Part shown: positions 1 to 64,000 of the stretch, in pieces | How positions within the stretch are numbered: the stretch's first letter is position 1 | How the letters are laid out: every line of letters starts with the position of its first letter | Origin: Methanoregula sp. | GTDB lineage: Archaea > Halobacteriota > Methanomicrobia > Methanomicrobiales > Methanospirillaceae | Assembly (NCBI GenBank): GCA_030694985.1 | Contig: JAUYTV010000050.1 | Coordinates: 1 to 64,000 of the forward strand | DNA length: 64,000 nt | Direction: 5' to 3' | Notes under the pieces: generated by a model | Told to the model about the DNA's origin: nothing | What the model saw: the letters and a program-made list of their open reading frames with translations, nothing else | Database searches by the model: none | Made by a program: the position numbers and the translations under genes

Positions 1-1
1 A

Positions 2-373
2 GTGGACTGTACCGGCTGCCGCTACTGCATGCCCTGTCCTGCGGGCGTCAACATCCCGGAGTGTTTTGCATTCTACAACAACACCGCATTCTTTCCCCAC
101 AACCGGGAGAACCGGATGCTCTACATCATCCGTCTTGGCGGGATTATCGGGGATGTCCCTTCCTATGCCGGGCTATGTAAGCACTGCGGGAAATGCGAAC
201 GGATCTGCCCCCAGCACATTCCCATCCAGCAGCGGCTCAAAGAAGTTTCGGAAACTATGGAGGGACGGGGGTTGGGTACAAAGCGGGTTGTGATGAAAGC
301 GGTGATGGGTGGCGCACTGCGGCTCCAGAATATTGTTGGAAAGATCAAACGGATGGTTTCTGGGAAGAAGTAG
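2..373 (+). CDS. Aldo/keto reductase, C-terminal 4Fe-4S ferredoxin domain (5' partial)
   Basis: This is the end of a gene that enters from the left edge, so no start can be assigned. The visible 123 residues carry two cysteine clusters. The first is CTGCRYCMPCP near residues 3-13, and the second is CKHCGKCERICP at 59-70. Together they form the bis-[4Fe-4S] module that follows the TIM barrel in the archaeal and clostridial aldo/keto reductases. The flanking PSYAGLC and PQHIPIQ segments are typical of that family. The substrate is unknown. The family probably reduces carbonyls with electrons passed through the clusters. The catalytic barrel lies outside the window, so only the tail is supported. 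Confidence 0.85.
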   Translation: MDCTGCRYCMPCPAGVNIPECFAFYNNTAFFPHNRENRMLYIIRLGGIIGDVPSYAGLCKHCGKCERICPQHIPIQQRLKEVSETMEGRGLGTKRVVMKAVMGGALRLQNIVGKIKRMVSGKK

Positions 374-560
374 GGGATAGTAACGGGAATGTCAGGAGTT
401 TTTTCACATTCTGTCAACAAGAGGTAGTGGCATATCTGGTTCCCTGACGCATACCTTTTTCCCGTTTCTTTTTGAGAAAGATTAGTACAAGGTGCATGAC
501 TGCATGGAATCCGCAACGGCAGCGCCCGGACAATCCGGGGAGTACGCAGAGGAGTCCGGT

Positions 561-1127
561 ATGATACGGGACGCAAGCCAGCGTATCCGCATTGCCCGGA
601 CTCGCGGGGAACTCGGCACCATCCTTGTCCATGAGGTGCAGCAGTACACCCTCTTCGATCTCCAGATCATCGGAGGCCGTCTCTATAATGAGATAGAAAA
701 CCTCCCGTCACCCTACCGCGAAGCGATCCGCCCGTACTTCAATAAACAGCTCTTCGGGAAGCACCATGAACTTCTCGCACTGCACAGGCGCGGAGCGTTT
801 TTAGCGATGAATTCTCCCATTACCGATCCGGAAACCTTTCAGAAATTCTGCGATATGCTGCCCGAAGGAGTTTTTGCCTGGAATGATGCAAGTGATCGCA
901 ACCCGTACTTCCGCAACCCGAAGAACCGGCTCTTCTATTACCTGATATCTGCGTTTTCCATGTTTGTGCTCGATGAACCGGGCCACCCGGTAGGCATGCC
1001 GTTTCCCGGGGGATTCAAAGTCGAGCAGCGGGGGAGCGACTATTACTGCCTGATCCGGGACAAGGAAAAGGATGTGTTCTCCTCAATCTGCAATTTCTGC
1101 CCGGCCAAACAGACAGAGGAATCTTAA
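561..1127 (+). CDS. UPF0305 (DUF2115) family protein
   Basis: This 188-residue protein belongs by eye to UPF0305, a family of unknown function found almost only in methanogens. The diagnostic stretches are a LPEG motif following FCDM, a FPGGFKV segment, and a terminal cysteine pair in CNFCPAKQ. The frame is open back to a GTG at 492 and an ATG at 504. The ATG at 561 is preferred because GAGGAG lies six bases upstream and it gives the usual family length. The conserved C-terminal cysteines could bind a metal, but that is inference. It stands alone between the reductase tail and a convergent cysteine-cluster gene. Confidence 0.75.
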   Translation: MIRDASQRIRIARTRGELGTILVHEVQQYTLFDLQIIGGRLYNEIENLPSPYREAIRPYFNKQLFGKHHELLALHRRGAFLAMNSPITDPETFQKFCDMLPEGVFAWNDASDRNPYFRNPKNRLFYYLISAFSMFVLDEPGHPVGMPFPGGFKVEQRGSDYYCLIRDKEKDVFSSICNFCPAKQTEES

Positions 1128-1299
1128 AGGATAACTGCCAGTCCCTTCAGAAAATAAGGTGTACTGCTTTTTTCGTAACCGGGACAGAAAATTTCCCATT
1201 ATTAAAAAAATGCCCAAATGCTGTGAAGTCCGGATAGATCTCTGGTAAAAAAACGGGGGATTAATTGTTGTTGAATCTGAATGTTAAAAAATTCAGTTT

Positions 1300-2016
1300 T
1301 TAATCGTTCAAGATCCTGTGCTCTTTAAGTCCCCCGTCATAATAAACCTTGATGGCGATCTCATCACCTTTTAAAAATCCCCTCATCCGATCGTCATACA
1401 CTTTCTGCACGTGGCGGAGGTGGTGGCGGGTGAAATAGTGCTGCATGTATTCGAGGAACTGGATCTCCTGCGTGAGAAACGCGTTCTCATACTCCTTTGC
1501 CTCACGGGCGAGAGTAAGGCTCTCGTCATCAGGGATAGTGGCATCATATTCCCCGTGCTGGTCAAGTCCGGAGAACTGCCGCCAGTCCACAGTACCATGG
1601 TCATCAGGTTCCCTGTGGAGCATGTACGGGTACACGCGGCAGATGGCAAACCGGTTATCATATATGCGACACTTGCCGTCTTTTAAAAACCAGCAGGACC
1701 CGATCGCATCCTCCTGTGTCCGCAGGGCATACCCTGAGACATAAAATGTCCCGTTCTGGTCGCAGAACTCCGGTGACGGGGCCGGTTCGAGCGCATCCGG
1801 ATCAATGGCTTTTATTGTCGTCACGTCCCTGTCGAGCAGGAACACATGCCCGTTGAACTCTCTTGTGCAGCACTTTGCACAGGATGTGCAGGAAAATCCG
1901 ATCTCCCGGATTATTCCAGCGAAACGTTCTATGGGATACTCAAAGAGACTGTTGCGCTCCTGCGTCAGCGCAGCGATGCGTAAAGGAATGGGGGTTAAGG
2001 AAACGGGGATCACCAC
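1300..2016 (-). CDS. YkgJ-family cysteine-cluster protein
   Basis: The 238-residue protein has the N-terminal CTSCAKCC cluster (residues 43-50 from this start) and later single cysteines in SCWFLKDGKC and AICRVYPY. This is the pattern of the YkgJ/CxxCxxCC family, which is predicted to chelate zinc or iron. Its biochemical role is unknown. The start is uncertain: two adjacent GTG codons (2016 and 2013) are the only upstream initiators before the cysteine cluster, and no clear ribosome-binding site is visible. It converges with the UPF0305 gene and is divergent from the flavoprotein gene that follows. Confidence 0.7.
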   Translation of the reverse strand: MVIPVSLTPIPLRIAALTQERNSLFEYPIERFAGIIREIGFSCTSCAKCCTREFNGHVFLLDRDVTTIKAIDPDALEPAPSPEFCDQNGTFYVSGYALRTQEDAIGSCWFLKDGKCRIYDNRFAICRVYPYMLHREPDDHGTVDWRQFSGLDQHGEYDATIPDDESLTLAREAKEYENAFLTQEIQFLEYMQHYFTRHHLRHVQKVYDDRMRGFLKGDEIAIKVYYDGGLKEHRILND

Positions 2017-2141
2017 AATTGTTTTTTTTATTGAAACTGTGATGGCAGTGTTTATTGCTTTATCGAAGTGTTTTATCTTTCAGCAGTGTTGTTTTAGATC
2101 CAGCCACAGCATTTTTGCCTTCCGGTGTGATAGTTGTGGTA

Positions 2142-3023
2142 ATGGAACCCGTGCGTGAACTCATCCTCTGCAGGGAATTTGGTGATGGTGCCAATCGCGT
2201 GTCGCTTACTCTGCACCGCGAGGATTTCTCAGATTTGTATCCCGGTATGATCCGGTTTACGCTGTCCGTTTTGTCCAATAAAAAGACCCGTGCTGTATTC
2301 AGGACCAACACGTATGAGTACTCACCGCTGGTTCCCTTAAAGGCAGAGACTGTCGCCTTAAAGACTGCGGAAGACTGGGAAGATCAACTCCGCACAAATC
2401 CCGCTCTCTTCTTCCAGGATCATTGGCCAGAGACCCCCCGGCACACGCGTGCCTCCTCTCCTGATGTGGTTGTTATCCAGGGAAGCCCCCGTGGGGATGG
2501 CAACTGCGGCATTCTCGCCGGTTGGGCTATGGAGACCGCTCACGAATTTGATAAAACCATACGGGTGATTTACCCACATGACATGAGTATCCATTGCTGT
2601 ATCGGGTGTTACCAGTGTTATAACACCGGCTCGTGCGTCTTTGACGATGACATGGATGAAATTATTGATGCAATCAGGGGGACGTCTCTTTTTATTATCT
2701 GTTCTCCTGTCTATACAAATACCGTAACCGGGGGTCTCAAGCTGGTTATTGACCGTTGCCAGGCTTACCATGCAGAGCGGGTGATATACGGAGGGAAGCA
2801 GGGACAAAAAGGGTTACTGTTTTCAGTTGCCGGAAGAAAAGGGGAAGTGAATTTTACCTGTGTGACCCGCGTCATTACAGCGTTTTTGCGGAACCTGGAT
2901 ATTGAACCCTCCGGAGAAATTCTCATTGACCATGTTGATGCAGTTAAGGATATCCGGACCATTCCCGGTTTAAAGCGCAATGTCAGGGAAAAAGTGATTA
3001 GTCTCTTAAATAATCCATCGTAA
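2142..3023 (+). CDS. NADPH-dependent FMN reductase / iron-sulfur flavoprotein-like
   Basis: The last 190 residues form a flavodoxin-like FMN domain. A phosphate-binding loop is visible in QGSPRGDGNCGIL, the cysteine-rich loop CCIGCYQCYNTGSC follows, and SPVYTNTVTGGLK is typical of the family. The cysteine loop resembles the cluster-binding region of archaeal iron-sulfur flavoproteins. The first 100 residues are not recognised and may be a separate small domain. The frame is open from 2055, but ATG 2142 begins the first credible protein sequence. The likely role is redox transfer or oxidant detoxification in the cytoplasm; the physiological partner is unknown. A second, shorter family member lies at 5.6 kb. 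Confidence 0.75.
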   Translation: MEPVRELILCREFGDGANRVSLTLHREDFSDLYPGMIRFTLSVLSNKKTRAVFRTNTYEYSPLVPLKAETVALKTAEDWEDQLRTNPALFFQDHWPETPRHTRASSPDVVVIQGSPRGDGNCGILAGWAMETAHEFDKTIRVIYPHDMSIHCCIGCYQCYNTGSCVFDDDMDEIIDAIRGTSLFIICSPVYTNTVTGGLKLVIDRCQAYHAERVIYGGKQGQKGLLFSVAGRKGEVNFTCVTRVITAFLRNLDIEPSGEILIDHVDAVKDIRTIPGLKRNVREKVISLLNNPS

Positions 3024-3105
3024 CTCCAGGTCTTGTGGGTTTATTCCATGTTCAAGAGAAGTCCTTTTTTACTTGGGCTTCACATCCTATCATAAGGAGA
3101 GGATT

Positions 3106-3291
3106 ATGGAAACTATATTAAAAGTGATATCCTTTTTTGTCGGATTGTTTGTGATAGCAAACGGTGTCTGGGTAATGTACACGCCGCCATATGGAGATGA
3201 GCCCATTGGGCTGGCAATTATTGCGGTGGGCATTTTTATTCCGGTAATCACCCTTCTCGTTGCCAGGAGTAGCCAAAGGCATTACGATTAA
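3106..3291 (+). CDS. Small two-helix membrane protein
   Basis: This 61-residue protein has two hydrophobic segments, roughly residues 5-23 and 33-53. A short polar hairpin containing PPYGDEP separates them, and the tail is basic. The start at ATG 3106 is supported by AAGGAGAGG ending four bases upstream, one of the strongest ribosome-binding sites in this region. No family is recognised beyond generic small membrane proteins of methanogens. It follows the flavoprotein by about 80 bases and could be cotranscribed, but nothing shows a functional link. Confidence 0.65.
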   Translation: METILKVISFFVGLFVIANGVWVMYTPPYGDEPIGLAIIAVGIFIPVITLLVARSSQRHYD

Positions 3292-3341
3292 CCGGTAAGT
3301 GAAGGAATGCTTTGCCGGTAAAACCCGGCACACCATAAAAA

Positions 3342-3842
3342 TTAGTGGTATGACCTGAACGGCACATACGCATCATAGATCTTTACTTTATCACCTTGGG
3401 GCGTGTATGCCCAGACCTCTGCCCGGTCAACGTATCCCATCTTTGTGGTGCTGCGCAATGATACAGAGCTTCCTTTATAGAGTGGCCTTTTGATGGAACC
3501 GGTCTCAACAACGCCGTCGGACCGTGTGACGATCACATCAAGTTGCGGGATCACATTGAGCCCTTTTCCACCAGTGCACGTCACGGTGATCTGTGGATCA
3601 ACGGCCTCACCATTGCTCGCTACCTGAACATCGATGCTCCAGGCATCCGGCAGGGTCTGGGTTGGTCCGGGTGTTAACGAGGCGCTGGTAGTTTTTACGG
3701 GAGCCGGTGTGGCAGTTGCAATGGTTTCAACAGCGGTTGGCACCGGTGTTGCAACAGGTGCTGCCGGCTGCTGTGTGCAGCCTGCTGCCAGGAGCAGGAA
3801 GACAAGTACGAAAAAGAGGGAAAAAACCCATCTGGTGTTCAT
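3342..3842 (-). CDS. Secreted lipoprotein, unknown function
   Basis: The protein has a positively charged N-terminus, a hydrophobic core and a lipobox ending LLLAAGC. The Cys would be lipid-modified and anchored to the outer face of the membrane. A Thr/Pro/Ala-rich spacer follows, probably O-glycosylated, and then a compact domain of about 100 residues beginning near DAWSIDVQV. That domain looks all-beta and Ig-like by hydrophobic pattern, but no named family is recognised. ATG 3842 is chosen; another ATG lies at 3848. It converges with the small membrane protein gene upstream. Confidence 0.7.
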   Translation of the reverse strand: MNTRWVFSLFFVLVFLLLAAGCTQQPAAPVATPVPTAVETIATATPAPVKTTSASLTPGPTQTLPDAWSIDVQVASNGEAVDPQITVTCTGGKGLNVIPQLDVIVTRSDGVVETGSIKRPLYKGSSVSLRSTTKMGYVDRAEVWAYTPQGDKVKIYDAYVPFRSYH

Positions 3843-3886
3843 ATACACACATCTCTTTGAGAAATATTTGAGTGTTATGATTTCAG

Positions 3887-3896
3887 AAAAAAAAAA
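3887..3896 (-). terminator. Poly-T terminator of the DEAD-box gene
   Basis: A run of ten A on the plus strand reads as ten T on the minus strand, starting nine bases beyond the stop codon of the helicase gene. Archaeal transcription commonly ends at such T tracts without a hairpin. Confidence 0.55.
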
Positions 3897-3904
3897 CGGG
3901 GGCG

Positions 3905-5506
3905 TTAATATGCCCTCTTTCCCGCAGCCGGTTCAATACCGGTTGGCTGATTTCTGATGGTGCGCTCTTTCATGATGGAATAGACTTCATTGGCGTTTTC
4001 TTTTGGAATCTCTACAAAGGAGTAGGAGTCAAGAATCCTTATTGCGCCGATCGCTTTTCCGGGAATGCCGGTCTCACCGGCAATTGCACCAACAATATCT
4101 TTTGGAGCAACCTTGTGCTGCCTGCCGACAGCCAAAAAGAACCTGACCATGCCCACTTCCGCACCAGTGTCAGCAAAGTCGACCTCTTCGCGTTTCTCTG
4201 CCGGAGCTTCAAGGCGCTCTTCCATCTGCATCTTTAAAAGAGCAGCGGCGATTTCAACGGTGTTGAGATCTCCTTCTGTCTCCTTTTCAATGAGACGGGT
4301 AAAGGTTTCGAGACCTCCTGCCTGAATCGTCTCGCGCACGGCTTCAAGCACGGCCTTAGTTCTTGTCTCTGCCACATCGCTCTGCGAGGGAACGGGCATG
4401 CGGGGAATCTGGACCTTGGCATAGTGCTGGATCTCGCGGAGCTTGTTGAAATCTTTGGGCGAGACAAAGGTGATCGCCTTACCGCTTTTACCTGCGCGTC
4501 CGGTCCTGCCGATACGGTGGACATAATACTCCACATCCTGCGGGATGTCAAAGTTGATCACCATGTCAACATCTTCGACATCGATGCCGCGCGCAGCCAC
4601 ATCGGTTGCAATCAGGATCTCAATCGAGCCTTTCCTGAACCCTCCCATCACGCGGTCGCGCTGGGACTGTTTCATGTCGCCATGCAGTTCTTCGGCACGG
4701 TAACCACGGGCTTTGATCTTGCCTGCGAGTTCTTCTGCCCTGCGCTTGGTGTTGCAGAAGATGATTGAGAGGTGTGGGTCGGCAATATCGATCAGCCGGC
4801 AGAGGATATCGATCTTTTCGCGATCTTTAACTTCGATGTAGCTCTGTTCGATCTTTGGAACCGTCAGTTCAGCGTACTGGACTTTGACAAACTCGGGTTT
4901 GTTCATGAACCGCTTTGAGATATCAATGATAGGCTGGGGGAGGGTTGCAGAGAAGAGCAGGGTCTGGCGCTCTTGTGGAACTTTCTTTAAGATGAGTTCA
5001 ATGTCGTCCCTGAATCCCATGTCGAGCATCTGGTCGGCTTCATCGAGCACAACGGTCCGGACATCATGGAGTCCAAGTGTCCTGCGATCAAGATGGTCCA
5101 TCACGCGCCCGGGAGTACCGATCACTATGTGGACACCGGAATGGAGTGCCCGCAGCTGCCGGTCGATTGGCTGACCGCCATAGACCGGAAGAACGTAGAT
5201 CTTTGGGAGATGCGAGAGCAGATGTGAGAACTCTTCTGCGATCTGGATGCAAAGTTCACGGGTGGGACAGAGCACGATTGCCTGAACAACACGTTTTGTG
5301 GGATCGATCTTCTCTATGATGGGAATACCAAAAGCGGCAGTCTTGCCGGTTCCGGTTTGTGCCTGGGCGGTTACGTCACGCCCTGCCTGTATGAGAGGAA
5401 TGGCGAGTGCCTGGATAGGCGAGGGCTCTTCAAAGCCCATATCTTCAATGGCTTTTCCGATCTCCTTTGAAAGGTTGAAATCGGAGAACTGTATACGATT
5501 GTTCAT
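3905..5506 (-). CDS. deaD: DEAD-box ATP-dependent RNA helicase (CsdA/DeaD type)
   Basis: All core helicase motifs are visible in order: Q motif near GFEEPSPIQ, Walker A AQTGTGKT, motif Ia PTRELCIQ, DEAD within VLDEADQM, SAT within LFSATLP, motif V ATDVAARGID and motif VI HRIGRTGRAG. The C-terminal 80 residues, beginning near VGMVRFFLAVG, match the DbpA/CsdA RNA-binding domain that targets structured RNA such as rRNA. At 533 residues it is the length of archaeal DeaD proteins. It would unwind RNA during ribosome assembly or at low temperature. It is a single-gene unit with a poly-T stretch directly downstream. Confidence 0.93.
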   Translation of the reverse strand: MNNRIQFSDFNLSKEIGKAIEDMGFEEPSPIQALAIPLIQAGRDVTAQAQTGTGKTAAFGIPIIEKIDPTKRVVQAIVLCPTRELCIQIAEEFSHLLSHLPKIYVLPVYGGQPIDRQLRALHSGVHIVIGTPGRVMDHLDRRTLGLHDVRTVVLDEADQMLDMGFRDDIELILKKVPQERQTLLFSATLPQPIIDISKRFMNKPEFVKVQYAELTVPKIEQSYIEVKDREKIDILCRLIDIADPHLSIIFCNTKRRAEELAGKIKARGYRAEELHGDMKQSQRDRVMGGFRKGSIEILIATDVAARGIDVEDVDMVINFDIPQDVEYYVHRIGRTGRAGKSGKAITFVSPKDFNKLREIQHYAKVQIPRMPVPSQSDVAETRTKAVLEAVRETIQAGGLETFTRLIEKETEGDLNTVEIAAALLKMQMEERLEAPAEKREEVDFADTGAEVGMVRFFLAVGRQHKVAPKDIVGAIAGETGIPGKAIGAIRILDSYSFVEIPKENANEVYSIMKERTIRNQPTGIEPAAGKRAY

Positions 5507-5628
5507 ATCGCTGCTCTATTTCGCGTGTGAGCTCATAAGATGGTGCACTGAGACAGCCCCTTTTTAGTCCATCTGCCGGGAAATTTTATCTGCATGGAGG
5601 GAAATGGGATCATAATCAGGTGAAATGG

Positions 5629-6201
5629 ATGAAAGTTGTTGCATTTAATGGCAGTGCGCGCAAAGACGGAAACACGGCAATCCTTGTCGATACGGTGTTT
5701 GACGAACTGAAAAAAGCGGGAATAGAAACAGAACTTGTCCAGCTTGCAGGAAAGAAGATCCGGGGCTGCACTGCCTGCATGAAATGTTTTGAGAACCAGG
5801 ACCGTCGATGCGCGGTGAAAGGGGACGTGATAAATGACTGCATAGAGAAGATGCTTGATGCAGATGGTATCATTCTTGCTTCCCCTACGTATTTCACTGA
5901 TGTGTCGTCTGAGATGAAGGCTTTGATTGACCGGGCGGGATTTGTTGCCAAAGCCAACCAGGATATGTTCAGGAGGAAGGTGGGTGCAGGGATTATTGCC
6001 GTTCGCCGTGGTGGTGCAATTCATGCATTCGACACGCTCAACCATTTCTTCTTCATCAACCAGATGATCGTGCCGGGCTCGTCGTACTGGAACATCGGCA
6101 TCGGACTTGCTCCGGGCGATGTGAATGGCGATGACGAGGGGATTACAACCATGAGGACGCTTGGCATCAACATGGCGTGGCTGATGAAAAAGCTGGAATA
6201 A
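5629..6201 (+). CDS. Flavodoxin-fold NAD(P)H-dependent FMN reductase
   Basis: A 190-residue flavodoxin-like protein of the iron-sulfur flavoprotein/FMN reductase superfamily. The FMN phosphate loop is [14 protein letters not shown], followed by a CTACMKCF cysteine loop, the flavin-contacting [13 protein letters not shown] and an RRGGA loop. It lacks the unknown N-terminal domain of the related protein at 2.1 kb. ATG 5629 is preferred over the GTG at 5620 because AGGTGA sits five bases before it. It converges with the MBL hydrolase gene; a short T tract separates them. Confidence 0.8.
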
Positions 6202-6223
6202 TCTTTTTTCTTCCCCCGGTTTT

Positions 6224-6967
6224 TTACACCGGAATTGTCAGGTCATCAGTAGCAACAATCAGACCCGGCCATTCTTTTTCGTACCGCTGCTTAAGGGAAA
6301 GCCGTTCGTCCACTTTCTTGTAAACTTCCGCTCCGAAATGCATGAGAGCAAGCCGCTTTGCGTGCGCCTGCCGGGCGATATAGATCGCGTCCTCCGGGTT
6401 GAGGTGTGGCCAGTCGGGGCTCTTTACCCCGGGTTTGAGCCCGCATTCGGTGATGAGGAGATCGGCATCCCTCCCGAGAGCTATTGCATTGTCGCAGACA
6501 CCGGTGTCGGTGCAGTAGGTGATCACCTTCCCGTCAATCTCCAGCCGGTACCCAAAACAGGGAGCGGGGTGGACGAGCGGGCGGCACTCCACAGTAAATG
6601 GTAGCGAATGCCTGCCTTCTGCCAGTTCAATGATATCCGCTTTATAGGGAAGACCGGAAAACGGCACCGTGTATGGCTCACGGACAAATGCATTGAGATC
6701 AGTTAAACTCCCGAGTTGGGTGTATACGTGCAGGCCTTTTTTTAACCGGAACTTGACGAGCGTGTGCAGCCCGGCGATGTGGTCGATATGGAGGTGACTG
6801 ATGAACAGGTACACCGGTTTTTTCTGGGTGATATACCGGTCCGCTTTTGCTATGCCATTTCCCGCGTCAAAGATGATATCATATTCCTCTGACTGGACAA
6901 GCACTGAGACCGTATTGCCGGCTGCTGTATCAAACCAGCCATTGGTGCCGAGAAATGTGACCTGCAT
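6224..6967 (-). CDS. MBL-fold metallo-hydrolase (RNase Z-like)
   Basis: The metal-binding motif HxHxDH is plain in SHLHIDHIAG, and further ligands follow in a CTDTG segment and a C-terminal MHFGAE. This is the beta-lactamase fold arrangement shared by RNase Z and related phosphodiesterases. The length, 247 residues, is short for a true tRNase Z. No flexible-arm exosite is apparent, so a general MBL hydrolase is the safer call. The start at ATG 6967 begins the first strand (QVTFLGTNG). The frame extends eight codons further upstream. Confidence 0.8.
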   Translation of the reverse strand: MQVTFLGTNGWFDTAAGNTVSVLVQSEEYDIIFDAGNGIAKADRYITQKKPVYLFISHLHIDHIAGLHTLVKFRLKKGLHVYTQLGSLTDLNAFVREPYTVPFSGLPYKADIIELAEGRHSLPFTVECRPLVHPAPCFGYRLEIDGKVITYCTDTGVCDNAIALGRDADLLITECGLKPGVKSPDWPHLNPEDAIYIARQAHAKRLALMHFGAEVYKKVDERLSLKQRYEKEWPGLIVATDDLTIPV

Positions 6968-7067
6968 ACCGGTGTATTGGTTGTCCAACAAAAAAATGGT
7001 TCAGGTGCAGATGATCCGTTTTTTATTTCTGAACATTGATGGTCGATATACGAAACGTGGAGAATTG

Positions 7068-7961
7068 ATGATCATGAAGCAAACCTATCTTGTTGTCATT
7101 GTTGCAGTCCTGTTCCTGTGCTGCATGTGTGTACCGGTGAGTGCAGTTATCCAGCAGGTTACTCTCAAAGGCGCGGTTGCAACCCTAAGTCCGCCCACGA
7201 ATACAATCACCATTGAACACCCCCAGCAGTACGGGTGTAACTATCCTGCGAGCGGTACACGGGTCTGCACGTATACCCCGATGAGTGTCGGGACTCTCAC
7301 TGGCACGGCACCGGATGTGGCGGCGTTTTCTCTCTTTAAAACCGGTGACCCGGTTGTTGCGACAAGCCTCGGTGGTGCAGGGGAGACCTGGATCACACTC
7401 GCAAAGTTGTTCGGTTCACGGCCAAACGAGGAGTTTGTGACCGATATTGTTGGAGATATCGGTACTATCCAAACCCCGCTCATTGGCAATTATGTTCTGG
7501 ATGCAACCACCATTCCGGACTGCTCGGCCTGCACGGGCACCACCTGTACCGCAATGTCTTCAGATGTCCGAGTGAAGAGCGAGGGAAAGGAAGTCTTTGC
7601 AAAGATACTCAAGCCCGGTGAATCGCTCAACTACAATGGCCGGAACGATGGTTCAAGTGTGGCAGTCACGTTTGTCAAAGGACAGGCATTGTCCGGCACC
7701 TGCCCGGGTAAAGCCGGTATGACCGGCCCCCAGGCAATCTCGGTGTATGTGGTTAAGATTGTGCCACCGATCAGCGCAGCACAAGTGGACATCCGCACGG
7801 CAACCACAACCCGGCCGGATGAGGCGCTGCCCCCACTGCCTCCGACTGCTACTTCCACCTCCCCTACACAAATTCCAACAACGAAATCCGGCATGCTGCC
7901 CCTCGCTGCGATCGGAGCGATCGGACTTGCAGGGCTCATTCTTGTGATGAGAAAGAAATAA
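7068..7961 (+). CDS. Exported membrane-anchored surface protein
   Basis: The protein starts with a signal peptide (hydrophobic residues about 6-22, ending VSA) and has an extracellular domain of roughly 230 residues. A Thr/Pro linker ends in TTKSG, then comes a single transmembrane helix and the basic tail MRKK. The ectodomain contains CNYPASGTRVC and CSACTGTTC, suggesting disulphides. No named domain is recognised. GGAG five bases before ATG 7068 supports this start; ATG 7074 is also possible. The C-terminal layout resembles that of three other exported proteins in this window. Confidence 0.75.
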   Translation: MIMKQTYLVVIVAVLFLCCMCVPVSAVIQQVTLKGAVATLSPPTNTITIEHPQQYGCNYPASGTRVCTYTPMSVGTLTGTAPDVAAFSLFKTGDPVVATSLGGAGETWITLAKLFGSRPNEEFVTDIVGDIGTIQTPLIGNYVLDATTIPDCSACTGTTCTAMSSDVRVKSEGKEVFAKILKPGESLNYNGRNDGSSVAVTFVKGQALSGTCPGKAGMTGPQAISVYVVKIVPPISAAQVDIRTATTTRPDEALPPLPPTATSTSPTQIPTTKSGMLPLAAIGAIGLAGLILVMRKK

Positions 7962-7963
7962 CA

Positions 7964-7976
7964 TTTTTTTGTTTTT
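7964..7976 (+). terminator. T-rich terminator
   Basis: Seven T, then G, then five T follow the stop codon of the exported protein gene by two bases. The rest of the interval to 8262 is AT-rich and shows no convincing gene. Confidence 0.5.
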
Positions 7977-8262
7977 CCTACATTTTGTGTGAGTAGGAAA
8001 GATTCCATGAAATTTTTTTTGAATCCGTCAGGATATGCAAAAAATCTCCAAAAACAAATAATTACGACGAAAAAAATTTTTGTTTAAACTTCAGCAGTAT
8101 GAATTTTGATCCGATCTACCTCACATATCTATCATGAATTACCCACAGCAAATGACAAAAAGCCATACTTTTTTTATTTGCGGGGATGCAAAGCGACGAC
8201 ATGAAAAAGCGTTCCCGGCAGCCGGTGATAAGGGAAAAAAGGATTGCGAATATGCCAGGAGA

Positions 8263-9111
8263 TTATTTGTTCTTTCTGGCAATGCCCCAGATAACGCAGA
8301 GCATACCGATCCCAAGAACGGGTAAGAACGGGGCAACCGGAGCCTTTGTAGGTGAGGCGGGGACATTGACGATAACAACCACCGGGGCAGGGGTTGGGGC
8401 GGTCGAGAATACGGCCGGGGTGTTCAAAGAGGAAATCGTTACATCGGTAACAGGGATCGCGGACTCTGCCTGTGCATGGCATTGGCTGTTATAATAATAC
8501 GGATAGCCTTCGGGACAGCACTGGCCTTCGCTTGTCGGGTATTGTCTAAACCCCTCACGGCATGTATGGCAGGCACCATCGTAATACTGGGGAGTATCCC
8601 ACGGACAACATGTGCCGGAATAACTGTCGTACACGCTGGTCTCACGGCACTGGTTGCACTTGCCATCATAATAATACGGATAACCTTTCGGGCAGCACTG
8701 GCCGCCGCTTGTCGATAACTTTTGATACCCATACTGGCATGCATTACAGACTCCATTATAATAATAGGGAGTGTTCGCCGGACAACAGGTTCCGGAATAA
8801 CTGTCATACACGCTGGTCTCACGGCACTGGTTGCACTTGCCGTTATAATAATACGGATAGCCTTCGGGACAGCACTGGCCGTTGCTTGTCGAGAACGTCT
8901 GATACCCATACCGGCATGCATGACAGGCTCCATCATAATAATACGGATAACTTTCGCGACAGCACTGACCGTCGCTCGTGGAGAAGATATAGTATCCTGC
9001 ACTGCAACTGCTGCTGTCATCCGCAGTTACCGGAGTTATAATCGCAAGGATCACAAGGATAAAACTTGCCGAAAGCAGGAGCCGGTATGTTGTCAAACGT
9101 GATGCACTCAT
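8263..9111 (-). CDS. Cysteine-rich repeat surface protein
   Basis: After a signal peptide (residues about 10-30, ending VTA) the mature protein consists of six units of 28-30 residues. Each has the pattern C-x(13,15)-CC-x(10)-C and nearly all carry a YYY or QYY aromatic run, for example GYPYYYNGKC. Units alternate between two subtypes (CxYGYQ and CRETSVYDSY), so the real repeat is a 59-residue dyad. A Pro/Val linker with PTKAPV precedes a transmembrane helix and the tail ARKNK. All repeat cysteines could form disulphides outside the cell. No family is recognised. A role as an adhesin or wall-associated stalk is inference only. Confidence 0.8.
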   Translation of the reverse strand: MSASRLTTYRLLLSASFILVILAIITPVTADDSSSCSAGYYIFSTSDGQCCRESYPYYYDGACHACRYGYQTFSTSNGQCCPEGYPYYYNGKCNQCRETSVYDSYSGTCCPANTPYYYNGVCNACQYGYQKLSTSGGQCCPKGYPYYYDGKCNQCRETSVYDSYSGTCCPWDTPQYYDGACHTCREGFRQYPTSEGQCCPEGYPYYYNSQCHAQAESAIPVTDVTISSLNTPAVFSTAPTPAPVVVIVNVPASPTKAPVAPFLPVLGIGMLCVIWGIARKNK

Positions 9112-9129
9112 TCACCCACCGCCGTATAG

Positions 9130-9315
9130 TATGCTATCATTCGTTTGGCTAACGATAAACATTTGGATGTTCAGGCGGGAACGTCTGTTCTGTCGGAGCG
9201 GAGCCGGCTCAGTCAGCACCTGAAGAATTTTGAGATTATGGGACTGGTCACAAAGACCAAGAGCGGGAAGAATGTGGTAGTGCGGTTGGCCGGACTTGGG
9301 GTGAGGTTTGTTTAA
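9130..9315 (+). pseudogene. Remnant of a winged-helix transcriptional regulator
   Basis: Between the in-frame TAG at 9127 and the TAA at 9313, the plus strand encodes the C-terminal half of a winged helix. SERSRLSQHLKNFE reads as the recognition helix, MGLVTKTKSGKNVVV as the wing, and VRLAGLGVRFV as the end. This resembles MarR/ArsR-like regulators. No ATG is present; a TTG at 9145 would give only 56 residues and omit the first helices. It is therefore probably a decayed or truncated regulator gene, though a short functional protein cannot be excluded. It lies in the 366-base gap upstream of the cysteine-repeat gene. Confidence 0.45.
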
Positions 9316-9477
9316 CCGGGATTTTTTTCTGACTATCCAGCGACCCCAAAGCAGCCCCAAAAATTTTCCTACAAAAAAACTCACGGCACGATACGAATAA
9401 TTATCCGTGTGCCGGCATATTATCATTCATGACAGTCATTCCCGTCAACACTGCCAGACCTCTGGAGGCGAACTAAT

Positions 9478-9993
9478 ATGCAGGATAGATCGCATTCGTC
9501 CAATGTGCCGTTCCGGCACCTTTCCTTAATCGTACGGACACTCGTTCTGGTACTTGTCAGCCTTGCAGTGCTGAGCGGAGGCGCTCTTGCTCACCCTCCA
9601 TCCGATGTAACAATGACCTATGACCAGAATACCGGCGATCTTATTGTCACCATCCCCCACCAGGTTGATGATCCTAAAACGCATTACGTGAAACAGGTGA
9701 CGGTGAAGCAGGGAGATACCGTGCTCATCGATAAGTCCTACACCGGCCAACCTGACCGATCATCATTCACCTACCGGTACAATCTTCCCCAGCTCAAAGC
9801 TAGCAGCGGGGAGATACGGGTTGATGCGCAGTGCAACCTGTTTGGTTCACGGTCCGGCACTCTCCCCCTGGGTCCGAACCCTGCTAATACAGCCAGCGCA
9901 TCACCCGCAGCTCCGGCACCCACCAAATCCCCGGTTGGAGTCTTAATCACACTCGTAGCAATCGGGTTTGTTGCTCGAAAGATCCTGAGATAG
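9478..9993 (+). CDS. Exported single-domain surface protein with C-terminal anchor
   Basis: A long signal peptide (hydrophobic about residues 18-36, ending ALA) precedes HPPSDVTMTYD, the start of a small beta-sandwich-like domain of about 90 residues. The domain runs through IPHQVDDPKTHYVKQV. Secreted proteins starting HPP with a HYVKxV strand recur in methanogens and delta-proteobacteria, sometimes next to redox proteins, but no function is known to me. The C-terminus has an Ala/Pro linker with PTKSPV, a transmembrane helix and a basic end. GGAGGC lies upstream of ATG 9478. Confidence 0.72.
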   Translation: MQDRSHSSNVPFRHLSLIVRTLVLVLVSLAVLSGGALAHPPSDVTMTYDQNTGDLIVTIPHQVDDPKTHYVKQVTVKQGDTVLIDKSYTGQPDRSSFTYRYNLPQLKASSGEIRVDAQCNLFGSRSGTLPLGPNPANTASASPAAPAPTKSPVGVLITLVAIGFVARKILR

Positions 9994-10113
9994 GCTGACA
10001 AAGCCGGCAGGATCATCTCCATTTTCTTAACTTCCCTGCATACCCGGCCCGGCACGATCACAACCTTATCATAGATCCGCCCCGAACCAAGATGCATAGA
10101 AAAACGGTGTGCT

Positions 10114-10953
10114 ATGGTTCGTGTCGGAGTTCATGTTTCAATCGCAGGCTCGCTTGATCTCGCGGTGGATCGCGCAAAGGATGCAGGCTGCGATGTCTTC
10201 CAGCAGTTCTCAAAAAATCCCCGGGGCTGGGCATACAAGCCACTATCGGATGAGGATTGTGATAACTACCGGGCAAAGATCAAGGCAACCGGCATCATCC
10301 CCGTTGATCACATGCCCTACCTTCCGAACCTTGCTTCGCCTAAACCGGAGATCTATGAAAAATCCGTACCGGCACTTGCAGCAGAACTTGACCGGTGCGG
10401 TACGTTGGGCATCCCCTATCTTGTGACGCATCTCGGCCACCATCTCGGTGATGGGATAGCGGGAGGCCGGGCGCGGGTCATCAGGGCGATCAACACCGCC
10501 ATTGACGGATCGGATAATCCCGTGATGCTGCTCCTTGAGAACACTGCCGGGGAGAAGAACAGCGTTGGCAGCAGTTTCGAGCACATACGGGGAATCATGG
10601 ACGGGCTGGATGCACCAGAGCGGATCGGTATCTGCTTTGACACCTGCCATGCGTTTGCGGCAGGGTACGAACTGAGGACGGAGGAGGGGATTGCAGACAC
10701 TCTTGCACAGTTCGATGAACAGGTGGGAATCAGGAACTTAAAAGTCGTTCACTTAAACGATACGAAAGCCGATAAGGGAAGCGGACTTGACCGGCATGAG
10801 CATATCGGTATGGGCTTCATTGGTGAGAACGGGTTCCGGCGCATACTCCATCATCCGGCTTTTAAGGATCTGCCACTGGTCTGCGAGACTCCTGTTGATG
10901 ATCGCAGGGACGATCGCCGGAATATTGCCAAAGTAAGGGAACTGGCCTTGTAA
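10114..10953 (+). CDS. nfo: Endonuclease IV (AP endonuclease)
   Basis: At 279 residues this matches endonuclease IV, which cleaves DNA 5' to abasic sites in base-excision repair. The Zn-binding landmarks are present: GVHVSIAG at the start, an LVTHLGHH strand, LLLENTAG, the signature ICFDTCHAFAAGY, and the VVHLNDTKADKGSGLDRHEHIG block. The TIM barrel is complete. It is followed 121 bases later by endA with no overlap. An OGG1 glycosylase at 18.7 kb could supply its abasic-site substrates. Confidence 0.95.
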   Translation: MVRVGVHVSIAGSLDLAVDRAKDAGCDVFQQFSKNPRGWAYKPLSDEDCDNYRAKIKATGIIPVDHMPYLPNLASPKPEIYEKSVPALAAELDRCGTLGIPYLVTHLGHHLGDGIAGGRARVIRAINTAIDGSDNPVMLLLENTAGEKNSVGSSFEHIRGIMDGLDAPERIGICFDTCHAFAAGYELRTEEGIADTLAQFDEQVGIRNLKVVHLNDTKADKGSGLDRHEHIGMGFIGENGFRRILHHPAFKDLPLVCETPVDDRRDDRRNIAKVRELAL

Positions 10954-11074
10954 ACTTCTCTATCTTTTCTTTTCTAGCAATCCTGCTCTTGCAATCACGG
11001 CCCGGAGATTCTGCGATAAATACGGGGCTTTTTTTGAGTGCTCTTATTATCACCTAAATACAATATATCCGGCA

Positions 11075-12085
11075 GTGAAGGCAACATTTGACGGCACTGT
11101 GGTGCGGATGGGAAAAGACGGTCGTGTGCTCTACGAGCAGAGCGGATACGGGCGCCTTGAAAAAGAAGGCGTGAAACTTGCCCCACAAGAGGCGCTCTAT
11201 CTCATCCACCGCCAGAAGATCACTTTGGACGGTTATACGTTCGATACCCTGTTTTCAGAGTTTGCCCGCGAACGCAATTTCCTCCGGAGTTTTTTAGTGT
11301 ACCGTGATCTCCGTGAACGGGGGTATGTAGTGCAGACAGGCCCGCACGATTTCAGGGTATTCCGTCGCGGTGAGAAACCCGGTACCGGTGAATCCCTCTA
11401 TTTAGTCCGTGTGCTATCAGAACGCGATCCCATCCGGTTTACCAAGCTGATCGAAGAGGTGGTCGCCTCCCGCAACATGCGCAAACAGTACGTGCTTGCG
11501 GTTGTCGATGACGAAGAAGAACTTACCTATTATGAGATCAAGCTGCAGGTACTGGCAGATGCCAGCATTCCCTTAACACCCCTAGCAAAACTTGAAGCGG
11601 TTCTTATCGGAAAATCTGCTATGGTCCGGATCAGTCCCCCGTCCGATCTCGAAGTAGCGGGTTTTGGCAAACGCCTTGATGATGAACGGCTCATGCTCTC
11701 TCCGGTTGAACTGCTCTATCTCATGGGAAACGGTATTATTAAGCTTCTGAAAGGAGATGTTGCGGTCAGCACCACAGAGTTTTTTGAACTGGCCAGTGAG
11801 AACGATTCGGAACTGGCAGAGAAGGACAAGGTATACACAGAACTCCGTTCGCACGATTATACTCCCCGGACCGGTTACAAGTTCGGCCACCACTTCCGGG
11901 TCTACTGCGGCAAGAACGTGCATTCCGATCTGCTGGTACATGCGGTGGAAAAAGATGCAGCCCTGCCTATGAGCGCAATCTCGCGCTCGGTCCGGATGGC
12001 GCACAGTGTCAAAAAGAAGATGTTGTTTGGCGCTGTACATACTAACGGAATTCAGTTCGTGGAATTTGCACGAATCAAACTGTGA
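11075..12085 (+). CDS. endA: tRNA-splicing endonuclease
   Basis: This 336-residue protein is the two-repeat form of archaeal EndA, which works as a homodimer on the bulge-helix-bulge of pre-tRNA introns. The N-terminal repeat is the degenerate structural copy. The C-terminal repeat retains the expected active-site order: Tyr in GYKFGHHFRVY, His in NVHSDLLVH, and Lys in HSVKKKMLFG. Translation starts at GTG 11075. Ten bases after its stop trpS begins, so the two are probably one operon with pheST. Confidence 0.93.
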   Translation: MKATFDGTVVRMGKDGRVLYEQSGYGRLEKEGVKLAPQEALYLIHRQKITLDGYTFDTLFSEFARERNFLRSFLVYRDLRERGYVVQTGPHDFRVFRRGEKPGTGESLYLVRVLSERDPIRFTKLIEEVVASRNMRKQYVLAVVDDEEELTYYEIKLQVLADASIPLTPLAKLEAVLIGKSAMVRISPPSDLEVAGFGKRLDDERLMLSPVELLYLMGNGIIKLLKGDVAVSTTEFFELASENDSELAEKDKVYTELRSHDYTPRTGYKFGHHFRVYCGKNVHSDLLVHAVEKDAALPMSAISRSVRMAHSVKKKMLFGAVHTNGIQFVEFARIKL

Positions 12086-12094
12086 GCACCTTTC

Positions 12095-13351
12095 ATGCAA
12101 GAATCGCCGATAAATCCCTGGTCAAGTACACCGTCGCTCGATATTGAGAAAACATTTGCCGATTTTGGTATTGATCCGATCGCCCCCATACTTTCCGAGC
12201 TACCCTCCGTCCCGTATTTTATGCGGCGGAATATTGTTGTCGGCCACCGGGACTACCGCCCGATAGCAAGTGCGATCCGCAACCGCACGCCTTTTCATAT
12301 TCTCACCGGGTTCATGCCGAGCGGCCACCCGCATCTCGGTCACCTGATGGTGATGAAGGAAGTGGTCTGGCACGTAGAGCAGGGGGGTAACGGGTACATA
12401 ACCATTGCCGACCGGGAGGCTCACGCGGTCCGGGGACTTTCATGGGAGAAGTGCAACGAGTACGGGAAAGAGTATCTTGCCTGCCTGTACGCGCTCGGGT
12501 TTGAGGGCACCACGTATTTCCAGAGTAAAAATAATCGGCTCAAGGATCTAGCGTTTGAGGCGGCAACGAAGGTGAACTTCTCGGAACTCGCCGCAATTTA
12601 TGGATTCGGTGCCGACACTGACCTTGCCCATGCGGACAGCGTGATTACGCAGGTGGCCGATATCCTGTATCCCCAGATTGACCGGGAACCAGCACCTACT
12701 CTTGTGCCAGTCGGAGTCGACCAGGACCCGCATATCCGGCTCACCCGCGGGATTGCTCACAAGATGCGGATGTTCACCGTAGAAGAGCGCGACGGTTACA
12801 TCAGTGTCCGGTCCAAGAATGCTTCGGAAGCAGCGCTCGATGCGGTGAAAAAAGTGTTCCCGCACGCAAAAAAATACGAAGGCCACGTGGATATCAAAGG
12901 TGCGCAGTGCGCTGACGTAAGTGCGAAAGTTCGTGAGATAGAACGGGCGCACGGTGGTTTTGCGTTTTACTCTCCATCATCCACCTATCATATCTTTATG
13001 CCGGGACTCACGGGCGGCAAGATGTCGAGCAGTATCCCTGAGAGCATCATCTCGTTCTACGAGCCCGAAGCGGTTGTGAGAAAGAAAGTGATGAGCGGGA
13101 TCACGGGTGGACGGGTGACATTAGAAGAGCAGAAGCGGCTCGGCGGTGAGCCGGACAAATGCTCGCTCTACCTGCTCAACCTCTTCCACATGGTAACCGA
13201 TGATACGGAACTATCAGAAATCCGGAGGAAATGCACGGCTGGCGAGATCACCTGCGGGCAGTGCAAGAAGGAGACAGCCGAGCGGGTAGTGGCGTTCCTT
13301 TACGACTTTAAGGATAAGATGGACGCAGCTTCAGACAGGATTGAGGTGTGA
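12095..13351 (+). CDS. trpS: Tryptophanyl-tRNA synthetase
   Basis: A class I synthetase of 418 residues, the archaeal/eukaryotic length. The HIGH-like element is SGHPHLGH in the first quarter, and the KMSKS loop appears as GGKMSSS. Between them lie VGVDQDPHIRLTRGIAH and the tryptophan-pocket region typical of archaeal TrpRS. It charges tRNA-Trp in the cytoplasm. The stop codon abuts the next gene: pheS starts two bases after it, which implies coupled translation. Confidence 0.95.
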   Translation: MQESPINPWSSTPSLDIEKTFADFGIDPIAPILSELPSVPYFMRRNIVVGHRDYRPIASAIRNRTPFHILTGFMPSGHPHLGHLMVMKEVVWHVEQGGNGYITIADREAHAVRGLSWEKCNEYGKEYLACLYALGFEGTTYFQSKNNRLKDLAFEAATKVNFSELAAIYGFGADTDLAHADSVITQVADILYPQIDREPAPTLVPVGVDQDPHIRLTRGIAHKMRMFTVEERDGYISVRSKNASEAALDAVKKVFPHAKKYEGHVDIKGAQCADVSAKVREIERAHGGFAFYSPSSTYHIFMPGLTGGKMSSSIPESIISFYEPEAVVRKKVMSGITGGRVTLEEQKRLGGEPDKCSLYLLNLFHMVTDDTELSEIRRKCTAGEITCGQCKKETAERVVAFLYDFKDKMDAASDRIEV

Positions 13352-13352
13352 G

Positions 13353-14795
13353 ATGGCGGAACTGACGCAGAACGAGAAACGGTTGCTTGCAATACTTGAG
13401 AAGGAGAAGAAGGCAGATGCCCCCCATCTCGCGAACCTGCTGGATGCGACGCCTGAAGCAGTGGTGCAGTGGGCGCACCTCGCCGGGGACAAGGGGCTTG
13501 CCACTGTTGAGAGGGTGGTAGTAAAGGAGTTTGTATACACGGATGAGGGGAAGGCATATGCTCAGAACGGTCTACCCGAAACGCAGCTCCTCCGGTTTAT
13601 TCTGCCGGGAACCACGCTTGCCGATCTCCAGAAGCACGAGGCGTTTAAGATCGGTTTTGGCCAACTGAGAAAGAAGGGGCTCGTGAAAGTCGAGGGTACC
13701 TCTGTTACAAAAACCGCAGGTGCGTCTACAGATGCAGATGAAGCCGCCATCAGGAACCCGTCTGATGCAGATCCGAAAACAAAAGAACTCATCAAGCGCG
13801 GTATTTTACTGGAATCAGAAACCGTCAGGTACGCAATTGCCATTACTCCTGCCGGGCTTGCGCTCGTCAAACAAGGTCTCGACCTCCGTGGGGAAACGGG
13901 CACCCTCACCCGCGACCAGATCATTTCAGGCGAATGGAAGAATGCCAACTTCCGAAAGTACGATGTGAGCAAACTCCCGAAGAAAGCGTACCCCGGAAAG
14001 ATTCACCCGTACCAGCGGATCATCGCAGAGATGCGTGAGATCCTGCTCGAGATGGGATTTACCGAACTCTACGGCGGGATTGTCCAGCAATCCTACTGGA
14101 ACTTCGACGCGCTTTTCCAGCCGCAGGACCACCCGGCCCGCGAGATGCAGGATACGTTCTATCTCAGAGAGACCCTCCCGCTCCCGAAAGGTTACGAGAA
14201 GGTGAAAGCGATGCACGAGTGCGGCGGCGAGACCTCCTCCACCGGCTGGGGCGGAGTCTGGAAGGAGGAAAAGGCCGAGCAGTGCGTGCTCCGGACCCAC
14301 ACCACGAGTGTCTCTATCCAGTACCTTGCCAGTAACCCGAACCCCCCCGTAAAGGCGTTCTGCATCGGGAGGGTCTACCGGCGTGAGACGATCGACACCA
14401 CCCATCTTGCCGAGTTCGAACAGCTCGAAGGGATTGTGATGGACGAGGGTGTCACGTTTGGGAACCTGCTCGGGATCCTCCGCGAGTTCTACCACCGCAT
14501 GGGCTTTGAAGGCGTGCGGTTCAAACCCTCGTACTACCCGTACACCGAGCCGAGCCTTGACGCTGAAGTTTATGTTGAGGGCATCGGCTGGATCGAGATG
14601 GGAGGTGCCGGCATCTTCCGCGAGGAAGTCACTGCCCCGCTCGGGATCAATTACCCTGTCCTTGCATGGGGTCTTGGCGTGAGCCGGATTGCGATGCTCC
14701 GCCTTGGTCTTAAGGATCTCCGCTACCTGCATAAGAGCGATGTGGCGTTCCTCCGCGAAACACCGGCTTTGCGCCACACAAAGGGAGGTATCTGA
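13353..14795 (+). CDS. pheS: Phenylalanyl-tRNA synthetase alpha subunit
   Basis: This is the 480-residue archaeal alpha chain, with N-terminal winged-helix domains (beginning [13 protein letters not shown]) and a class II catalytic core. Core landmarks are [29 protein letters not shown], an IGRVYRRE motif 2, and the motif 3-like [16 protein letters not shown] 13353 follows GAGGTGTGAG, better supported than an upstream TTG at 13341. The stop overlaps the leader of pheT by one base spacing, giving the conserved trpS-pheS-pheT arrangement. Confidence 0.96.
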
Positions 14796-14796
14796 A

Positions 14797-16425
14797 ATGG
14801 CAGTCATCACTCTCCCTTACAAGTACCTTGAGCGACTCACCCGCACCGACAAAAAAACTATCCTCGACAAGGTTGCCTTTATCGGCTCAGATGTGGAGCG
14901 GATCGAAGAAGATCATGCAGACGTGGAGTTCTTCCCGGATCGCCCCGATCTTTTCTCTCCTGAAGGCGTAGCGCGGGCCATGCGGGGCTATCTCGGGATC
15001 GAGACCGGGCTGTCTGTGTACCCGGTGAAGCCATCGGGTATCTCGTTCACTGTCGATCCTGCACTTGCAAATATCCGCCCGGTGCTCGGGGCTGCGGTCA
15101 TCCGCGGGGTCTCGTTCGATGACGAGTCAATACAGAGCATCATGTCCCTGCAGGAGTCACTCCACTGGGCGGTTGGCAGGGGCAGGAGCAAAGTAGCGAT
15201 TGGCATCCACGACCTCGACACGGTCAAACCCCCGTTCCATTACATTGCCTCGCCGAGAAGCCGGAAGTTCATCCCGCTTGACTACACCGAGTCGATGACC
15301 ATGGATGAGATCCTTAATAAGCATCCGAAGGGAAGGGACTATGCAAAGATCGTAAAAGACTTCCCGCTCTTCCCGTTGATCGTGGACAAGGATGACCATG
15401 TCCTCTCGTTTCCCCCGATCATCAATGGTGAGCGGACGCGGGTGACTCTCGATACGAAAAATATCCTTCTCGATACGACCGGCACCGACAAGCGGGCCGT
15501 CGGCGTTGCGGTCAATATTATCTGCACCGCGATGGCTGAGGCAGGAGCAACTATCGAGAGCGTTGAGATCGGCGGCGTGGAGACTCCGACCCTTGCCCCG
15601 GCAGAGCGGACCGTTAGTGTGAATGAGTGCTCCCGGCTCCTTGGCATTGAACTGACCGCATCATCGATGGCAGACCTTCTCCGGAAGATGCGGTTTGGTG
15701 CTGAACCCGCGGGTGCAGATAAGTTGAAGGTGAAAGTGCCCTGTTACCGGGCCGACATCATGCATGACTGGGACCTCTTTGAGGATGTGGCGATTGCATA
15801 CGGTTACGATAAGATAATGGATTTGGCTCCAAAAACCTTCACTGTGGGAAAACCCCATCCTGTGCAGGTCAATGCGGCCCTTGCCCGTGAAGCGTTCTGC
15901 GGGTTGGGTTATCTCGAAGTGATGCCGTTTACACTCACAAGCGAGGACGTGCTCTACAAAAAGATGCAGCGGGAGGAGAAGAACGGTGTACTCCACGTAA
16001 TGCATCCGATCAGCATCGAGAACACGGTGGTCAGGACCGAACTCCTTCCCCTGCTTCTCGAATTTTTAACCCTGAACCGGCACCGTGAACTTCCCCAGCG
16101 TCTCTTCACAGTGGGAGACGTGGTGGACTCCTGCCTCACCTACCAGCAGGCAGCCGGGGTAAGCACCCATCCGGACGCGGACTTCTCGGAGGCCTATGTA
16201 TCAGCTGATGCGGTTCTCCACGAACTCTCCATTGATTATACCGTGAAGGAATCAGCCGACATGGCATTCATCGAAGGGCGCCGTGGAGACATCATCGTGG
16301 CCGGAAAAAAGATTGGTGTCTTTGGCGAGATCCATCCCTCTGTGTTAAACGCGTTTGAACTCGAGCACTCCGTTGCTGCGTTCGAGTTCGATCTCAGAGC
16401 CGTACCGGGATATCCCGTGCTCTGA
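14797..16425 (+). CDS. pheT: Phenylalanyl-tRNA synthetase beta subunit
   Basis: A 542-residue archaeal-type beta chain. The N-terminal part holds the B3/B4 editing-like domain ([18 protein letters not shown]), then B5 tandem helix-turn-helix (beginning [17 protein letters not shown]) and a catalytic-like C-terminal domain ([12 protein letters not shown]). It forms the alpha2-beta2 enzyme with PheS. Start ATG 14797 lies one base after the pheS stop. Its 3' end overlaps the convergent hisF gene by 32 bases, so antisense transcripts are likely at that junction. Confidence 0.96.
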
Positions 16426-17200
16426 GATACTCTTTTACATCTTTTACCGTGAACTCCCCGTAGTGAAAGACGCTTGCCGCAAGGCAGGCATCGGCCTTTC
16501 CTTTGGTAAAACCGTCATAGAAATGTTCAAGAGTACCGACACCGCCGCTAGCGATTACCGGAATGCCGGCTGCATCGGAAATAGCAGAGGTAATCGCGAT
16601 ATCAAACCCGTTCTTCGTGCCATCGGTCTCCATGCTTGTGAGCAGGATCTCTCCTGCCCCTCGCTCCTCAGCCTCTGTTGCCCACGCAACTGCATCAATT
16701 CCGGTCGGTTTACTGCCCCCGTAGATCACAACTTCGTACCAGCACTTCCTCCCGTCTTCGAGATAGACAGGTATCGCCTTCTCGTTTGGGATGAAATTCC
16801 TGCGCACGTCCATGGCAACCACGATACACTGCGTGCCAAAGGATTCTGCACCCTTTGTGATCAGGGTGGGATCGTGCACTGCGCTCGTGTTCATGCTCAC
16901 TTTATCAGCGCCGGCCCTGAGAATCTGCTGGATATCTTCTAAGGAACGGATACCGCCTCCGACCGTCAGCGGGAGGAAGAGCTGGTCTGCTGCCCGTTTG
17001 ATAAGTTCTATGATGATGCCCCGTTTTTCCTTCGATGCGGTGATATCTAAGAATACCACTTCATCAGCGCCCTGCTCATTGTACCGCTCGGAAAGCTCTA
17101 CCGGGTCTCCGGCATCTCTCAGCCCGAGAAAATTCGTACCCTTGACCACCCTGCCATCCTTGAGATCGAGGCAGGGGATGATCCGCCGTGTGAGCACCAT
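16394..17200 (-). CDS. hisF: Imidazole glycerol phosphate synthase cyclase subunit
   Basis: The protein is a complete (beta-alpha)8 barrel of 268 residues. The catalytic Asp is in [16 protein letters not shown], and the second in [15 protein letters not shown]. The phosphate-binding loops TVGGGIRS and IASGGVG are conserved. HisF turns PRFAR plus ammonia from HisH into IGP and AICAR in histidine biosynthesis. AAAGGTG upstream favours ATG 17200 over a GTG at 17209. No other his gene is in the window, so the pathway is scattered. Confidence 0.96.
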
Positions 17201-17346
17201 TGGATACACCTTTGTTGGCGGATACTATTCTACGTTTCCACTCCGTTTGCCGCTCACGGAGTTTTTATGTAACTTGCCGTGCCTATTCATAGGGTAGTCA
17301 TTATCCGGGCGGGCCTGTTATACGGCCTTCCCATACGAGGATGTTC

Positions 17347-18573
17347 ATGAGCTCAGGAAAGCTGAAGATCGAATGGGCAGCGCAGTACATGCCGGTGCTC
17401 GCAGCCATAAAAAAACAGTTTGTCAAGGAAAAACCGTTTGCAGGAATGACAATCGGCATGGCGCTCCATGTCGAGGCCAAGACTGCTAACCTCGTCTCAA
17501 CGCTCGCTGCGGGCGGGGCGGTCGTGCATATCACGGGATGTAACCCGCTCTCCACGCAGGATGATGTGGCAGAGGCATTGAACTCGGTTAAAAATGTTCA
17601 CTGTTATGCAAAGCGCGCCTGTTCTGTGGAGGAATACTATGCCGCAATTGATCTCGTGCTGGATGCAAAACCGGTCATCACGATTGACGATGGTATGGAC
17701 CTGATCCACTACATCCACACCAAGCGCCGTAATCTCATAAAAACCATCATCGGCGGCTGCGAAGAGACAACTACGGGTATCCACCGACTTCGGGCCATGG
17801 CAGCAGAAGGAAAACTCGAGTTTCCAGTCGTTGCGGTGAATGATACGCCCATGAAGCGGTTCTTTGACAATGTGCATGGGACCGGAGAGAGTGCGCTCAC
17901 TTCGATCATGATCACGACCAACACCCTTATCGCCGGCAAGTATGTTGTTGTTGCAGGTTACGGGTACTGCGGGAGGGGTCTTGCAAAGAAGGCGCACGGG
18001 CTTGGGGCCAAGGTTATTGTCACCGAGATTGATTCCCGCAGGGCACTTGAAGCGCACATGGACGGCTATATGGTCATGACCATGGACGAGGCAGCAGCAC
18101 TCGGGGACATCTTCATTACCACAACCGGTAACGTGGCCGTGATCAACCAGCGGCACTTTAAAAAACTCAAAGATGGTGCGATCCTTTCCAATGCCGGCCA
18201 TTTCAATGTCGAGATCGATATCGAATGGCTCCACAAGAACGCAGACAAGGTCATCCAGCGCGAAGGTATCGAGACGTTCATGCTCAAAGGAAAAGCGGTC
18301 CACGTGCTTGCCGAGGGCAGGCTTGTCAACCTTGCAACACCAAAAGGCATGGGCCACCCGATTGAAGTCATGGACTTAAGTTTTGCACTTCAGGCGCTCT
18401 GCACCCAGTACATTGCCAAAAACGGCAAAAAACTTAAAGGGGGAGTATACGAAGTACCGACGGAGATCGATGAGCAGGTTGCAAACCTCAAGCTCTCCTC
18501 GCTCGGGCTCTCAATCGATGAGCAGTCAAAAGAGCAGAAAAAATACCAGTGCAGCTGGGATATAGGGACATAA
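17347..18573 (+). CDS. ahcY: S-adenosylhomocysteine hydrolase
   Basis: The 408-residue sequence has the NAD-binding glycine motif VAGYGYCGRGLAKKA and the catalytic regions GCEETTTGIHR and AVNDTPMKRFFDN of the enzyme that splits S-adenosylhomocysteine to homocysteine and adenosine. It lacks the extra bacterial-type insertion, as expected for archaeal members. GAGG placed six bases before ATG 17347 favours this start over ATG 17341. Several methanogen homologues prefer S-inosylhomocysteine; sequence alone cannot decide the substrate here. Confidence 0.93.
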   Translation: MSSGKLKIEWAAQYMPVLAAIKKQFVKEKPFAGMTIGMALHVEAKTANLVSTLAAGGAVVHITGCNPLSTQDDVAEALNSVKNVHCYAKRACSVEEYYAAIDLVLDAKPVITIDDGMDLIHYIHTKRRNLIKTIIGGCEETTTGIHRLRAMAAEGKLEFPVVAVNDTPMKRFFDNVHGTGESALTSIMITTNTLIAGKYVVVAGYGYCGRGLAKKAHGLGAKVIVTEIDSRRALEAHMDGYMVMTMDEAAALGDIFITTTGNVAVINQRHFKKLKDGAILSNAGHFNVEIDIEWLHKNADKVIQREGIETFMLKGKAVHVLAEGRLVNLATPKGMGHPIEVMDLSFALQALCTQYIAKNGKKLKGGVYEVPTEIDEQVANLKLSSLGLSIDEQSKEQKKYQCSWDIGT

Positions 18574-18584
18574 GTTCTCTTTTT

Positions 18585-18591
18585 TTAAAGA
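18585..18591 (+). terminator. T-tract terminator after ahcY
   Basis: A TCTC followed by seven T lies about 12 bases after the ahcY stop. The 175-base gap to the convergent OGG1 gene also holds a nine-base T run near 18658-18667. No gene is apparent in it. Confidence 0.4.
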
Positions 18592-18748
18592 AGAAATGAT
18601 TAAGAGGGCTCATCTCTCTCATAGGAAATACTCCTGCCACAGATAAGATGCTTGTTCTTTTTTTTTCTGCGTTTTTAAGCATAAACCGAATCAGGCGAAG
18701 CAGGGGTGCTCATACTACCCTTCAAGCCCGTTATCGCTACAGGAGTGT

Positions 18749-19597
18749 TCACCCTTCCCTCGCCGCATACAAATACTCCTGCGCATACCCGCAGTATTCC
18801 CCGAAATGCTCCCGGGCAAACTGCCGGATCGTATCGTAATCCCGGTTGGTGAGACCCGCTTCCAGATCCAGGGTTTTGATATAATTCTGCTGCATGATTC
18901 GCCGTATCCAGACATCGACCGGGAACGCTTCGTACTTCTGGAATGCAAAAAGCAGGATGCAGTCGGCAGCTTTAGGGCCTACACCGTGCAGTTTCATTAA
19001 TTCTTTGCGGGCATCCTCGTACGGGAGCCTGTGGATCGTCTCTTCCCATTGTTTCTCTTCAGTAACTGAACACGAAGAACGAAAAACATAAGGCTGGCGA
19101 TAACCCAGACGGCACACAGTCAGACCATCAAGCCCCCCGCAGGAGATGGGGGAGGGATCGGGAAATGTGTAATACGTCTTTTCTTCAAATTCGATCGCTT
19201 TTCCGAACTGCTCCGCGATGGATGCAATCCTGCGACGGATCGTAGGAATGTTGGAGTTCGTAGAGCAGATATAAGAGACCGTGCACTCCCAGGGCAGTTG
19301 CCGGACCAGACGAAGTCCGGTGCACCTGCTTATCGCTGCATGGATGAATGGGTCCTTGTCAAAGGTTTTGATTATCTTTTTCAGATCGAGATCCAGGGAA
19401 AAATAATGGAGGATGAATGCGGTCTTTGCTCCTTCAAATACCAGATTCAATCCATCCTGCCGAATCTTGATGACCCTTTCCCCGACAACACCGTACCACC
19501 ACCCATCTGCTGTCCGCTCCCAGCGGAATACCTGCCCACACGAAAGCGTCTGGTCAAGAGAGAATGGTGTGTCAGCTGAAAGGCAAATTTTTGTCAT
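18749..19597 (-). CDS. ogg: 8-oxoguanine DNA glycosylase, OGG1 family
   Basis: At 282 residues it has the N-terminal OGG domain (FSLDQTLSCGQVFRW) and a helix-hairpin-helix GPD module. The module reads MKLHGVGPKAADCILLF, with the Schiff-base Lys in GPKAAD and the catalytic Asp in FPVDVWIRRIM. This identifies the bifunctional glycosylase/lyase that removes 8-oxoguanine. The start at ATG 19597 opens directly with the first strand. It is an isolated gene between two convergent or divergent neighbours. Confidence 0.9.
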   Translation of the reverse strand: MTKICLSADTPFSLDQTLSCGQVFRWERTADGWWYGVVGERVIKIRQDGLNLVFEGAKTAFILHYFSLDLDLKKIIKTFDKDPFIHAAISRCTGLRLVRQLPWECTVSYICSTNSNIPTIRRRIASIAEQFGKAIEFEEKTYYTFPDPSPISCGGLDGLTVCRLGYRQPYVFRSSCSVTEEKQWEETIHRLPYEDARKELMKLHGVGPKAADCILLFAFQKYEAFPVDVWIRRIMQQNYIKTLDLEAGLTNRDYDTIRQFAREHFGEYCGYAQEYLYAAREG

Positions 19598-19743
19598 GGT
19601 AACCTATCGTTACGTCTGTTGTTCAATCCATATATGGTACCAAGCTGCAATATTTTTCAAAAATGACCGGGTAATTTTTCCCTGCGATTTCCTGCTCATG
19701 CAGATAATGGTACTGTCAGGGCCCGGATCTGAACGGATAGCCT

Positions 19744-19756
19744 TTTAATATATAAG
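19744..19756 (+). promoter_or_regulatory. TATA box, likely leaderless promoter
   Basis: TTTAATATATAAG lies 16-28 bases before the ATG at 19772. Archaeal transcription begins about 23-27 bases after the TATA centre, so the transcript should start almost at the start codon. That predicts a leaderless mRNA and explains the lack of a ribosome-binding site. Confidence 0.5.
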
Positions 19757-19771
19757 TCAAAAGTTGTTCTT

Positions 19772-20098
19772 ATGGAACTAGCTGAAAGTCTTAAGGAATT
19801 TGTTGAATCCGGACAGGACTGGGAACGCAAGAACACATCTGTAAAAGGTGTTTCCATAATCCGGCTTCCCCAGTACAAGAACAGGGCAGCATCCCTTGCC
19901 ATTGACATCAACCCAATCGGAGAAAACGGGCTCCCCATGAAGAAAAAAGGGATCATGATCATGAATGCCGCAGAGCTTTATGCCTTCAGGGAAGCGTTTA
20001 AAAATGAAAAACTTGACAATCTCATCAATGTATTAGAAGATGTCACCGGCCGCAAAACCACAGGAAAACCTGTCAAGGCAGATGTTGTGCAGCTGTAA
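19772..20098 (+). CDS. Conserved hypothetical protein, 108 aa
   Basis: A small soluble protein with no recognised domain. It has an acidic N-terminal helix (ELAESLKEFVES), a central strand-rich part, and MKKKGIMIMNAAELYAFREAF, which looks like a strand-helix pair. There is no signal peptide. The conserved-looking basic/aromatic pattern suggests a nucleic-acid or protein-binding fold, but that is speculation. A TATA box placed for leaderless transcription supports the start. It is followed by a lipoprotein reading frame on the same strand. Confidence 0.6.
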   Translation: MELAESLKEFVESGQDWERKNTSVKGVSIIRLPQYKNRAASLAIDINPIGENGLPMKKKGIMIMNAAELYAFREAFKNEKLDNLINVLEDVTGRKTTGKPVKADVVQL

Positions 20099-20140
20099 AT
20101 TATTATATTATTGGGGTAATTCACTGTAAGCGGAGGGATC

Positions 20141-20623
20141 ATTATCAGGAAATGGATAGCGGCTTTCATTGTCGTTCTTCTGGCAGCAGTAGCGATATCC
20201 GGGTGTTTTGGAGACCGGATGCCTTCCATCTCCAGCCCCACGCCTCCTGCGGTATTTGTCGATTATCAGCGCACCGGAGGTATCGCTGGTGTGGATGACC
20301 GGCTTGTAATTTTTGATAACGGGCTTGCAATCCTGTCGCGAAAAACTGTCAGCACTGAAATTGCGTTAAACAAGAGCGAACTTGAACGGATTACCGGAAT
20401 TTTTAATGAGGCGCAGTTCTCCATGCTGGGGAAAAATTATTCTGCCCGGCGCGGGACTGCTGATTATTTCCGGTATACTATCAGTTATCATGGAAAGACC
20501 GTAAATGCCGAAGAATCAGCAATTCCTCCATCATTGCAAACGGTGATTGACGAGATGAACCGCATCATCAATAAGGCTGACAGCAGTAAACGCGATCTTC
20601 CGTTTGCAAACCTGCCGTCATAA
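20141..20623 (+). CDS. Lipoprotein, unknown function, apparent non-canonical start
   Basis: The first ATG (20219) would begin after the signal peptide. Reading upstream in frame gives RKWIAAFIVVLLAAVAISGC, a textbook lipoprotein signal with lipobox. The frame stops at TAA 20117, and there is no ATG, GTG or TTG between that stop and 20219. A strong GGAGGG at 20132-20137 precedes ATT 20141 and ATC 20144, so initiation at an isoleucine codon is the simplest reading. The mature domain of about 135 residues includes DRLVIFDNG and ends in a helix (VIDEMNRII); no family is recognised. The start assignment is inferred. Confidence 0.6.
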   Translation: MIRKWIAAFIVVLLAAVAISGCFGDRMPSISSPTPPAVFVDYQRTGGIAGVDDRLVIFDNGLAILSRKTVSTEIALNKSELERITGIFNEAQFSMLGKNYSARRGTADYFRYTISYHGKTVNAEESAIPPSLQTVIDEMNRIINKADSSKRDLPFANLPS

Positions 20624-20714
20624 TTTTTAGCTCATCGCTGTTTTAAATGGGTAACGCTTGAAGTGAGTAAATTACAAAGATGGTGGCTGATGCCATTATA
20701 CCCCAAAATACGAT

Positions 20715-20830
20715 GAACGCCGCCGCCCCCGAGGGGACGCCCCCGCGGCGGTTTTGATGACTAAAATGTTGAAACCTCCATGCCCCGCCGTGCCTAAAGA
20801 GGGGCCCTGAGGCGGGGGAACCTCCCCAAC
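20715..20830 (+). ncRNA. GC-rich structured intergenic element (copy 1)
   Basis: In an AT-rich gap between convergent genes, about 110 bases are strongly GC-rich and fold into stems. CCGCCGC (20720-20726) pairs with GCGGCGG (20745-20751), GGTTT (20750-20754) with AAACC (20772-20776), and CCCCGCC (20783-20789) with GGCGGGG (20811-20817). The 3' part shares CCTNNAGAGG and GGAACCTCCCCAA with a second site at 47.3 kb at nearly the same spacing. It may be a small RNA or a dispersed structured repeat; the strand is a guess. A T run follows at 20834. Confidence 0.4.
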
Positions 20831-20914
20831 AAATTTTTTAATAACGATCTTATCCACATAAAACAGCGAAGAACCTAATTTTTTGAATAATTCAAAAAAA
20901 GAATTTGAATAGAG

Positions 20915-21808
20915 TTATTTATTTTCATACATGCACGACTGGACATCGTGACCGAGTTTGCCGATCGCGTCAGCGCGGCACCGCTGGCAGTGGCGCATCT
21001 GTTTGACATATTTTGCGCACTCGTCTTGCATCTTTCTCTTCATCTCCTGCGTGGGCGGGGCAATGTCGGCAAACTTGTACTGGGCGATCAGCGGGATGAC
21101 GTTGAAGGTGTACACACCCATCTCTCCGACTTTCTTTGCAATCGCAGGGATATGATCCTCGTTGATACCGGGGATATAAACCGTGTTGATCTTGACTATC
21201 ATGTGCCGCCTGACTGCTTCTTCAATACCCTTCATCTGCTGGGAGAGCAGTAATTTAGCACCTTCGAGTCCGGTATAACGCTTGCCCTTGTAATCGATGA
21301 ACTGGTAGATCTTGGCACCGATCTCGGGATCAATCGCATTGAGGGTTACGGTGATGTTGCCTACATCATATTTCTGGAGCAGGTCGATCTTGTCGGGTAG
21401 CACGAGACCATTGGTACTGATGCATTTGATCACGTTTGGATATTCTTCATGGAGGCGGCGGAGCGTTTCAAACGTCTCTTCGTTTGCCAGCGGTTCACCG
21501 GGCCCGGCAATGCCGACTACCTTGATGTAGTTATATTTCTCCACGACTTTTTTTACCATGTCCATGGACTCATCAGCATTCAATACCCGTGTGGTAACCC
21601 CGGGGCGGCTCTCGTTTACGCAGTCAAAGTCCCGGATGCAGTAATTGCACTGGATATTGCATTTCGGCGCAACGGGTATGTGACACCTGCCGAAGTTGTG
21701 GCATGCCTTTTCAGAAAAACAGGGATGTTCATTTATTTTGCGCATCTGCGCAGCGTCCCACTGGACTTTTTTTCCTGCAACCTCTGCAACCTTCACTTGA
21801 TCATCCAT
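20915..21808 (-). CDS. nifB: NifB, nitrogenase cofactor biosynthesis radical SAM enzyme
   Basis: The 297-residue protein has the NifB signature HPCFSEKACHNFGR followed by the radical-SAM motif CNIQCNYC and FDCVNESRPGVT. It ends with the CQRCRADAIG cysteine motif that binds the auxiliary clusters. It is the short archaeal form without the C-terminal NifX-like domain. NifB builds NifB-co (an 8Fe-9S-C precursor) for nitrogenase. ATG 21808 is chosen because the frame further upstream does not look like protein. No nifHDKEN gene lies nearby, so it may be a stand-alone locus or serve another cofactor. Confidence 0.92.
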   Translation of the reverse strand: MDDQVKVAEVAGKKVQWDAAQMRKINEHPCFSEKACHNFGRCHIPVAPKCNIQCNYCIRDFDCVNESRPGVTTRVLNADESMDMVKKVVEKYNYIKVVGIAGPGEPLANEETFETLRRLHEEYPNVIKCISTNGLVLPDKIDLLQKYDVGNITVTLNAIDPEIGAKIYQFIDYKGKRYTGLEGAKLLLSQQMKGIEEAVRRHMIVKINTVYIPGINEDHIPAIAKKVGEMGVYTFNVIPLIAQYKFADIAPPTQEMKRKMQDECAKYVKQMRHCQRCRADAIGKLGHDVQSCMYENK

Positions 21809-21999
21809 AGTCAACAACAACACGTTCGTTCTGTTGGTATAAATACCGTGCAATTGTGATATCGGTTCACAGCAACAAATGGAACGCGGTTTTATGATTG
21901 CCGGTACCATTTCCGGTGCATGTTTTTGTTTACCTGAACTGACGGGTCTCTCCGGATTACATGTATATGGTTGACCGGATTATTGTACTGGAGAAAACC

Positions 22000-22566
22000 A
22001 TGAAGAAGTCTGAGAAGGTCAAGGGCAGGGAAGCGGTTGCAGCCAAGAAAAGACTCTACCCCAAACTTGCGATGGTTGCGGCAGCAGGCATACTTATCCT
22101 TGTTGTCATCGGGTATATCCTGCTCAATCCTTCCGGTGCAAAGAGCGGGGATATGGTGACTGTAGAATATACTGGCAGTCTTACTGATGGAACGGTCTTT
22201 GATTCGAATGTGAATGCAACCCCGCTTACATTTATTATCGGGCAGGGCAGGGTTATCAAGGGATTAGAAGAAGGAGTCAAAGGCATGTCCCAGGGAGAGA
22301 CAAAGACTGTGAAGATTCCGGTAGACAAAGCCTATGGCCCGTATAATGATGCACTGCTCCATGTAGTGAACCGTTCGACTTTGCCTGCTGATGTAAAGCC
22401 AGAAGTTGGGAGTGTTCTGACAATTACTAGGAAACCCGATGGGGCTGTTGCGCGGGTAAAAATCATCAATGTCACGCCGTCAACGATCACCTGGGATGAG
22501 AATCATGCACTTGCGGGAAAAGATCTTGTTTTTACGATCCGGTTGATTGAGTTACAAAAAGGCTGA
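22000..22566 (+). CDS. Membrane-anchored FKBP-type peptidyl-prolyl isomerase (SlyD-like)
   Basis: A basic N-terminus is followed by a transmembrane helix at about residues 27-46 (LAMVAAAGILILVVIGYIL), then an FKBP domain facing outside. FKBP landmarks are VTVEYTGSLTDGTVFDSN, PLTFIIGQGRVIKGLEEG and a terminal FTIRLIEL strand. The insertion between the two halves (NRSTLPADVKPEVG and onward) matches the IF chaperone domain of SlyD-type archaeal FKBPs. It probably assists folding of exported proteins. ATG 22000 has GGAG six bases upstream; the frame extends 13 codons further up without support. Confidence 0.9.
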   Translation: MKKSEKVKGREAVAAKKRLYPKLAMVAAAGILILVVIGYILLNPSGAKSGDMVTVEYTGSLTDGTVFDSNVNATPLTFIIGQGRVIKGLEEGVKGMSQGETKTVKIPVDKAYGPYNDALLHVVNRSTLPADVKPEVGSVLTITRKPDGAVARVKIINVTPSTITWDENHALAGKDLVFTIRLIELQKG

Positions 22567-22611
22567 TACTTTTTTTAATCGTTCACTTATGGATTGTCCA
22601 ACCATTTTTTT

Positions 22612-22672
22612 TAGATCTGTGCTCAACGATGCATACATGAAACTTTTTCAAGTTCTCATAAGCACAGATCTA
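22612..22672. repeat. 12-bp inverted repeat upstream of the 103-aa gene
   Basis: TAGATCTGTGCT (22612-22623) and its exact reverse complement AGCACAGATCTA (22661-22672) flank 37 bases. Within them AACTT and AAGTT form a second, nested hairpin. The element lies 28 bases before the ATG at 22700, in the leader or promoter. It could be an operator or an RNA hairpin. Confidence 0.5.
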
Positions 22673-22699
22673 TGAGAAATACATTCGGGACCAGACACT

Positions 22700-23011
22700 A
22701 TGAAATTAGGAAAATACGACTTCAAGTACCAGATCCTTATCTCCGGGCAGGAACTGGAAGAACTCCAGAGATTTACTGGTGATATGGCGGAATCATTTGG
22801 ACTTGATGACCGGATCTATGCGTATAAGGGAAAGCGTCCTATCGGATTATTCCGGTGGGATCTGGAGTGTCTTGAAGAAGTTATCAGTTGGGGGCTTGAA
22901 GATTCAGAAACATACCCGGACAAAACGGCACCAGAATATATCGCTATACTCAACCTTCATAACCGTATCAAACGACTCTTGGAAGAGATAGAACAGGGTC
23001 GCGAAGGATAG
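22700..23011 (+). CDS. Hypothetical protein, 103 aa
   Basis: A soluble, mostly helical protein with no signal peptide and no family I recognise. It carries an aromatic N-terminal strand (KYDFKYQILISG), a central RIYAYKGKRPIGLFRWD segment, and a charged C-terminal helix (NLHNRIKRLLEEIEQ). Codon use looks native and the frame is well closed. A strong nested inverted repeat sits directly upstream and may control it. No clear ribosome-binding site precedes ATG 22700. Confidence 0.55.
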   Translation: MKLGKYDFKYQILISGQELEELQRFTGDMAESFGLDDRIYAYKGKRPIGLFRWDLECLEEVISWGLEDSETYPDKTAPEYIAILNLHNRIKRLLEEIEQGREG

Positions 23012-23133
23012 AAAAAATCCCGGTCTGCATTTTATGGAAAAGTCAGCCCTGAAAAATCTGCGTTCATCGCTGTAATCCCCGGCGAAAAATTCCTTGATCG
23101 GAAATGCTTGTAAAAAATCACGGGTCGTGTTAT

Positions 23134-23226
23134 TACCTGAAAATTTTACACTAATTTACAGAACCTTTTTGTTCTCACGCGCCAATCAATCTGTAAATAC
23201 CTGAAGATTTTACAAAAAATTACAGA
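23134..23226 (+). promoter_or_regulatory. Two 29-bp direct repeats before the Fic gene (candidate operators)
   Basis: Two 29-base copies begin at 23134 and 23198, 64 bases apart. Both start TACCTGA(A/G)(A)ATTTTACA and end TTACAGA, with differences only in the middle. The second copy ends 22 bases before the Fic ATG. An additional TCTGTAAA overlapping its start is the reverse complement of the TTTACAGA end. The Fic protein has a C-terminal winged helix, so self-binding here is a reasonable hypothesis. Confidence 0.5.
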
Positions 23227-23247
23227 TATTAGTAGTTCAGGTGCGGG

Positions 23248-24576
23248 ATGAAAATACCTCAGAAACCACCGGATTTCGGCAGGGTATTGTCGGATGATCT
23301 AAAAAAGTATAATGATCTGGCGAGCAGGGTGAACCAGAAAAATGAGGAATCAGAGGAAATACGCAAACTGATCCGGAAATACAACGAGCAGGAGTATATC
23401 CACTGGGATGATCTACGGCGAAAGAAAATACCCTATGATCCCACCGCATTCTGGTACGTGATACGCACCATCCGCAGCACGAAGTACCGCGAGATACGGA
23501 TTGGCGATGAGAAATTTCCCTTCTATACCCCGGAAAACTTCTTAAAACAGCTACACCTCATCGACAAGGCATCTCCTGCCTCGTTCGACTGGCTGTTTGG
23601 AGAAGTTCCAAGCAAGGCGAATAAAAAACAATATCTCATCAATTCCTTAATGGAAGAGGCCATCGCCTCCAGCCAGCTCGAAGGAGCGGCAACAACCCGG
23701 CCTGTGGCAAAGAAGATCCTTCGGGAAGGCAGGAAACCGAAAAATATCTATGAGCAGATGATCGTCAATAATTACCGGACGGTTCTGCGCCTCAAGGATA
23801 TCAGGGATAAACCGCTCTCAAAGGCACTCATCCTTGAGATCCACGGGGAAATAACGCGGGATACGATGGAAAGCGTGAGCGACGAGTCCGATTTCCGGTC
23901 CTGCGATGTTGTTGTGGGGGACAAAGTCGATCCAACAAAGATTTACCACTATGCTCCCGGGTGTGAAAAAATCCCGGCGATGATCGATGATCTCATCGCA
24001 TTCACAAATAACAATGAAGAATTCATCCATCCCATTGTCAAGGCGATCATTATCCATTTCCTTATCGGGTATATCCACCCGTTCAGGGACGGAAACGGCA
24101 GGACTGCACGGGCACTTTTTTACTGGTTTGCACTCAAGCATCACTATGATCTGCTTGAGTATATCTCAATTTCACGGATTTTTTTGCATGCCCCCGTCCA
24201 ATACACGCGGGCATACCAGTTAACCGAGACCGATGGGAATGATATGACCTATTTTATTGATTTCAATATTCATGTCATCACCCGTGCACTGGAAGACCTG
24301 AAGAAGTATATCATTCTCAAAAAAGAGGAAGAGGCTGAATCGCTCCAGCTTGTTGAAGAAATTCCTGACCTTTCATTCCGGCAGGCTGAAATCCTCAGGG
24401 ACTTTGTCAGGCATCCGACCCGGCATTATACAATCAGCGAGATCTCCGGAAAATACAAGATATCCCTGCCTACAGCCCGTACGGATCTTCTCCTGCTTGA
24501 GAGCAAGGGAAAACTGAAAAAATATAAGGATGGTAAACGGCAGATTTTCATATACAAAGTAGGGACGCGGCAATGA
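23248..24576 (+). CDS. Fic-domain protein with winged-helix C-terminus
   Basis: The Fic active-site motif HPFRDGNGRTAR occupies residues 277-288 and is intact, predicting nucleotidyl (usually AMP) transfer to protein hydroxyls. An N-terminal inhibitory helix is visible as SSQLEG (141-146), matching the (S/T)xxxE(G/N) rule of class II, self-inhibited Fic proteins. Residues about 375-435 form a winged helix (TISEISGKYKISLPTARTDL). At 442 residues it resembles the Fic/DOC proteins with DUF4172-like N-terminus, without a visible antitoxin partner. Direct repeats upstream may be its operators. Confidence 0.9.
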   Translation: MKIPQKPPDFGRVLSDDLKKYNDLASRVNQKNEESEEIRKLIRKYNEQEYIHWDDLRRKKIPYDPTAFWYVIRTIRSTKYREIRIGDEKFPFYTPENFLKQLHLIDKASPASFDWLFGEVPSKANKKQYLINSLMEEAIASSQLEGAATTRPVAKKILREGRKPKNIYEQMIVNNYRTVLRLKDIRDKPLSKALILEIHGEITRDTMESVSDESDFRSCDVVVGDKVDPTKIYHYAPGCEKIPAMIDDLIAFTNNNEEFIHPIVKAIIIHFLIGYIHPFRDGNGRTARALFYWFALKHHYDLLEYISISRIFLHAPVQYTRAYQLTETDGNDMTYFIDFNIHVITRALEDLKKYIILKKEEEAESLQLVEEIPDLSFRQAEILRDFVRHPTRHYTISEISGKYKISLPTARTDLLLLESKGKLKKYKDGKRQIFIYKVGTRQ

Positions 24577-24640
24577 CTCCCCCCTTGCCCGCAGATGAAA
24601 AATTATCCACTGCTCACTTAAAAAAACAAAAAAAACAACA

Positions 24641-24714
24641 TGGGCCTGACCGGATTCGAACCGGTGACCTCCGCCGTGTAAGGGCGACGTCATAACCAAC
24701 TAGACCACAAGCCC
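24641..24714 (-). tRNA. tRNA-Val (UAC anticodon)
   Basis: On the minus strand the 74-base sequence folds as a tRNA. The acceptor stem GGGCTTG pairs with CAGGCCC, the D arm contains GGTCTAGTTGGTTATGAC, and the anticodon loop CTTACAC sits in a GC-rich stem. The T arm is CCGGTTCGAATCCGG. The anticodon TAC decodes GUA valine. Discriminator A is present; CCA is not encoded. No intron is visible. The upstream side carries an 18-base perfect palindrome. Confidence 0.95.
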
Positions 24715-24737
24715 AATTTCTTACTAATGTCACCCTG

Positions 24738-24755
24738 AACACTATTAATAGTGTT
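24738..24755. repeat. 18-bp perfect palindrome upstream of tRNA-Val
   Basis: AACACTATTAATAGTGTT is identical to its reverse complement. It lies 24-41 bases upstream of the tRNA-Val 5' end on the minus strand, where the TATA element should be. Its AT-rich centre may itself be the TATA box. Confidence 0.5.
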
Positions 24756-24780
24756 GATTAAAAAACACCGCATCAGGGAT

Positions 24781-24788
24781 AAAAAAAA
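24781..24788 (-). terminator. Poly-T terminator of the por operon
   Basis: Eight consecutive T on the minus strand begin immediately after the porB stop codon, ahead of the tRNA-Val promoter region. Confidence 0.5.
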
Positions 24789-25691
24789 TTATTCTTTTTT
24801 AGGAGGAAGCTTGATATCGATGCCGAACTTCTCAGCATTCTTATCAGCGATCGCCTGGATAGCTGCGATCTCTGCATCCTGCCGTTTGGGTTTGAAAAGG
24901 TGGCGGAACCGCTTCTGGGTTTTTAAATACTCTTCTACGGGTTTTCGCACCACTTTTTTTACCTTTGTAACCTTGCCCTCGATCATCTCGTAGTTGACCC
25001 AGAGCCCGGTCTCAATTGCGAGTTTTGCGATCGCAATCGTCTGTTCGCCTTCAAATCCCCATCCCGTGCAGCAGGGTGCATGAACCTGCACATAGCTGGG
25101 ACCCGGGGTAGCGATCGCTTTTTCCACCTTCTGGAGGAGATCGGCAGGATAGGCTATTGAAGTTGTTGCCACGTAGGGCGCACCATGTGCTGCAAGTATT
25201 GCCGGCATGTCCTTTTTCTGCCGCTTGTTGCCAAACGAACATTTACCAGCCGGGCTGGTTGTCGTGCTGGCATCGTACGGTGTTGCACCGGAGCGCTGGA
25301 TACCGGTGTTCATATAGGCTTCATTATCATAGCAGACGTATGTGAAGTCATGGCCGCGTTCAAAAGCGCCGCTGATGCAGATCATACCGATATCAAACGT
25401 TGCCCCGTCTCCGGCCATGATCACAACTTTTTCCTTTCTGCCCTGTTTTTTTAGCGATGCCTCGACACCGGATGCAATTGCGGCCGCATTCTCAAAGAGA
25501 GAGTGGATCCATGGTACTTTCCATGCAGTCTCCGGGTAAGGTGTGGAGAACACCTCCATACAACCCGTTGATGAAACAAAGATCGAGTCTTTACCCGCTG
25601 CCTTTGTCACAAGCCGTGCAGCAAGGGCTGCACCACAACCTCCGCAGGCCCGGTGGCCGCAGTCGAACAACTCACAGGTATTTTCTGTCAT
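24789..25691 (-). CDS. porB: Pyruvate:ferredoxin oxidoreductase beta subunit
   Basis: The 300-residue chain binds thiamine pyrophosphate. [15 protein letters not shown] contains the cluster cysteines, and [11 protein letters not shown] followed by [15 protein letters not shown] forms the TPP/Mg motif. Further cysteines in APCCTGWG complete the 4Fe-4S ligands seen in archaeal PorB. The enzyme interconverts pyruvate and acetyl-CoA plus CO2 with ferredoxin; in methanogens it works mainly toward pyruvate synthesis. It begins one base after the porA stop, last of porC-porD-porA-porB, and a T run ends the unit. Confidence 0.94.
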
Positions 25692-25692
25692 T

Positions 25693-26847
25693 TCAGATCA
25701 GCTCCTTGCGCAGACCGTAGAACTGATCTCCCGGCCCTTTTTCACAAAGTGCGACAATCTCTTTTAAGTCCCGTTTCCTTACATCCCTGCCGCCAAGTCC
25801 AAGCACATAGCCTTTCACCGGAATGGAAGAACCGTAGAGAGCGTTTCTTATTTCCATAACTGTTGCACCTTTTGCGCCGAGCGAGATATTCTTGTCAAGC
25901 ACAGCCACGCGTTTGACATGGGAAAGCATCTTTGCAATCTCTTCACCGGGGAATGGCCGGAAGACACGGATCTTTAACAGCCCGACTTTCTTTCCTTCCG
26001 CCCGCATCTCATCGATGGAGTCCTTGATGGTCCCGCAGATGGAACCCATGGCAATGATTGCGGTGTCTGCATCCTCTAAACGATAACCTTCGATAAGGGC
26101 ACTGTAGTCCCGGCCGAACATTGCGCCGAACTCTTTACCGGCCTTTGCGATCACAGCTTTTGCCCGCTTCTGGGCCTGGTCCATCTCGTACCGGAACTCA
26201 AGGTAATAATCCGGTGTGGCATACATGCCAAAGCTGATCGGGTCTGCCGCGTCAAGGCGCTCGAGCGGGTTGAACTTCGGGAGGTATTTATCCACATCTT
26301 CCTGCGTGAGCATATCCACTGGTTCATAGGTATGGGAGAGGATAAAACCGTCAAAGCAGACAAACGCGGGGAGCTGGATGGAATGGTCTTCTGCCACCTT
26401 GTAAGCGAGCACGTGCAGGTCGGTTGCTTCCTGGTTATCCTCGGCATAGAACTGGAGCCAGCCGGAATCCCTTAAAGAGATCGAGTCCTGCTGGTCGTTC
26501 CAGATCGAGAGCGGGGCCCCCATCGCCCGGTTGGCAATGGACATGACGATGGGCAGGCGCATACCTGCGGCATTGAAGCAGACCTCGGCCATCAGCATCA
26601 GGCCCTGTGAGGTTGTCGCAGAGTAGGTCCGTGACCCCGCCGCGCTGGCACCCACGCAGGCAGAGAGCGCGGAGAGTTCGTTCTCGACCGTGATGTATTC
26701 GGCATCGAGCTGGCAGTTTGCCACAAATTCTGCCAATGCCTCAACGATGTGGGTCTGGGGGGTGATCGGGTAGGCGGAGATCACCTGCGGACGGCAGAGA
26801 CGGACTGCCTCTGCGACTGCATGCGACCCCTCGGTTATCTCCATCAT
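25693..26847 (-). CDS. porA: Pyruvate:ferredoxin oxidoreductase alpha subunit
   Basis: The 384 residues begin with the substrate/TPP-domain signature [27 protein letters not shown], split by convention into the domain I core. [20 protein letters not shown] and TTSQGLMLM are further family blocks. [12 protein letters not shown] segment near the end is typical of PorA. It pairs with PorB to form the catalytic core. Its ATG follows the porD stop directly, and porB starts one base after its own stop, showing tight coupling. Confidence 0.95.
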
Positions 26848-27108
26848 TTATTTTTCCTCCTGTTTCATGGCGATTGCTTCTTTAGGGCATTCAACTGCGC
26901 AGATGCCGCAACCCTTACAATAGGTATAATCGGGATCAAAGAATCCTTCAGCATCCTCATTTATGCATCCTTCGGGGCACAATGTTCTGCACATCCCGCA
27001 TTTCGAGCACTTCTCGTGATCGTATAATGGCTTGAACACACGCCATGAACCCGTCTTGTTGTCTCGCGCTTTTCCCGGCCGTGCCCGGCACCCGACAGCG
27101 AGTGCCAT
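26848..27108 (-). CDS. porD: Pyruvate:ferredoxin oxidoreductase delta subunit (ferredoxin)
   Basis: An 86-residue 2x[4Fe-4S] ferredoxin-like subunit. The two cluster motifs are CSKCGMCRTLCPEGC and CKGCGICAVECP, each with the CxxCxxCxxxCP spacing. It passes electrons from the TPP site of PorAB to free ferredoxin. Its ATG shares one base with the porC stop codon (TAATG), and the porA ATG follows its stop without a gap. Confidence 0.95.
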   Translation of the reverse strand: MALAVGCRARPGKARDNKTGSWRVFKPLYDHEKCSKCGMCRTLCPEGCINEDAEGFFDPDYTYCKGCGICAVECPKEAIAMKQEEK

Positions 27109-27650
27109 TATGCCGCCCCCTTGACAATATCGAATGCCACCCGCGCAGCATCGATATTCTTAGCTGCAAGTTCCTTGGGGAAACGATGATTAAGTGCTTT
27201 TTCGAGTGCGGAGAACTGGATCTCGCCCGATGCAGCTGCAAACGCTCCCATAAGGGAAGTGTTAGTTATTGGCAACCCGATCGCCTTGAGTGCGATGGAC
27301 GTGGCATCAATCGTGATGAGCTTCACACCATCCGGCACTTTATAATCCGGCTTCTTTTCCGTGTTTACGATCACAATGCCTCCTAGCTTCACTCCCATGA
27401 ACACGTTCACGTCTTTGATTAGGGTGCTGTCCTGCACGATGATGTAATCAGGTTCATACACCTGACTTCGTTTCCGTATTTTTTTGTCATCAAACCTGAC
27501 AAATGCCTGCACTGGCGCCCCGCGTCGTTCAACGCCAAACGCCGGGAATGCCTGGGCAAAGACGCCGCCTTCAAATGCGGCAACTGCAATCAGTTCAGCA
27601 GCAGTGACCGACCCCTGTCCGCCCCTGCCGTGGATACGTAGTTCTCTCAA
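27108..27650 (-). CDS. porC: Pyruvate:ferredoxin oxidoreductase gamma subunit
   Basis: This 180-residue chain has the conserved GRGGQGSVTAAELIA start and FGVERRGAPVQAFVRF, the CoA-binding domain III signature of 2-oxoacid oxidoreductases. It is first in the porCDAB operon, the standard archaeal order. The start ATG 27650 lies 41 bases from the convergent-side end of the marker 12 gene. No strong TATA was isolated in that short gap, so the promoter may lie inside the neighbouring gene. Confidence 0.94.
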   Translation of the reverse strand: MRELRIHGRGGQGSVTAAELIAVAAFEGGVFAQAFPAFGVERRGAPVQAFVRFDDKKIRKRSQVYEPDYIIVQDSTLIKDVNVFMGVKLGGIVIVNTEKKPDYKVPDGVKLITIDATSIALKAIGLPITNTSLMGAFAAASGEIQFSALEKALNHRFPKELAAKNIDAARVAFDIVKGAA

Positions 27651-27691
27651 GGAAAATCCCCAATAATCTTACATGATTAATCAATATAAAC

Positions 27692-28564
27692 CTACAGATC
27701 CACATCGAGCCCGAGGATTTCTTTGCACCCTGAAAAAACATCGCAGGCGATCCGAACAAGGCCACGCGAAGCGCACCATTCGTCATAAACGGCCACATCT
27801 GTGCCCAGAAGTTTCCGGACCTCAGGAGCAATTGATGGTGCAAGGCTTCCTGCAAGGGCAATCGCAGCGCGGGGGTTTAAGAGACGCAATGCGGCACACT
27901 CCATGGCCGAAAACATCGCAACTGCCGGGATGCGCTCATCTTCAGGCAGGGAAAAATTCACACCCGCCTGCTGGAATGCTTCGTTTGCGGTACACTCCCC
28001 GCAATCGATCTTACGGATTGCATCCACATCGAGTGCCCCGTGCATCATGCCCGGCGCAAATATGCAGGCATCAAAGGCGCCCGTGATCTTACCGTAAGAA
28101 ACGAGCAGGGTTACGGTATTGGAGCTCACATCAGAGACGATCACATCCCGTCCCAGATGATGACAGACTTCATAGGCAATGCCAATCTTCTCGGGGCTGG
28201 TCTGGTGGGAATACACTTTAAAGCGCGGATCTGTTGGTGAATCACGGTGAAGTCCCGGAATGACGATAGCCGGAATCCCGCTCTTTTTAATTTCATCAAA
28301 GACTTTTGTGCCGCCGCCAATGTGTTTGCCCGCCCCCTCGCGGCTGATGATCCCCCGGTTCTTCACTTTATCAATGGAGGTAATAGACGTAATACCGTCA
28401 CCCATGGAATAGCAGATGGCAATTCCCTCTATCTCATCGATTGGGCAGAGTAAGGAGAGGTCGCTTATCGTAAAATCTCTGGCAGTCTCCCGTGAAAGTC
28501 TGAACTCTTTATGCTCTCCGGCAAACCTCATTGCACTAGTGCCGTGATCAATGCCTATAAACAT
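27692..28564 (-). CDS. Methanogenesis marker protein 12
   Basis: This 290-residue protein opens with FIGIDHGTSAMRFA, the phosphate-1 loop of an actin/sugar-kinase ATPase. It continues with ICYSMGDGIT and SDVSSNTVTLLVSYG. These features identify methanogenesis marker 12, which is found in nearly all methanogens and has no established biochemical role. ATG 28564 begins exactly at the first strand, and everything upstream in frame looks non-coding. It is divergent from the epimerase gene with only 39 bases between the two start codons. Confidence 0.88.
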   Translation of the reverse strand: MFIGIDHGTSAMRFAGEHKEFRLSRETARDFTISDLSLLCPIDEIEGIAICYSMGDGITSITSIDKVKNRGIISREGAGKHIGGGTKVFDEIKKSGIPAIVIPGLHRDSPTDPRFKVYSHQTSPEKIGIAYEVCHHLGRDVIVSDVSSNTVTLLVSYGKITGAFDACIFAPGMMHGALDVDAIRKIDCGECTANEAFQQAGVNFSLPEDERIPAVAMFSAMECAALRLLNPRAAIALAGSLAPSIAPEVRKLLGTDVAVYDEWCASRGLVRIACDVFSGCKEILGLDVDL

Positions 28565-28603
28565 AGCAGTAATCCTATAGCATGGATGACATATTAGGTA
28601 TTG

Positions 28604-29539
28604 ATGTTTGATGTGGTAACAGGAGGAGCCGGTTTTATCGGTTCGCACCTGGTTGACACGCTCGTTGCACAGGGTAACGAAGTCCTGGTGATTGACTCGC
28701 TCTGTGCCGGGCGAAAAGAGACGATTGCGCGGCACATTGATTCCTGCAAGGTCAGGTTGTTACAAAAAGATCTGCTAGCCGATGGCTGGCAGGATGCAAT
28801 TGAAGGGGCTGACAGGCTTTTTCACCTTGCAGCAGATCCAGATGTCCGCCAGAGCGCGGTGAACCCGGATCCTACGATACAGTACAATATCATGGCAACG
28901 TACCGGGTGCTCGAAGCCATGAGAATACACCATGTTCCCGAACTGGTGTTCACCTCAACTTCAACGGTGTATGGCGATGCGACAGTAATTCCTACTCCGG
29001 AAAATTATACCCCGCTCGAACCGATCTCCGTGTACGGGGCGAGCAAACTTGCCTGCGAGTCACTGATCTCGGCCTACTGCTACTCATTTGGTATGAAAGC
29101 CTGGATATTCCGGTTTGCCAACATCATCGGCTCCCGGAGCGGTCACGGGGTTCTTACCGATTTCATAAAAAAACTTGAGCAGAATCCCAAAGAACTTGAG
29201 ATTCTTGGTGATGGGAAGCAGACGAAATCCTATCTCGAAGTGCATGAGTGCGTTGCGGCAATGCTCTTTGCAGTCGGGCATGCCCGTGATACAGTCAATA
29301 CTTTCAATATCGGGTCGGAGGATTGGATCGATGTAAAGAGTATAGCTGAGATCGTGACAGAAGAGATGCACCTCTCCGGCACGAAGTTCCGGTTCACGGG
29401 TGGTGAACGCGGGTGGGTTGGAGATGTGCCGAGGATGCAGCTCTCGGTTGAAAAGATCAAGGCGCTGCGCTGGAAACCCCAGCAGGGTTCCCGTGAGAGC
29501 GTAAGGATCGCCGTGCAGGCAATGCTTGCTGAGCGATAA
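28604..29539 (+). CDS. NAD-dependent sugar-nucleotide epimerase/dehydratase
   Basis: A short-chain-dehydrogenase-type epimerase of 311 residues. The NAD loop TGGAGFIGSHL is at the N-terminus, the catalytic Ser/Thr lie in STSTVYGD, and the YxxxK pair is in VYGASKLACE. The substrate is probably a UDP-sugar (4-epimerase-like), supplying surface polysaccharide or protein glycosylation. The exact sugar cannot be read from sequence. AGGT precedes ATG 28604. The next gene, apgM, starts 12 bases after its stop, so the two are likely cotranscribed. Confidence 0.88.
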   Translation: MFDVVTGGAGFIGSHLVDTLVAQGNEVLVIDSLCAGRKETIARHIDSCKVRLLQKDLLADGWQDAIEGADRLFHLAADPDVRQSAVNPDPTIQYNIMATYRVLEAMRIHHVPELVFTSTSTVYGDATVIPTPENYTPLEPISVYGASKLACESLISAYCYSFGMKAWIFRFANIIGSRSGHGVLTDFIKKLEQNPKELEILGDGKQTKSYLEVHECVAAMLFAVGHARDTVNTFNIGSEDWIDVKSIAEIVTEEMHLSGTKFRFTGGERGWVGDVPRMQLSVEKIKALRWKPQQGSRESVRIAVQAMLAER

Positions 29540-29551
29540 CGAGGCAGAATC

Positions 29552-30703
29552 ATGAAATATATTGTCATTTGCGGGGATGGTATGGCAGATGAGCCGATTG
29601 CTGAGCTCGGCGGAAAAACTCCGCTTGAATATGCAAAAACCCCGAACATGGACCGTATTGCACGCGATGGTGCCTGCGGACTGCTCCGCACGATTCCGGA
29701 TAATTATGAAGCGGGCAGCGATATCGCCAACATGTCCATTCTTGGGTATGCCCCGGAGAAGTACTATACCGGCAGGGGGCCGCTTGAGGCGCTGAGCATG
29801 GGAATTGACCTCGCGCCGGGGGATGTGGCGTATCGCTGCAACCTTGTAACGGTGGAAGATAATACCATGGTAGATTTCTCTGCAGGTCACATATCCAGTG
29901 AAGAGGGAGCAGAACTTTTCTCATCTTTCCAGCAGGAAGTTCCTGATGTGATGGTCAAAGCAGGGGTCAGCTATCGCAACCTGCTCGTTGTCCACAATGG
30001 AAAATGGGCAGCAACAACTCCCCCGCATGATATTGTCGGGCAGGGGATCTCACCCTACCTGCCCAAAGGGGGCGATGCGGAACTGCTCCTGCAGTGCATG
30101 GAAAAAAGCCGACATGTGTTCGATCGCCATCCGGTAAATGCAGCCCGGAAAAAGGCAGGCAAACGCATGGCCACACGAATCTGGTCGTGGAGTGGAGGGC
30201 ACAAACCGGCATTTCCCCTGTTCTTTAAGAAGTATGGGAAAAAAGGCGGCATCATATCTGCAGTCGACCTCCTGAAAGGGATTGGACGCTGTGCTGGAAT
30301 GGAAGTAATCCGGGTTCCGGGGGCAACCGGCTACCTTGATACGGATTACGATGCAAAAGCGCGGTATGCGCTCGCTGCGATGGGGCACCTGGACTTCCTC
30401 TACCTGCACATCGAAGCACCTGATGAAGCCGGGCACATGGGAAGTATTGAGGAGAAAGTAAAGGCGATCGAGCGGGTGGACGATGTTGTCGGGATGATCC
30501 TTGATAATTTTGAGGGCGTTGTAACTGTACTGCCGGATCATCCGACACCGATCCGGGTAAAGACGCATACCCGGGATCCTGTACCGTTTGCGGTGCTCGG
30601 GAAAGGGACAGATGATACTTTGGAATTCTCTGAGCAGGCAGCCCGGTCTGGCGGACTTGGAACGAAAAGCGCGGTCGATTTCCTGGGTTATTTATTCAGC
30701 TGA
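29552..30703 (+). CDS. apgM: Cofactor-independent phosphoglycerate mutase, archaeal type
   Basis: A 383-residue member of the alkaline-phosphatase superfamily. The metal/Ser region reads CGDGMADEPI through EAGSDIANMSILGY, with the nucleophile in GSDIANMS. Further metal ligands lie in EAPDEAGHMG and LPDHPTPI. These are the marks of archaeal iPGM, which interconverts 3- and 2-phosphoglycerate in gluconeogenesis. It begins 12 bases after the epimerase stop. The 296 bases after it hold no recognised gene. Confidence 0.94.
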   Translation: MKYIVICGDGMADEPIAELGGKTPLEYAKTPNMDRIARDGACGLLRTIPDNYEAGSDIANMSILGYAPEKYYTGRGPLEALSMGIDLAPGDVAYRCNLVTVEDNTMVDFSAGHISSEEGAELFSSFQQEVPDVMVKAGVSYRNLLVVHNGKWAATTPPHDIVGQGISPYLPKGGDAELLLQCMEKSRHVFDRHPVNAARKKAGKRMATRIWSWSGGHKPAFPLFFKKYGKKGGIISAVDLLKGIGRCAGMEVIRVPGATGYLDTDYDAKARYALAAMGHLDFLYLHIEAPDEAGHMGSIEEKVKAIERVDDVVGMILDNFEGVVTVLPDHPTPIRVKTHTRDPVPFAVLGKGTDDTLEFSEQAARSGGLGTKSAVDFLGYLFS

Positions 30704-30999
30704 AAAATAAGTGTGGCATCAGTACCCTGCTTCATCACCAATCAGTGGGGGTAACTTTCATCATTTGCGCACATTTTACTCTAGTTTTTTGTTTTGTTTC
30801 TGGGAGGATATAGGTTTGGCCTGCATTGGGACGTACTGCTGTCACCAGATTTTTTTTGCCCCTGCTGAAAAGATTTGATATAATGGAGCACCAACCCTTT
30901 GTCAGATATTTCTGAACATATGATGTGCAGAGACAGTGATTTCTTTGGACAGATTTATTCAGATGCAGTTAATACCGATGCCGCACGAGGTGTACTACT

Positions 31000-32124
31000 A
31001 TGAAAAAGAACCTGCTGATGTGGGATGAAACACTCTTTCGCGACCCTGAGGTGCTTGAGATTGATTACGTCCCAGAGCAGTTTGAGTTCCGTGATACCCA
31101 GATGCGGGAACTTGCGTTCCAGATCAGACCCGCCCTTCGAGGCGGACGACCGTTAAACACGATCTGTAAGGGTTTACCTGGCACCGGAAAGACAACAAGC
31201 GTCCGTAAACTATTTGCCGAGATCGAAGAGACGACAAAAAAACTTGTGCCGGTCTATATCAACTGCCAGATCGACAACACCAAGTTTGCCATCATCTCGC
31301 AGATCTATAAAAAACTCGCCGGTCATCTTCCCCCGTCATCCGGCACTTCGTTTAAGCAGGTGTTCGATGCTATAGCACGGATTCTTGTAAAAGATGAGAT
31401 TGTGCTTCTCGTAGCGCTCGATGATGCGAACTATCTCCTCTATGAGAACGAGATCAACAAGGTGCTCTACACCCTCCTCCGCTCTCATGAATCCTACGAA
31501 GGCACCCGCATCGGTGTAATCGTGATCATCAGCGATATGGATGTTGACCTGTCGCGGGCAATCGATGCGCGTGTTGCCTCGGTCTTTCTTCCCACAGAGA
31601 TTTATTTTCCTCCTTATGGTGATGCCGAAGTGCAGGAGATCATGGGAGCGAGGGTGATGCAGGGACTGTTCACCGGTGTGCTCAGCGATGACCTGCTCAA
31701 CCTTGTTGTCAAACAGACCCTTGCGTGCGGGGATCTACGGGTGGGCATCGATCTCCTGAAACGGGCCACGCTCAGTGCCGAGCGCGCTGCCAGGCGCAGT
31801 ATTGAACGCGAGGATATCTGCGGCGCGTACGAGATCTCAAAGTACCTGCATCTCTCCTACACGGTAAAAACGTTAAAAGACGATGAGCGGCAGATCCTTA
31901 AATTCTTATCAGACAGGAGCCTTAAGGATTCGGAGATGAACGCAGGCGATGTTTACAAATCCATCAAGGAATCAACCGCTTTTGGTTACACCCGGTTCTA
32001 TGAGATCGTAAAGAAGATGGATGCGCTGCGTCTTATCAACCTCCATTACCGCGAGGGAAAGGGCAGAACACGGATTATCACACTCCGTTATGAGCCGGCA
32101 AAGGTGCTGGAATACCTTTCTTAA
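31000..32124 (+). CDS. cdc6: Orc1/Cdc6 replication initiator
   Basis: The 374-residue protein has the AAA+ core: Walker A GLPGTGKTT, Walker B LLVALDDANYL, sensor regions around VIVIISDMD, and the box VII arginine context ARVASVFLPTEIYFPPY. A C-terminal winged helix follows (FGYTRFYEIVKKMDALRLI). It would bind origin recognition boxes and load MCM. GAGGTG seven bases before ATG 31000 supports the start. I could not recognise an origin box in the 296-base region upstream, so an adjacent origin is not established. Confidence 0.92.
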   Translation: MKKNLLMWDETLFRDPEVLEIDYVPEQFEFRDTQMRELAFQIRPALRGGRPLNTICKGLPGTGKTTSVRKLFAEIEETTKKLVPVYINCQIDNTKFAIISQIYKKLAGHLPPSSGTSFKQVFDAIARILVKDEIVLLVALDDANYLLYENEINKVLYTLLRSHESYEGTRIGVIVIISDMDVDLSRAIDARVASVFLPTEIYFPPYGDAEVQEIMGARVMQGLFTGVLSDDLLNLVVKQTLACGDLRVGIDLLKRATLSAERAARRSIEREDICGAYEISKYLHLSYTVKTLKDDERQILKFLSDRSLKDSEMNAGDVYKSIKESTAFGYTRFYEIVKKMDALRLINLHYREGKGRTRIITLRYEPAKVLEYLS

Positions 32125-32194
32125 AATCCAGATCATTTTAAAAAATATTATCTATTCCCGAATCATCTTTTATGATACAGAGGGGTTTTTGTCG

Positions 32195-33139
32195 ATGCTG
32201 AGTGTAAACGAACTGGGACTGGAAATTTTTGATAATCTGGCTGATCTGGCCGAAGAATTCAACGCCTGCTTTCATGAACTTGATAACGGGGCACGGATAG
32301 TTGATTGTGGTGTAAGCGTACGCGGCGGCTATGCAGCCGGCAGGGCTTTTACCGAGATCTGCATGGGCGGTCTTGGCGAAGTCAACTTCCGGATGGGACA
32401 CATCAAGGAGTTCCCGATGCCCTTTATCGATGTCACCACTGACTTTCCATCGATCTCCTGCCTTGGTGCGCAGAAGGCCGGTTGGACTGTCAAGGTGGGC
32501 AACTACTTTGCGATGGGCAGCGGCCCTGCACGGGCGCTCTCCTTAAAGCCAAAGCATACTTTCGAAGTCATTGAATACGAAGATGACTATGACAGTGCAG
32601 TTATCTGTCTTGAGAGTGACCACCTGCCCAACGCAGAGGTCATGCAAAAGATTGCCGATGAATGTCACATTGATGTGGCCAATGTCTGTGCAGTTGTTGC
32701 ACCCACATCCTCCATAGTCGGCTCAATCCAGGTGTCCGGCCGTTGTGTCGAGACTGCGATCTACAAACTTAACGAGCTCGGGTTTGACACAAAGAAGATC
32801 ATTGCTGCTATGGGAACTGCACCTATACCACCGGTGCGGGGAGCCAAGCTTGCGATGGGAGTCACCAACGATGCCACGATCTACTACGGCAGGATCAATC
32901 TCACTATGAATGCACCCGAGATCAAGGATTACCTCGAAAAGATCCCAAGCAGCAGTTCCAAGGGATACGGCAAACCGTTCAACGACATCTTCAAGGAAGC
33001 AGGCTACGATTTCTACAAGATCGATACCTCGCTCTTCTCACCAGCAGAAGTGATCATCAACGAGATCTCAACGGGCTCTGTCTACCACGTTGGTGCAGTG
33101 AACCCGGAAGTGACGCTGAAGTCGTTTGGGTTGCAGTAA
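32195..33139 (+). CDS. mch: Methenyltetrahydromethanopterin cyclohydrolase
   Basis: At 314 residues this is the methanogen Mch, which hydrolyses and forms the C1 bridge between formyl- and methenyl-H4MPT in the CO2 reduction pathway. Matching blocks are GVSVRGGYAAGRAFTEICMG, FPSISCLGAQKAGW and SSKGYGKPFNDIF. ATG 32195 starts the conserved MLSVNELG; the frame upstream overlaps the end of cdc6 and is not protein-like. It stands alone in this window, separate from mcr or other pathway genes. Confidence 0.96.
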   Translation: MLSVNELGLEIFDNLADLAEEFNACFHELDNGARIVDCGVSVRGGYAAGRAFTEICMGGLGEVNFRMGHIKEFPMPFIDVTTDFPSISCLGAQKAGWTVKVGNYFAMGSGPARALSLKPKHTFEVIEYEDDYDSAVICLESDHLPNAEVMQKIADECHIDVANVCAVVAPTSSIVGSIQVSGRCVETAIYKLNELGFDTKKIIAAMGTAPIPPVRGAKLAMGVTNDATIYYGRINLTMNAPEIKDYLEKIPSSSSKGYGKPFNDIFKEAGYDFYKIDTSLFSPAEVIINEISTGSVYHVGAVNPEVTLKSFGLQ

Positions 33140-33148
33140 GGTTTTCTC

Positions 33149-33157
33149 TTTTTTTTT
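33149..33157 (+). terminator. Poly-T terminator after mch
   Basis: Nine T begin 10 bases after the mch stop codon, the usual archaeal termination signal. Confidence 0.55.
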
Positions 33158-33306
33158 AAATTTTCCGGAACAAAGACCAGAATTTCCGTGGTGAATTCGT
33201 TTTTTCTTCAGGTGCACGGTTAACTCATGATTTAAAAAAAAACTGCAAGACATCATTCTTTCTTTCGCCATTTGTTCCTGTAATCCATTTTAGTGGAATT
33301 ATATTG

Positions 33307-33474
33307 GTGGTAAAAAAGATTTCTGCCATGATCGCTGTCGGTATTATACGGCGAATGCTTGTCGGAGTGCCGTTTTGGGGTTTGAGTATGATGGTAATCA
33401 TCTGGTTGGGAACGATTAGCGCCATAGGGTTTGCGCAAATGACAAACTGCTCTTCGTATTCGATACCCATTTAG
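33307..33474 (+). CDS. Possible 55-aa membrane peptide
   Basis: In the gene-poor stretch after mch, GTG 33307 opens a 55-codon frame. It has a basic start (VVKKISAMIA), an RR pair, and one hydrophobic segment around PFWGLSMMVIIWLGTISAIG. No ribosome-binding site or family is recognised. The opposite strand is also open here, so this could be noise. Confidence 0.3.
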   Translation: MVKKISAMIAVGIIRRMLVGVPFWGLSMMVIIWLGTISAIGFAQMTNCSSYSIPI

Positions 33475-33738
33475 CGGAAAAATTGTACACTACACACACC
33501 AGGTATCCTTTCAAATTCCAGAATTATTTTCAAATCCACGACGTGAAGTTAATTTCGCAAATCCTTTGTCGTGATTATAGAGAACAGAAGCAATGTAGTG
33601 TGTATTTAGACACTATAAGTGAAAACAGTTTCCTCTGCGATTCGCACTCTAAATTTGAAAATAAGAAAATTTTGTAAAGAACAAAAAATATCTTCTCGCT
33701 TGTAGTGTGTACGATCTCCTCAAAATGGGTCGATACGG

Positions 33739-34002
33739 TTACGTCCCTAAAAAAACCTGTAGTACCTGACGAGGTTGCAGGTTGCCCTGAGGTTTTATTG
33801 CCGCAGGCACCGGGACAGATGTGTCCTCTCCAAGACATCCGGCTGCAAAAATGCCAGATATCAGCACGAGAGTTATGAAAAAAAATGCCACTTTGCCATG
33901 GATTGTCCTGTGATTCTGGTATAGAGAAACAGTGTGAGGGTACGTAAAGAAGCAATTGTCTCGGTCAAAAAAAATGCCAGGTGAAGTATCATCCGGCAAC
34001 AT
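33739..34002 (-). pseudogene. Remnant or very short lipoprotein
   Basis: The minus strand encodes KVAFFFITLVLISGIFAAGC, a convincing lipoprotein signal, followed by only about 35 residues before the stop. Upstream in frame there is no good initiator near the signal. An ATG in the neighbouring frame (ATGGCAAAGTGG) and an eight-T run suggest a frameshift. It is probably the relic of one of the small lipoproteins common in these genomes. A functional peptide with a GTG start cannot be ruled out. Confidence 0.35.
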
Positions 34003-34248
34003 CGTTAAAAGTTGTATCAGTCAGTTACCGGTGAAAAAAAGTGCATAGTGAGAAAATCTTTGGGAGAAATTTTCCAATTTTTAGTCCCCTTAAGAAATGC
34101 CGTGGCACTTTTTGTCGATTGTGTCAACTGGTTTTTTTTAAAAGACACCCCTTTTGCATAAAGCATCCAAATGCGAAAAAGATATTTTTCCGTTCTCATA
34201 GGTTCCATACCTTGAAGTGAACAGTCGGCGATATTTATTCAGAATCCT

Positions 34249-35229
34249 ATGGATGCGACCCCCTTGGACAAACAATCGCTTGACCGGCTCAAAGAAAAGA
34301 CCGCGCGGCTATCAGTCCTGTCCAACACCTGTCTGGTAATTATGAAATTTGTTGTCGGGTTTGCAATCGGTTCGGTCAGCATTATTTCTGAAGCCATCCA
34401 CTCCTCTATGGACCTGATCGCTGCAGTGATTGCGTTTTTCTCGGTGCGGAAATCAGCAGAGCCCCCCGATGCTGCACATTTATTCGGGCACGGGAAATTT
34501 GAGGATATTTCGGGGCTAATTGAAGCCCTGCTCATATTTGTCGCAGCCATCCTGATCATAAGGGAAGCCTTATCAAAACTGCTGGGTGAACCTGTCGATC
34601 ATTTCACTCCGGAACTGCTCATCTATGGTATTGCCGTCATGGGTATCTCGGCACTCGTAAACTGGTATGTATCCCAACGGCTCATGAAGGTGGCAAAACA
34701 ATCCGAGTCCATTGCGCTCGAAAGCGATGCATGGCACCTGCGTACCGATGTATATACTTCAGTTGGTGTGATGGTCGGACTCGTCTTAATCAAGTTAACC
34801 GGCATTGCCATCTTCGACTCGCTCTTTGCGCTCGGTGTCGCAGTTGTGATCATGAAGGCGGCCTACGATCTCACGGTCCGTTCGTTTGCTGACTTGATCG
34901 ACCACAGTCTGCCAAAAGAAGATAACAAGCGCATTGAGGAGATCATCTGCGAACATGCCAGTATTTACGCAGGGTTCCATGACCTCAAGACCCGCCGTTC
35001 AGGCCCGGAGATCTTTATCGAATTCCATCTGGTGATGCCGGGGGCACTAACGGTGCTGGTGTCCCACGATCTGGCGGATCACCTGGAGTCGGATCTCAAG
35101 ACGGAGTATTCCCGGGCAAATATTACAATCCACATAGAACCGTGCAATGAAGGATGCACCCGGTGTGGTTCATTCTGTACATTTTATAAAAAAACAAACG
35201 GGATCAACCAACCCACTAAAAATATTTGA
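34249..35229 (+). CDS. Cation diffusion facilitator (CDF) transporter
   Basis: The 326-residue protein has six predicted membrane helices and both metal-site motifs: HSSMD in helix 2 and DAWHLRTDVYTS in helix 5. The cytoplasmic C-terminal domain (VTxR-like DLKTRRSGPEIFIEFHLVMP) is followed by an unusual cysteine-rich tail, CNEGCTRCGSFC, that could sense or bind metal. CDF proteins export Zn, Fe, Mn or related divalent cations by proton antiport; the ion here is not determined. It stands alone and ends in a bidirectional terminator. Confidence 0.93.
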   Translation: MDATPLDKQSLDRLKEKTARLSVLSNTCLVIMKFVVGFAIGSVSIISEAIHSSMDLIAAVIAFFSVRKSAEPPDAAHLFGHGKFEDISGLIEALLIFVAAILIIREALSKLLGEPVDHFTPELLIYGIAVMGISALVNWYVSQRLMKVAKQSESIALESDAWHLRTDVYTSVGVMVGLVLIKLTGIAIFDSLFALGVAVVIMKAAYDLTVRSFADLIDHSLPKEDNKRIEEIICEHASIYAGFHDLKTRRSGPEIFIEFHLVMPGALTVLVSHDLADHLESDLKTEYSRANITIHIEPCNEGCTRCGSFCTFYKKTNGINQPTKNI

Positions 35230-35245
35230 TCCTTCATAAAAGGAC

Positions 35246-35276
35246 TTTTTTTTTAATTTTTTTGAGCAAAAAAAAA
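35246..35276. terminator. Bidirectional T/A-run terminator
   Basis: Nine T and then seven T on the plus strand are followed by nine A, giving T runs for both of the convergent genes that end at 35229 and 35279. Confidence 0.55.
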
Positions 35277-35278
35277 GA

Positions 35279-35914
35279 TTATTCTGTCTTTTTCATTATG
35301 AGCAGGAAGGGCAGTAGTAAAGCAATGGCAATGATTATCCAGAAGTTGCCAAAAAGATAGAGCAGCTGTTCGCGCCAAGGATCATAAAACCGGATCTCAA
35401 ATGTCCGGATCTTATTCCACTGGATGAGTGTGGCATTGTCAGCAAATCGCGTGACATTGGCACCCGGGCTGATGCTGGCAAGCAGGGGGTTTCGCACATC
35501 GAGTTCTGCCGGTAGCATTACACTCACGTTATACTGGTCGTCGAATCCAGCCAGAATGGTATTATCCTTGAGTGGAGCAGTGTACGACACGGTATAATTG
35601 CCGCGCAAAAATGTGATTGCCGGGGGTCTCCCCCAATCTTTGCTCCAGTTGAACTGGCAAGGGGAACAGTTCCCGGACAGATTCACATTGCCAACATTGA
35701 TGGCAACCTTCTCGCCTAGAAAACCGACACTGGTAAACTCATACCGGTTTGCTTGAGTGATTTCAACAGAAGCATTGTATGCAGTACCATTGGAAAAAAT
35801 CTGGTAATCTGCCGATAATGCACACACCGCTGGAATTGCTGCCAGCAGAATTACAAGTGCAGCGCAGAGAGCAGTGAGGGCAGATCTGCATCGATCTCGG
35901 TCGGGGGTTCGCAT
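35279..35914 (-). CDS. DUF5803-like exported membrane protein
   Basis: A signal peptide (about residues 12-32) leads to an extracellular beta-rich domain of about 140 residues that carries several N-glycosylation sequons (NGTAYNAS, NLSGN, NYTVS). One transmembrane helix near the end (FWIIIAIALLLPFLLIM) and a short KKTE tail follow. The layout resembles DUF5803 proteins of Euryarchaeota; this assignment is from memory of the architecture. The start codon lies inside the 3' end of thrC (64-base overlap) and is backed by GGTGATC, so the two are translationally linked. Confidence 0.7.
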   Translation of the reverse strand: MRTPDRDRCRSALTALCAALVILLAAIPAVCALSADYQIFSNGTAYNASVEITQANRYEFTSVGFLGEKVAINVGNVNLSGNCSPCQFNWSKDWGRPPAITFLRGNYTVSYTAPLKDNTILAGFDDQYNVSVMLPAELDVRNPLLASISPGANVTRFADNATLIQWNKIRTFEIRFYDPWREQLLYLFGNFWIIIAIALLLPFLLIMKKTE

Positions 35915-37056
35915 TGTTTGATCACCGTATCCGGATCCTTGAGCAGATGTCCGGTCACTACGCAGACGATCTTTTCTTTCCGGTCAATCATTCCATTCTC
36001 TACTAATTTTCTTATACCGGCAACGGATGCAGCCGATGCGGGTTCGACACCGATGCCTTCTTTGCGGGCGAGATCACGCTGCATACGCAGGATCTCTTCA
36101 TCGGTCACAGTTTCAGCAAGTCCGCCGGTCATACGGATTGCAGTTAAGGCCTTTTCTGCATTGACCGGTGCTCCGATCCTTATGGCAGTTGCAATGGTTT
36201 CGGGATTTGCTTCGGGTATTACTTCTGGCAGGTTCTCGCGGATAGCCCGTACAACCGGGCTTGAACCCTGTGCCTGGATGCCGGTCATCATCGGCAGCCG
36301 GTCGATAAAACCGAGTTCCTGCAATTCAAGAAATCCTTTGTATACAGCCGAGATGTTGCCGGCATTTCCTACAGGAAGCACAAAACGGTCTGGTATTTCG
36401 CCGAGCTGGTCGAGGGCTTCAAACCCGATGGTCTTCTGGCCTTCAAGCCGGTAGGGATTGATCGAATTGAGCAGGTACAGCCCATGGGACAGGCAGAGAT
36501 CGTGGACCATCTCAAGCGCACGATCGAAGTTGCCACGAACTGATATGACTTTTGCGCCGTGCATCAGGGCCTGCGCAACTTTTCCTACGGCAACTTTTCC
36601 CGCAGGAAGCAGTACTACGGCAGGGATACCCGCTTTTGCCGCATACACTGCTAGGCTTGCGGAGGTATTGCCGGTACTTGCGCAGGCCACACTCTTCTTC
36701 CCGAGCTGGATGGCCATCGATACACCTACTGTCATGCCACGGTCCTTGAACGAACCGGAAGGGTTCATGCCCTCGTGTTTGGCATAGAGGTGAGGCAACC
36801 CCATCTCCGCTCCCAGTTTTTTCAAGTGATAGAGCGGCGTGCCGCCTTCGTTAAGTGTAACGGGGGGGATCGTGACCGGCAGCAGTTCTTTGTAGCGCCA
36901 GACCGAAAGTGGGCGCTGGTTCCAGGTGGCTCTTGAAACAGAAATCGTATCCAGCTGGTATTTCACTGCGAGCAGATGATCGCATTTTGTACAGTTATAG
37001 AGGATCTCGTCAGCGGGATAGGTGGCTCCACAGTTGACGCACACGAGATGATACAT
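35851..37056 (-). CDS. thrC: Threonine synthase
   Basis: The 401 residues show a fold-type II PLP enzyme. The PLP lysine is in NPSGSFKDRGMT, the phosphate cup is near STGNTSASLAVYAAKAG, and VLPVGNAGNISAVYKGF is also typical. An N-terminal zinc-ribbon-like segment (CVNCGATYPADEILYNCTKCD) is common in archaeal ThrC. It converts O-phosphohomoserine to threonine. ATG 37056 begins this ribbon; an upstream ATG at 37083 adds nine poorly supported residues. Confidence 0.94.
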   Translation of the reverse strand: MYHLVCVNCGATYPADEILYNCTKCDHLLAVKYQLDTISVSRATWNQRPLSVWRYKELLPVTIPPVTLNEGGTPLYHLKKLGAEMGLPHLYAKHEGMNPSGSFKDRGMTVGVSMAIQLGKKSVACASTGNTSASLAVYAAKAGIPAVVLLPAGKVAVGKVAQALMHGAKVISVRGNFDRALEMVHDLCLSHGLYLLNSINPYRLEGQKTIGFEALDQLGEIPDRFVLPVGNAGNISAVYKGFLELQELGFIDRLPMMTGIQAQGSSPVVRAIRENLPEVIPEANPETIATAIRIGAPVNAEKALTAIRMTGGLAETVTDEEILRMQRDLARKEGIGVEPASAASVAGIRKLVENGMIDRKEKIVCVVTGHLLKDPDTVIKQCEPPTEIDADLPSLLSALHL

Positions 37057-37132
37057 GGAATAGTGTTGTGCTGCCAGATACATATAGGCGTGCGGTTTTA
37101 ACGGATCATTCGTTAAGATGCCATCCTGAAGA

Positions 37133-37966
37133 TCACGTTTCTGTCAGAAGGGAATGGTAGAGAGCATCCTTACGGTCTTTTTCCAACGGAAGAGCTGCAC
37201 GTGCTGCGGCAACCTCTGAAGGATCGAGATCCAAAAAGAGCAGCTGTTCGGCTTCATTTGCACGGCTGATGATAGTGCCGTGGGGATCTGCTGCCATAGA
37301 GGAACCGGAATACCGGTCAACAGGTGTAGTTCCGGTCGTATTCACACCGATCACATACATCTGGTTTTCTGCCGCCCGCGCCTGGATAAAGAGCTCCCAG
37401 TGCCGGATGCGGCTCGCCGGCCATGCTGATGGTACAAATATTGCCCGTACTCTTTTCTGTGCATAGATCCGGAAGAGCTCAGGGAACCGGAGATCATAAC
37501 AGATCGCAAGTCCGCAGGTGAGCGTGCCGAGCGAAAAAATGCCCAGACCCGTTCCCGGAATAAAATGCTCGTCTTCTTTTGCAGGAGAAAACAAGTGGAT
37601 TTTTGAATACCTTGATATAATCTGTCCATTGTTTCCGATTGTCACTGCTGTATTCCTTGGGTACGGGGATGCTGCTTCACGGAGCGATCCAATTACTGCG
37701 ATCCTGTTCGCTTTAGCACAGGTTTGCAGCCGGGTGATGATGCTTCCCGTTAAATCCTGCACATTTTTCCCGGATAATGGATCCCAGCCGGTAGCAAACT
37801 GCTCGGGAAAACAGCACAACTGCGCGCCGCAATTCGCTGCATGAGCAATGAACCCTTCGGCTTTCTCTAAAGTTTTTTCAGGATCTTCCCAGACATTGGA
37901 TAGCTGTGCACTGCACACCCGGATACTCCTGTCCGGATCCGGAATATAATCATTACTTCCCGGCAT
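37133..37966 (-). CDS. Carbon-nitrogen hydrolase (nitrilase/omega-amidase type)
   Basis: The nitrilase-superfamily catalytic triad is visible: Glu in CFPEQFATGWD, Lys in YSKIHLFSPAKE, and Cys in LAICYDLRFPELFR. At 277 residues it is closest by pattern to omega-amidase-like members that deaminate alpha-ketoglutaramate or ketosuccinamate. The substrate is not determined. Its start overlaps the preceding small membrane-protein gene by 14 bases, so the small genes and the amidase appear to be one operon. Confidence 0.88.
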   Translation of the reverse strand: MPGSNDYIPDPDRSIRVCSAQLSNVWEDPEKTLEKAEGFIAHAANCGAQLCCFPEQFATGWDPLSGKNVQDLTGSIITRLQTCAKANRIAVIGSLREAASPYPRNTAVTIGNNGQIISRYSKIHLFSPAKEDEHFIPGTGLGIFSLGTLTCGLAICYDLRFPELFRIYAQKRVRAIFVPSAWPASRIRHWELFIQARAAENQMYVIGVNTTGTTPVDRYSGSSMAADPHGTIISRANEAEQLLFLDLDPSEVAAARAALPLEKDRKDALYHSLLTET

Positions 37967-38153
37967 TGGTCTGCTGATCCCCGTAGATGATCAAAAATGC
38001 GCTCATAACGATCAACATGGCAGTAGTGATCAGGAGATAAGGAGCAATAAGGATAGATATTCCTAAAAGCAGCGCTGCGATGATGGTGCCTGCAACCGCT
38101 ATACTGCAGCCTATCAGAACCAGACCCACTGATGTAAGATTCCAGTTATCCAT
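37953..38153 (-). CDS. Small two-helix membrane protein, 66 aa
   Basis: After a short MDNWNLT start, two long hydrophobic segments (about residues 8-28 and 33-57) are joined by a short turn, and the tail GDQQTNAGK is polar. No family is recognised. GAGG six bases before ATG 38153 supports this start over two upstream ATGs. The gene lies between another small membrane protein and the amidase, all on the same strand. Confidence 0.6.
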   Translation of the reverse strand: MDNWNLTSVGLVLIGCSIAVAGTIIAALLLGISILIAPYLLITTAMLIVMSAFLIIYGDQQTNAGK

Positions 38154-38161
38154 AGTCATCC

Positions 38162-38383
38162 TCATCTAAAGCAGAGGGAATGCAGGAGCCGGATCCTATT
38201 GATCACAAACTCTGCTGCCATCAATAAGCCGCTGGCCCATAGGAAGTTGATTGCCCTGTATCCCTCTGACCATTTCTCGGTAAGGATATAATCTGGATTT
38301 CGCATCATATAATAGTTGAGCACGATCCAAATGACGATCGCAACCAGAACAATTCCAATGGCCACAAGGATACAGTCACACAA
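38162..38383 (-). CDS. Small membrane protein, 73 aa
   Basis: One strong transmembrane segment occupies about residues 4-26, and a weaker one lies near 45-62 (INFLWASGLLMAAEFVI). A charged loop (NPDYILTEKWSEGYR) separates them. The family is unknown. It sits eight bases before the next small membrane-protein gene, suggesting they act or are made together. Confidence 0.55.
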   Translation of the reverse strand: MCDCILVAIGIVLVAIVIWIVLNYYMMRNPDYILTEKWSEGYRAINFLWASGLLMAAEFVINRIRLLHSLCFR

Positions 38384-38404
38384 AAAATGGCAGAGCCACG
38401 TTGT

Positions 38405-38416
38405 AAAAAAAAAAAA
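38405..38416 (-). terminator. Poly-T terminator of the ribosomal protein/ndk operon
   Basis: Twelve consecutive T on the minus strand start two bases after the ndk stop codon. This is the longest terminator tract in the window. Confidence 0.6.
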
Positions 38417-38418
38417 GG

Positions 38419-38871
38419 TTAGTATTCGTATATCACAGATTCGTCAATCCGTGTATACGTGAAGAGTTCAGCGGGTTTGAAGTGGATCGCAATCTCGCGG
38501 ACTGCACTTTCGGGCGCATCTGAAGCGTGAATAACATTCCGGCCGATGTCGATCCCGAAATCGCCCCGGATTGTACCAGGTGTTGCTTCCTGCGGATTTG
38601 TTGCACCGATCATCTTGCGGACGATTGATACCACATTCCTGCCTTCCCAGACCATGAGGAAACAGGGCCCCCCCATGATATATTTCTTCAAAGAAGGAAA
38701 GAAGGGTTTTGAAAGGTGTTCCTTGTACTGCTCCGTCACTCTTGGTTCGGGAAGAACCTCAAAGCGGGCGGCAACAAGTTTCAAACCTTTTTCTTCGAGC
38801 CGGGAAACAATCTCCCCGATAAGACCGCGCTGGACACCGTCGGGTTTGATCATGACAAATGAGCGATCCAT
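38419..38871 (-). CDS. ndk: Nucleoside diphosphate kinase
   Basis: The 150-residue enzyme begins [19 protein letters not shown] and carries the phospho-histidine in [12 protein letters not shown]. It equilibrates NTP and NDP pools. It is the last gene of rpl7ae-rps28e-rpl24e-ndk, a widely conserved archaeal order, and a 12-T terminator follows. Confidence 0.97.
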
Positions 38872-38877
38872 GGATGC

Positions 38878-39069
38878 TCACTTCTTGCCTAATGCTTTTT
38901 TGCCGGCAGCAGTCCACTCAACACGGCGGGGAACTCTACCAAGCTGGTGGTTGTTCTGGCACTTCGAGCTGCAGAAATACATGACTGACCCGTCCTTCTT
39001 GACATACATTTTGCCGGTGCCGGGTTCAACCGGACCCCCGCAGAAAGTGCAGACATTCCGTTCTACCAT
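38878..39069 (-). CDS. rpl24e: 50S ribosomal protein L24e
   Basis: A 63-residue zinc-ribbon protein: [13 protein letters not shown] near the start and CSSKCQNN later give the four cysteines. It belongs to the large subunit. It lies three bases after rps28e and six bases before ndk. Confidence 0.96.
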
Positions 39070-39072
39070 TGC

Positions 39073-39282
39073 TTACCGCCTCGACATTTTCTTTGCTTCG
39101 CGCTCGGTCTCGAGGAGCATAATAACATCTCCTTCACGGATTGGACCGACCGTATTACGGGTGATGATTCTGCCCTTGTTGTTGCCGTCAAGGATCCGGC
39201 ATTTGACCTGCATTGCCTCACCGTGCATGCCGGTTGAGCCAATGACCTCGATCACTTCGGCTGGCGTTGCATCTTCTGCCAT
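39073..39282 (-). CDS. rps28e: 30S ribosomal protein S28e
   Basis: At 69 residues, the OB-fold core [19 protein letters not shown] and the end RGVxPI-type segment ([17 protein letters not shown]) followed by an ETEREAK tail identify S28e. It lies between rpl7ae and rpl24e in the conserved operon. Confidence 0.96.
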
Positions 39283-39292
39283 AGTGATATCC

Positions 39293-39661
39293 TCACGCCT
39301 TCAGCGCGGTCAGCTGCTTTGCAAGGTCGTCGATCGTTTCTTTTGCCTTGCCTGGCTTTACGATCGCTGCTGCTGCCGATCCAACATCAAGACCGCTTGC
39401 AGCACCGACATCATTTTGTTTGTTGATGAAGATGTAGGGAATTTTCTTCTCTTCGCAGAGAGGAGCAAGGTGCATGACGATCTCTTCTGGTTCAACATCG
39501 GCACCAATAAGAACAAGTGATGCGATACCGCGCTCGATGGCTTTGGTTGCCTCGTTGGATCCTTTCTTGATCTTACCGGTGTCTCTTGCAACTTCAAGGG
39601 CTTCAAGAGCCTTGTTCTGAAGCTCTTCTGGAGCTATTGTTTTAACGTAACCTTTTGACAT
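39293..39661 (-). CDS. rpl7ae: 50S ribosomal protein L7Ae
   Basis: This 122-residue K-turn-binding protein shows the RNA-contact motif [13 protein letters not shown] and [15 protein letters not shown]. Besides the ribosome, archaeal L7Ae is a core part of box C/D and H/ACA RNPs and of RNase P. It opens the operon with rps28e, rpl24e and ndk. The leader contains C-box-like and D-box-like sequences that might allow self-control. Confidence 0.96.
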
Positions 39662-39750
39662 AACTCACCTCATTCAGGAGTAGCGTGCTCCTTCATTACT
39701 CATCAGTCAGCAATGATGCCATGATGTAGCCATATTATTACGACAAGAAC

Positions 39751-39760
39751 TGAAATAAAG
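39751..39760 (-). promoter_or_regulatory. TATA box of the rpl7ae operon
   Basis: On the minus strand CTTTATTTCA, preceded by ACAAAC as a BRE-like purine stretch, lies about 90 bases before the L7Ae ATG. Initiation about 25 bases downstream would give a leader of roughly 65-70 bases. Confidence 0.45.
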
Positions 39761-39829
39761 GTTTGTGCCTGACCGTTCTGCTGATTTTTTGTCGTCCTGT
39801 ATTTTTCATGCGGGGATAATTGTCAGCGA

Positions 39830-41863
39830 TTATCCTGAAATACGATAAATATCAGTTCCCCCTGCAGAATACACTGACAGAAGACCTACCGGTGAGATAT
39901 TTACTTTATAGCGCCCGCGCTCTGCATCACCCACGTAGAGGAGCGTTGCATTGTATTTCTTCATTAAGGGAATTGTCCGGTCCGGTTGCTCGTAGATCGC
40001 CCTGATGTCATTTTTCCGCATGCTGAACCATCCATTATCATCCCCGCGCCACATGAATTCGTGGAAGGGCATGCCGATGATGCCGGGAATGCCCGTGAAC
40101 GATGAAACCCTTGAGTAATACGTGTAGTCGCCACCTTCTGCTTCAACGAGTATCTCGTTACCGGAAAGAGTGCGCAGGTAGGCAATTGCAGGGGCATCGG
40201 ATGGGTGCAAGTCCTTAAGGTACGCAAGCCCGTCAAGGGTATGGGTTCCATAACTGAATGTAAACGGCACAACAAAGGGCACAACAAAAAGTATGCCGAT
40301 AACAGTAATGGCAATGACTGCGGATTGTCGGGCGGGTAGTATTGGAATTTTTCCCCAGCTCTCCAGCCATTTCCCTGCCATCACAAATGCTGCAATGCCG
40401 AGCAGGATCCATGCAGGCAGGTAGCATTTGAAGATCGTGTTCATCCGGAAATAGGTGTCGCCCATGTTATCTTTGAGGTAGAACAATTCGCAGAAAATTA
40501 AAATTCCAAGACCTAGAATGGCAAGCAGCGCGGCTGAGTCCGTCTCTTTCTTTTGTGCCAGTCGTGCGATAAAATAAATCGCCGGAATCACCGCAATTGC
40601 AGCTGCTGTATAACCCATGAGTGCAAAAGGGATGGCAACCAGCAGCAGGTATGGGCGCTTTGCGATATCCCGTACTAGAAATACAAAAAAGAGTGCAATG
40701 AACCAGCCGTTTACAAGAAGAAATTCCAACGGATTTGAAGGTGTCTGCACTATGAATAGTCCACCGGTGCTGGTCTGCAATTGCAGGTAGAAGGGCAGGT
40801 AGCAGAGGATGGCTGCTGGAGGAACTATCACTAGCAATGCCCATGAGATACTTTTGAACCAGTCTTTTTTACATCGCCAGAGGATCAGCGCACCAAATAC
40901 AAGGGTGATCGGGGCATAGATCAGCACATCCCATGTGTTGAACAGGGGCATGGAGCCAAGACTGAGTGCGGCAAGTATGCAAAGGATCCATCTTCCCCGG
41001 GATTCAAGTGACTCCCATCTCTGGTAAGCAAACAAGAGCAGGAAGATCAAAAACACCTGGTTGAAGATGGATATCACATGAGCATGGACATCTCCCCAGA
41101 TGAACGAGAAGAGAGGATACTCGTTGATAGTATTTGTTATCGTCCGCGTGCTGTCCCACAATACGGTATTCATCGCTTTACCCTGCACAATCTGGTAAAA
41201 AAACGACGGGTTTGGTAAGAAGAAGATCAACAGCGGAAGCCAGCGGAAGCGGTTAAGCAGGAGTGTGCCAATCGCGTAAACGTTCACTGCGGCAATGCCA
41301 AATACGGTGGGGAGTGCGAGGTTGAACGCAATGTTTGACGGAACGCCGCTCACAATCGCAAGGCACCCAAACATCCAGTACCCGAGATAATAGTAGACAT
41401 TTAATCTTCCTCCGGCAAACCACGGGTCAAGAGGGGGGACAACCGGTGTTCGTATCACTGATGCGAGGAATGCGTGGTCCATGAACTTCTCTGCATACGA
41501 GATTGTCGGATTCACAAACCGCACATCGAGCATCAACAAAAAGCAGATGAGGAACAGGAGCTCCCAGCGCCACTCTTTTTTCAATTCTTCAATGGTGTAA
41601 TCCCGGTGCCAGATATGATACACGAGCAGAGCCAGAAATGGCAGCAGGGCAAGTTGAACCGGCAGGTGAATTAGTCCACAGTACCAGGACAGGATGGTAA
41701 AGATAAGAAGCGAAGCAGAGAATGCGGCTGGAAATGCAAAACTATTGAATATTTTTTTCAGCGAAGGGTATAGGGAGATCTGGATCAGCGTGAGGATGGC
41801 AAGCCAGCTGATGACTGCAAAGATCTGCTGTTCAACGTTCAGGAGTATCCTCTCCCCCACCAA
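39830..41863 (-). CDS. DUF2298 (Chlor_Arch_YYY) polytopic membrane protein
   Basis: This 677-residue protein has more than ten membrane helices. It carries the family's name motif in GRLNVYYYLGYW, preceded by MDHAFLASVIRTPVVPPLDPW. This matches the DUF2298/TIGR03662 family of archaea and Chloroflexi, related in design to GT-C glycosyltransferases such as those using polyprenyl-phosphate sugars. Its precise reaction is unknown. The start is uncertain (TTG 41863 or GTG 41860) and lies within the 3' end of the flippase-like gene, so it is last in an overlapping four-gene operon. Confidence 0.85.
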   Translation of the reverse strand: MVGERILLNVEQQIFAVISWLAILTLIQISLYPSLKKIFNSFAFPAAFSASLLIFTILSWYCGLIHLPVQLALLPFLALLVYHIWHRDYTIEELKKEWRWELLFLICFLLMLDVRFVNPTISYAEKFMDHAFLASVIRTPVVPPLDPWFAGGRLNVYYYLGYWMFGCLAIVSGVPSNIAFNLALPTVFGIAAVNVYAIGTLLLNRFRWLPLLIFFLPNPSFFYQIVQGKAMNTVLWDSTRTITNTINEYPLFSFIWGDVHAHVISIFNQVFLIFLLLFAYQRWESLESRGRWILCILAALSLGSMPLFNTWDVLIYAPITLVFGALILWRCKKDWFKSISWALLVIVPPAAILCYLPFYLQLQTSTGGLFIVQTPSNPLEFLLVNGWFIALFFVFLVRDIAKRPYLLLVAIPFALMGYTAAAIAVIPAIYFIARLAQKKETDSAALLAILGLGILIFCELFYLKDNMGDTYFRMNTIFKCYLPAWILLGIAAFVMAGKWLESWGKIPILPARQSAVIAITVIGILFVVPFVVPFTFSYGTHTLDGLAYLKDLHPSDAPAIAYLRTLSGNEILVEAEGGDYTYYSRVSSFTGIPGIIGMPFHEFMWRGDDNGWFSMRKNDIRAIYEQPDRTIPLMKKYNATLLYVGDAERGRYKVNISPVGLLSVYSAGGTDIYRISG

Positions 41864-42806
41864 ATTTTGTGTTCATGGCATTTTTGATGCTTGGAATGAC
41901 CCAGTCGCCAAAGTAATAGATCGAGATAATGCCACCGGCAAGGGTGATCAGGTTTTTGATTAAGTGGTCGATCACTGCAATCAGAGTGGCAACTGCCGGA
42001 GAAACCCCGGCCAGTCCAAAGGTGACGGCAAGGGCGAGTTCATACGTCCCAACCCCCCCGGGGGTGAGCGGAACTGCTTTTACCAGATTTCCGATCACAA
42101 CTGCAAGAACGACAATTGCAAAGGGAATCTGCTGCTGGAACATCAGCACTACAGCATAGCAGACAAGAATATCGAGGAGCCATATCACAAGGGAGGAACT
42201 TCCCAGCATAACGATGGATCGCAGGGTTAAAGATGCCCGTTTGATCTCGTGAAGCATGGTTAAGATGATCTGGATATACTTGTTTTTCGAGGAATTTTTC
42301 CCCATGAACAGCAAAAAGATAAAAAAAATTAAACAGGCAATGATCGGTACAAAAATGATAATATAAAATTCTGAACGCACGTTTAGGACAAACAGGAGTG
42401 ATACCGCCCCAAGGATTGCAATGCTGATAATATCAAAAACCCGTTCCACGACAAGCGAAGAAACCCCTTCTGAGTACGTGGTGTTGTATTCATGTTTCAG
42501 TATGAACACCCGCACAAAATCGCCCAGTCGTGCCGGTACGATCAGGTTTACGGTCTGGCTGACAAAGATGCATGCTGTGGCAACTGTGATGCTGACCGGA
42601 TAGTTGAGGCTTTTAAGAATAGTCTGGTATCGCCACCCTCTTAGCCCCCATGCGAGAAGGCAGATAAATATTCCGGCTACCAGATATGCTGGCACAATGT
42701 GCTGGAGTGCTTCGAGCAGATCTCCCCATACGCGGTAGAGCATAAAGGCAATGATTCCTATGGCGAGGATCGTGGGAACAAGGATTGCGCTAATTTTTTT
42801 GTACAT
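41832..42806 (-). CDS. Flippase-like integral membrane protein (UPF0104/AglD-type)
   Basis: The protein has 324 residues with about eight membrane helices. The family motifs are GWRYQTILKSL-like near the start, PARLGDFVRVFILKHEY, and TPGGVGTYELALAV toward the end. These occur in the lysylphosphatidylglycerol-synthase TM region family and in the C-terminal half of AglD. Next to a GT2 enzyme, a role in lipid-linked sugar transfer or flipping is likely but inferred. ATG 42806 overlaps the GT2 gene by 17 bases. Confidence 0.85.
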   Translation of the reverse strand: MYKKISAILVPTILAIGIIAFMLYRVWGDLLEALQHIVPAYLVAGIFICLLAWGLRGWRYQTILKSLNYPVSITVATACIFVSQTVNLIVPARLGDFVRVFILKHEYNTTYSEGVSSLVVERVFDIISIAILGAVSLLFVLNVRSEFYIIIFVPIIACLIFFIFLLFMGKNSSKNKYIQIILTMLHEIKRASLTLRSIVMLGSSSLVIWLLDILVCYAVVLMFQQQIPFAIVVLAVVIGNLVKAVPLTPGGVGTYELALAVTFGLAGVSPAVATLIAVIDHLIKNLITLAGGIISIYYFGDWVIPSIKNAMNTKFGGGEDTPER

Positions 42807-43506
42807 GAACCTGCCACCAGAGACGCAGGATGGATGACCCCATCTCAAAGATATCTTTTATTTTTACCGTTGTTCCTTTGCCCGCCCGCCAGTGTACCGG
42901 AAATTCAGCAACCGTGTAGCCCTTGCGCTGGGCCCGGACAAGGATCTCTGTATCCCAGAACCAGTGATCCGATTTTATCTTTGGAAGAATGGGTATGATG
43001 AGAGCTTTGTTAAAACCCTTAAACCCGCACTGGTGATCAAAAACCCTGCTGCCAAGAAAAAGCCTGACAAGGAGATTGTAACTCCGGCTTGCAATCTCCC
43101 GCCCGTTCGTACGAACAATATCGCTGGCAGGCATCAGTCGCGATCCTGTTGAGATTGCAGCTCCGTTTCGGATTGTAGCGATCAGCTCCGGGAGATGGCG
43201 CATATCTGTTGCGAGATCGACATCATAATAACAGACAATTGTTCCTTTTGCATCAAGGATTGCCCGGTTGAGGGCTTTTCCTCTGCCAAGGCGGTTATCG
43301 CTGTGAAAAAGCCGCAACCGCACGTCCCGTGTTGCATACTCCCTGACAAAATCTGCACTGCCATCATTACTACCGTCTTCAGCCACGATAATCTCAAAAT
43401 CGTTTGTAATTGTTTTGAGCATCTCAATCGATCGCGGGATGGCAATCTCAAGTGAAACCCGGTCATTGTATACGGGGATGATTGCCGTAATTTCAGGTTT
43501 AGTCAT
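42790..43506 (-). CDS. Family 2 glycosyltransferase (dolichyl-phosphate sugar synthase-like)
   Basis: The 238-residue GT-A enzyme has AIIPVYNDRVSLEIAI at the nucleotide-binding strand, AEDGSNDGS, and the metal motif in YYDVDLATD. FDHQCGFKGF and the WDTEILVRAQRKGY region are typical of dolichyl-phosphate glucose/mannose synthases. No membrane helix of its own is seen; the adjacent flippase-like protein could provide the anchor, as AglD does in a single chain. ATG 43506 overlaps the upstream oxidoreductase gene by eight bases. Confidence 0.9.
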   Translation of the reverse strand: MTKPEITAIIPVYNDRVSLEIAIPRSIEMLKTITNDFEIIVAEDGSNDGSADFVREYATRDVRLRLFHSDNRLGRGKALNRAILDAKGTIVCYYDVDLATDMRHLPELIATIRNGAAISTGSRLMPASDIVRTNGREIASRSYNLLVRLFLGSRVFDHQCGFKGFNKALIIPILPKIKSDHWFWDTEILVRAQRKGYTVAEFPVHWRAGKGTTVKIKDIFEMGSSILRLWWQVHVQKN

Positions 43507-44731
43507 GGCCCCTCCGCTCGTTGATACATGCAGCAACATCCTGCCCGGCCCGGATTGATCCTTCCATACTCCTTTCCGGGTAATTGGGCTGGGAAAACAT
43601 TCCTGCCAGATAGAGTCCTTTTTGTTCGTACGCAGGGATTAACGAGCGGTAGCCGGTTGTATAGACCGGGCCTGCCAGTGGATCGATGGCCATCTTATGC
43701 CAATGGATCTCTGTTGGAACGATTGAAAATCGGTTGCAGAAATCATCGAGCATACGGCGGTCCAGTTGTGCCGGAACGGAACCGGAAAAATATGATGCCA
43801 GGTACACGATATGCTCTCCATAACGCTCTTTTGAAATGAAGTTCGTATGGGTAACAACAGCCCCGTATGGCGCAGCATCCTTCATGTTCAGCCAGTAAAT
43901 TCCCTGTGCTACTTCCCGTTCCATTGCAAGGGTCATGCATGCAGCTCCCTGGTATGGGATCGGTTGCATTGTGGGCCCACCCACCCTCTCTAGTTCCTGT
44001 GGGGGGATTGTTGAGATAACCGCATCGTAACGGCAGTCGTTTATCGTCCATGATCCGTTTTTCTGGCTGATCGATGAGATGGGTTGTTGTTTTTTGATCT
44101 TTCCGCCATTTCTTTCAATGGATAGTAAAAGGGCATCGATAAGCAGGTGAAAACCGCCATTGAGGTAGCCGAGATGTTCTCCAGCAACTCCACGGTTTGA
44201 GCGTATCGCGATCCGGCTCATAAGCCACGCTGCCGATACTTCTTTTCTCTGTTCCCCGAATTTACTTTTTAAGAGCGGTTCAAAAAATGAAGTATAGACA
44301 TTTTCTCCGAGATGTTCAATGATATACCGCTCTGCCGGGATGTTATCCAATGCGTTGAGATCGGCTTTTTTTGCTGTCAATGTGAGGTATGCAAGTTTTG
44401 CTTTGTCAACAATGGAGAGTTCCGGGTAGAGCAGGATCTCCTTGGGTGTGTTGAGGGCATAGATCTTTTTGTTTGCGTAATAACCGGTTGTGCCGGTTTT
44501 CCATTCGAGTTTTTCAGAGAGTCCCAGTTTATCAATGAGAGCAAAAAGGTGCGTATCTGTAGAAAAACAATGATGGTAATAGCGTTCGATCCAGTAATCG
44601 TTGATGGAATACGAGGAGAGACATCCCCCAGGGAAGGGCATTTTTTCAAAAATTTCAACCTCATATCGTTCTGATAGAGCATGAGCTGCAACAAGCCCGG
44701 TTAATCCCCCACCGATGATCCCTATCTTCAT
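43499..44731 (-). CDS. FAD-dependent amine-oxidase-like oxidoreductase
   Basis: The FAD dinucleotide motif GIIGGGLTGLVAAHAL opens this 410-residue protein, followed by FEKMPFPGGCLSSY. ISTIPPQELERV and a C-terminal YLAGMF motif are as in NAD(P)-binding protoporphyrinogen-oxidase/phytoene-desaturase-like enzymes. The substrate is unknown. Its place at the head of an envelope-glycan operon hints at a sugar or isoprenoid substrate (UDP-galactopyranose-mutase-like). ATG 44731 starts the FAD motif. Confidence 0.85.
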   Translation of the reverse strand: MKIGIIGGGLTGLVAAHALSERYEVEIFEKMPFPGGCLSSYSINDYWIERYYHHCFSTDTHLFALIDKLGLSEKLEWKTGTTGYYANKKIYALNTPKEILLYPELSIVDKAKLAYLTLTAKKADLNALDNIPAERYIIEHLGENVYTSFFEPLLKSKFGEQRKEVSAAWLMSRIAIRSNRGVAGEHLGYLNGGFHLLIDALLLSIERNGGKIKKQQPISSISQKNGSWTINDCRYDAVISTIPPQELERVGGPTMQPIPYQGAACMTLAMEREVAQGIYWLNMKDAAPYGAVVTHTNFISKERYGEHIVYLASYFSGSVPAQLDRRMLDDFCNRFSIVPTEIHWHKMAIDPLAGPVYTTGYRSLIPAYEQKGLYLAGMFSQPNYPERSMEGSIRAGQDVAACINERRGHD

Positions 44732-44926
44732 AATCAATATTCTATAGTATTTTTCAGGGCGAAATGAAAAATCCTCCGCAAACAAATGAGATTTTTTCGT
44801 TGTACCCTCGAAGATTTTATAAGAAAGTTTTTGTATTGTTGAAATAAAGGTTCATACGAGTAAAAGGACTTAAAAAGAATTAAAAGAAAATAGTTATCTA
44901 TCAGCCCATTGGATGGTGTCTTTAAG

Positions 44927-46105
44927 GTGCGTGTATTTTTTATTGGATTTGGCCAGGCGGGCGGTAAAATTGTTGATATGTTCATTGAGCAGGACAAAAA
45001 GCTCGGTACCAACAGTTTCAGAGGTATTGCCGTCAATACTGCACGAACCGATCTGATGGGATTAAAAAATATCGAGATGAAGGACAGGATTCTCATCGGT
45101 CAGACAATGGTAAAAGGCCATGGAGTAGGCACTGACAACGTGACCGGTGCCCGAGTCACGGCCGATGAAATTGACAGCATTATCAGTGCGATTGATATGA
45201 GGGGCACTCATGATGTGGATGCTTTTATCATCGTCGCGGGTCTGGGAGGCGGTACCGGTTCAGGTGGATCGCCGGTTCTTGCCCGCCATCTCAAACGAAT
45301 CTACCGGGAACCCGTTTATGCGTTGGGAATTATTCCGGCACCCGAAGAAGGCCGGCTCTATTCTTATAATGCGGCGCGTAGCCTGACAACTCTTGTAAAT
45401 GAGGCTGACAACACGTTTATTTTTGATAACAGTGCCTGGAAAAATGAAGGGGAAAGTGTCAAAACTGCATTTAACCGGTTGAACAATGAAGTGGTCCGGC
45501 GTTTCAGTGTGCTCTTCCGTGCCGGGGAAGTCAGCAAGATGGGTGTTGGTGAGATGGTGGTTGATTCGAGTGAGATCATCAACACCCTTCGCGGCGGTGG
45601 AATCACTTCTGTTGGTTATGCGATCAGTGAAGTTTTAAGCAAAAACACGAAAGACAAACGCGGGATTTTCGGGGGATTAAAGGAGAAGTTCGGGCCAAAG
45701 AAGGAGGCAAACGAGGAAGTCTTAATGGGGGAGGACAAATCTGCAAAAATTATCTCTCTCGTGCGCCGGGCGATGCTGGGAAGACTTACCCTTCCCTGTG
45801 ATTACTCCACTGCAGAGCGGGCACTGGTTCTCATTGCCGGACCCCCTGGCGAGATGGACAGAAAAGGTATTGAAAAGGCAAAGAGCTGGGTTGAGGAAAA
45901 TATTGCCGGTGTTGAAGTGCGTGGCGGTGATTACCCGGTGAACAGTGAATATGTTGCTGTAGTTGTGATGCTGGCAACTGTTGGCAATGCTCCACGAATT
46001 AAAGAGCTTCTTGATATCGCAAAGGAAACAAAGGAAGATGTTATTAAGTCAAAGGAGAAAAAATCGAATATGTTTGAAGAAGGTATTGATCCATTATTTG
46101 AGTGA
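44927..46105 (+). CDS. cetZ: CetZ-type tubulin/FtsZ superfamily GTPase
   Basis: The protein starts VRVFFIGFGQAGGKIVD, the tubulin/FtsZ nucleotide-binding beginning in its CetZ form, and has the T4 tubulin signature GLGGGTGSGGSP near residue 110. GVGTDNVTGARV and an LRGGGITSVGYA segment follow. At 392 residues it fits CetZ, which controls cell shape in archaea, better than the division FtsZ. An internal basic insert (EKFGPKKEANEE) is unusual. GTG 44927 is chosen, with a weak GGATGGTG upstream. The next gene begins eight bases after the stop, so they form a two-gene unit. Confidence 0.88.
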   Translation: MRVFFIGFGQAGGKIVDMFIEQDKKLGTNSFRGIAVNTARTDLMGLKNIEMKDRILIGQTMVKGHGVGTDNVTGARVTADEIDSIISAIDMRGTHDVDAFIIVAGLGGGTGSGGSPVLARHLKRIYREPVYALGIIPAPEEGRLYSYNAARSLTTLVNEADNTFIFDNSAWKNEGESVKTAFNRLNNEVVRRFSVLFRAGEVSKMGVGEMVVDSSEIINTLRGGGITSVGYAISEVLSKNTKDKRGIFGGLKEKFGPKKEANEEVLMGEDKSAKIISLVRRAMLGRLTLPCDYSTAERALVLIAGPPGEMDRKGIEKAKSWVEENIAGVEVRGGDYPVNSEYVAVVVMLATVGNAPRIKELLDIAKETKEDVIKSKEKKSNMFEEGIDPLFE

Positions 46106-46113
46106 GGTTGACA

Positions 46114-47226
46114 ATGAAGGGTTTTAAAACGTGGATTATAGTAACTGCAATTCTTTTATTCTGTATTTCGGCTGCATCTGCATTTTCTGTAACATCAGTC
46201 TCAATAGATCCTTCGGGATCATTGATTCCCGGTTCTCCTGTTACAGTATCATATAAGGTGGACGCATCAGGATTTTCCAGTGGGAATGATCTCCAGTTCT
46301 TTACTGAACTTGAAAGTCCTAAGTGGACCTACACCATTTCAGTGAATGGTATTGATAATTTACGACCGTCAATGGGTGGAAAGACCCTTACCATTTCGGG
46401 TTTTGAACTTGCCTACAAAACGGGTGATATCGTTGATCTCAGAACAACCCTTGAAGGTAAAGCACCGACTGTCACACAAACAGCAGATAAAATAATTGTC
46501 CGTATACAGGAAATGGGTACTAATGGGGCACCGATTGCCGCAACAAAAGTAGAAAGGACAGCTAAAGTGATCAATATCGGTGAAGTGCCAATTGTTATCG
46601 CTGAACGTAATACTGAACTTCAGACGTTCCGGACTCATATCGATGAGAAGGCAGTTCTTGGTATAGACACCACTGCAGCTGATGCAAAATACAATGAAGC
46701 AAAACAGAAGATCGATTCCGCACGCGCCCGCCCTCCAAATCAGTATGCAGAAGCATTGGCTGACCTGACTGCTGCACAGACCACTATCAGCGAAGGTGAA
46801 AAAGCTCTTGACAGAGCATGGGCAGAGAACGAAGTAGCCGCAGCGCAAATCCCAATCAACAATGTTGATGGGGTCATTGCATGGTTCAAAGGCAACAAGA
46901 CCACCGCTGAAGACTCACAACTGTCTGCTATTGTCGCAAAACGGGAAGTTGCAGTCGGTTTCATTTCAACGGCAAATGATAAGATTGCCAGCGGAGAATA
47001 CTCACAGGCGCGATCAAAAGCACTGGAAGCCTTTACGAAAGGAAATGAATCGTATATTGATGCGCTTGCACGCCAGAAACAACTGATGTCAGGATGGAGT
47101 TTTTCGTTTCCCCAGATTCCCATTCCCGGTGGAATCTTTATTGTAATCGGTGTTATTGTTGTCATACTGGTTGCTGTGGGTGTCGTAATATACCGAAAAC
47201 GCTCCCGCTGGGATGAACTAGGATAA
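46114..47226 (+). CDS. Exported coiled-coil surface protein paired with cetZ
   Basis: The signal peptide ends near ASAF, and an Ig-like beta domain of about 130 residues follows (VTSVSIDPSGSLIPGSPVTV). Then comes an alpha-helical, coiled-coil-like part (residues about 185-320, many Ala/Glu/Lys). A PIPGG turn, one transmembrane helix and a basic RKRSRW tail inside the cell finish it. No named family is recognised. GAGG six bases before ATG 46114 and the eight-base gap to cetZ suggest cotranslation. A link between cell surface and CetZ is inference from that pairing. Confidence 0.75.
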   Translation: MKGFKTWIIVTAILLFCISAASAFSVTSVSIDPSGSLIPGSPVTVSYKVDASGFSSGNDLQFFTELESPKWTYTISVNGIDNLRPSMGGKTLTISGFELAYKTGDIVDLRTTLEGKAPTVTQTADKIIVRIQEMGTNGAPIAATKVERTAKVINIGEVPIVIAERNTELQTFRTHIDEKAVLGIDTTAADAKYNEAKQKIDSARARPPNQYAEALADLTAAQTTISEGEKALDRAWAENEVAAAQIPINNVDGVIAWFKGNKTTAEDSQLSAIVAKREVAVGFISTANDKIASGEYSQARSKALEAFTKGNESYIDALARQKQLMSGWSFSFPQIPIPGGIFIVIGVIVVILVAVGVVIYRKRSRWDELG

Positions 47227-47309
47227 TACATTCATATTTTTTTATATTCGATTAAGAAATATCAGTCCCTGATTTTTCCTCTTTAACTTTTCTTCGGTTC
47301 GATTATCTC

Positions 47310-47360
47310 CCCGTTCAGATCCTTTAGAGGATACGGCACTGGAGGAACCTCCCCAAGTAG
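47310..47360 (+). ncRNA. Structured intergenic element (copy 2)
   Basis: Between two convergent genes, CCTTTAGAGG (47321-47330) and GGAACCTCCCCAA (47344-47356) recur with almost the same spacing as at 20.8 kb. ATCCT/AGGAT (47319-47323 and 47327-47331) and GGAGG/CCTCC (47341-47345 and 47348-47352) form two hairpins. The upstream GC-rich stem of copy 1 is missing. It may be a small RNA or a degraded dispersed repeat. Confidence 0.35.
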
Positions 47361-47419
47361 TGAATCATGTCAACATTGTTCGGGTTGAAGACTTCTATCC
47401 CATTTTTAAAAAAAGAAAT

Positions 47420-49084
47420 TTATACTGTTTTTCGAATGGTAAAAACATCTATGTTGATACTTCCCATCTTTCCATCCCTGTTGAGATAGTAATCTGTCAA
47501 CCGGTTTTCATTATCGTAGAATGAAAACCAGTAACTCAGTTTGTAGGTTTTTTTGTCATAACCATCGATAATTGGGTAACTTTCGCCATCATGAAGAATA
47601 ATTACACCGGGATTTTTTTCCTTAAGCAATGATTCATCAGCCCGTTTACCATGGAATTTTATTTTATTCCACCTATCGCCACGATAGTACCAGGGAAGAG
47701 GCCAGTAATCTTTTGATGCGACAACGACATTATCAGATGCATCGATAAGTTGCATCACCTCACGCATCTCTTCAGAGTTCTGTACCTGCACAATTGGCTC
47801 ATTGATATCTACTGGAATGAATGCGACATGCCAGGTCATTGCCATAAGGAAGATACATCCAACAAGTGCAAATGCGATCTTCTGCCAGTTCAGCTTATAT
47901 ACGGCGATAAAACACATGGGGAGCAGCTGGGGGATGAGTAACCATGGCACCTTCTCTCCCACATATGCATAGAATGCCATGGTCAGGATCATCCACCAGA
48001 TACATAACCGGAAAAATTCATCGGATTTTCTATAACCCGGGCGTGGATTTTGCAGCTGATGGAGACTTATCTCGGCAAGATTTCCGGTTGTTAAGGAAAG
48101 TTTGCGTGATAAAAAAATATTTTTCAATCGTTTGGATGCAAGAGTGAGATCAACTCCTGTAAGGATGAACTGTAGTGTACCAATGATGGCAAGTATAAAG
48201 ATTGGCAGTTCATACATGAGAAAAAAGGGGATGTAGAAATAAAAAGGGCCCCCAAGACGCTGCTGGTTGTGCATGCCCGTCCAGTGGTCTACTGCCTTGT
48301 ACCACCCGGTTGTATTAATCTCAAAGTGAACCCCCTGTGCCGTTATCTGGAAGTTCTGACCTGCCAGTGTTTCGGGATGAGCTCCGAATCCCGTATATAA
48401 CACGCTCATTATTGCAGTTACAAGGATCAGCCCGAATATCAGATCTCGTTTCCACGAGAGCGGCAGGGTAAATTTACCTCGCCATATGGAAAAGATAAAA
48501 AATGAAGTGAAGATCAGGAGGATTACCGGCATCTCTTCCTTACAGCTAAGGGCTCCTGCCATTGCTGCAGCTGCGACCAGCACAAATCTCACCTGACCAC
48601 GTTCGAAATAATACAGGATGGCTACAATGAGCAGGAAGGTGAAAAATAGCATGAAAATATCATGGCGGAGGAAGCGGGAGAAATACACCATATCCGGAGA
48701 TATTGCGATAAACAGGCATGCAAGAAGTGTCTGGTTTTTGTTAATATATCCAATGCGATAAATGCAATATACAAGGGGTATTAAGAGTGTGCCAAAGAGT
48801 GAAGGAAGCAACCGGGCTACCAGATCTGAGTCCCCAAAAACCGAGAAGATCCCTGCTGTAGCATAATAGAGGAACGGCCCGTGGTAGCTGGGGTCATACA
48901 TCCATGTGCCTTTTGTGAGCAGCTCATATGAAAACCATGAATGAATTGCTTCATCATGGTGGAGCAGTTTAAGATCAAGATTCCAGAACCGTAAAAGAAT
49001 TGTGATAATCAGGATTAAAAGAAAAATTCGATTAAAAGTGAAAAAACTTTTGATTTTATCTGAGATGCAAGCGGCCTGCTGCAC
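47420..49084 (-). CDS. Agl23-like (TIGR03663) GT39-type membrane protein
   Basis: A 554-residue protein with about ten or more membrane helices and the lumen-facing motif LLHHDEAIHSWF followed by YDPSYHGPFLYY. This is the family named flippase activity-associated protein Agl23, related to protein O-mannosyltransferase/ArnT folds. Family members often occur in genomes with DUF2298 proteins, as here at 39.8 kb. GGGTG six bases before GTG 49084 supports that start; a GTG at 49093 is also open. It lies 12 bases after rps10p and may read through from it. Confidence 0.83.
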   Translation of the reverse strand: MQQAACISDKIKSFFTFNRIFLLILIITILLRFWNLDLKLLHHDEAIHSWFSYELLTKGTWMYDPSYHGPFLYYATAGIFSVFGDSDLVARLLPSLFGTLLIPLVYCIYRIGYINKNQTLLACLFIAISPDMVYFSRFLRHDIFMLFFTFLLIVAILYYFERGQVRFVLVAAAAMAGALSCKEEMPVILLIFTSFFIFSIWRGKFTLPLSWKRDLIFGLILVTAIMSVLYTGFGAHPETLAGQNFQITAQGVHFEINTTGWYKAVDHWTGMHNQQRLGGPFYFYIPFFLMYELPIFILAIIGTLQFILTGVDLTLASKRLKNIFLSRKLSLTTGNLAEISLHQLQNPRPGYRKSDEFFRLCIWWMILTMAFYAYVGEKVPWLLIPQLLPMCFIAVYKLNWQKIAFALVGCIFLMAMTWHVAFIPVDINEPIVQVQNSEEMREVMQLIDASDNVVVASKDYWPLPWYYRGDRWNKIKFHGKRADESLLKEKNPGVIILHDGESYPIIDGYDKKTYKLSYWFSFYDNENRLTDYYLNRDGKMGSINIDVFTIRKTV

Positions 49085-49096
49085 GCTAAGCACCCT

Positions 49097-49405
49097 TTAA
49101 CTCTCTAATACTATCTCAATGCCGATATCTTTTGGCACCTGAATGCGCATAAGCTGGCGGAGTGCACGCTCGTCAGCATCGATATCGATGAGACGTTTGT
49201 GTACACGCATCTGCCAGCGGTCCCATGTGGCAGTCCCTTCACCATCAGGGCTCTTTCGGATTGGCACCACCAACCGTTTGGTTGGGAGCGGTATCGGACC
49301 GGCCAGATTCACACCTGTGCGTTCTGCAATCTCACGGATTCTGTCACAGACCATCTCTACTTTATTAAAGTCTGTACCTGTCAGGCGAATTCTGGCTTTC
49401 TGCAT
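49097..49405 (-). CDS. rps10p: 30S ribosomal protein S10
   Basis: The 102-residue archaeal/eukaryotic S10 shows [19 protein letters not shown] and [19 protein letters not shown]. It forms part of the small-subunit head. It follows tef1A by 20 bases on the same strand, the usual archaeal order. Confidence 0.97.
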
Positions 49406-49425
49406 TTTTTGTCTCCAAAAAAAAA

Positions 49426-50703
49426 TTATCTCATTTGTTTTGCCTTAATGGCAATGCACATGCCAGCGGCAATAGTTGTTCCCATATCACGGACTGCGAA
49501 CCTGCCCAGCTGAGGGAGTTCCTTGATATTCTCAATGACCATTGGTTTTGTCGGTTTGATAACGACAATTGCTGCATCGCCGGTCTTGAGGAACGCCGGG
49601 TTCTCTTCTTTGGTCTGACCAGTGCGTGGGTCAAGTTTCTTCTGGAGTTCCATGAATGTGCAGGCGGTCTGTGTGGTGTGGCAGTGGAATACCGGAGTGT
49701 ATCCAACGGTCAGTGCACTGGGGTGCTGGAGCACGACGATCTGTGCAGTGAATTCGTCAGCAACGGTCGGTGGTACATCTGCTGGTCCGCAGACATCGCC
49801 GCGGCGGATTTCACCCTTTCCGATACCACGGACATTGAACCCGATGTTGTCACCGGGTAATGCCTGTGGGATCTCTTCGTGGTGCATCTCGATCGATTTG
49901 ATTTCCCCGTCTTTGTTGGCGGGCATGAAGGACACTTTCATTCCTTTCTTCATGATACCCGTCTCAACACGGCCTACCGGCACGGTGCCGATACCGCTGA
50001 TGCTGTAGACATCCTGAATTGGAAGACGGAATGGTTTGTCAGTTGGTTTTGCCGGCTCTTTGAAAGTGTCTAGTGCCGGGATAAGTGCCAGACCTTTATA
50101 CCAGGGGGTTTCGGGGCTGACGCTCTTGATATTCTGGCCACCCAGTGAGCTGATCGGTATGAAAAGAGTCTCATCAGGTTTGTACCCTACCATCTTGATA
50201 AGATCGGAGAGATCTTTCTTGACCTCGTTGAACCGCTTCTCATCGAATTTTACTGAGTCCATCTTGTTGATGGCGATGATGATCTGCGTAATGCCGAGTG
50301 TACGGGCAAGGAACACGTGCTCTTTCGTCTGATCCATTACACCATCAGGGGCTGCAACCACGAGAATTGCTGCATCAGCCTGTGATGCACCGGTGATCAT
50401 GTTCTTGACAAAGTCTCGGTGTCCCGGGCAGTCGACAACTGTAAAGTAGAACTTGGGTGTATCGAACCGCTTGTGGGCGATATCAATGGTGATACCTCTC
50501 TCACGTTCTTCCTTTAAGTTGTCCATAACCCATGCAAATTCAAAAGTGGCCTTACCCTTAGATGCAGCCTCCTTTCGGTAACCTTCAATGATGTGTGCAG
50601 GTACTGCACCAGTCTCGAACATCATTCGTCCAACAGTTGTTGATTTCCCGTGGTCGATGTGTCCGATAACAGCCAGATTCATGTGGGGCTTTTCAGATGC
50701 CAT
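49426..50703 (-). CDS. tef1A: Translation elongation factor 1-alpha
   Basis: This is a complete 425-residue EF-1alpha. GTPase motifs are GHIDHGKST (G1), the switch [18 protein letters not shown] (G4) and PISSL (G5). Beta-barrel domains II and III follow and end with [11 protein letters not shown]. It delivers aminoacyl-tRNA to the ribosome. A clear promoter lies about 80 bases upstream, and rps10p follows after 20 bases. Confidence 0.98.
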
Positions 50704-50780
50704 TATTCTCCCTCCAAATAAACGTTTTAGACTGTCCGCTTACAGTCAGTTTATGCGAGTATTACATGTATGAGATCCAT

Positions 50781-50797
50781 CTATATAAAGCATTTCG
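50781..50797 (-). promoter_or_regulatory. BRE/TATA promoter of tef1A
   Basis: On the minus strand CGAAATG (BRE-like) is followed directly by CTTTATATAG, a strong archaeal TATA box. Transcription should start near 50757, giving a leader of about 54 bases before the tef1A ATG. It also faces away from the small gene at 50855. Confidence 0.65.
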
Positions 50798-50854
50798 ATA
50801 GACGGAGGTTTTGCTTTTTAATATGAAAAATCCATATCGACATTATCATATGAG

Positions 50855-51181
50855 ATGGTTGAATACCTTTTCTACATGAAGACCTTGCCGTTTGAGCGGG
50901 ATGAGAAAAAAAACCGGGTACTTGTTTCTTGTGCTGATGGAGATGTATCCGTTTACAGTCATTGCGCATACTGCCGGTACTGTAAAGGTGTATGGGTAGG
51001 AAAACGTCTGACTCCGACACCCCAGCAACAGGCTCTTAATGATATCAGGAAAGGATCTGCAACAGATGACAACCTGATGAATGCTGCAATGTTGTTCAAC
51101 ACCATGATCCGGGATGGTTCAGCAATTGAATGCGAAGATGATGCAAACAAAGGGTTTGTTGGGATGTATAATCGATCCTGA
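50855..51181 (+). CDS. Conserved cysteine-containing hypothetical protein, 108 aa
   Basis: A small soluble protein with four cysteines in the first half (SCADGD, HCAYCRYCKG), which could make a zinc-binding knuckle. A helical C-terminal part (NLMNAAMLFNTMI) follows. I do not recognise the family. ATG 50855 is used; a second ATG at 50876 would drop seven residues. It is divergent from tef1A and not tightly linked to any gene downstream. Confidence 0.55.
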   Translation: MVEYLFYMKTLPFERDEKKNRVLVSCADGDVSVYSHCAYCRYCKGVWVGKRLTPTPQQQALNDIRKGSATDDNLMNAAMLFNTMIRDGSAIECEDDANKGFVGMYNRS

Positions 51182-51290
51182 TATTACCTTTTGATCATAT
51201 GGGATGACTATGTGCTGTGCCTAATTCGGGCATTTGTGGTAAACGATGTCTTGAGGTTTCTACCGTCAACGATGTTGTGAACCTCTCCAA

Positions 51291-52001
51291 TCAGAGTATG
51301 GCCAGTGTGAGTATAGCACAAGCCCGGGTAATTTCGTTTGCGGCACCAACAACATCCCCGTTCACTCCGCCAAACAAACGTTTAGAAACGAGGAGCATGA
51401 TTGTCGGGCACAAGACTGCAACAAGAATTGCACCGATCAATTTGAAAGGAGCAACAGGAATGAAGAGAATTGGCGCACACAAGATTGCAGCAATGACTGG
51501 AAAATGGGGTTTTGAGAACTGGTGGAGATAGCTGTGAATGCCCTCCCTGAATGGGGTGCCATATGCTGTAAGTAAGGCCATTGAAAATTTTGCACAGACT
51601 TCTCCGATTATAATGGCAAATACAAGAGAAGTTGATGCCTGTAATCCGGCAAAGAGGAGAAGCGTGATCACGATCCCTGCAGCAACACCCCCCGCACCGA
51701 TATAACGATCGGTGAGCGCCCTGATCCGCTTCTCGCGATCCCCGTGAGCCATTAATCCATCCCCAAAATCCAGAAGCCCGTCAAAATGATGGGCACCGGA
51801 TATCAGAATAATCAGTGCAATGGCAACAGCTGCTGCAATCGTATGGTCAGCGATAAAAAAAACCGGGAGTGCAACAAGTGCCCCAATGATGTAACCTGCA
51901 ACCGGGTAGAGATATGAATGCCGGGCAAATGGTTCGAGATCCTGCGGTTTACCCAGAGGAAGTATTGTGGTAAACTGCAGGAGGGATTTGAGAATTTTCA
52001 T
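51291..52001 (-). CDS. cobS: Adenosylcobinamide-GDP ribazoletransferase
   Basis: This 236-residue polytopic protein begins KILKSLLQFTTILPLGK and has the family core GAHHFDGLLDFGDGLMAHGDR, an acidic metal-binding motif inside the membrane. CobS joins the nucleotide loop base to adenosylcobinamide-GDP, the last step before cobalamin phosphate is dephosphorylated. Its ATG overlaps the cobZ stop by four bases. The neighbouring cobT on the other strand supplies the alpha-ribazole phosphate. Confidence 0.92.
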   Translation of the reverse strand: MKILKSLLQFTTILPLGKPQDLEPFARHSYLYPVAGYIIGALVALPVFFIADHTIAAAVAIALIILISGAHHFDGLLDFGDGLMAHGDREKRIRALTDRYIGAGGVAAGIVITLLLFAGLQASTSLVFAIIIGEVCAKFSMALLTAYGTPFREGIHSYLHQFSKPHFPVIAAILCAPILFIPVAPFKLIGAILVAVLCPTIMLLVSKRLFGGVNGDVVGAANEITRACAILTLAIL

Positions 52002-52432
52002 ACGCAATCGCTGTAGAGTCGTGATGTGCAGCCAGCAATCAACCCGGCAACCGCGTCATCAAGAAACGGTCCGAGCTTTGCAAGGATCCCCGGTTTTTTC
52101 TGGTCATATCGGGTGAATTCAAACCGTGCATAGGTGCCCCCGATACATTCTGCAATCGCCATACCAATGATTTCATCGCTCAACAGAAAGACCGGATCAT
52201 CGGCTATTTCGGAATTTTTTCGTTTATTGAAAAGTTCATCCTCAAGAAGGATCGCCCCAAGCAGGAGTGATGAGACATTGGGATCTGTTAGATATTTCTT
52301 GATTTTGCGCATGATCTCCACTGCCGCCTCTTCCTCCGGCATGCCGTGGGATACATAGAGTCCCATGGCCGCATCTACAATATCTTCAAGCGTGATGCCG
52401 TTATCGCGCAACCGCTGTTCAATTTCAAACAT
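51998..52432 (-). CDS. cobZ: Alpha-ribazole-5'-phosphate phosphatase
   Basis: This 144-residue all-helical protein has SHGMPEEEAAVEIMRKIKKYL and PGILAKLGPFLDDAVAGLIAG, the PgpA-like fold of the archaeal CobZ phosphatase that replaces bacterial CobC. It finishes the nucleotide loop pathway together with CobS and CobT. It overlaps cobS by four bases, and its start lies 97 bases from the divergent cobT start. Confidence 0.85.
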   Translation of the reverse strand: MFEIEQRLRDNGITLEDIVDAAMGLYVSHGMPEEEAAVEIMRKIKKYLTDPNVSSLLLGAILLEDELFNKRKNSEIADDPVFLLSDEIIGMAIAECIGGTYARFEFTRYDQKKPGILAKLGPFLDDAVAGLIAGCTSRLYSDCV

Positions 52433-52528
52433 ATGAATAGGTGTTGTACCGAATGGACTATTATATCGTTGTGGATTTTTACCGATATCTTCAAACTGGA
52501 CAGCATCGAAATATATGAGTGGATACTT

Positions 52529-53539
52529 ATGGGATTCCTTTCGGAAATACCAGATATCACCTTTAAAAAACCGCTCTTCTGCGCAATTTTAGGAAATACC
52601 CTGCTCTCAACTGTGCCGGGAGTGTCGGGTGCAGGATCAACTCCTGCCAACACCCTGCTCACCCCTATTCTGGATGCGGAGCTGATAATTCAGGGCGCAA
52701 TTACGAGCCATCCAATAAAACCGAATACACCTACAGGTTGTCCAACACCGGCATCGATTACCCGGTCAATGATGGAATTATGCGACTTGCAGCCATTATT
52801 TATTAACGCCGGGCTAAATCACACACCTACTATCTCCTGCCTCGATGTGTATGGAGTGATTGGTGAAGATCCACGTTTCCGTGATGCAGTACCCAAGGCA
52901 CAGAAACTTTTTGATCAAGGGAAATGGATTGGAGAATTTCTTTCAGGATCCAGCGATCTTCTCGTTCTGGGTGAATGTGTTCCCGGAGGGACAACCACTG
53001 CGCTCTGCGTACTGCGTGCACTCGGGTACGATGCATCGGTGAGCAGCAGTTTTGTCGATAATCCGGTCTCTCAGAAAGAAGAGATTTGCAGGATGGCGCT
53101 TGCACGTGTCAGGGCAGACCATATCACCGCGCCTTTGGATGTAATAAAATATACCGGTGATCCGATGATGCCCGTTGCGGCCGGAATCTCCTGTACCTAT
53201 GCCGGGCACATCCTCCTTGCCGGTGGCACCCAGATGTTGTCTGTATGTGCAATTATTAAGGCAATGGGATTACCTCTACCATCTGTGGTCACAACCTCTT
53301 ATGTGCGGGACGACCTTTCAGCCAATGTTGAGCAGATCGCCCGGCAGATTGGGGTAAAAATATTCTATGTTGACCCGGGTTTTGGGGAGATTGGGCATGC
53401 TGGCCTTGCGAGATATTGCATCGGGGAAGTAAAGGAAGGGGTGGGGGCCGGTGGAGCAATGTGTCTTTCCTATCTCATTGGGCACACTCCTGAAGATATC
53501 CGGGCAAAAATTTTGAGTACAGTGAGTGCTTACAGCTGA
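52529..53539 (+). CDS. cobT: Nicotinate-nucleotide--dimethylbenzimidazole phosphoribosyltransferase, archaeal CobT
   Basis: The 336-residue sequence belongs to the archaeal CobT family (UPF0284/TIGR00303). Blocks include STVPGVSGAGSTPANTLLTP, LVLGECVPGGTTTALCVLRALGY and LLAGGTQMLSVCAIIKA. It activates the lower-ligand base of the cobamide as its alpha-ribotide. ATG 52529 is chosen because the frame upstream crosses the divergent cobZ gene. It completes a local cobamide-assembly cluster with cobZ and cobS. Confidence 0.9.
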   Translation: MGFLSEIPDITFKKPLFCAILGNTLLSTVPGVSGAGSTPANTLLTPILDAELIIQGAITSHPIKPNTPTGCPTPASITRSMMELCDLQPLFINAGLNHTPTISCLDVYGVIGEDPRFRDAVPKAQKLFDQGKWIGEFLSGSSDLLVLGECVPGGTTTALCVLRALGYDASVSSSFVDNPVSQKEEICRMALARVRADHITAPLDVIKYTGDPMMPVAAGISCTYAGHILLAGGTQMLSVCAIIKAMGLPLPSVVTTSYVRDDLSANVEQIARQIGVKIFYVDPGFGEIGHAGLARYCIGEVKEGVGAGGAMCLSYLIGHTPEDIRAKILSTVSAYS

Positions 53540-53567
53540 ACAGAATTATAGTATATCAATACTAAAC

Positions 53568-54140
53568 ATGAGAATGATGCGTCCTATCTATGTTGTCAAT
53601 AATTTCGGCCAGTTCAATCACCTTATTCACCGCGCATTGAGGGATCTGGAAATAGATGTGGAACTGGTGCCCAATTCCACTTCAAAAGAACAGGTTGCGG
53701 AAGGATGTAGAGGAATTATTCTTGGGGGTGGCCCGGCTATTGAGCGTGCAGGAAACTGCACGCATTATCTCGATCTTGGATTGCCGGTGCTGGGGATATG
53801 CCTCGGGTTGCATATAATTGCAAAAAAATTTGGCGGGGATGTGCATGCCGGTCGTAGCGGAGGATACGGTCCGGTTGAAATAGAAATTTGCAAACCCGAT
53901 GAGATCCTTAAAGGTTACCCGGGTAAAGTGAGTGTCTGGGCATCGCATGCCGATGAAGTATCGCGGTTACCGGATGGATTCTCATTACTTGCCCGTTCAT
54001 CCATCTGTAATAATGAGGCAATAGCAAATCTGGATAAACAGATATACGGACTCCAGTGGCATCCGGAAGTGAGTCATACGTTTGAGGGAAAACGCGTTTT
54101 TGAAAATTTCAACCGGCTCACACTTGAGAACAAGGGCTAA
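53568..54140 (+). CDS. guaAA: GMP synthase glutamine amidotransferase subunit
   Basis: This is a class I glutaminase of about 190 residues. The nucleophile Cys is in VLGICLGLHII, the oxyanion loop GGGPAIERAG precedes it, and the catalytic His-Glu is in LQWHPEVSHT. In Euryarchaeota GMP synthase is split into this subunit and a separate ATP-pyrophosphatase subunit, which is not in the window. The start is ambiguous among ATGs at 53568, 53574 and 53577. It follows cobT by 28 bases. Confidence 0.93.
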   Translation: MRMMRPIYVVNNFGQFNHLIHRALRDLEIDVELVPNSTSKEQVAEGCRGIILGGGPAIERAGNCTHYLDLGLPVLGICLGLHIIAKKFGGDVHAGRSGGYGPVEIEICKPDEILKGYPGKVSVWASHADEVSRLPDGFSLLARSSICNNEAIANLDKQIYGLQWHPEVSHTFEGKRVFENFNRLTLENKG

Positions 54141-54267
54141 TTTGTCGGATATCCGTGCAGTCTGGAATTTGAAAACCGTAGGCTCGCTCGCTGAAAATCC
54201 GTTGGAAAATAATGTGGATTTCAAAGTGTGGCATCTTTTTATCTCAAAATTGTCACGTTGTTTGTTA

Positions 54268-54280
54268 ATTTTATATATTA
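54268..54280 (+). promoter_or_regulatory. TATA box of the DUF3821 gene
   Basis: ATTTTATATATTA lies 20-32 bases before ATG 54300, predicting transcription from about the start codon and a leaderless or very short-leader mRNA. Confidence 0.5.
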
Positions 54281-54299
54281 GCAGGAAAGATGGTTGAAT

Positions 54300-55352
54300 A
54301 TGATGAGCAAAAACGCAAAAGGCTGTGTTTTGTTGATACTCGGGATCCTTTTTTTGATCAATCCTGTGTTTGCTGGAATTACCACTATCCGTTCTGGCGA
54401 CACAGTATTTTTAGGGGAACAGGGACTTGACATAACCCTTGCTATGGAGGGGGATACACAGATTGGATGGTGGGCATCTGCAGCAGTTATCGCTACAACA
54501 TCTCCTGACGGTTCAGTATCAGTCTCAAATCCCGCAAGTTTCTCTGTATCTCCAAATCTATTTGGGACCAAAACCGGTGTGTGGTACCACCTTAAACCAT
54601 CCGGGCAGGCAAACGGTACAGCATTCAATGTTGCAGATCCGCAATTGGATATCAAGGTATGGGATACTACGGTTAATGTCGAAGTAACTGATACTTGGGT
54701 ATCAACGGATGATGAACTCCAGTTCCGCATAAACAGCAATCTTGTTCCCATAACTCAGCGTTCCGGTGTTACTTCGGTCCCCATCACAATAAAAGTCCAG
54801 TCTCCTGGTGGAGCAGTATTTACATCATTGACCACTAATGCAGGAGTAACGACGTCCATTGTCGACTATCCGGTTACAACAACCCCCCAGAATATACTAC
54901 CGACCGGTCCTGTCTGGGGTACCGCAAATCGTGCTACCTATCAACCGGGAATATATACCATTTGGGCTGAGTGCAATGTGAACAGCATGAAAGACTATTA
55001 TGATGTAGCGGGTAAGACCGTAAGCAGAAAAGTCAGTCTGCTCAACCAGGATCAGAACCCACTGATAAGGAACAAAGAATATGTGACAAATCCCACAACA
55101 CAAATTACCCTTGCTCCAACCACTAAAATAATCACAATTGCCCTTACCACGGCGCCCACAACATTGCAAACACCCCAACCGACTACTGCTGTGCCAACGG
55201 TCCTGCCGGTGACAACCGCAGCAGTGACTGAAATACCAACAACCCCACTTCCCACCCCCACACCCACTCCGACAAAATCCCCCGGGTTTGAGGCATCCAT
55301 TGTCGTGGTTGCAATGATTTTTGGGTTGGTATTATTTTTAAAGAAACAATAA
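54300..55352 (+). CDS. DUF3821 surface protein with PGF-CTERM-like anchor
   Basis: A signal peptide (ending VFAG) is followed by ITTIRSGDTVFLGEQGLDIT and GWWASAAVI, the start of the DUF3821 domain of Methanomicrobiales surface proteins. The ectodomain is about 250 residues and beta-rich. A long Thr/Pro linker (PTPTPTPTKSPGF) contains the PGF tripeptide directly before a transmembrane helix and KKQ, the layout of PGF-CTERM signals cut by archaeosortase. It probably belongs to the S-layer or cell envelope. The start is ATG 54300 or 54303. Confidence 0.85.
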   Translation: MMSKNAKGCVLLILGILFLINPVFAGITTIRSGDTVFLGEQGLDITLAMEGDTQIGWWASAAVIATTSPDGSVSVSNPASFSVSPNLFGTKTGVWYHLKPSGQANGTAFNVADPQLDIKVWDTTVNVEVTDTWVSTDDELQFRINSNLVPITQRSGVTSVPITIKVQSPGGAVFTSLTTNAGVTTSIVDYPVTTTPQNILPTGPVWGTANRATYQPGIYTIWAECNVNSMKDYYDVAGKTVSRKVSLLNQDQNPLIRNKEYVTNPTTQITLAPTTKIITIALTTAPTTLQTPQPTTAVPTVLPVTTAAVTEIPTTPLPTPTPTPTKSPGFEASIVVVAMIFGLVLFLKKQ

Positions 55353-55407
55353 AACACCCTTTTTTATCTTCGCAACCTTTTATTAGCTTACTTTCCCATT
55401 CCGGTGT

Positions 55408-55914
55408 ATGAACATTGTAACCACCGTGATAAAATCCCGTCATAGCGTCCGGAAATTCAAACCTGATTCTGTCAGTGACATTGTAATAAAAGATGTACTC
55501 GAATGCGCTGCGCTTGCACCTACAGCAATGAATCTCCAGCCATGGATCTTCGGTGTAATTAAAAATAAAGAAACTTTGCAAAAAATTGCAGGATTTACTG
55601 AGCACGGGAAATTCATTGCCGAATGTGCGGTGTGTTTTGCAATATTTGGCGAAAAGAAAGAGACCTACTATCTTGAGGATTGTTGTGCTGCAACTGAGAA
55701 CCTGATTCTGGCGTTGCAGGCATACGGTATCACATCCTGCTGGGTGGCAGGAGCGAAAAAACCGTACGGCGAATCTGTCAGGAAGTGTCTTGATGTACCG
55801 GAAAATTTCACGTTGGTATCTCTCATTGCTGCGGGGAATCCCGCTGAGGTCTCGATTGCGCGGAAAAAAGAGTCAAAAAAGATTGTTTTTTATGAAAAGT
55901 TCATACCCGAATAA
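55408..55914 (+). CDS. Nitroreductase-family FMN protein
   Basis: This 168-residue NAD(P)H:FMN oxidoreductase starts with SRHSVRKFKPDSV, the FMN-phosphate arginine-rich motif. It contains APTAMNLQPWIFGVI and ENLILALQAYGITSCWVAG. The short length is that of archaeal nitroreductase-like proteins. Its substrate is unknown. It follows the DUF3821 gene by 55 bases on the same strand but has no clear operon partner. Confidence 0.9.
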   Translation: MNIVTTVIKSRHSVRKFKPDSVSDIVIKDVLECAALAPTAMNLQPWIFGVIKNKETLQKIAGFTEHGKFIAECAVCFAIFGEKKETYYLEDCCAATENLILALQAYGITSCWVAGAKKPYGESVRKCLDVPENFTLVSLIAAGNPAEVSIARKKESKKIVFYEKFIPE

Positions 55915-55995
55915 TTTTTTTGGTTTTTTTGATTTTATGCCGTAATATTTCATTATCTCTGATTCAGGTGTACAGATAACTGTAAAGGTTCAGTC

Positions 55996-56162
55996 CATGG
56001 GTACCCAAAACGTGATCCTATGGTAGGATATAAGACCGTGGGTTTCCTGTTGAATTTCCTCTCCGTCGTTATGGTTCAAACCTCCGAAGGTCTTTTGCAG
56101 TCCGGAGCGATTTTGGGTTGCAGAAAAGGGGGAATTCCGTCACACGGTTTTGGGTACTCACC
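55996..56162 (+). ncRNA. Candidate structured RNA / inverted-repeat element
   Basis: In the 438-base gap before the HPS/RraA gene, TGGGTACCCAAAAC plus GTG (55998-56014) pairs with CACACGGTTTTGGGTACTCA (56141-56160), about 17 base pairs with one bulge and one G-U. Inside are ATCCTA/TAGGAT (56015-56020 and 56024-56029), CTCCG/CGGAG (56082-56086 and 56103-56107) and a small GGTT/AACC hairpin. A multi-stem RNA closed by a long terminal helix is plausible. A MITE-like inverted-repeat element is the alternative. The strand is inferred from the downstream gene. Confidence 0.45.
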
Positions 56163-56352
56163 ATTTTGATATGATTTTTGGCAAATGAGAGTAGATAACG
56201 GGTTTAAAATTTACGCTAATGGATGCTATTGTGAGGCAGATCGGAATGAAGATGACCTCTGGGTTATTGGGATGGGGCTTTCCAGATATCCAGTTCATAT
56301 GATTTCCCCATTGCCGGAATTATTAAACATCAGGCCAATCACATCATTGATC

Positions 56353-57639
56353 ATGAAAAAAGCGGTTCTGCAAGTGGCACTGGATCTTCTTGAATTAAAA
56401 CGGGCATTGCAGATCGCACAGGAATCTATTGACGGCGGTGCAGACTGGATTGAGGTGGGAACACCGCTCATAAAAAGTGAAGGTATGTCAGCAATCCGAT
56501 CGATGAGGGAGCGTTTTCCCAACTCAGTGATTGTTGCGGATATGAAAATCGCAGACACCGGCACTCTGGAAGTCGAGATGGCTGCAAAGGCGGGAGCCAA
56601 TATTGTATGTGTTCTTGCAGATGCAGATGATGCGGTTATTGAAGAGGCAATCAGGGCTGCCCGATTGTATGGAATCCGGATTATGGCGGATCTGATCAAT
56701 GTCAAAGATCCGGTATCCCATGCCTGCCATGTTGAATCACTGGGGATTGATATTATCTGTGCCCATGTCGGCATAGACCAGCAGATGACGGGCGTGAATT
56801 CGATCGAACTGCTCACTACTTTATCAGGCAAAGTCCACATTCCACTTGCAGTTGCTGGTGGAATCGATGCTGAAAGTGCCGGAGAAGCGGTGCGATGCGG
56901 GGCAGATATTGTCATTGTGGGTGGGGGAATTGTCCGTTCTGCAGATGTTACCGGTTCCACAAAAAAGATTCGTGCAGCAATGGATCACCCCTCAATCAAA
57001 CCGATGGAAAAAAGATCCGCTGATGAAGAGATACGTGCCCTTTTAATGCAGGTGTCTGCTCCCAATATCACAGATGCCATGCACCGCAAAGGGGCGATGA
57101 CAGGGATTTTTTCAGTTTGTGGCAATGTGAAGATGGTGGGACAAGCAGTAACCGTCCAGACCTTTGCCGGTGATTGGGCAAAACCTGTGGAGGCCATTGA
57201 TGTTGCCAGAACAAAAGACGTTATCGTTATCAACAACAGCGGGGGGATACATGTCGCCCCGTGGGGGGAACTGGCTACCTTAAGCTGTGTGAAAAAAGGC
57301 ATCTCCGGTGTTGTTATAGATGGGGCTGTGCGGGATGTTGATGATATACGGGCAATGAAGTTTCCCCTTTTTGCAAAAGCAATCGTGCCAAATGCAGGAG
57401 AACCCAAAGGATTTGGAGAGATCAACTCTGAAATCCAGTGTGCAGGACAGTTTGTGAACCCGGGTGACTGGATTGTTGGTGATGAAAGCGGCGTTGTTGT
57501 AATTCCTGCAAAGCGCGCTTATGAAGTGGCACGCAGGGCACTGGAAGTCAGGAAAAATGAAGAGCGGATAAGAGAAGAGATTCGCAGAGGAAGTACCCTT
57601 TCACAGATAGCAGAATTAATAAAATGGGAAAAAAGGTGA
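56353..57639 (+). CDS. Hexulose-6-phosphate synthase fused to RraA-like domain
   Basis: The N-terminal 210 residues are a hexulose-6-phosphate synthase/orotidine-decarboxylase-type barrel (VALDLLELKRAL, GADWIEVGTPL, ADMKIADTG, CAHVGIDQQ, GGIDAESAGEA). Residues about 225-428 are an RraA/HMG-aldolase-like domain (APNITDAMHRKG, VDGAVRDVDDIRAM-type core, GDESGVVVIP). In archaea lacking the oxidative pentose phosphate pathway, HPS makes ribulose-5-phosphate from hexulose-6-phosphate. The C-terminal domain's reaction is unclear. ATG 56353 opens the barrel, and the 168 bases of open frame before it are not protein-like. Confidence 0.88.
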   Translation: MKKAVLQVALDLLELKRALQIAQESIDGGADWIEVGTPLIKSEGMSAIRSMRERFPNSVIVADMKIADTGTLEVEMAAKAGANIVCVLADADDAVIEEAIRAARLYGIRIMADLINVKDPVSHACHVESLGIDIICAHVGIDQQMTGVNSIELLTTLSGKVHIPLAVAGGIDAESAGEAVRCGADIVIVGGGIVRSADVTGSTKKIRAAMDHPSIKPMEKRSADEEIRALLMQVSAPNITDAMHRKGAMTGIFSVCGNVKMVGQAVTVQTFAGDWAKPVEAIDVARTKDVIVINNSGGIHVAPWGELATLSCVKKGISGVVIDGAVRDVDDIRAMKFPLFAKAIVPNAGEPKGFGEINSEIQCAGQFVNPGDWIVGDESGVVVIPAKRAYEVARRALEVRKNEERIREEIRRGSTLSQIAELIKWEKR

Positions 57640-57646
57640 TGCAGTT

Positions 57647-58081
57647 TTAGTGGAACACGCTTCGTTCCAGAAGAGTTGCACCAGAATTTTTGATCTTTTT
57701 TATTGCATCATCAACCTGATCCACACGAAGTATGAGTACTGCACCTTCTTTTCCTGAATAGGCATAGGAATACTCGATATTTATACCTGCATCCCCCAGA
57801 ATTTTTGCCACTTCATAGAGACCGCCGGGTTGATCTTTCATGTGAACTGCAATCACATCGGTAAATGCGATATTAAACCCCAGCGAGAGTAGTTTGTCAT
57901 GCGCTTTTTCCGGGTGATCCACCAGTGCTCTTACTACGCCAAAACCATTTGCCTCTGCTATACTGAAAGCAAGGATGTTGATCTTCTCTTCTCCCAGTGC
58001 ATGAGCGATGGCAGCAAGCCTGCCCGGGCGGTTTTCAGAGAATATCGAAATCTGCCTGATCACATATTTTTTTGTGTCCAT
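57647..58081 (-). CDS. Tandem ACT-domain protein
   Basis: The 144 residues form two ACT domains: QISIFSENRPGRLAAIAHAL (about 10-29) and VHMKDQPGGLYEVAKIL (about 79-95). Each has the ligand-binding beta-alpha-beta start. No enzyme or DNA-binding domain is attached. It is the last gene after two phenylacetate-CoA ligases, an arrangement seen in methanogens, and probably senses an aromatic amino acid or its ketoacid. It converges with the HPS/RraA gene and abuts paaK (ATG at 58081, paaK stop at 58082). Confidence 0.85.
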   Translation of the reverse strand: MDTKKYVIRQISIFSENRPGRLAAIAHALGEEKINILAFSIAEANGFGVVRALVDHPEKAHDKLLSLGFNIAFTDVIAVHMKDQPGGLYEVAKILGDAGINIEYSYAYSGKEGAVLILRVDQVDDAIKKIKNSGATLLERSVFH

Positions 58082-59386
58082 TTACATCGACCTCTTATCA
58101 ATTACCTTCTTTGATTTACCTTCAAATCTTGGTAATGAGCCCGGTTCAACCAATTCCACATCCGCATTTACATTCAACGAATTCCTGAGCCGGTGTTCAA
58201 CCTTCTGCCTTATCTTCATAATATCATTAATTTTGTCACTGAATGACTCCTTGTTCAGTTCGACACGAACAAGCATGTCGTCAAGAGCTCCTTTTCGTTC
58301 AACTACGATCTGGAAATGCTCTCCCACATCAGGGATTGCCATCAGTGCGTACTCAACCTGTGATGGGAAGACGTTGATGCCCCTGATAATCAGCATGTCA
58401 TCAACCCTGCCCTGAATCCGTTGTATTCTGGGGTGAGTTCTTCCACAGGCACAAATGTCTTCTTCCATTGTTGTAATGTCCCCGATGCGGTACCGTATCA
58501 TGGGGAGGGCTTCTTTTTGCAGGATCGTGATGGTGAGTTCACCTTTTTCTCCTGCTTCAAGCGATTCACCTGTTTTGGGATCGATAACCTCTACCAATGC
58601 AATATCCGACCAGATGTGGAATCCTTTTTGTTCCGCACATTCAGTAAACATCGGGCCGGACAGTTCGCTGGTGCCGTAGATATCGTATGCCCGGATGCCC
58701 AGCCAGTCCTGGATGCGGTTGCGCATACCATCAGTCCATGGCTCGGCACCCAGAATTCCGGTACGCAACCGGGTATCTTTTTTGATATTAACTCCCATCT
58801 TCTCTGCAACTTCTCCGATATGGAGGAGATAGGAGGGTGTGCAGGCAATGGCTGTTGCTCCAAGATCCTGCATCAATTCTATCTGCCGTTCCGTGTTTCC
58901 CACGCTGGCAGGAAGTACGGTTGCCCCAATGCGCTCGGCGCCATAGTGCATTCCGAGTCCTCCTGTGAACAGACCGTACCCATAACTCACCTGAATCACA
59001 TCCCCCCTGCCCAGTCCCACAGATGTAAGACCACGGGCAAGCGATGTTGTCCAGTTGTTTAAATCATTTTGTGTATAGCCAACAACGGTGGGTTTTCCTG
59101 TGGTTCCCGAAGACACATGATAGCGGACAAGTTCGTCTTTTGATGCAGTGAAGATCTTATCCGGGTAATTGTCCCTCAAATCCCGCTTGAACATGAACGG
59201 GAGTTTATGCACATCAGAAAGTTTGCAGATGTCATCCGGGTGAACTTTCTGTTCTTTCATGCGATCATGGTAAAACGCAGAGAAACTGTACAATCGGTAT
59301 ACCAGACTTTTTAGCAGTTTGTACTGCATCCTCTGGAGATCTTCTTTGGGCATTTCCTCAATTCGTGGATCCCAGCAATTCATCAA
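58082..59386 (-). CDS. paaK: Phenylacetate--CoA ligase (second copy)
   Basis: An adenylate-forming enzyme of 434 residues, with the P-loop YHVSSGTTGKPTVVGYT, YGYGLFTGGLGMHYGAE, an IYGTSELSGP substrate/ATP block and IRGINVFPSQVE near the end. It activates aryl-acetates such as phenylacetate, or indole-acetate formed by ketoacid oxidoreductases, to CoA thioesters or in the reverse direction. Its start overlaps the first copy by four bases. The two copies are similar but clearly diverged, suggesting different substrates. Confidence 0.9.
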   Translation of the reverse strand: MMNCWDPRIEEMPKEDLQRMQYKLLKSLVYRLYSFSAFYHDRMKEQKVHPDDICKLSDVHKLPFMFKRDLRDNYPDKIFTASKDELVRYHVSSGTTGKPTVVGYTQNDLNNWTTSLARGLTSVGLGRGDVIQVSYGYGLFTGGLGMHYGAERIGATVLPASVGNTERQIELMQDLGATAIACTPSYLLHIGEVAEKMGVNIKKDTRLRTGILGAEPWTDGMRNRIQDWLGIRAYDIYGTSELSGPMFTECAEQKGFHIWSDIALVEVIDPKTGESLEAGEKGELTITILQKEALPMIRYRIGDITTMEEDICACGRTHPRIQRIQGRVDDMLIIRGINVFPSQVEYALMAIPDVGEHFQIVVERKGALDDMLVRVELNKESFSDKINDIMKIRQKVEHRLRNSLNVNADVELVEPGSLPRFEGKSKKVIDKRSM

Positions 59387-60672
59387 ATCTCCTCCCTTCT
59401 GTCCATAACCCGCTTTGCCTTTCCTTCAAAGCGGGGCAATGATCCAGGCTCAACAAGCCGGACTGTTGTTCGCAGTTCAAGGGAATCGCGAAGTTCTTTT
59501 CCCACTTTTTTCTGGATTTTTGCCAGATCCGTGAGTTCACCACTGAAAAAGTCCCTGTTTATCTCAACTTCGACAGTCATCTCGTCCAGATAATTAATTC
59601 TGTCGATATATACCATAAACTGATTGCCGACTTCCGGAATTTTGAGGAGCACGTGTTCTATCTGGGAGGGAAAGACATTGATGCCGCGGATGACCAGCAT
59701 ATCATCGCTTCTTCCCGTGATCCTGGCAATCTTCTGCGCTCTTTTGCAAAGACAGCCATCTTCTATCAGCATCGTGACATCACCGGTACGGTATCGCAAC
59801 AGAGGCATGGCTTCTTTGACCAGGGGTGTGACTACTAACTCCCCCCGCTCTCCATCTGAAACACGCTCCCCGGTATTTGGATCGATGATCTCAACGAGGT
59901 AGGAATCATGCCAGATATGGAGCCCGTTACGTTCCTCGCATTCGAATGCAACACCCGGACCAAAGAGCTCGCTTAAGCCATATGAATCGAACGCGGTAAC
60001 ACCCAATCGCTTTTCAAGTGAATGCCGTACACTTTCTGACCACGGTTCAGCCCCAAAAATTCCGGTTTTAAGACTATCGAGGGATTCACCCATCTCTTCT
60101 GCAACTTCTGAAAGATGCATGGCGTAACTGGGAGTGCAATGGATAGTAGTCACGCCAAAATCCCTGATCATCTCGATCTGGCGTTTGGTATTACCAGTAG
60201 CGCTGGGAATAACCGTCATTCCAATCTTTTCTGCACCATAGTGAAAACCAAGCCCGCCGGTAAACATGCCATAATTGACCATGTTCTGGAAGATATCTTC
60301 CTTTCCAACACCAACCATGGTCATATTGCGTGCAATCAGATCTGCCCAGACGTCAAGATCTTTTTGGGTATACCCTACAACCGTAGGTTTTCCTGTTGTT
60401 CCTGATGTCGTATGGATACGAACGATCTCTTTTATAGGAACTGCAAAGAACCCAAAAGGATATCCCTCCCGAAGATCCTGCTTTTTGGTAAATGGAATTT
60501 TCTGGATGTCATCCAGTGTTTTTATCGAAGATGCAGATATTCCTGCATCAGCTAGACGTTTTTTAAAAAAACCAACGTTTTGTGCCTGGCTAATCGTTTT
60601 TTTCAAACGTTTAAGCTGAAGTGCCTGCAAATCATCAGTTTTCAGGGTTTCAATCTTCTTATCCCAGAACAT
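59383..60672 (-). CDS. paaK: Phenylacetate--CoA ligase (first copy)
   Basis: At 429 residues it shares the family blocks HTTSGTTGKPTVVGYT, YGMFTGGLGFHYGAE, SYGLSELFGPGVAFEC and IRGINVFPSQIE with its downstream paralogue. It is the first gene of the paaK-paaK-ACT operon. The promoter just upstream carries two adjacent palindromes over the TATA region. A role with indolepyruvate- or phenylpyruvate-oxidising ferredoxin enzymes is the usual interpretation in methanogens; no such oxidoreductase is in the window. Confidence 0.9.
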   Translation of the reverse strand: MFWDKKIETLKTDDLQALQLKRLKKTISQAQNVGFFKKRLADAGISASSIKTLDDIQKIPFTKKQDLREGYPFGFFAVPIKEIVRIHTTSGTTGKPTVVGYTQKDLDVWADLIARNMTMVGVGKEDIFQNMVNYGMFTGGLGFHYGAEKIGMTVIPSATGNTKRQIEMIRDFGVTTIHCTPSYAMHLSEVAEEMGESLDSLKTGIFGAEPWSESVRHSLEKRLGVTAFDSYGLSELFGPGVAFECEERNGLHIWHDSYLVEIIDPNTGERVSDGERGELVVTPLVKEAMPLLRYRTGDVTMLIEDGCLCKRAQKIARITGRSDDMLVIRGINVFPSQIEHVLLKIPEVGNQFMVYIDRINYLDEMTVEVEINRDFFSGELTDLAKIQKKVGKELRDSLELRTTVRLVEPGSLPRFEGKAKRVMDRREEI

Positions 60673-60686
60673 CTGCGACCTCTGTT

Positions 60687-60716
60687 ATGCTATAGCATGA
60701 CAAATGTATATTTGTC
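60687..60716 (-). promoter_or_regulatory. Adjacent palindromes over the paaK operon promoter
   Basis: ATGCTATAGCAT (60687-60698), a perfect 12-base palindrome, abuts GACAAATGTATATTTGTC (60699-60716), a seven-base-arm palindrome with a four-base centre. On the minus strand the second contains AAATATACA, a TATA-like element 27-45 bases before the paaK ATG. The first would lie at the transcription start. This placement fits repressor operators. Confidence 0.55.
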
Positions 60717-60785
60717 GTCGCTACGGTTTATACCCACCGAATTTTTTTTTTAAATTGCTGTAATGTATGGGACAAGTCATCCTGT

Positions 60786-60810
60786 AAAATTCTCTCAGAA
60801 TTTTTTTTTT
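60786..60810 (+). terminator. Terminator-like hairpin with T run upstream of cas1
   Basis: AAAATTCT (60786-60793), loop CTC, AGAATTTT (60797-60804) and then six more T resemble an intrinsic terminator on the plus strand. No plus-strand gene ends here. It lies 77 bases before cas1, so it could act as an insulator or leader element, or just be an AT-rich hairpin. Confidence 0.35.
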
Positions 60811-60886
60811 AAAAAGGTATAACGATGATTTAATCTGTGGAAATGTGGTAGTAATTATCTGAATTGTTCTGTATCATACGGGGTTT

Positions 60887-61819
60887 ATGGAAACGAATTA
60901 TCCTTGGTTGTCGGTGTGCGGGTTTGGCTCTCATATAAAATCGACACAGACAAAGTTAATTATCCAGAAAAAAAACGGCATTGAAGAATACCCTCTCGAA
61001 TCTGTAAAAAATCTCCTTGTTGTTGGGGGGCATACGATAAGCTCTGCAACTATTACGCAGCTCATAAAAAAAGGTACAGTAATCTCATTTTTTGAATCAG
61101 ATGGTAATCCAATCGGGATTATCAGTCCATTTGGCTATCGTAACGATTCTGAGATTCACCATGCGCAGCAAACCGGATCACGACACCGGTATGCAACCGC
61201 AATCGCTCAGGGTGCATTGAAATCCCGTCTATTTGCCATCAACCGCTTGCAGGAGATGCAGAATGTATCGCTATTTTTCGAAGGTGAATCGGATTTCCTT
61301 TACAAATCCTTAGATGAAATGGCATACTTAATCAAACTCGATGAGATCCGCCGCCTTCATCGCATGACTTCTGATATGTATTATGAGATTATGTCGCGTA
61401 ACACCCGGCCCGATCTTGGATTTAAGAGAAGGACATCGCGCCCTCATACAGATCCGATCAATGCCATGCTCTCATTTGGCTATGCAATGTTATTTGGCAA
61501 TTGCTGTGTTTCACTGATTGGGGCGAGGTTGGATCCGGACATTGGCCTGCTGCATGAAGGTAATGGAAGTCTGGTAAATGATATTGCCGAGTCCATGAAA
61601 TCTGAAATGATTGACTCTGCCGTTTTTAAGATCGCACGCGAGTCCCTCACACCTGCAGATTTTGAACTCACCCATGACCGGTGCATGCTCTCTGATGAAT
61701 TAGCTAAAAATCTCATTAAAACATTTCATCATACAATAAACAATAATAAAATTGATGAACAGGTATTGAGTCTCTCAAGCGCAATAAGAAATAATGGCGT
61801 ATTTAAAGCTCTGTACTGA
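60887..61819 (+). CDS. cas1: Stand-alone Cas1-family integrase
   Basis: The 310-residue protein has the two-domain Cas1 plan: an N-terminal beta domain (KNLLVVGGHTISSATITQLIKKG) and a helical catalytic domain. Core motifs are SRPHTDPINAMLSFGYAML (184-202), GARLDPDIGLLHE (212-224, His223 as metal ligand) and SLVNDIAE with Asp232, then Asp243. The first catalytic Glu expected about 65 residues before His223 appears to be His158 (RRLHRMTSDMYY). No cas2, effector gene, CRISPR array, polymerase or terminal repeats are seen. It is therefore a Cas1-solo protein rather than part of visible CRISPR immunity. Confidence 0.9.
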   Translation: METNYPWLSVCGFGSHIKSTQTKLIIQKKNGIEEYPLESVKNLLVVGGHTISSATITQLIKKGTVISFFESDGNPIGIISPFGYRNDSEIHHAQQTGSRHRYATAIAQGALKSRLFAINRLQEMQNVSLFFEGESDFLYKSLDEMAYLIKLDEIRRLHRMTSDMYYEIMSRNTRPDLGFKRRTSRPHTDPINAMLSFGYAMLFGNCCVSLIGARLDPDIGLLHEGNGSLVNDIAESMKSEMIDSAVFKIARESLTPADFELTHDRCMLSDELAKNLIKTFHHTINNNKIDEQVLSLSSAIRNNGVFKALY

Positions 61820-62099
61820 TACGCCCTTCTCCTTTGATAACTGAAAAATCTTCAAAGAGTTTTAACTGGATTTCCGATTGCCGGAGATCGCGGATCACTG
61901 CACGGGGACATCCATACACCATTGATACAAATTTTTCAAGAATCATCAGCTCACCTGTTGCATAAATCTGGACCTTTCCATCAGGCAGGTTCATGACCGT
62001 CCCGTTCACTTTCAAATTTGTGGCAATTCTTCTTACGCATGCCCTGAATCCAACTTTCTGAACTCTTCCCGAGATGAAAATCTCGATTGTCTTTACCAT
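61803..62099 (-). CDS. acyP: Acylphosphatase
   Basis: The 98-residue protein has the catalytic Arg in GRVQKVGFRACVRRIA and the catalytic Asn in NGTVMNLPDGKVQIYA, both as in acylphosphatases. It hydrolyses carboxyl-phosphate bonds such as acetyl- or carbamoyl-phosphate. Its ATG shares a base with the stop of the upstream helical-repeat gene (TGATG), so translation is coupled. Its 3' end overlaps cas1 by 17 bases in convergent orientation. Confidence 0.92.
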   Translation of the reverse strand: MVKTIEIFISGRVQKVGFRACVRRIATNLKVNGTVMNLPDGKVQIYATGELMILEKFVSMVYGCPRAVIRDLRQSEIQLKLFEDFSVIKGEGRISTEL

Positions 62100-64000
62100 C
62101 AGTTCTCCTGCATTATTTTAATTGCAAGTCCGAGTTCATCGAACACTTCAACCCGTAGAGTTGACTGGCGGATATTTGTCGCTGCATCAATGGCACAATC
62201 AAGCACTTCCTGGGCTGCAGTTTCACAGCCAGCAGCATGGCTCTTCATTGCAATATCGCACATTACAAAAGCCCTTTTGGAAAGCGGCCGGATTACTCTT
62301 GCTTCTTTTATTGCACTTTGCATCATTCGTTTTGAGAGTTTTTCATTGCCTTCTTCTCTGAATATAATTGAAAGGTTACAAAAAAAGATTGCTTCTTTTC
62401 CGCGATCTGCAACCGTTCGGATTATACGTTCAAGCGAAGCGATCTGATTGGGATGAGCCCCGTCATCAATAATTTTCTCTGTCATTGCCTTGATTTTGAT
62501 ATACTGTGGGGAAATCTCATATGACTCTTTATGCCCTATCTGCACGAGTCGGTGAAGTCTTAACCTGTCATCGTCAATATTCCTTGTAGTGTCAATTGCG
62601 AAGCTGAGGTATTTCTTATCATTGCGCTTTTTGTACAGCATCGAATACACATTGGCAACATTGTCCCGTATTTTATCGGCGATATATTGGATATTGATAC
62701 TTTTTGTCAATGTATCTGCTTTTTTTAGTATAGTCATAAACTCTTCGTCTTTACTGCATTTTATTGCGAGTGGGACAATCTCCAGAAGGATTGATGCCCT
62801 TTCATAGGGGGAGGGTATTTTTTCTGCAGCTTCCATCATCAGAGTCAGCAATTCAGCAGAGCGATCATTATCATTGTCTGCCATCCGGGACATTGCGATG
62901 AGTGAATTGATGTAATCTACCGGTTCTTTGATTTTGGATACAATATTGAAGGCAATGGGGACTAAAGAATTGTCGGGCGTGGTTGTATTTAAGCTGACGA
63001 TGGCAAAAATAATCTGCCTCCGGGCGATTGCACTATCAGGGAATTCTGCTGTATCCAGCATTTGAATTCCCTCTTGCAGACATTTTTTTGCCATTTCCTG
63101 ATCGATACGGCAAAACAGTGTGGTCAGATCCGCTAAAACCATCACTTTCTGATATTGTGTGGTCAGATTTTTCAAAGAATCAAAAACTTCTTTGAGAATT
63201 TCCGATGAACGGTTCGGATTTCCGGAATTAAATACAGAGTCGGCAAGATTTGACAATCCAGATAAACGGTTGTAAGGATCTTGTATCAAATGGAGGACAC
63301 GGTATATGAGATTGATAATAACCGGATTTGATTGTGCCTGTCCACCTCTTAAAAGGAGGTATGCCATGATTTCATAGGGATCAGTTGAACCCGGAATCGG
63401 TGTTTCATCATTGAGGTTTGAAATAATCCGGGACATCATCGCATCCCGTTCAGGTGCATTGCTAATCTCAACAGAGTACATGGCAAGAGGGATTATAAAA
63501 TCCGGATTATTACTCGTCTTAGAATAAGAGATGATGAGATCAATTAATCCTGCAATCTTAAACGAGATCTGCGGTGCTTTTACATTTCTTTTAATTATCT
63601 CCAGAGCACGCTCAAATAGAGGCATAGCCACTGAAAAATCCAGAATATGTGGTTGAATCCCTGATTCTTTGAGATGGACACATCCTATTTTAATAAAACA
63701 CTCAATAATATGTTCGAATAATTGCGCTTTTAATGCCGGATCATCGATTTCCTGTGCGATCAGGTACGCCTTTTCGAGTGCATCAGGTGTTCGGTTATCA
63801 ATTGCATATTTTATTATACCCTCAATGATGTTTGCCAATGCAAAGGCTGCCTGATCTTTTTCAAGAAGGGTATGGCTCCATTCTTTCATCCTTAAGAGGA
63901 GATCAAGATCTCCCTGACAAGCTGCCAGTACTGCAGCTTCATTTATAATCCTGCACAATGTAGCTGATCGGATATCCTGTCCCTCTATCTGGCAGGTAAG
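62099..64000 (-). CDS. Large alpha-helical repeat protein (5' partial)
   Basis: More than 630 residues of almost wholly helical sequence end at 62099. The frame stays open to the right edge, so the start is outside the window; a TTG at 63958 is not convincing because helical sequence continues above it. Repeating helix pairs of about 35-40 residues (SLIAMSRMADNDNDRSAELLTL, SNLADSVFNSGNPNRSSEIL are two examples, separated here) suggest TPR- or HEAT-like solenoids. No enzyme motif or signal peptide is seen. It is probably a scaffold; its partner is unknown. It is coupled to acyP. Confidence 0.7.
   Translation of the reverse strand, partial: LTCQIEGQDIRSATLCRIINEAAVLAACQGDLDLLLRMKEWSHTLLEKDQAAFALANIIEGIIKYAIDNRTPDALEKAYLIAQEIDDPALKAQLFEHIIECFIKIGCVHLKESGIQPHILDFSVAMPLFERALEIIKRNVKAPQISFKIAGLIDLIISYSKTSNNPDFIIPLAMYSVEISNAPERDAMMSRIISNLNDETPIPGSTDPYEIMAYLLLRGGQAQSNPVIINLIYRVLHLIQDPYNRLSGLSNLADSVFNSGNPNRSSEILKEVFDSLKNLTTQYQKVMVLADLTTLFCRIDQEMAKKCLQEGIQMLDTAEFPDSAIARRQIIFAIVSLNTTTPDNSLVPIAFNIVSKIKEPVDYINSLIAMSRMADNDNDRSAELLTLMMEAAEKIPSPYERASILLEIVPLAIKCSKDEEFMTILKKADTLTKSINIQYIADKIRDNVANVYSMLYKKRNDKKYLSFAIDTTRNIDDDRLRLHRLVQIGHKESYEISPQYIKIKAMTEKIIDDGAHPNQIASLERIIRTVADRGKEAIFFCNLSIIFREEGNEKLSKRMMQSAIKEARVIRPLSKRAFVMCDIAMKSHAAGCETAAQEVLDCAIDAATNIRQSTLRVEVFDELGLAIKIMQEN

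Follow-up and report, generated by a model that had tools for sequence, protein, structure and literature searches.

Four-cysteine, tyrosine-rich repeat arrays in Methanoregula and related methanogens: an unnamed family of putative disulphide-stapled surface proteins

Background

Several groups of extracellular proteins are built from small cysteine-rich modules. In animal receptors, the TNFR, furin-like and ephrin-receptor-like (GCC2_GCC3) modules and the cysteine-rich regions of the insulin and EGF receptors are small beta modules stapled by disulphides, arranged in series to give a stiff extracellular rod. Granulins (epithelins) consist of stacked hairpins with vicinal cysteine pairs, and the chitin-binding modules of the hevein and peritrophin (CBM_14) types are also small, cysteine-rich and aromatic. 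The substrates of archaeosortases (PGF-CTERM and similar) end in a Thr/Pro-rich linker, a short motif, a helix and a basic tail. Methanogens, the organisms of interest here, are strict anaerobes. One report indicates that obligate anaerobes tend to keep cysteines out of their exported proteins (PMC12453122).

In this study, we analyzed a stretch of 64,000 nucleotides from a Methanoregula genome (the window, contig JAUYTV010000050.1), in which an earlier note, made from the sequence alone, had described a surface protein composed of cysteine-rich repeats. The repeat unit of this array protein differs from the animal receptor modules in having four cysteines with a vicinal pair, in being rich in tyrosine and in its archaeal origin. 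Vicinal cysteine pairs are common to the array and the granulins, but the array has just one CC pair per 29-30 residues, and its cysteine spacing differs from that of the chitin-binding modules. Its C-terminal organization is like that of the archaeosortase substrates. By analogy, the array protein would work like the receptor-type disulphide rods; membership in them is not claimed. The surface proteins of the host group have been little studied, and the parts of the literature that were accessible on Methanoregula surface or cysteine-rich proteins, methanogen cysteine repeats, archaeal GCC2-like repeats and disulphides in anaerobes or methanogens hold nothing on the array family.

Results and discussion

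Layout of the gene and its product

The coordinates of the array gene and its parts are listed in Table 1. Hydropathy analysis gave an N-terminal signal, a C-terminal helix and a basic tail, the layout of an exported and anchored protein, in the window protein and its four orthologs, and the signal, linker and terminal helix are kept across these five proteins (type A, see below). One further cysteine lies in the C-terminal helix of the array protein. The earlier assignment to the cell surface agrees with these predicted features. Upstream of the array gene, on the + strand, a start-less frame (9130-9315) reading ...SERSRLSQHLKNFEIMGLVTKTKSGKNVVVRLAGLGVRFV resembles the end of a winged-helix regulator and is likely a gene remnant.

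Table 1. Features of the array gene and of exported proteins with a related tail
Feature	Position	Strand	Basis or remark
Whole gene, six-repeat surface protein (type A), 282 aa	8263..9111	-	dN/dS <1 vs four orthologs
GGTGGGTGA, adjoins ATG upstream, probable ribosome-binding site	9112..9120	-	read from sequence; role inferred
Export signal, residues 1-30, hydrophobic core ~residues 6-33	9022..9111	-	hydropathy, best 19-residue mean 2.48 at residue 11
Unit 1, Y type	8917..9006	-	
Unit 2, Y type	8827..8916	-	nearest to unit 4
Unit 3, S type	8740..8826	-	nearest to unit 5
Unit 4, Y type	8650..8739	-	nearest to unit 2
Unit 5, S type with PQYY	8563..8649	-	nearest to penultimate units of G068 and G071
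Unit 6, Y type, last, with no next C1 after it	8479..8562	-	
Linker, residues 212-256, Ser/Thr/Pro 18 of 45 residues	8344..8478	-	
Transmembrane helix (~residues 257-277) after PTKAP, basic tail RKNK, stop codon	8263..8343	-	hydropathy 2.17 at residue 259; same layout in four orthologs
Exported proteins with (P)TK(S/A)	6801-7961 (+), 8263-9111 (-), 9478-9993 (+), L103:3254-4060		

Repeat units and cysteine pattern

The array occupies residues 36-211 (176 residues) and comprises six CC-centred units of 28-30 residues each, with 24 cysteines and 32 tyrosines. The units follow the formula C1-x(12-13)-C2C3-x(11)-C4-x2, after which C1 of the next unit begins. The pattern C-x(12,14)-CC-x(11)-C was matched six times in the real protein, and at least two matches occurred in only 65 of 20,000 composition-preserving shuffles. 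Among the 57 non-overlapping ORFs of at least 120 aa in the window, the array protein ranked first in both cysteine (8.9%, median 1.7%) and tyrosine (11.7%, median 3.1%). The six-unit, four-cysteine, tyrosine-rich protein that had been described on 8263-9111 was therefore recovered, with its reading frame exact.

Two subtypes had been described as alternating in a 59-residue dyad. The 177-base dyad is real and is present in three register copies, 8479-8655 (100%), 8656-8832 (78% identical to the first) and 8833-9009 (62%), but strict alternation is limited to units 2-6 because the order of the units is Y-Y-S-Y-S-Y. The DNA copies had also been called still very similar, which is correct locally, with uninterrupted identity over 35 bases at offset 177 and over 39 bases at offset 354, but does not hold for the dyad as a whole.

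Among 62 units with four cysteines each, every unit is followed by the C1 of another except the terminal one, which lacks it in 11 of 11 arrays; in G064, a Thr/Gly-rich linker breaks the array of a 388-aa protein after unit 2, again with no C1 next. Since the arrays end without the next unit's C1, the units look like closed, self-contained four-cysteine modules, and judged from sequence these closed ends are easier to reconcile with two bonds within each unit than with bonds or metal sites that span units. C4 is followed by His in 40 of the 62 units and elsewhere by Tyr (7 units), Trp (7), Asn (6) or Phe (2).

Distribution and architectures of the family

A profile built from 31 two-unit stretches was used to search the class (threshold E 0.001), and 15 of 232 genomes matched, of which 12 belong to the host's own genus, two to another genus of the family and one to another family of the order; G040 is counted among the 15 on the strength of a single weak, partial unit. 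When the whole protein served as query, 15 of 108 family genomes matched, including G013 and G044, whose matches fall outside the units; in a sample of 392 genomes from the phylum, 8 matched. A scan of 84,980 species genomes, not exhaustive because a single peptide pattern was used, gave nine loci, all titled Methanoregula or Methanomicrobiales. Array units were thus found only in Methanomicrobiales, and the protein is dispensable, since at most 12 of 39 genus genomes carry units.

Type A proteins (signal, 4-6 units, linker, helix and basic tail) are present in G000, which is the window's genome, and in G068, G069, G070 and G071. Type B proteins, found in G042, G045, G049, G056 and G063, are longer and carry a C-terminal RPAEGSSHP-like element; full copies have 7-9 units and one copy truncated by its contig has 8, and hydropathy gave no C-terminal helix in the four examined. 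Type C proteins (G000, G010, G063 and G064) comprise a lipoprotein-like signal, three units and a separate cysteine-rich C-terminal domain. No genome was seen with both type A and type B. Single further forms are the 388-aa protein of G064, a 382-aa frame in G166 and a 561-aa protein in G011. The last of these (L105:3119-4804) is exported and joins two array-like units, in one of which CC is replaced by C-x3-C, with a CxxHDxCYxxC stretch resembling that of phospholipase A2. At the end of a 418-aa exported protein of G040 (L098:424-1680), a single half-unit precedes a domain related to the C-terminal domain of type C. A viral or plasmid origin of the family was considered and rejected: scanning viral_contigs gave 11 pattern stretches, none of them a relative, and tblastn against PLSDB and INPHARED gave no match.

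Comparison with known families and structure prediction

No Pfam or NCBIfam family was above cut-off for the window protein or its relatives, and the window protein had no known-family match in PDB sequences; clear homology to a known domain family, listed in the earlier note as the finding that would speak against it, did not appear in any of these collections. When the whole protein and the 31 dyads were compared with Pfam, no TNFR, furin-like or GCC2_GCC3 profile reached its cut-off (best TNFR_ELAPOR1_6th, E 0.033 in 2 of 31 dyads) and no granulin match was listed at E 1. CBM_14 remained below its curated cut-off, with E 0.0078 in one of 31 dyads and no match in the whole protein at E 1.

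AlphaFold2 predicted an all-beta fold with four short strands per unit for residues 30-216 aligned with 16 relative stretches (mean pLDDT 91.5, pTM 0.59), and the dyad with 37 relative stretches gave pLDDT 82.5 and pTM 0.54, values to be read with the caveat that repetitive inputs can inflate AlphaFold2 confidence. Foldseek found no match in the PDB at E 0.001. The best PDB rows, with E from 0.1 to 1, were chains of LRP2/megalin, IGF1R, 4-1BB, ErbB and TNFR, and most of the weak matches were disulphide modules of the animal receptor type (furin-like, EGF-like, LRP, TNFR). None of the comparisons with receptor modules was significant: the best E values of the two Foldseek searches were 0.10 (LRP2) and 2.3 (ErbB3), VIA-align gave nothing at Z ≥2 and the profile E was 5.2. 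A single BFVD fold match, the Harvfovirus protein A0A3G5A0Y7 (E 6.8e-4), had a TM of 0.13 on the query and was taken as a look-alike.

Selection, duplication and probable allele exchange

Comparison of the window gene with its G068 ortholog gave a dN of 0.19 against a dS of 0.66, which indicates a real and constrained gene, and dN (0.15-0.25) was well below dS (0.63-1.28) in all ten type A pairs. The array protein is a representative of a real, constrained and unnamed repeat family with a confident small-module model.

In DNA, the interior units 2, 3 and 4 of the window array are nearest to copies within the same array, and units 1, 5 and 6 are nearest to ortholog units in other genomes, which marks a lineage-specific duplication with the dyad as its unit, as had been proposed. 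The same within-array closeness was observed for units 5-8 of the type B arrays of G063 and G045, so that dyads were duplicated more than once. Across the anchored and long forms the number of units ranges from 4 to 9.

The 12-kb loci of G069 and G070 were 95.0, 94.8 and 91.0% identical outside the array and 77.2% identical across it. Divergence of the array gene at this locus is unlinked to that of its surroundings: its dS was 0.67, compared with 0.09, 0.11, 0.22, 0.09, 0.28 and 0.26 for six neighbours. Against the more distant G071, the dS of the array gene (0.63 and 0.74) was similar to that of one shared neighbour (0.83 and 0.97). Because the array dS exceeds that of the neighbours in the one comparison and is neighbour-like in the other, G069 or G070 probably received a foreign array allele. 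In G045 and G056 the array genes are 89.6% identical and the available flanks do not align, a weaker case because one contig is only 5 kb. This clean locus pair and this weaker one point to exchange of array alleles between related strains. No neighbouring gene was in common between the window locus and the four other type A loci, so that no operon or partner gene can be assigned by association.

Possible cysteine oxidation in an anaerobic host

So many paired cysteines had been regarded as unusual outside a strict anaerobe. This wording does not fit the host, a Methanoregula-like methanogen and thus itself a strict anaerobe, for which a high content of exported cysteine is odder than had been supposed. 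VKOR had no match in 39 genus genomes, and DsbA matched in 6 of the 39, the window's genome not among them. Five thioredoxin matches were found in the window's genome; the best two, fully read, had no export signal by eye and look cytoplasmic from their sequences. A CcdA/DsbD-like membrane protein is encoded about 2 kb from a thioredoxin gene (L103:1883-2548 and 4369-4773); no other transmembrane thiol route was seen in this genome. DsbD/CcdA-like proteins usually carry reducing power outward. It is possible that the cysteines of the array protein are reduced or metal-bound.

Proposed function and alternative explanations

The best explanation, to which we assign a probability of roughly 0.6, is a surface rod stapled by disulphides that serves for contacts or shielding and has been diversified through dyad duplication and gene exchange. 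Counting against it are the low pTM, the absence of a significant match among solved structures, the failure to find DsbA or VKOR in the window's genome, the usually outward-reducing role of the DsbD/CcdA-like protein and the patchy occurrence within the genus. The exported protein would be held in the membrane by its single C-terminal transmembrane helix, and the outer part would consist of six all-beta modules, each 29-30 residues long, that together make a short, stiff rod. The four cysteines of each module would most likely form two intra-module disulphides, for which the pairing C1-C3 and C2-C4 is a guess from similar receptor modules. A tyrosine-rich YPYYYDG strand would be presented outward, and a flexible, probably glycosylated Ser/Thr/Pro linker would connect rod and membrane. 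Most likely, the rod would act at the S-layer or through it, as a tough element that resists proteases and provides contact or shielding. The length of the rod would shift by duplication of the two-unit dyad and whole alleles would be swapped between strains, as expected for a part exposed to viruses or neighbours; the array protein has the appearance of a cell-surface part that is exposed and changeable.

The modules may instead, or in addition, bind sugars, with tyrosine clusters stacking on S-layer glycans or partner-cell sugars in the manner of hevein and peritrophin. Repeat-based multivalency is typical of lectins, a tyrosine-rich strand is present in each unit, and both the CBM_14 match and wheat germ agglutinin among the weak Foldseek matches (rank 33, E 1.2) are in line with binding of this kind. 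These matches are all below significance, however, most of the weak matches are not lectins, and the tyrosines could serve structural packing in small disulphide-rich modules, so that we regard multivalent sugar binding as rather unlikely in its own right; it is compatible with the best explanation as the binding function of the rod.

Stabilization of a stalk by disulphides or metal had been left as alternatives in the earlier note. Disulphides are the best reading of the all-beta model. Stabilization by metal is not supported, since the post-C4 His, the only recurrent non-Cys candidate ligand, is not conserved. A surface-located repeat protein that stores, captures or detoxifies Zn, Fe or Cu through its cysteines would suit the density of thiols in the array, the C-H-x-C at many unit joints and the strictly anaerobic host with no DsbA or VKOR found in its genome. 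The C-x2-C pair of such a site, however, spans two units and is missing at all array ends, and the L017 relative has C-x3-C for CC in one of two units, which means that the vicinal pair is not strictly needed; metal binding thus appears improbable. Slightly less probable again is a plain anchored spacer or stalk with no partner and tolerant of length change. It would suit the variable number of units and the lack of a head domain in type A, but the tyrosines and the unit as a whole are strongly conserved, which, like the fast allelic replacement at one locus, suggests that the surface itself matters.

More broadly, and only tentatively, the arrays may constitute an unnamed ectodomain family of stapled repeats in anaerobic methanogens, oxidized with no detectable DsbA or VKOR and used as a hypervariable, swapped cassette on different anchors (membrane helix, lipid or separate C-terminal element). 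With 24 conserved exported cysteines in a methanogen in which neither DsbA nor VKOR was found, the array protein offers a clean test object for whether, and in what way, disulphides arise outside anaerobic archaeal cells, and in view of the apparent allele exchange it is a candidate for interacting with viruses or partner cells.

Candidate C-terminal anchoring signals

Anchoring by an archaeosortase was not supported, as none of the NCBIfam families matched the window protein or two type A orthologs at E 1. PF09721 (archaeosortase/Exosortase) is present in G068 and G071 and absent in the type A carriers G069 and G070. In the window's genome, G000:C19:34426-34716 gave a sub-threshold Exosortase_EpsH match with an internal stop, possibly a decayed archaeosortase gene. 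The C-terminal 51 residues of type B were likewise rejected as a general sorting signal, being found only in the five type B genes among the 232 class genomes. Four exported proteins of the window's genome (Table 1) carry (P)TK(S/A) just before a C-terminal helix and basic tail. Among 18 tails of this kind at the loci analyzed, 10 contain T[KR][SATG], of which 7, lying inside or outside orthologs of the array gene, are not independent. The (P)TK(S/A) tail may be an unnamed sorting or anchor signal.
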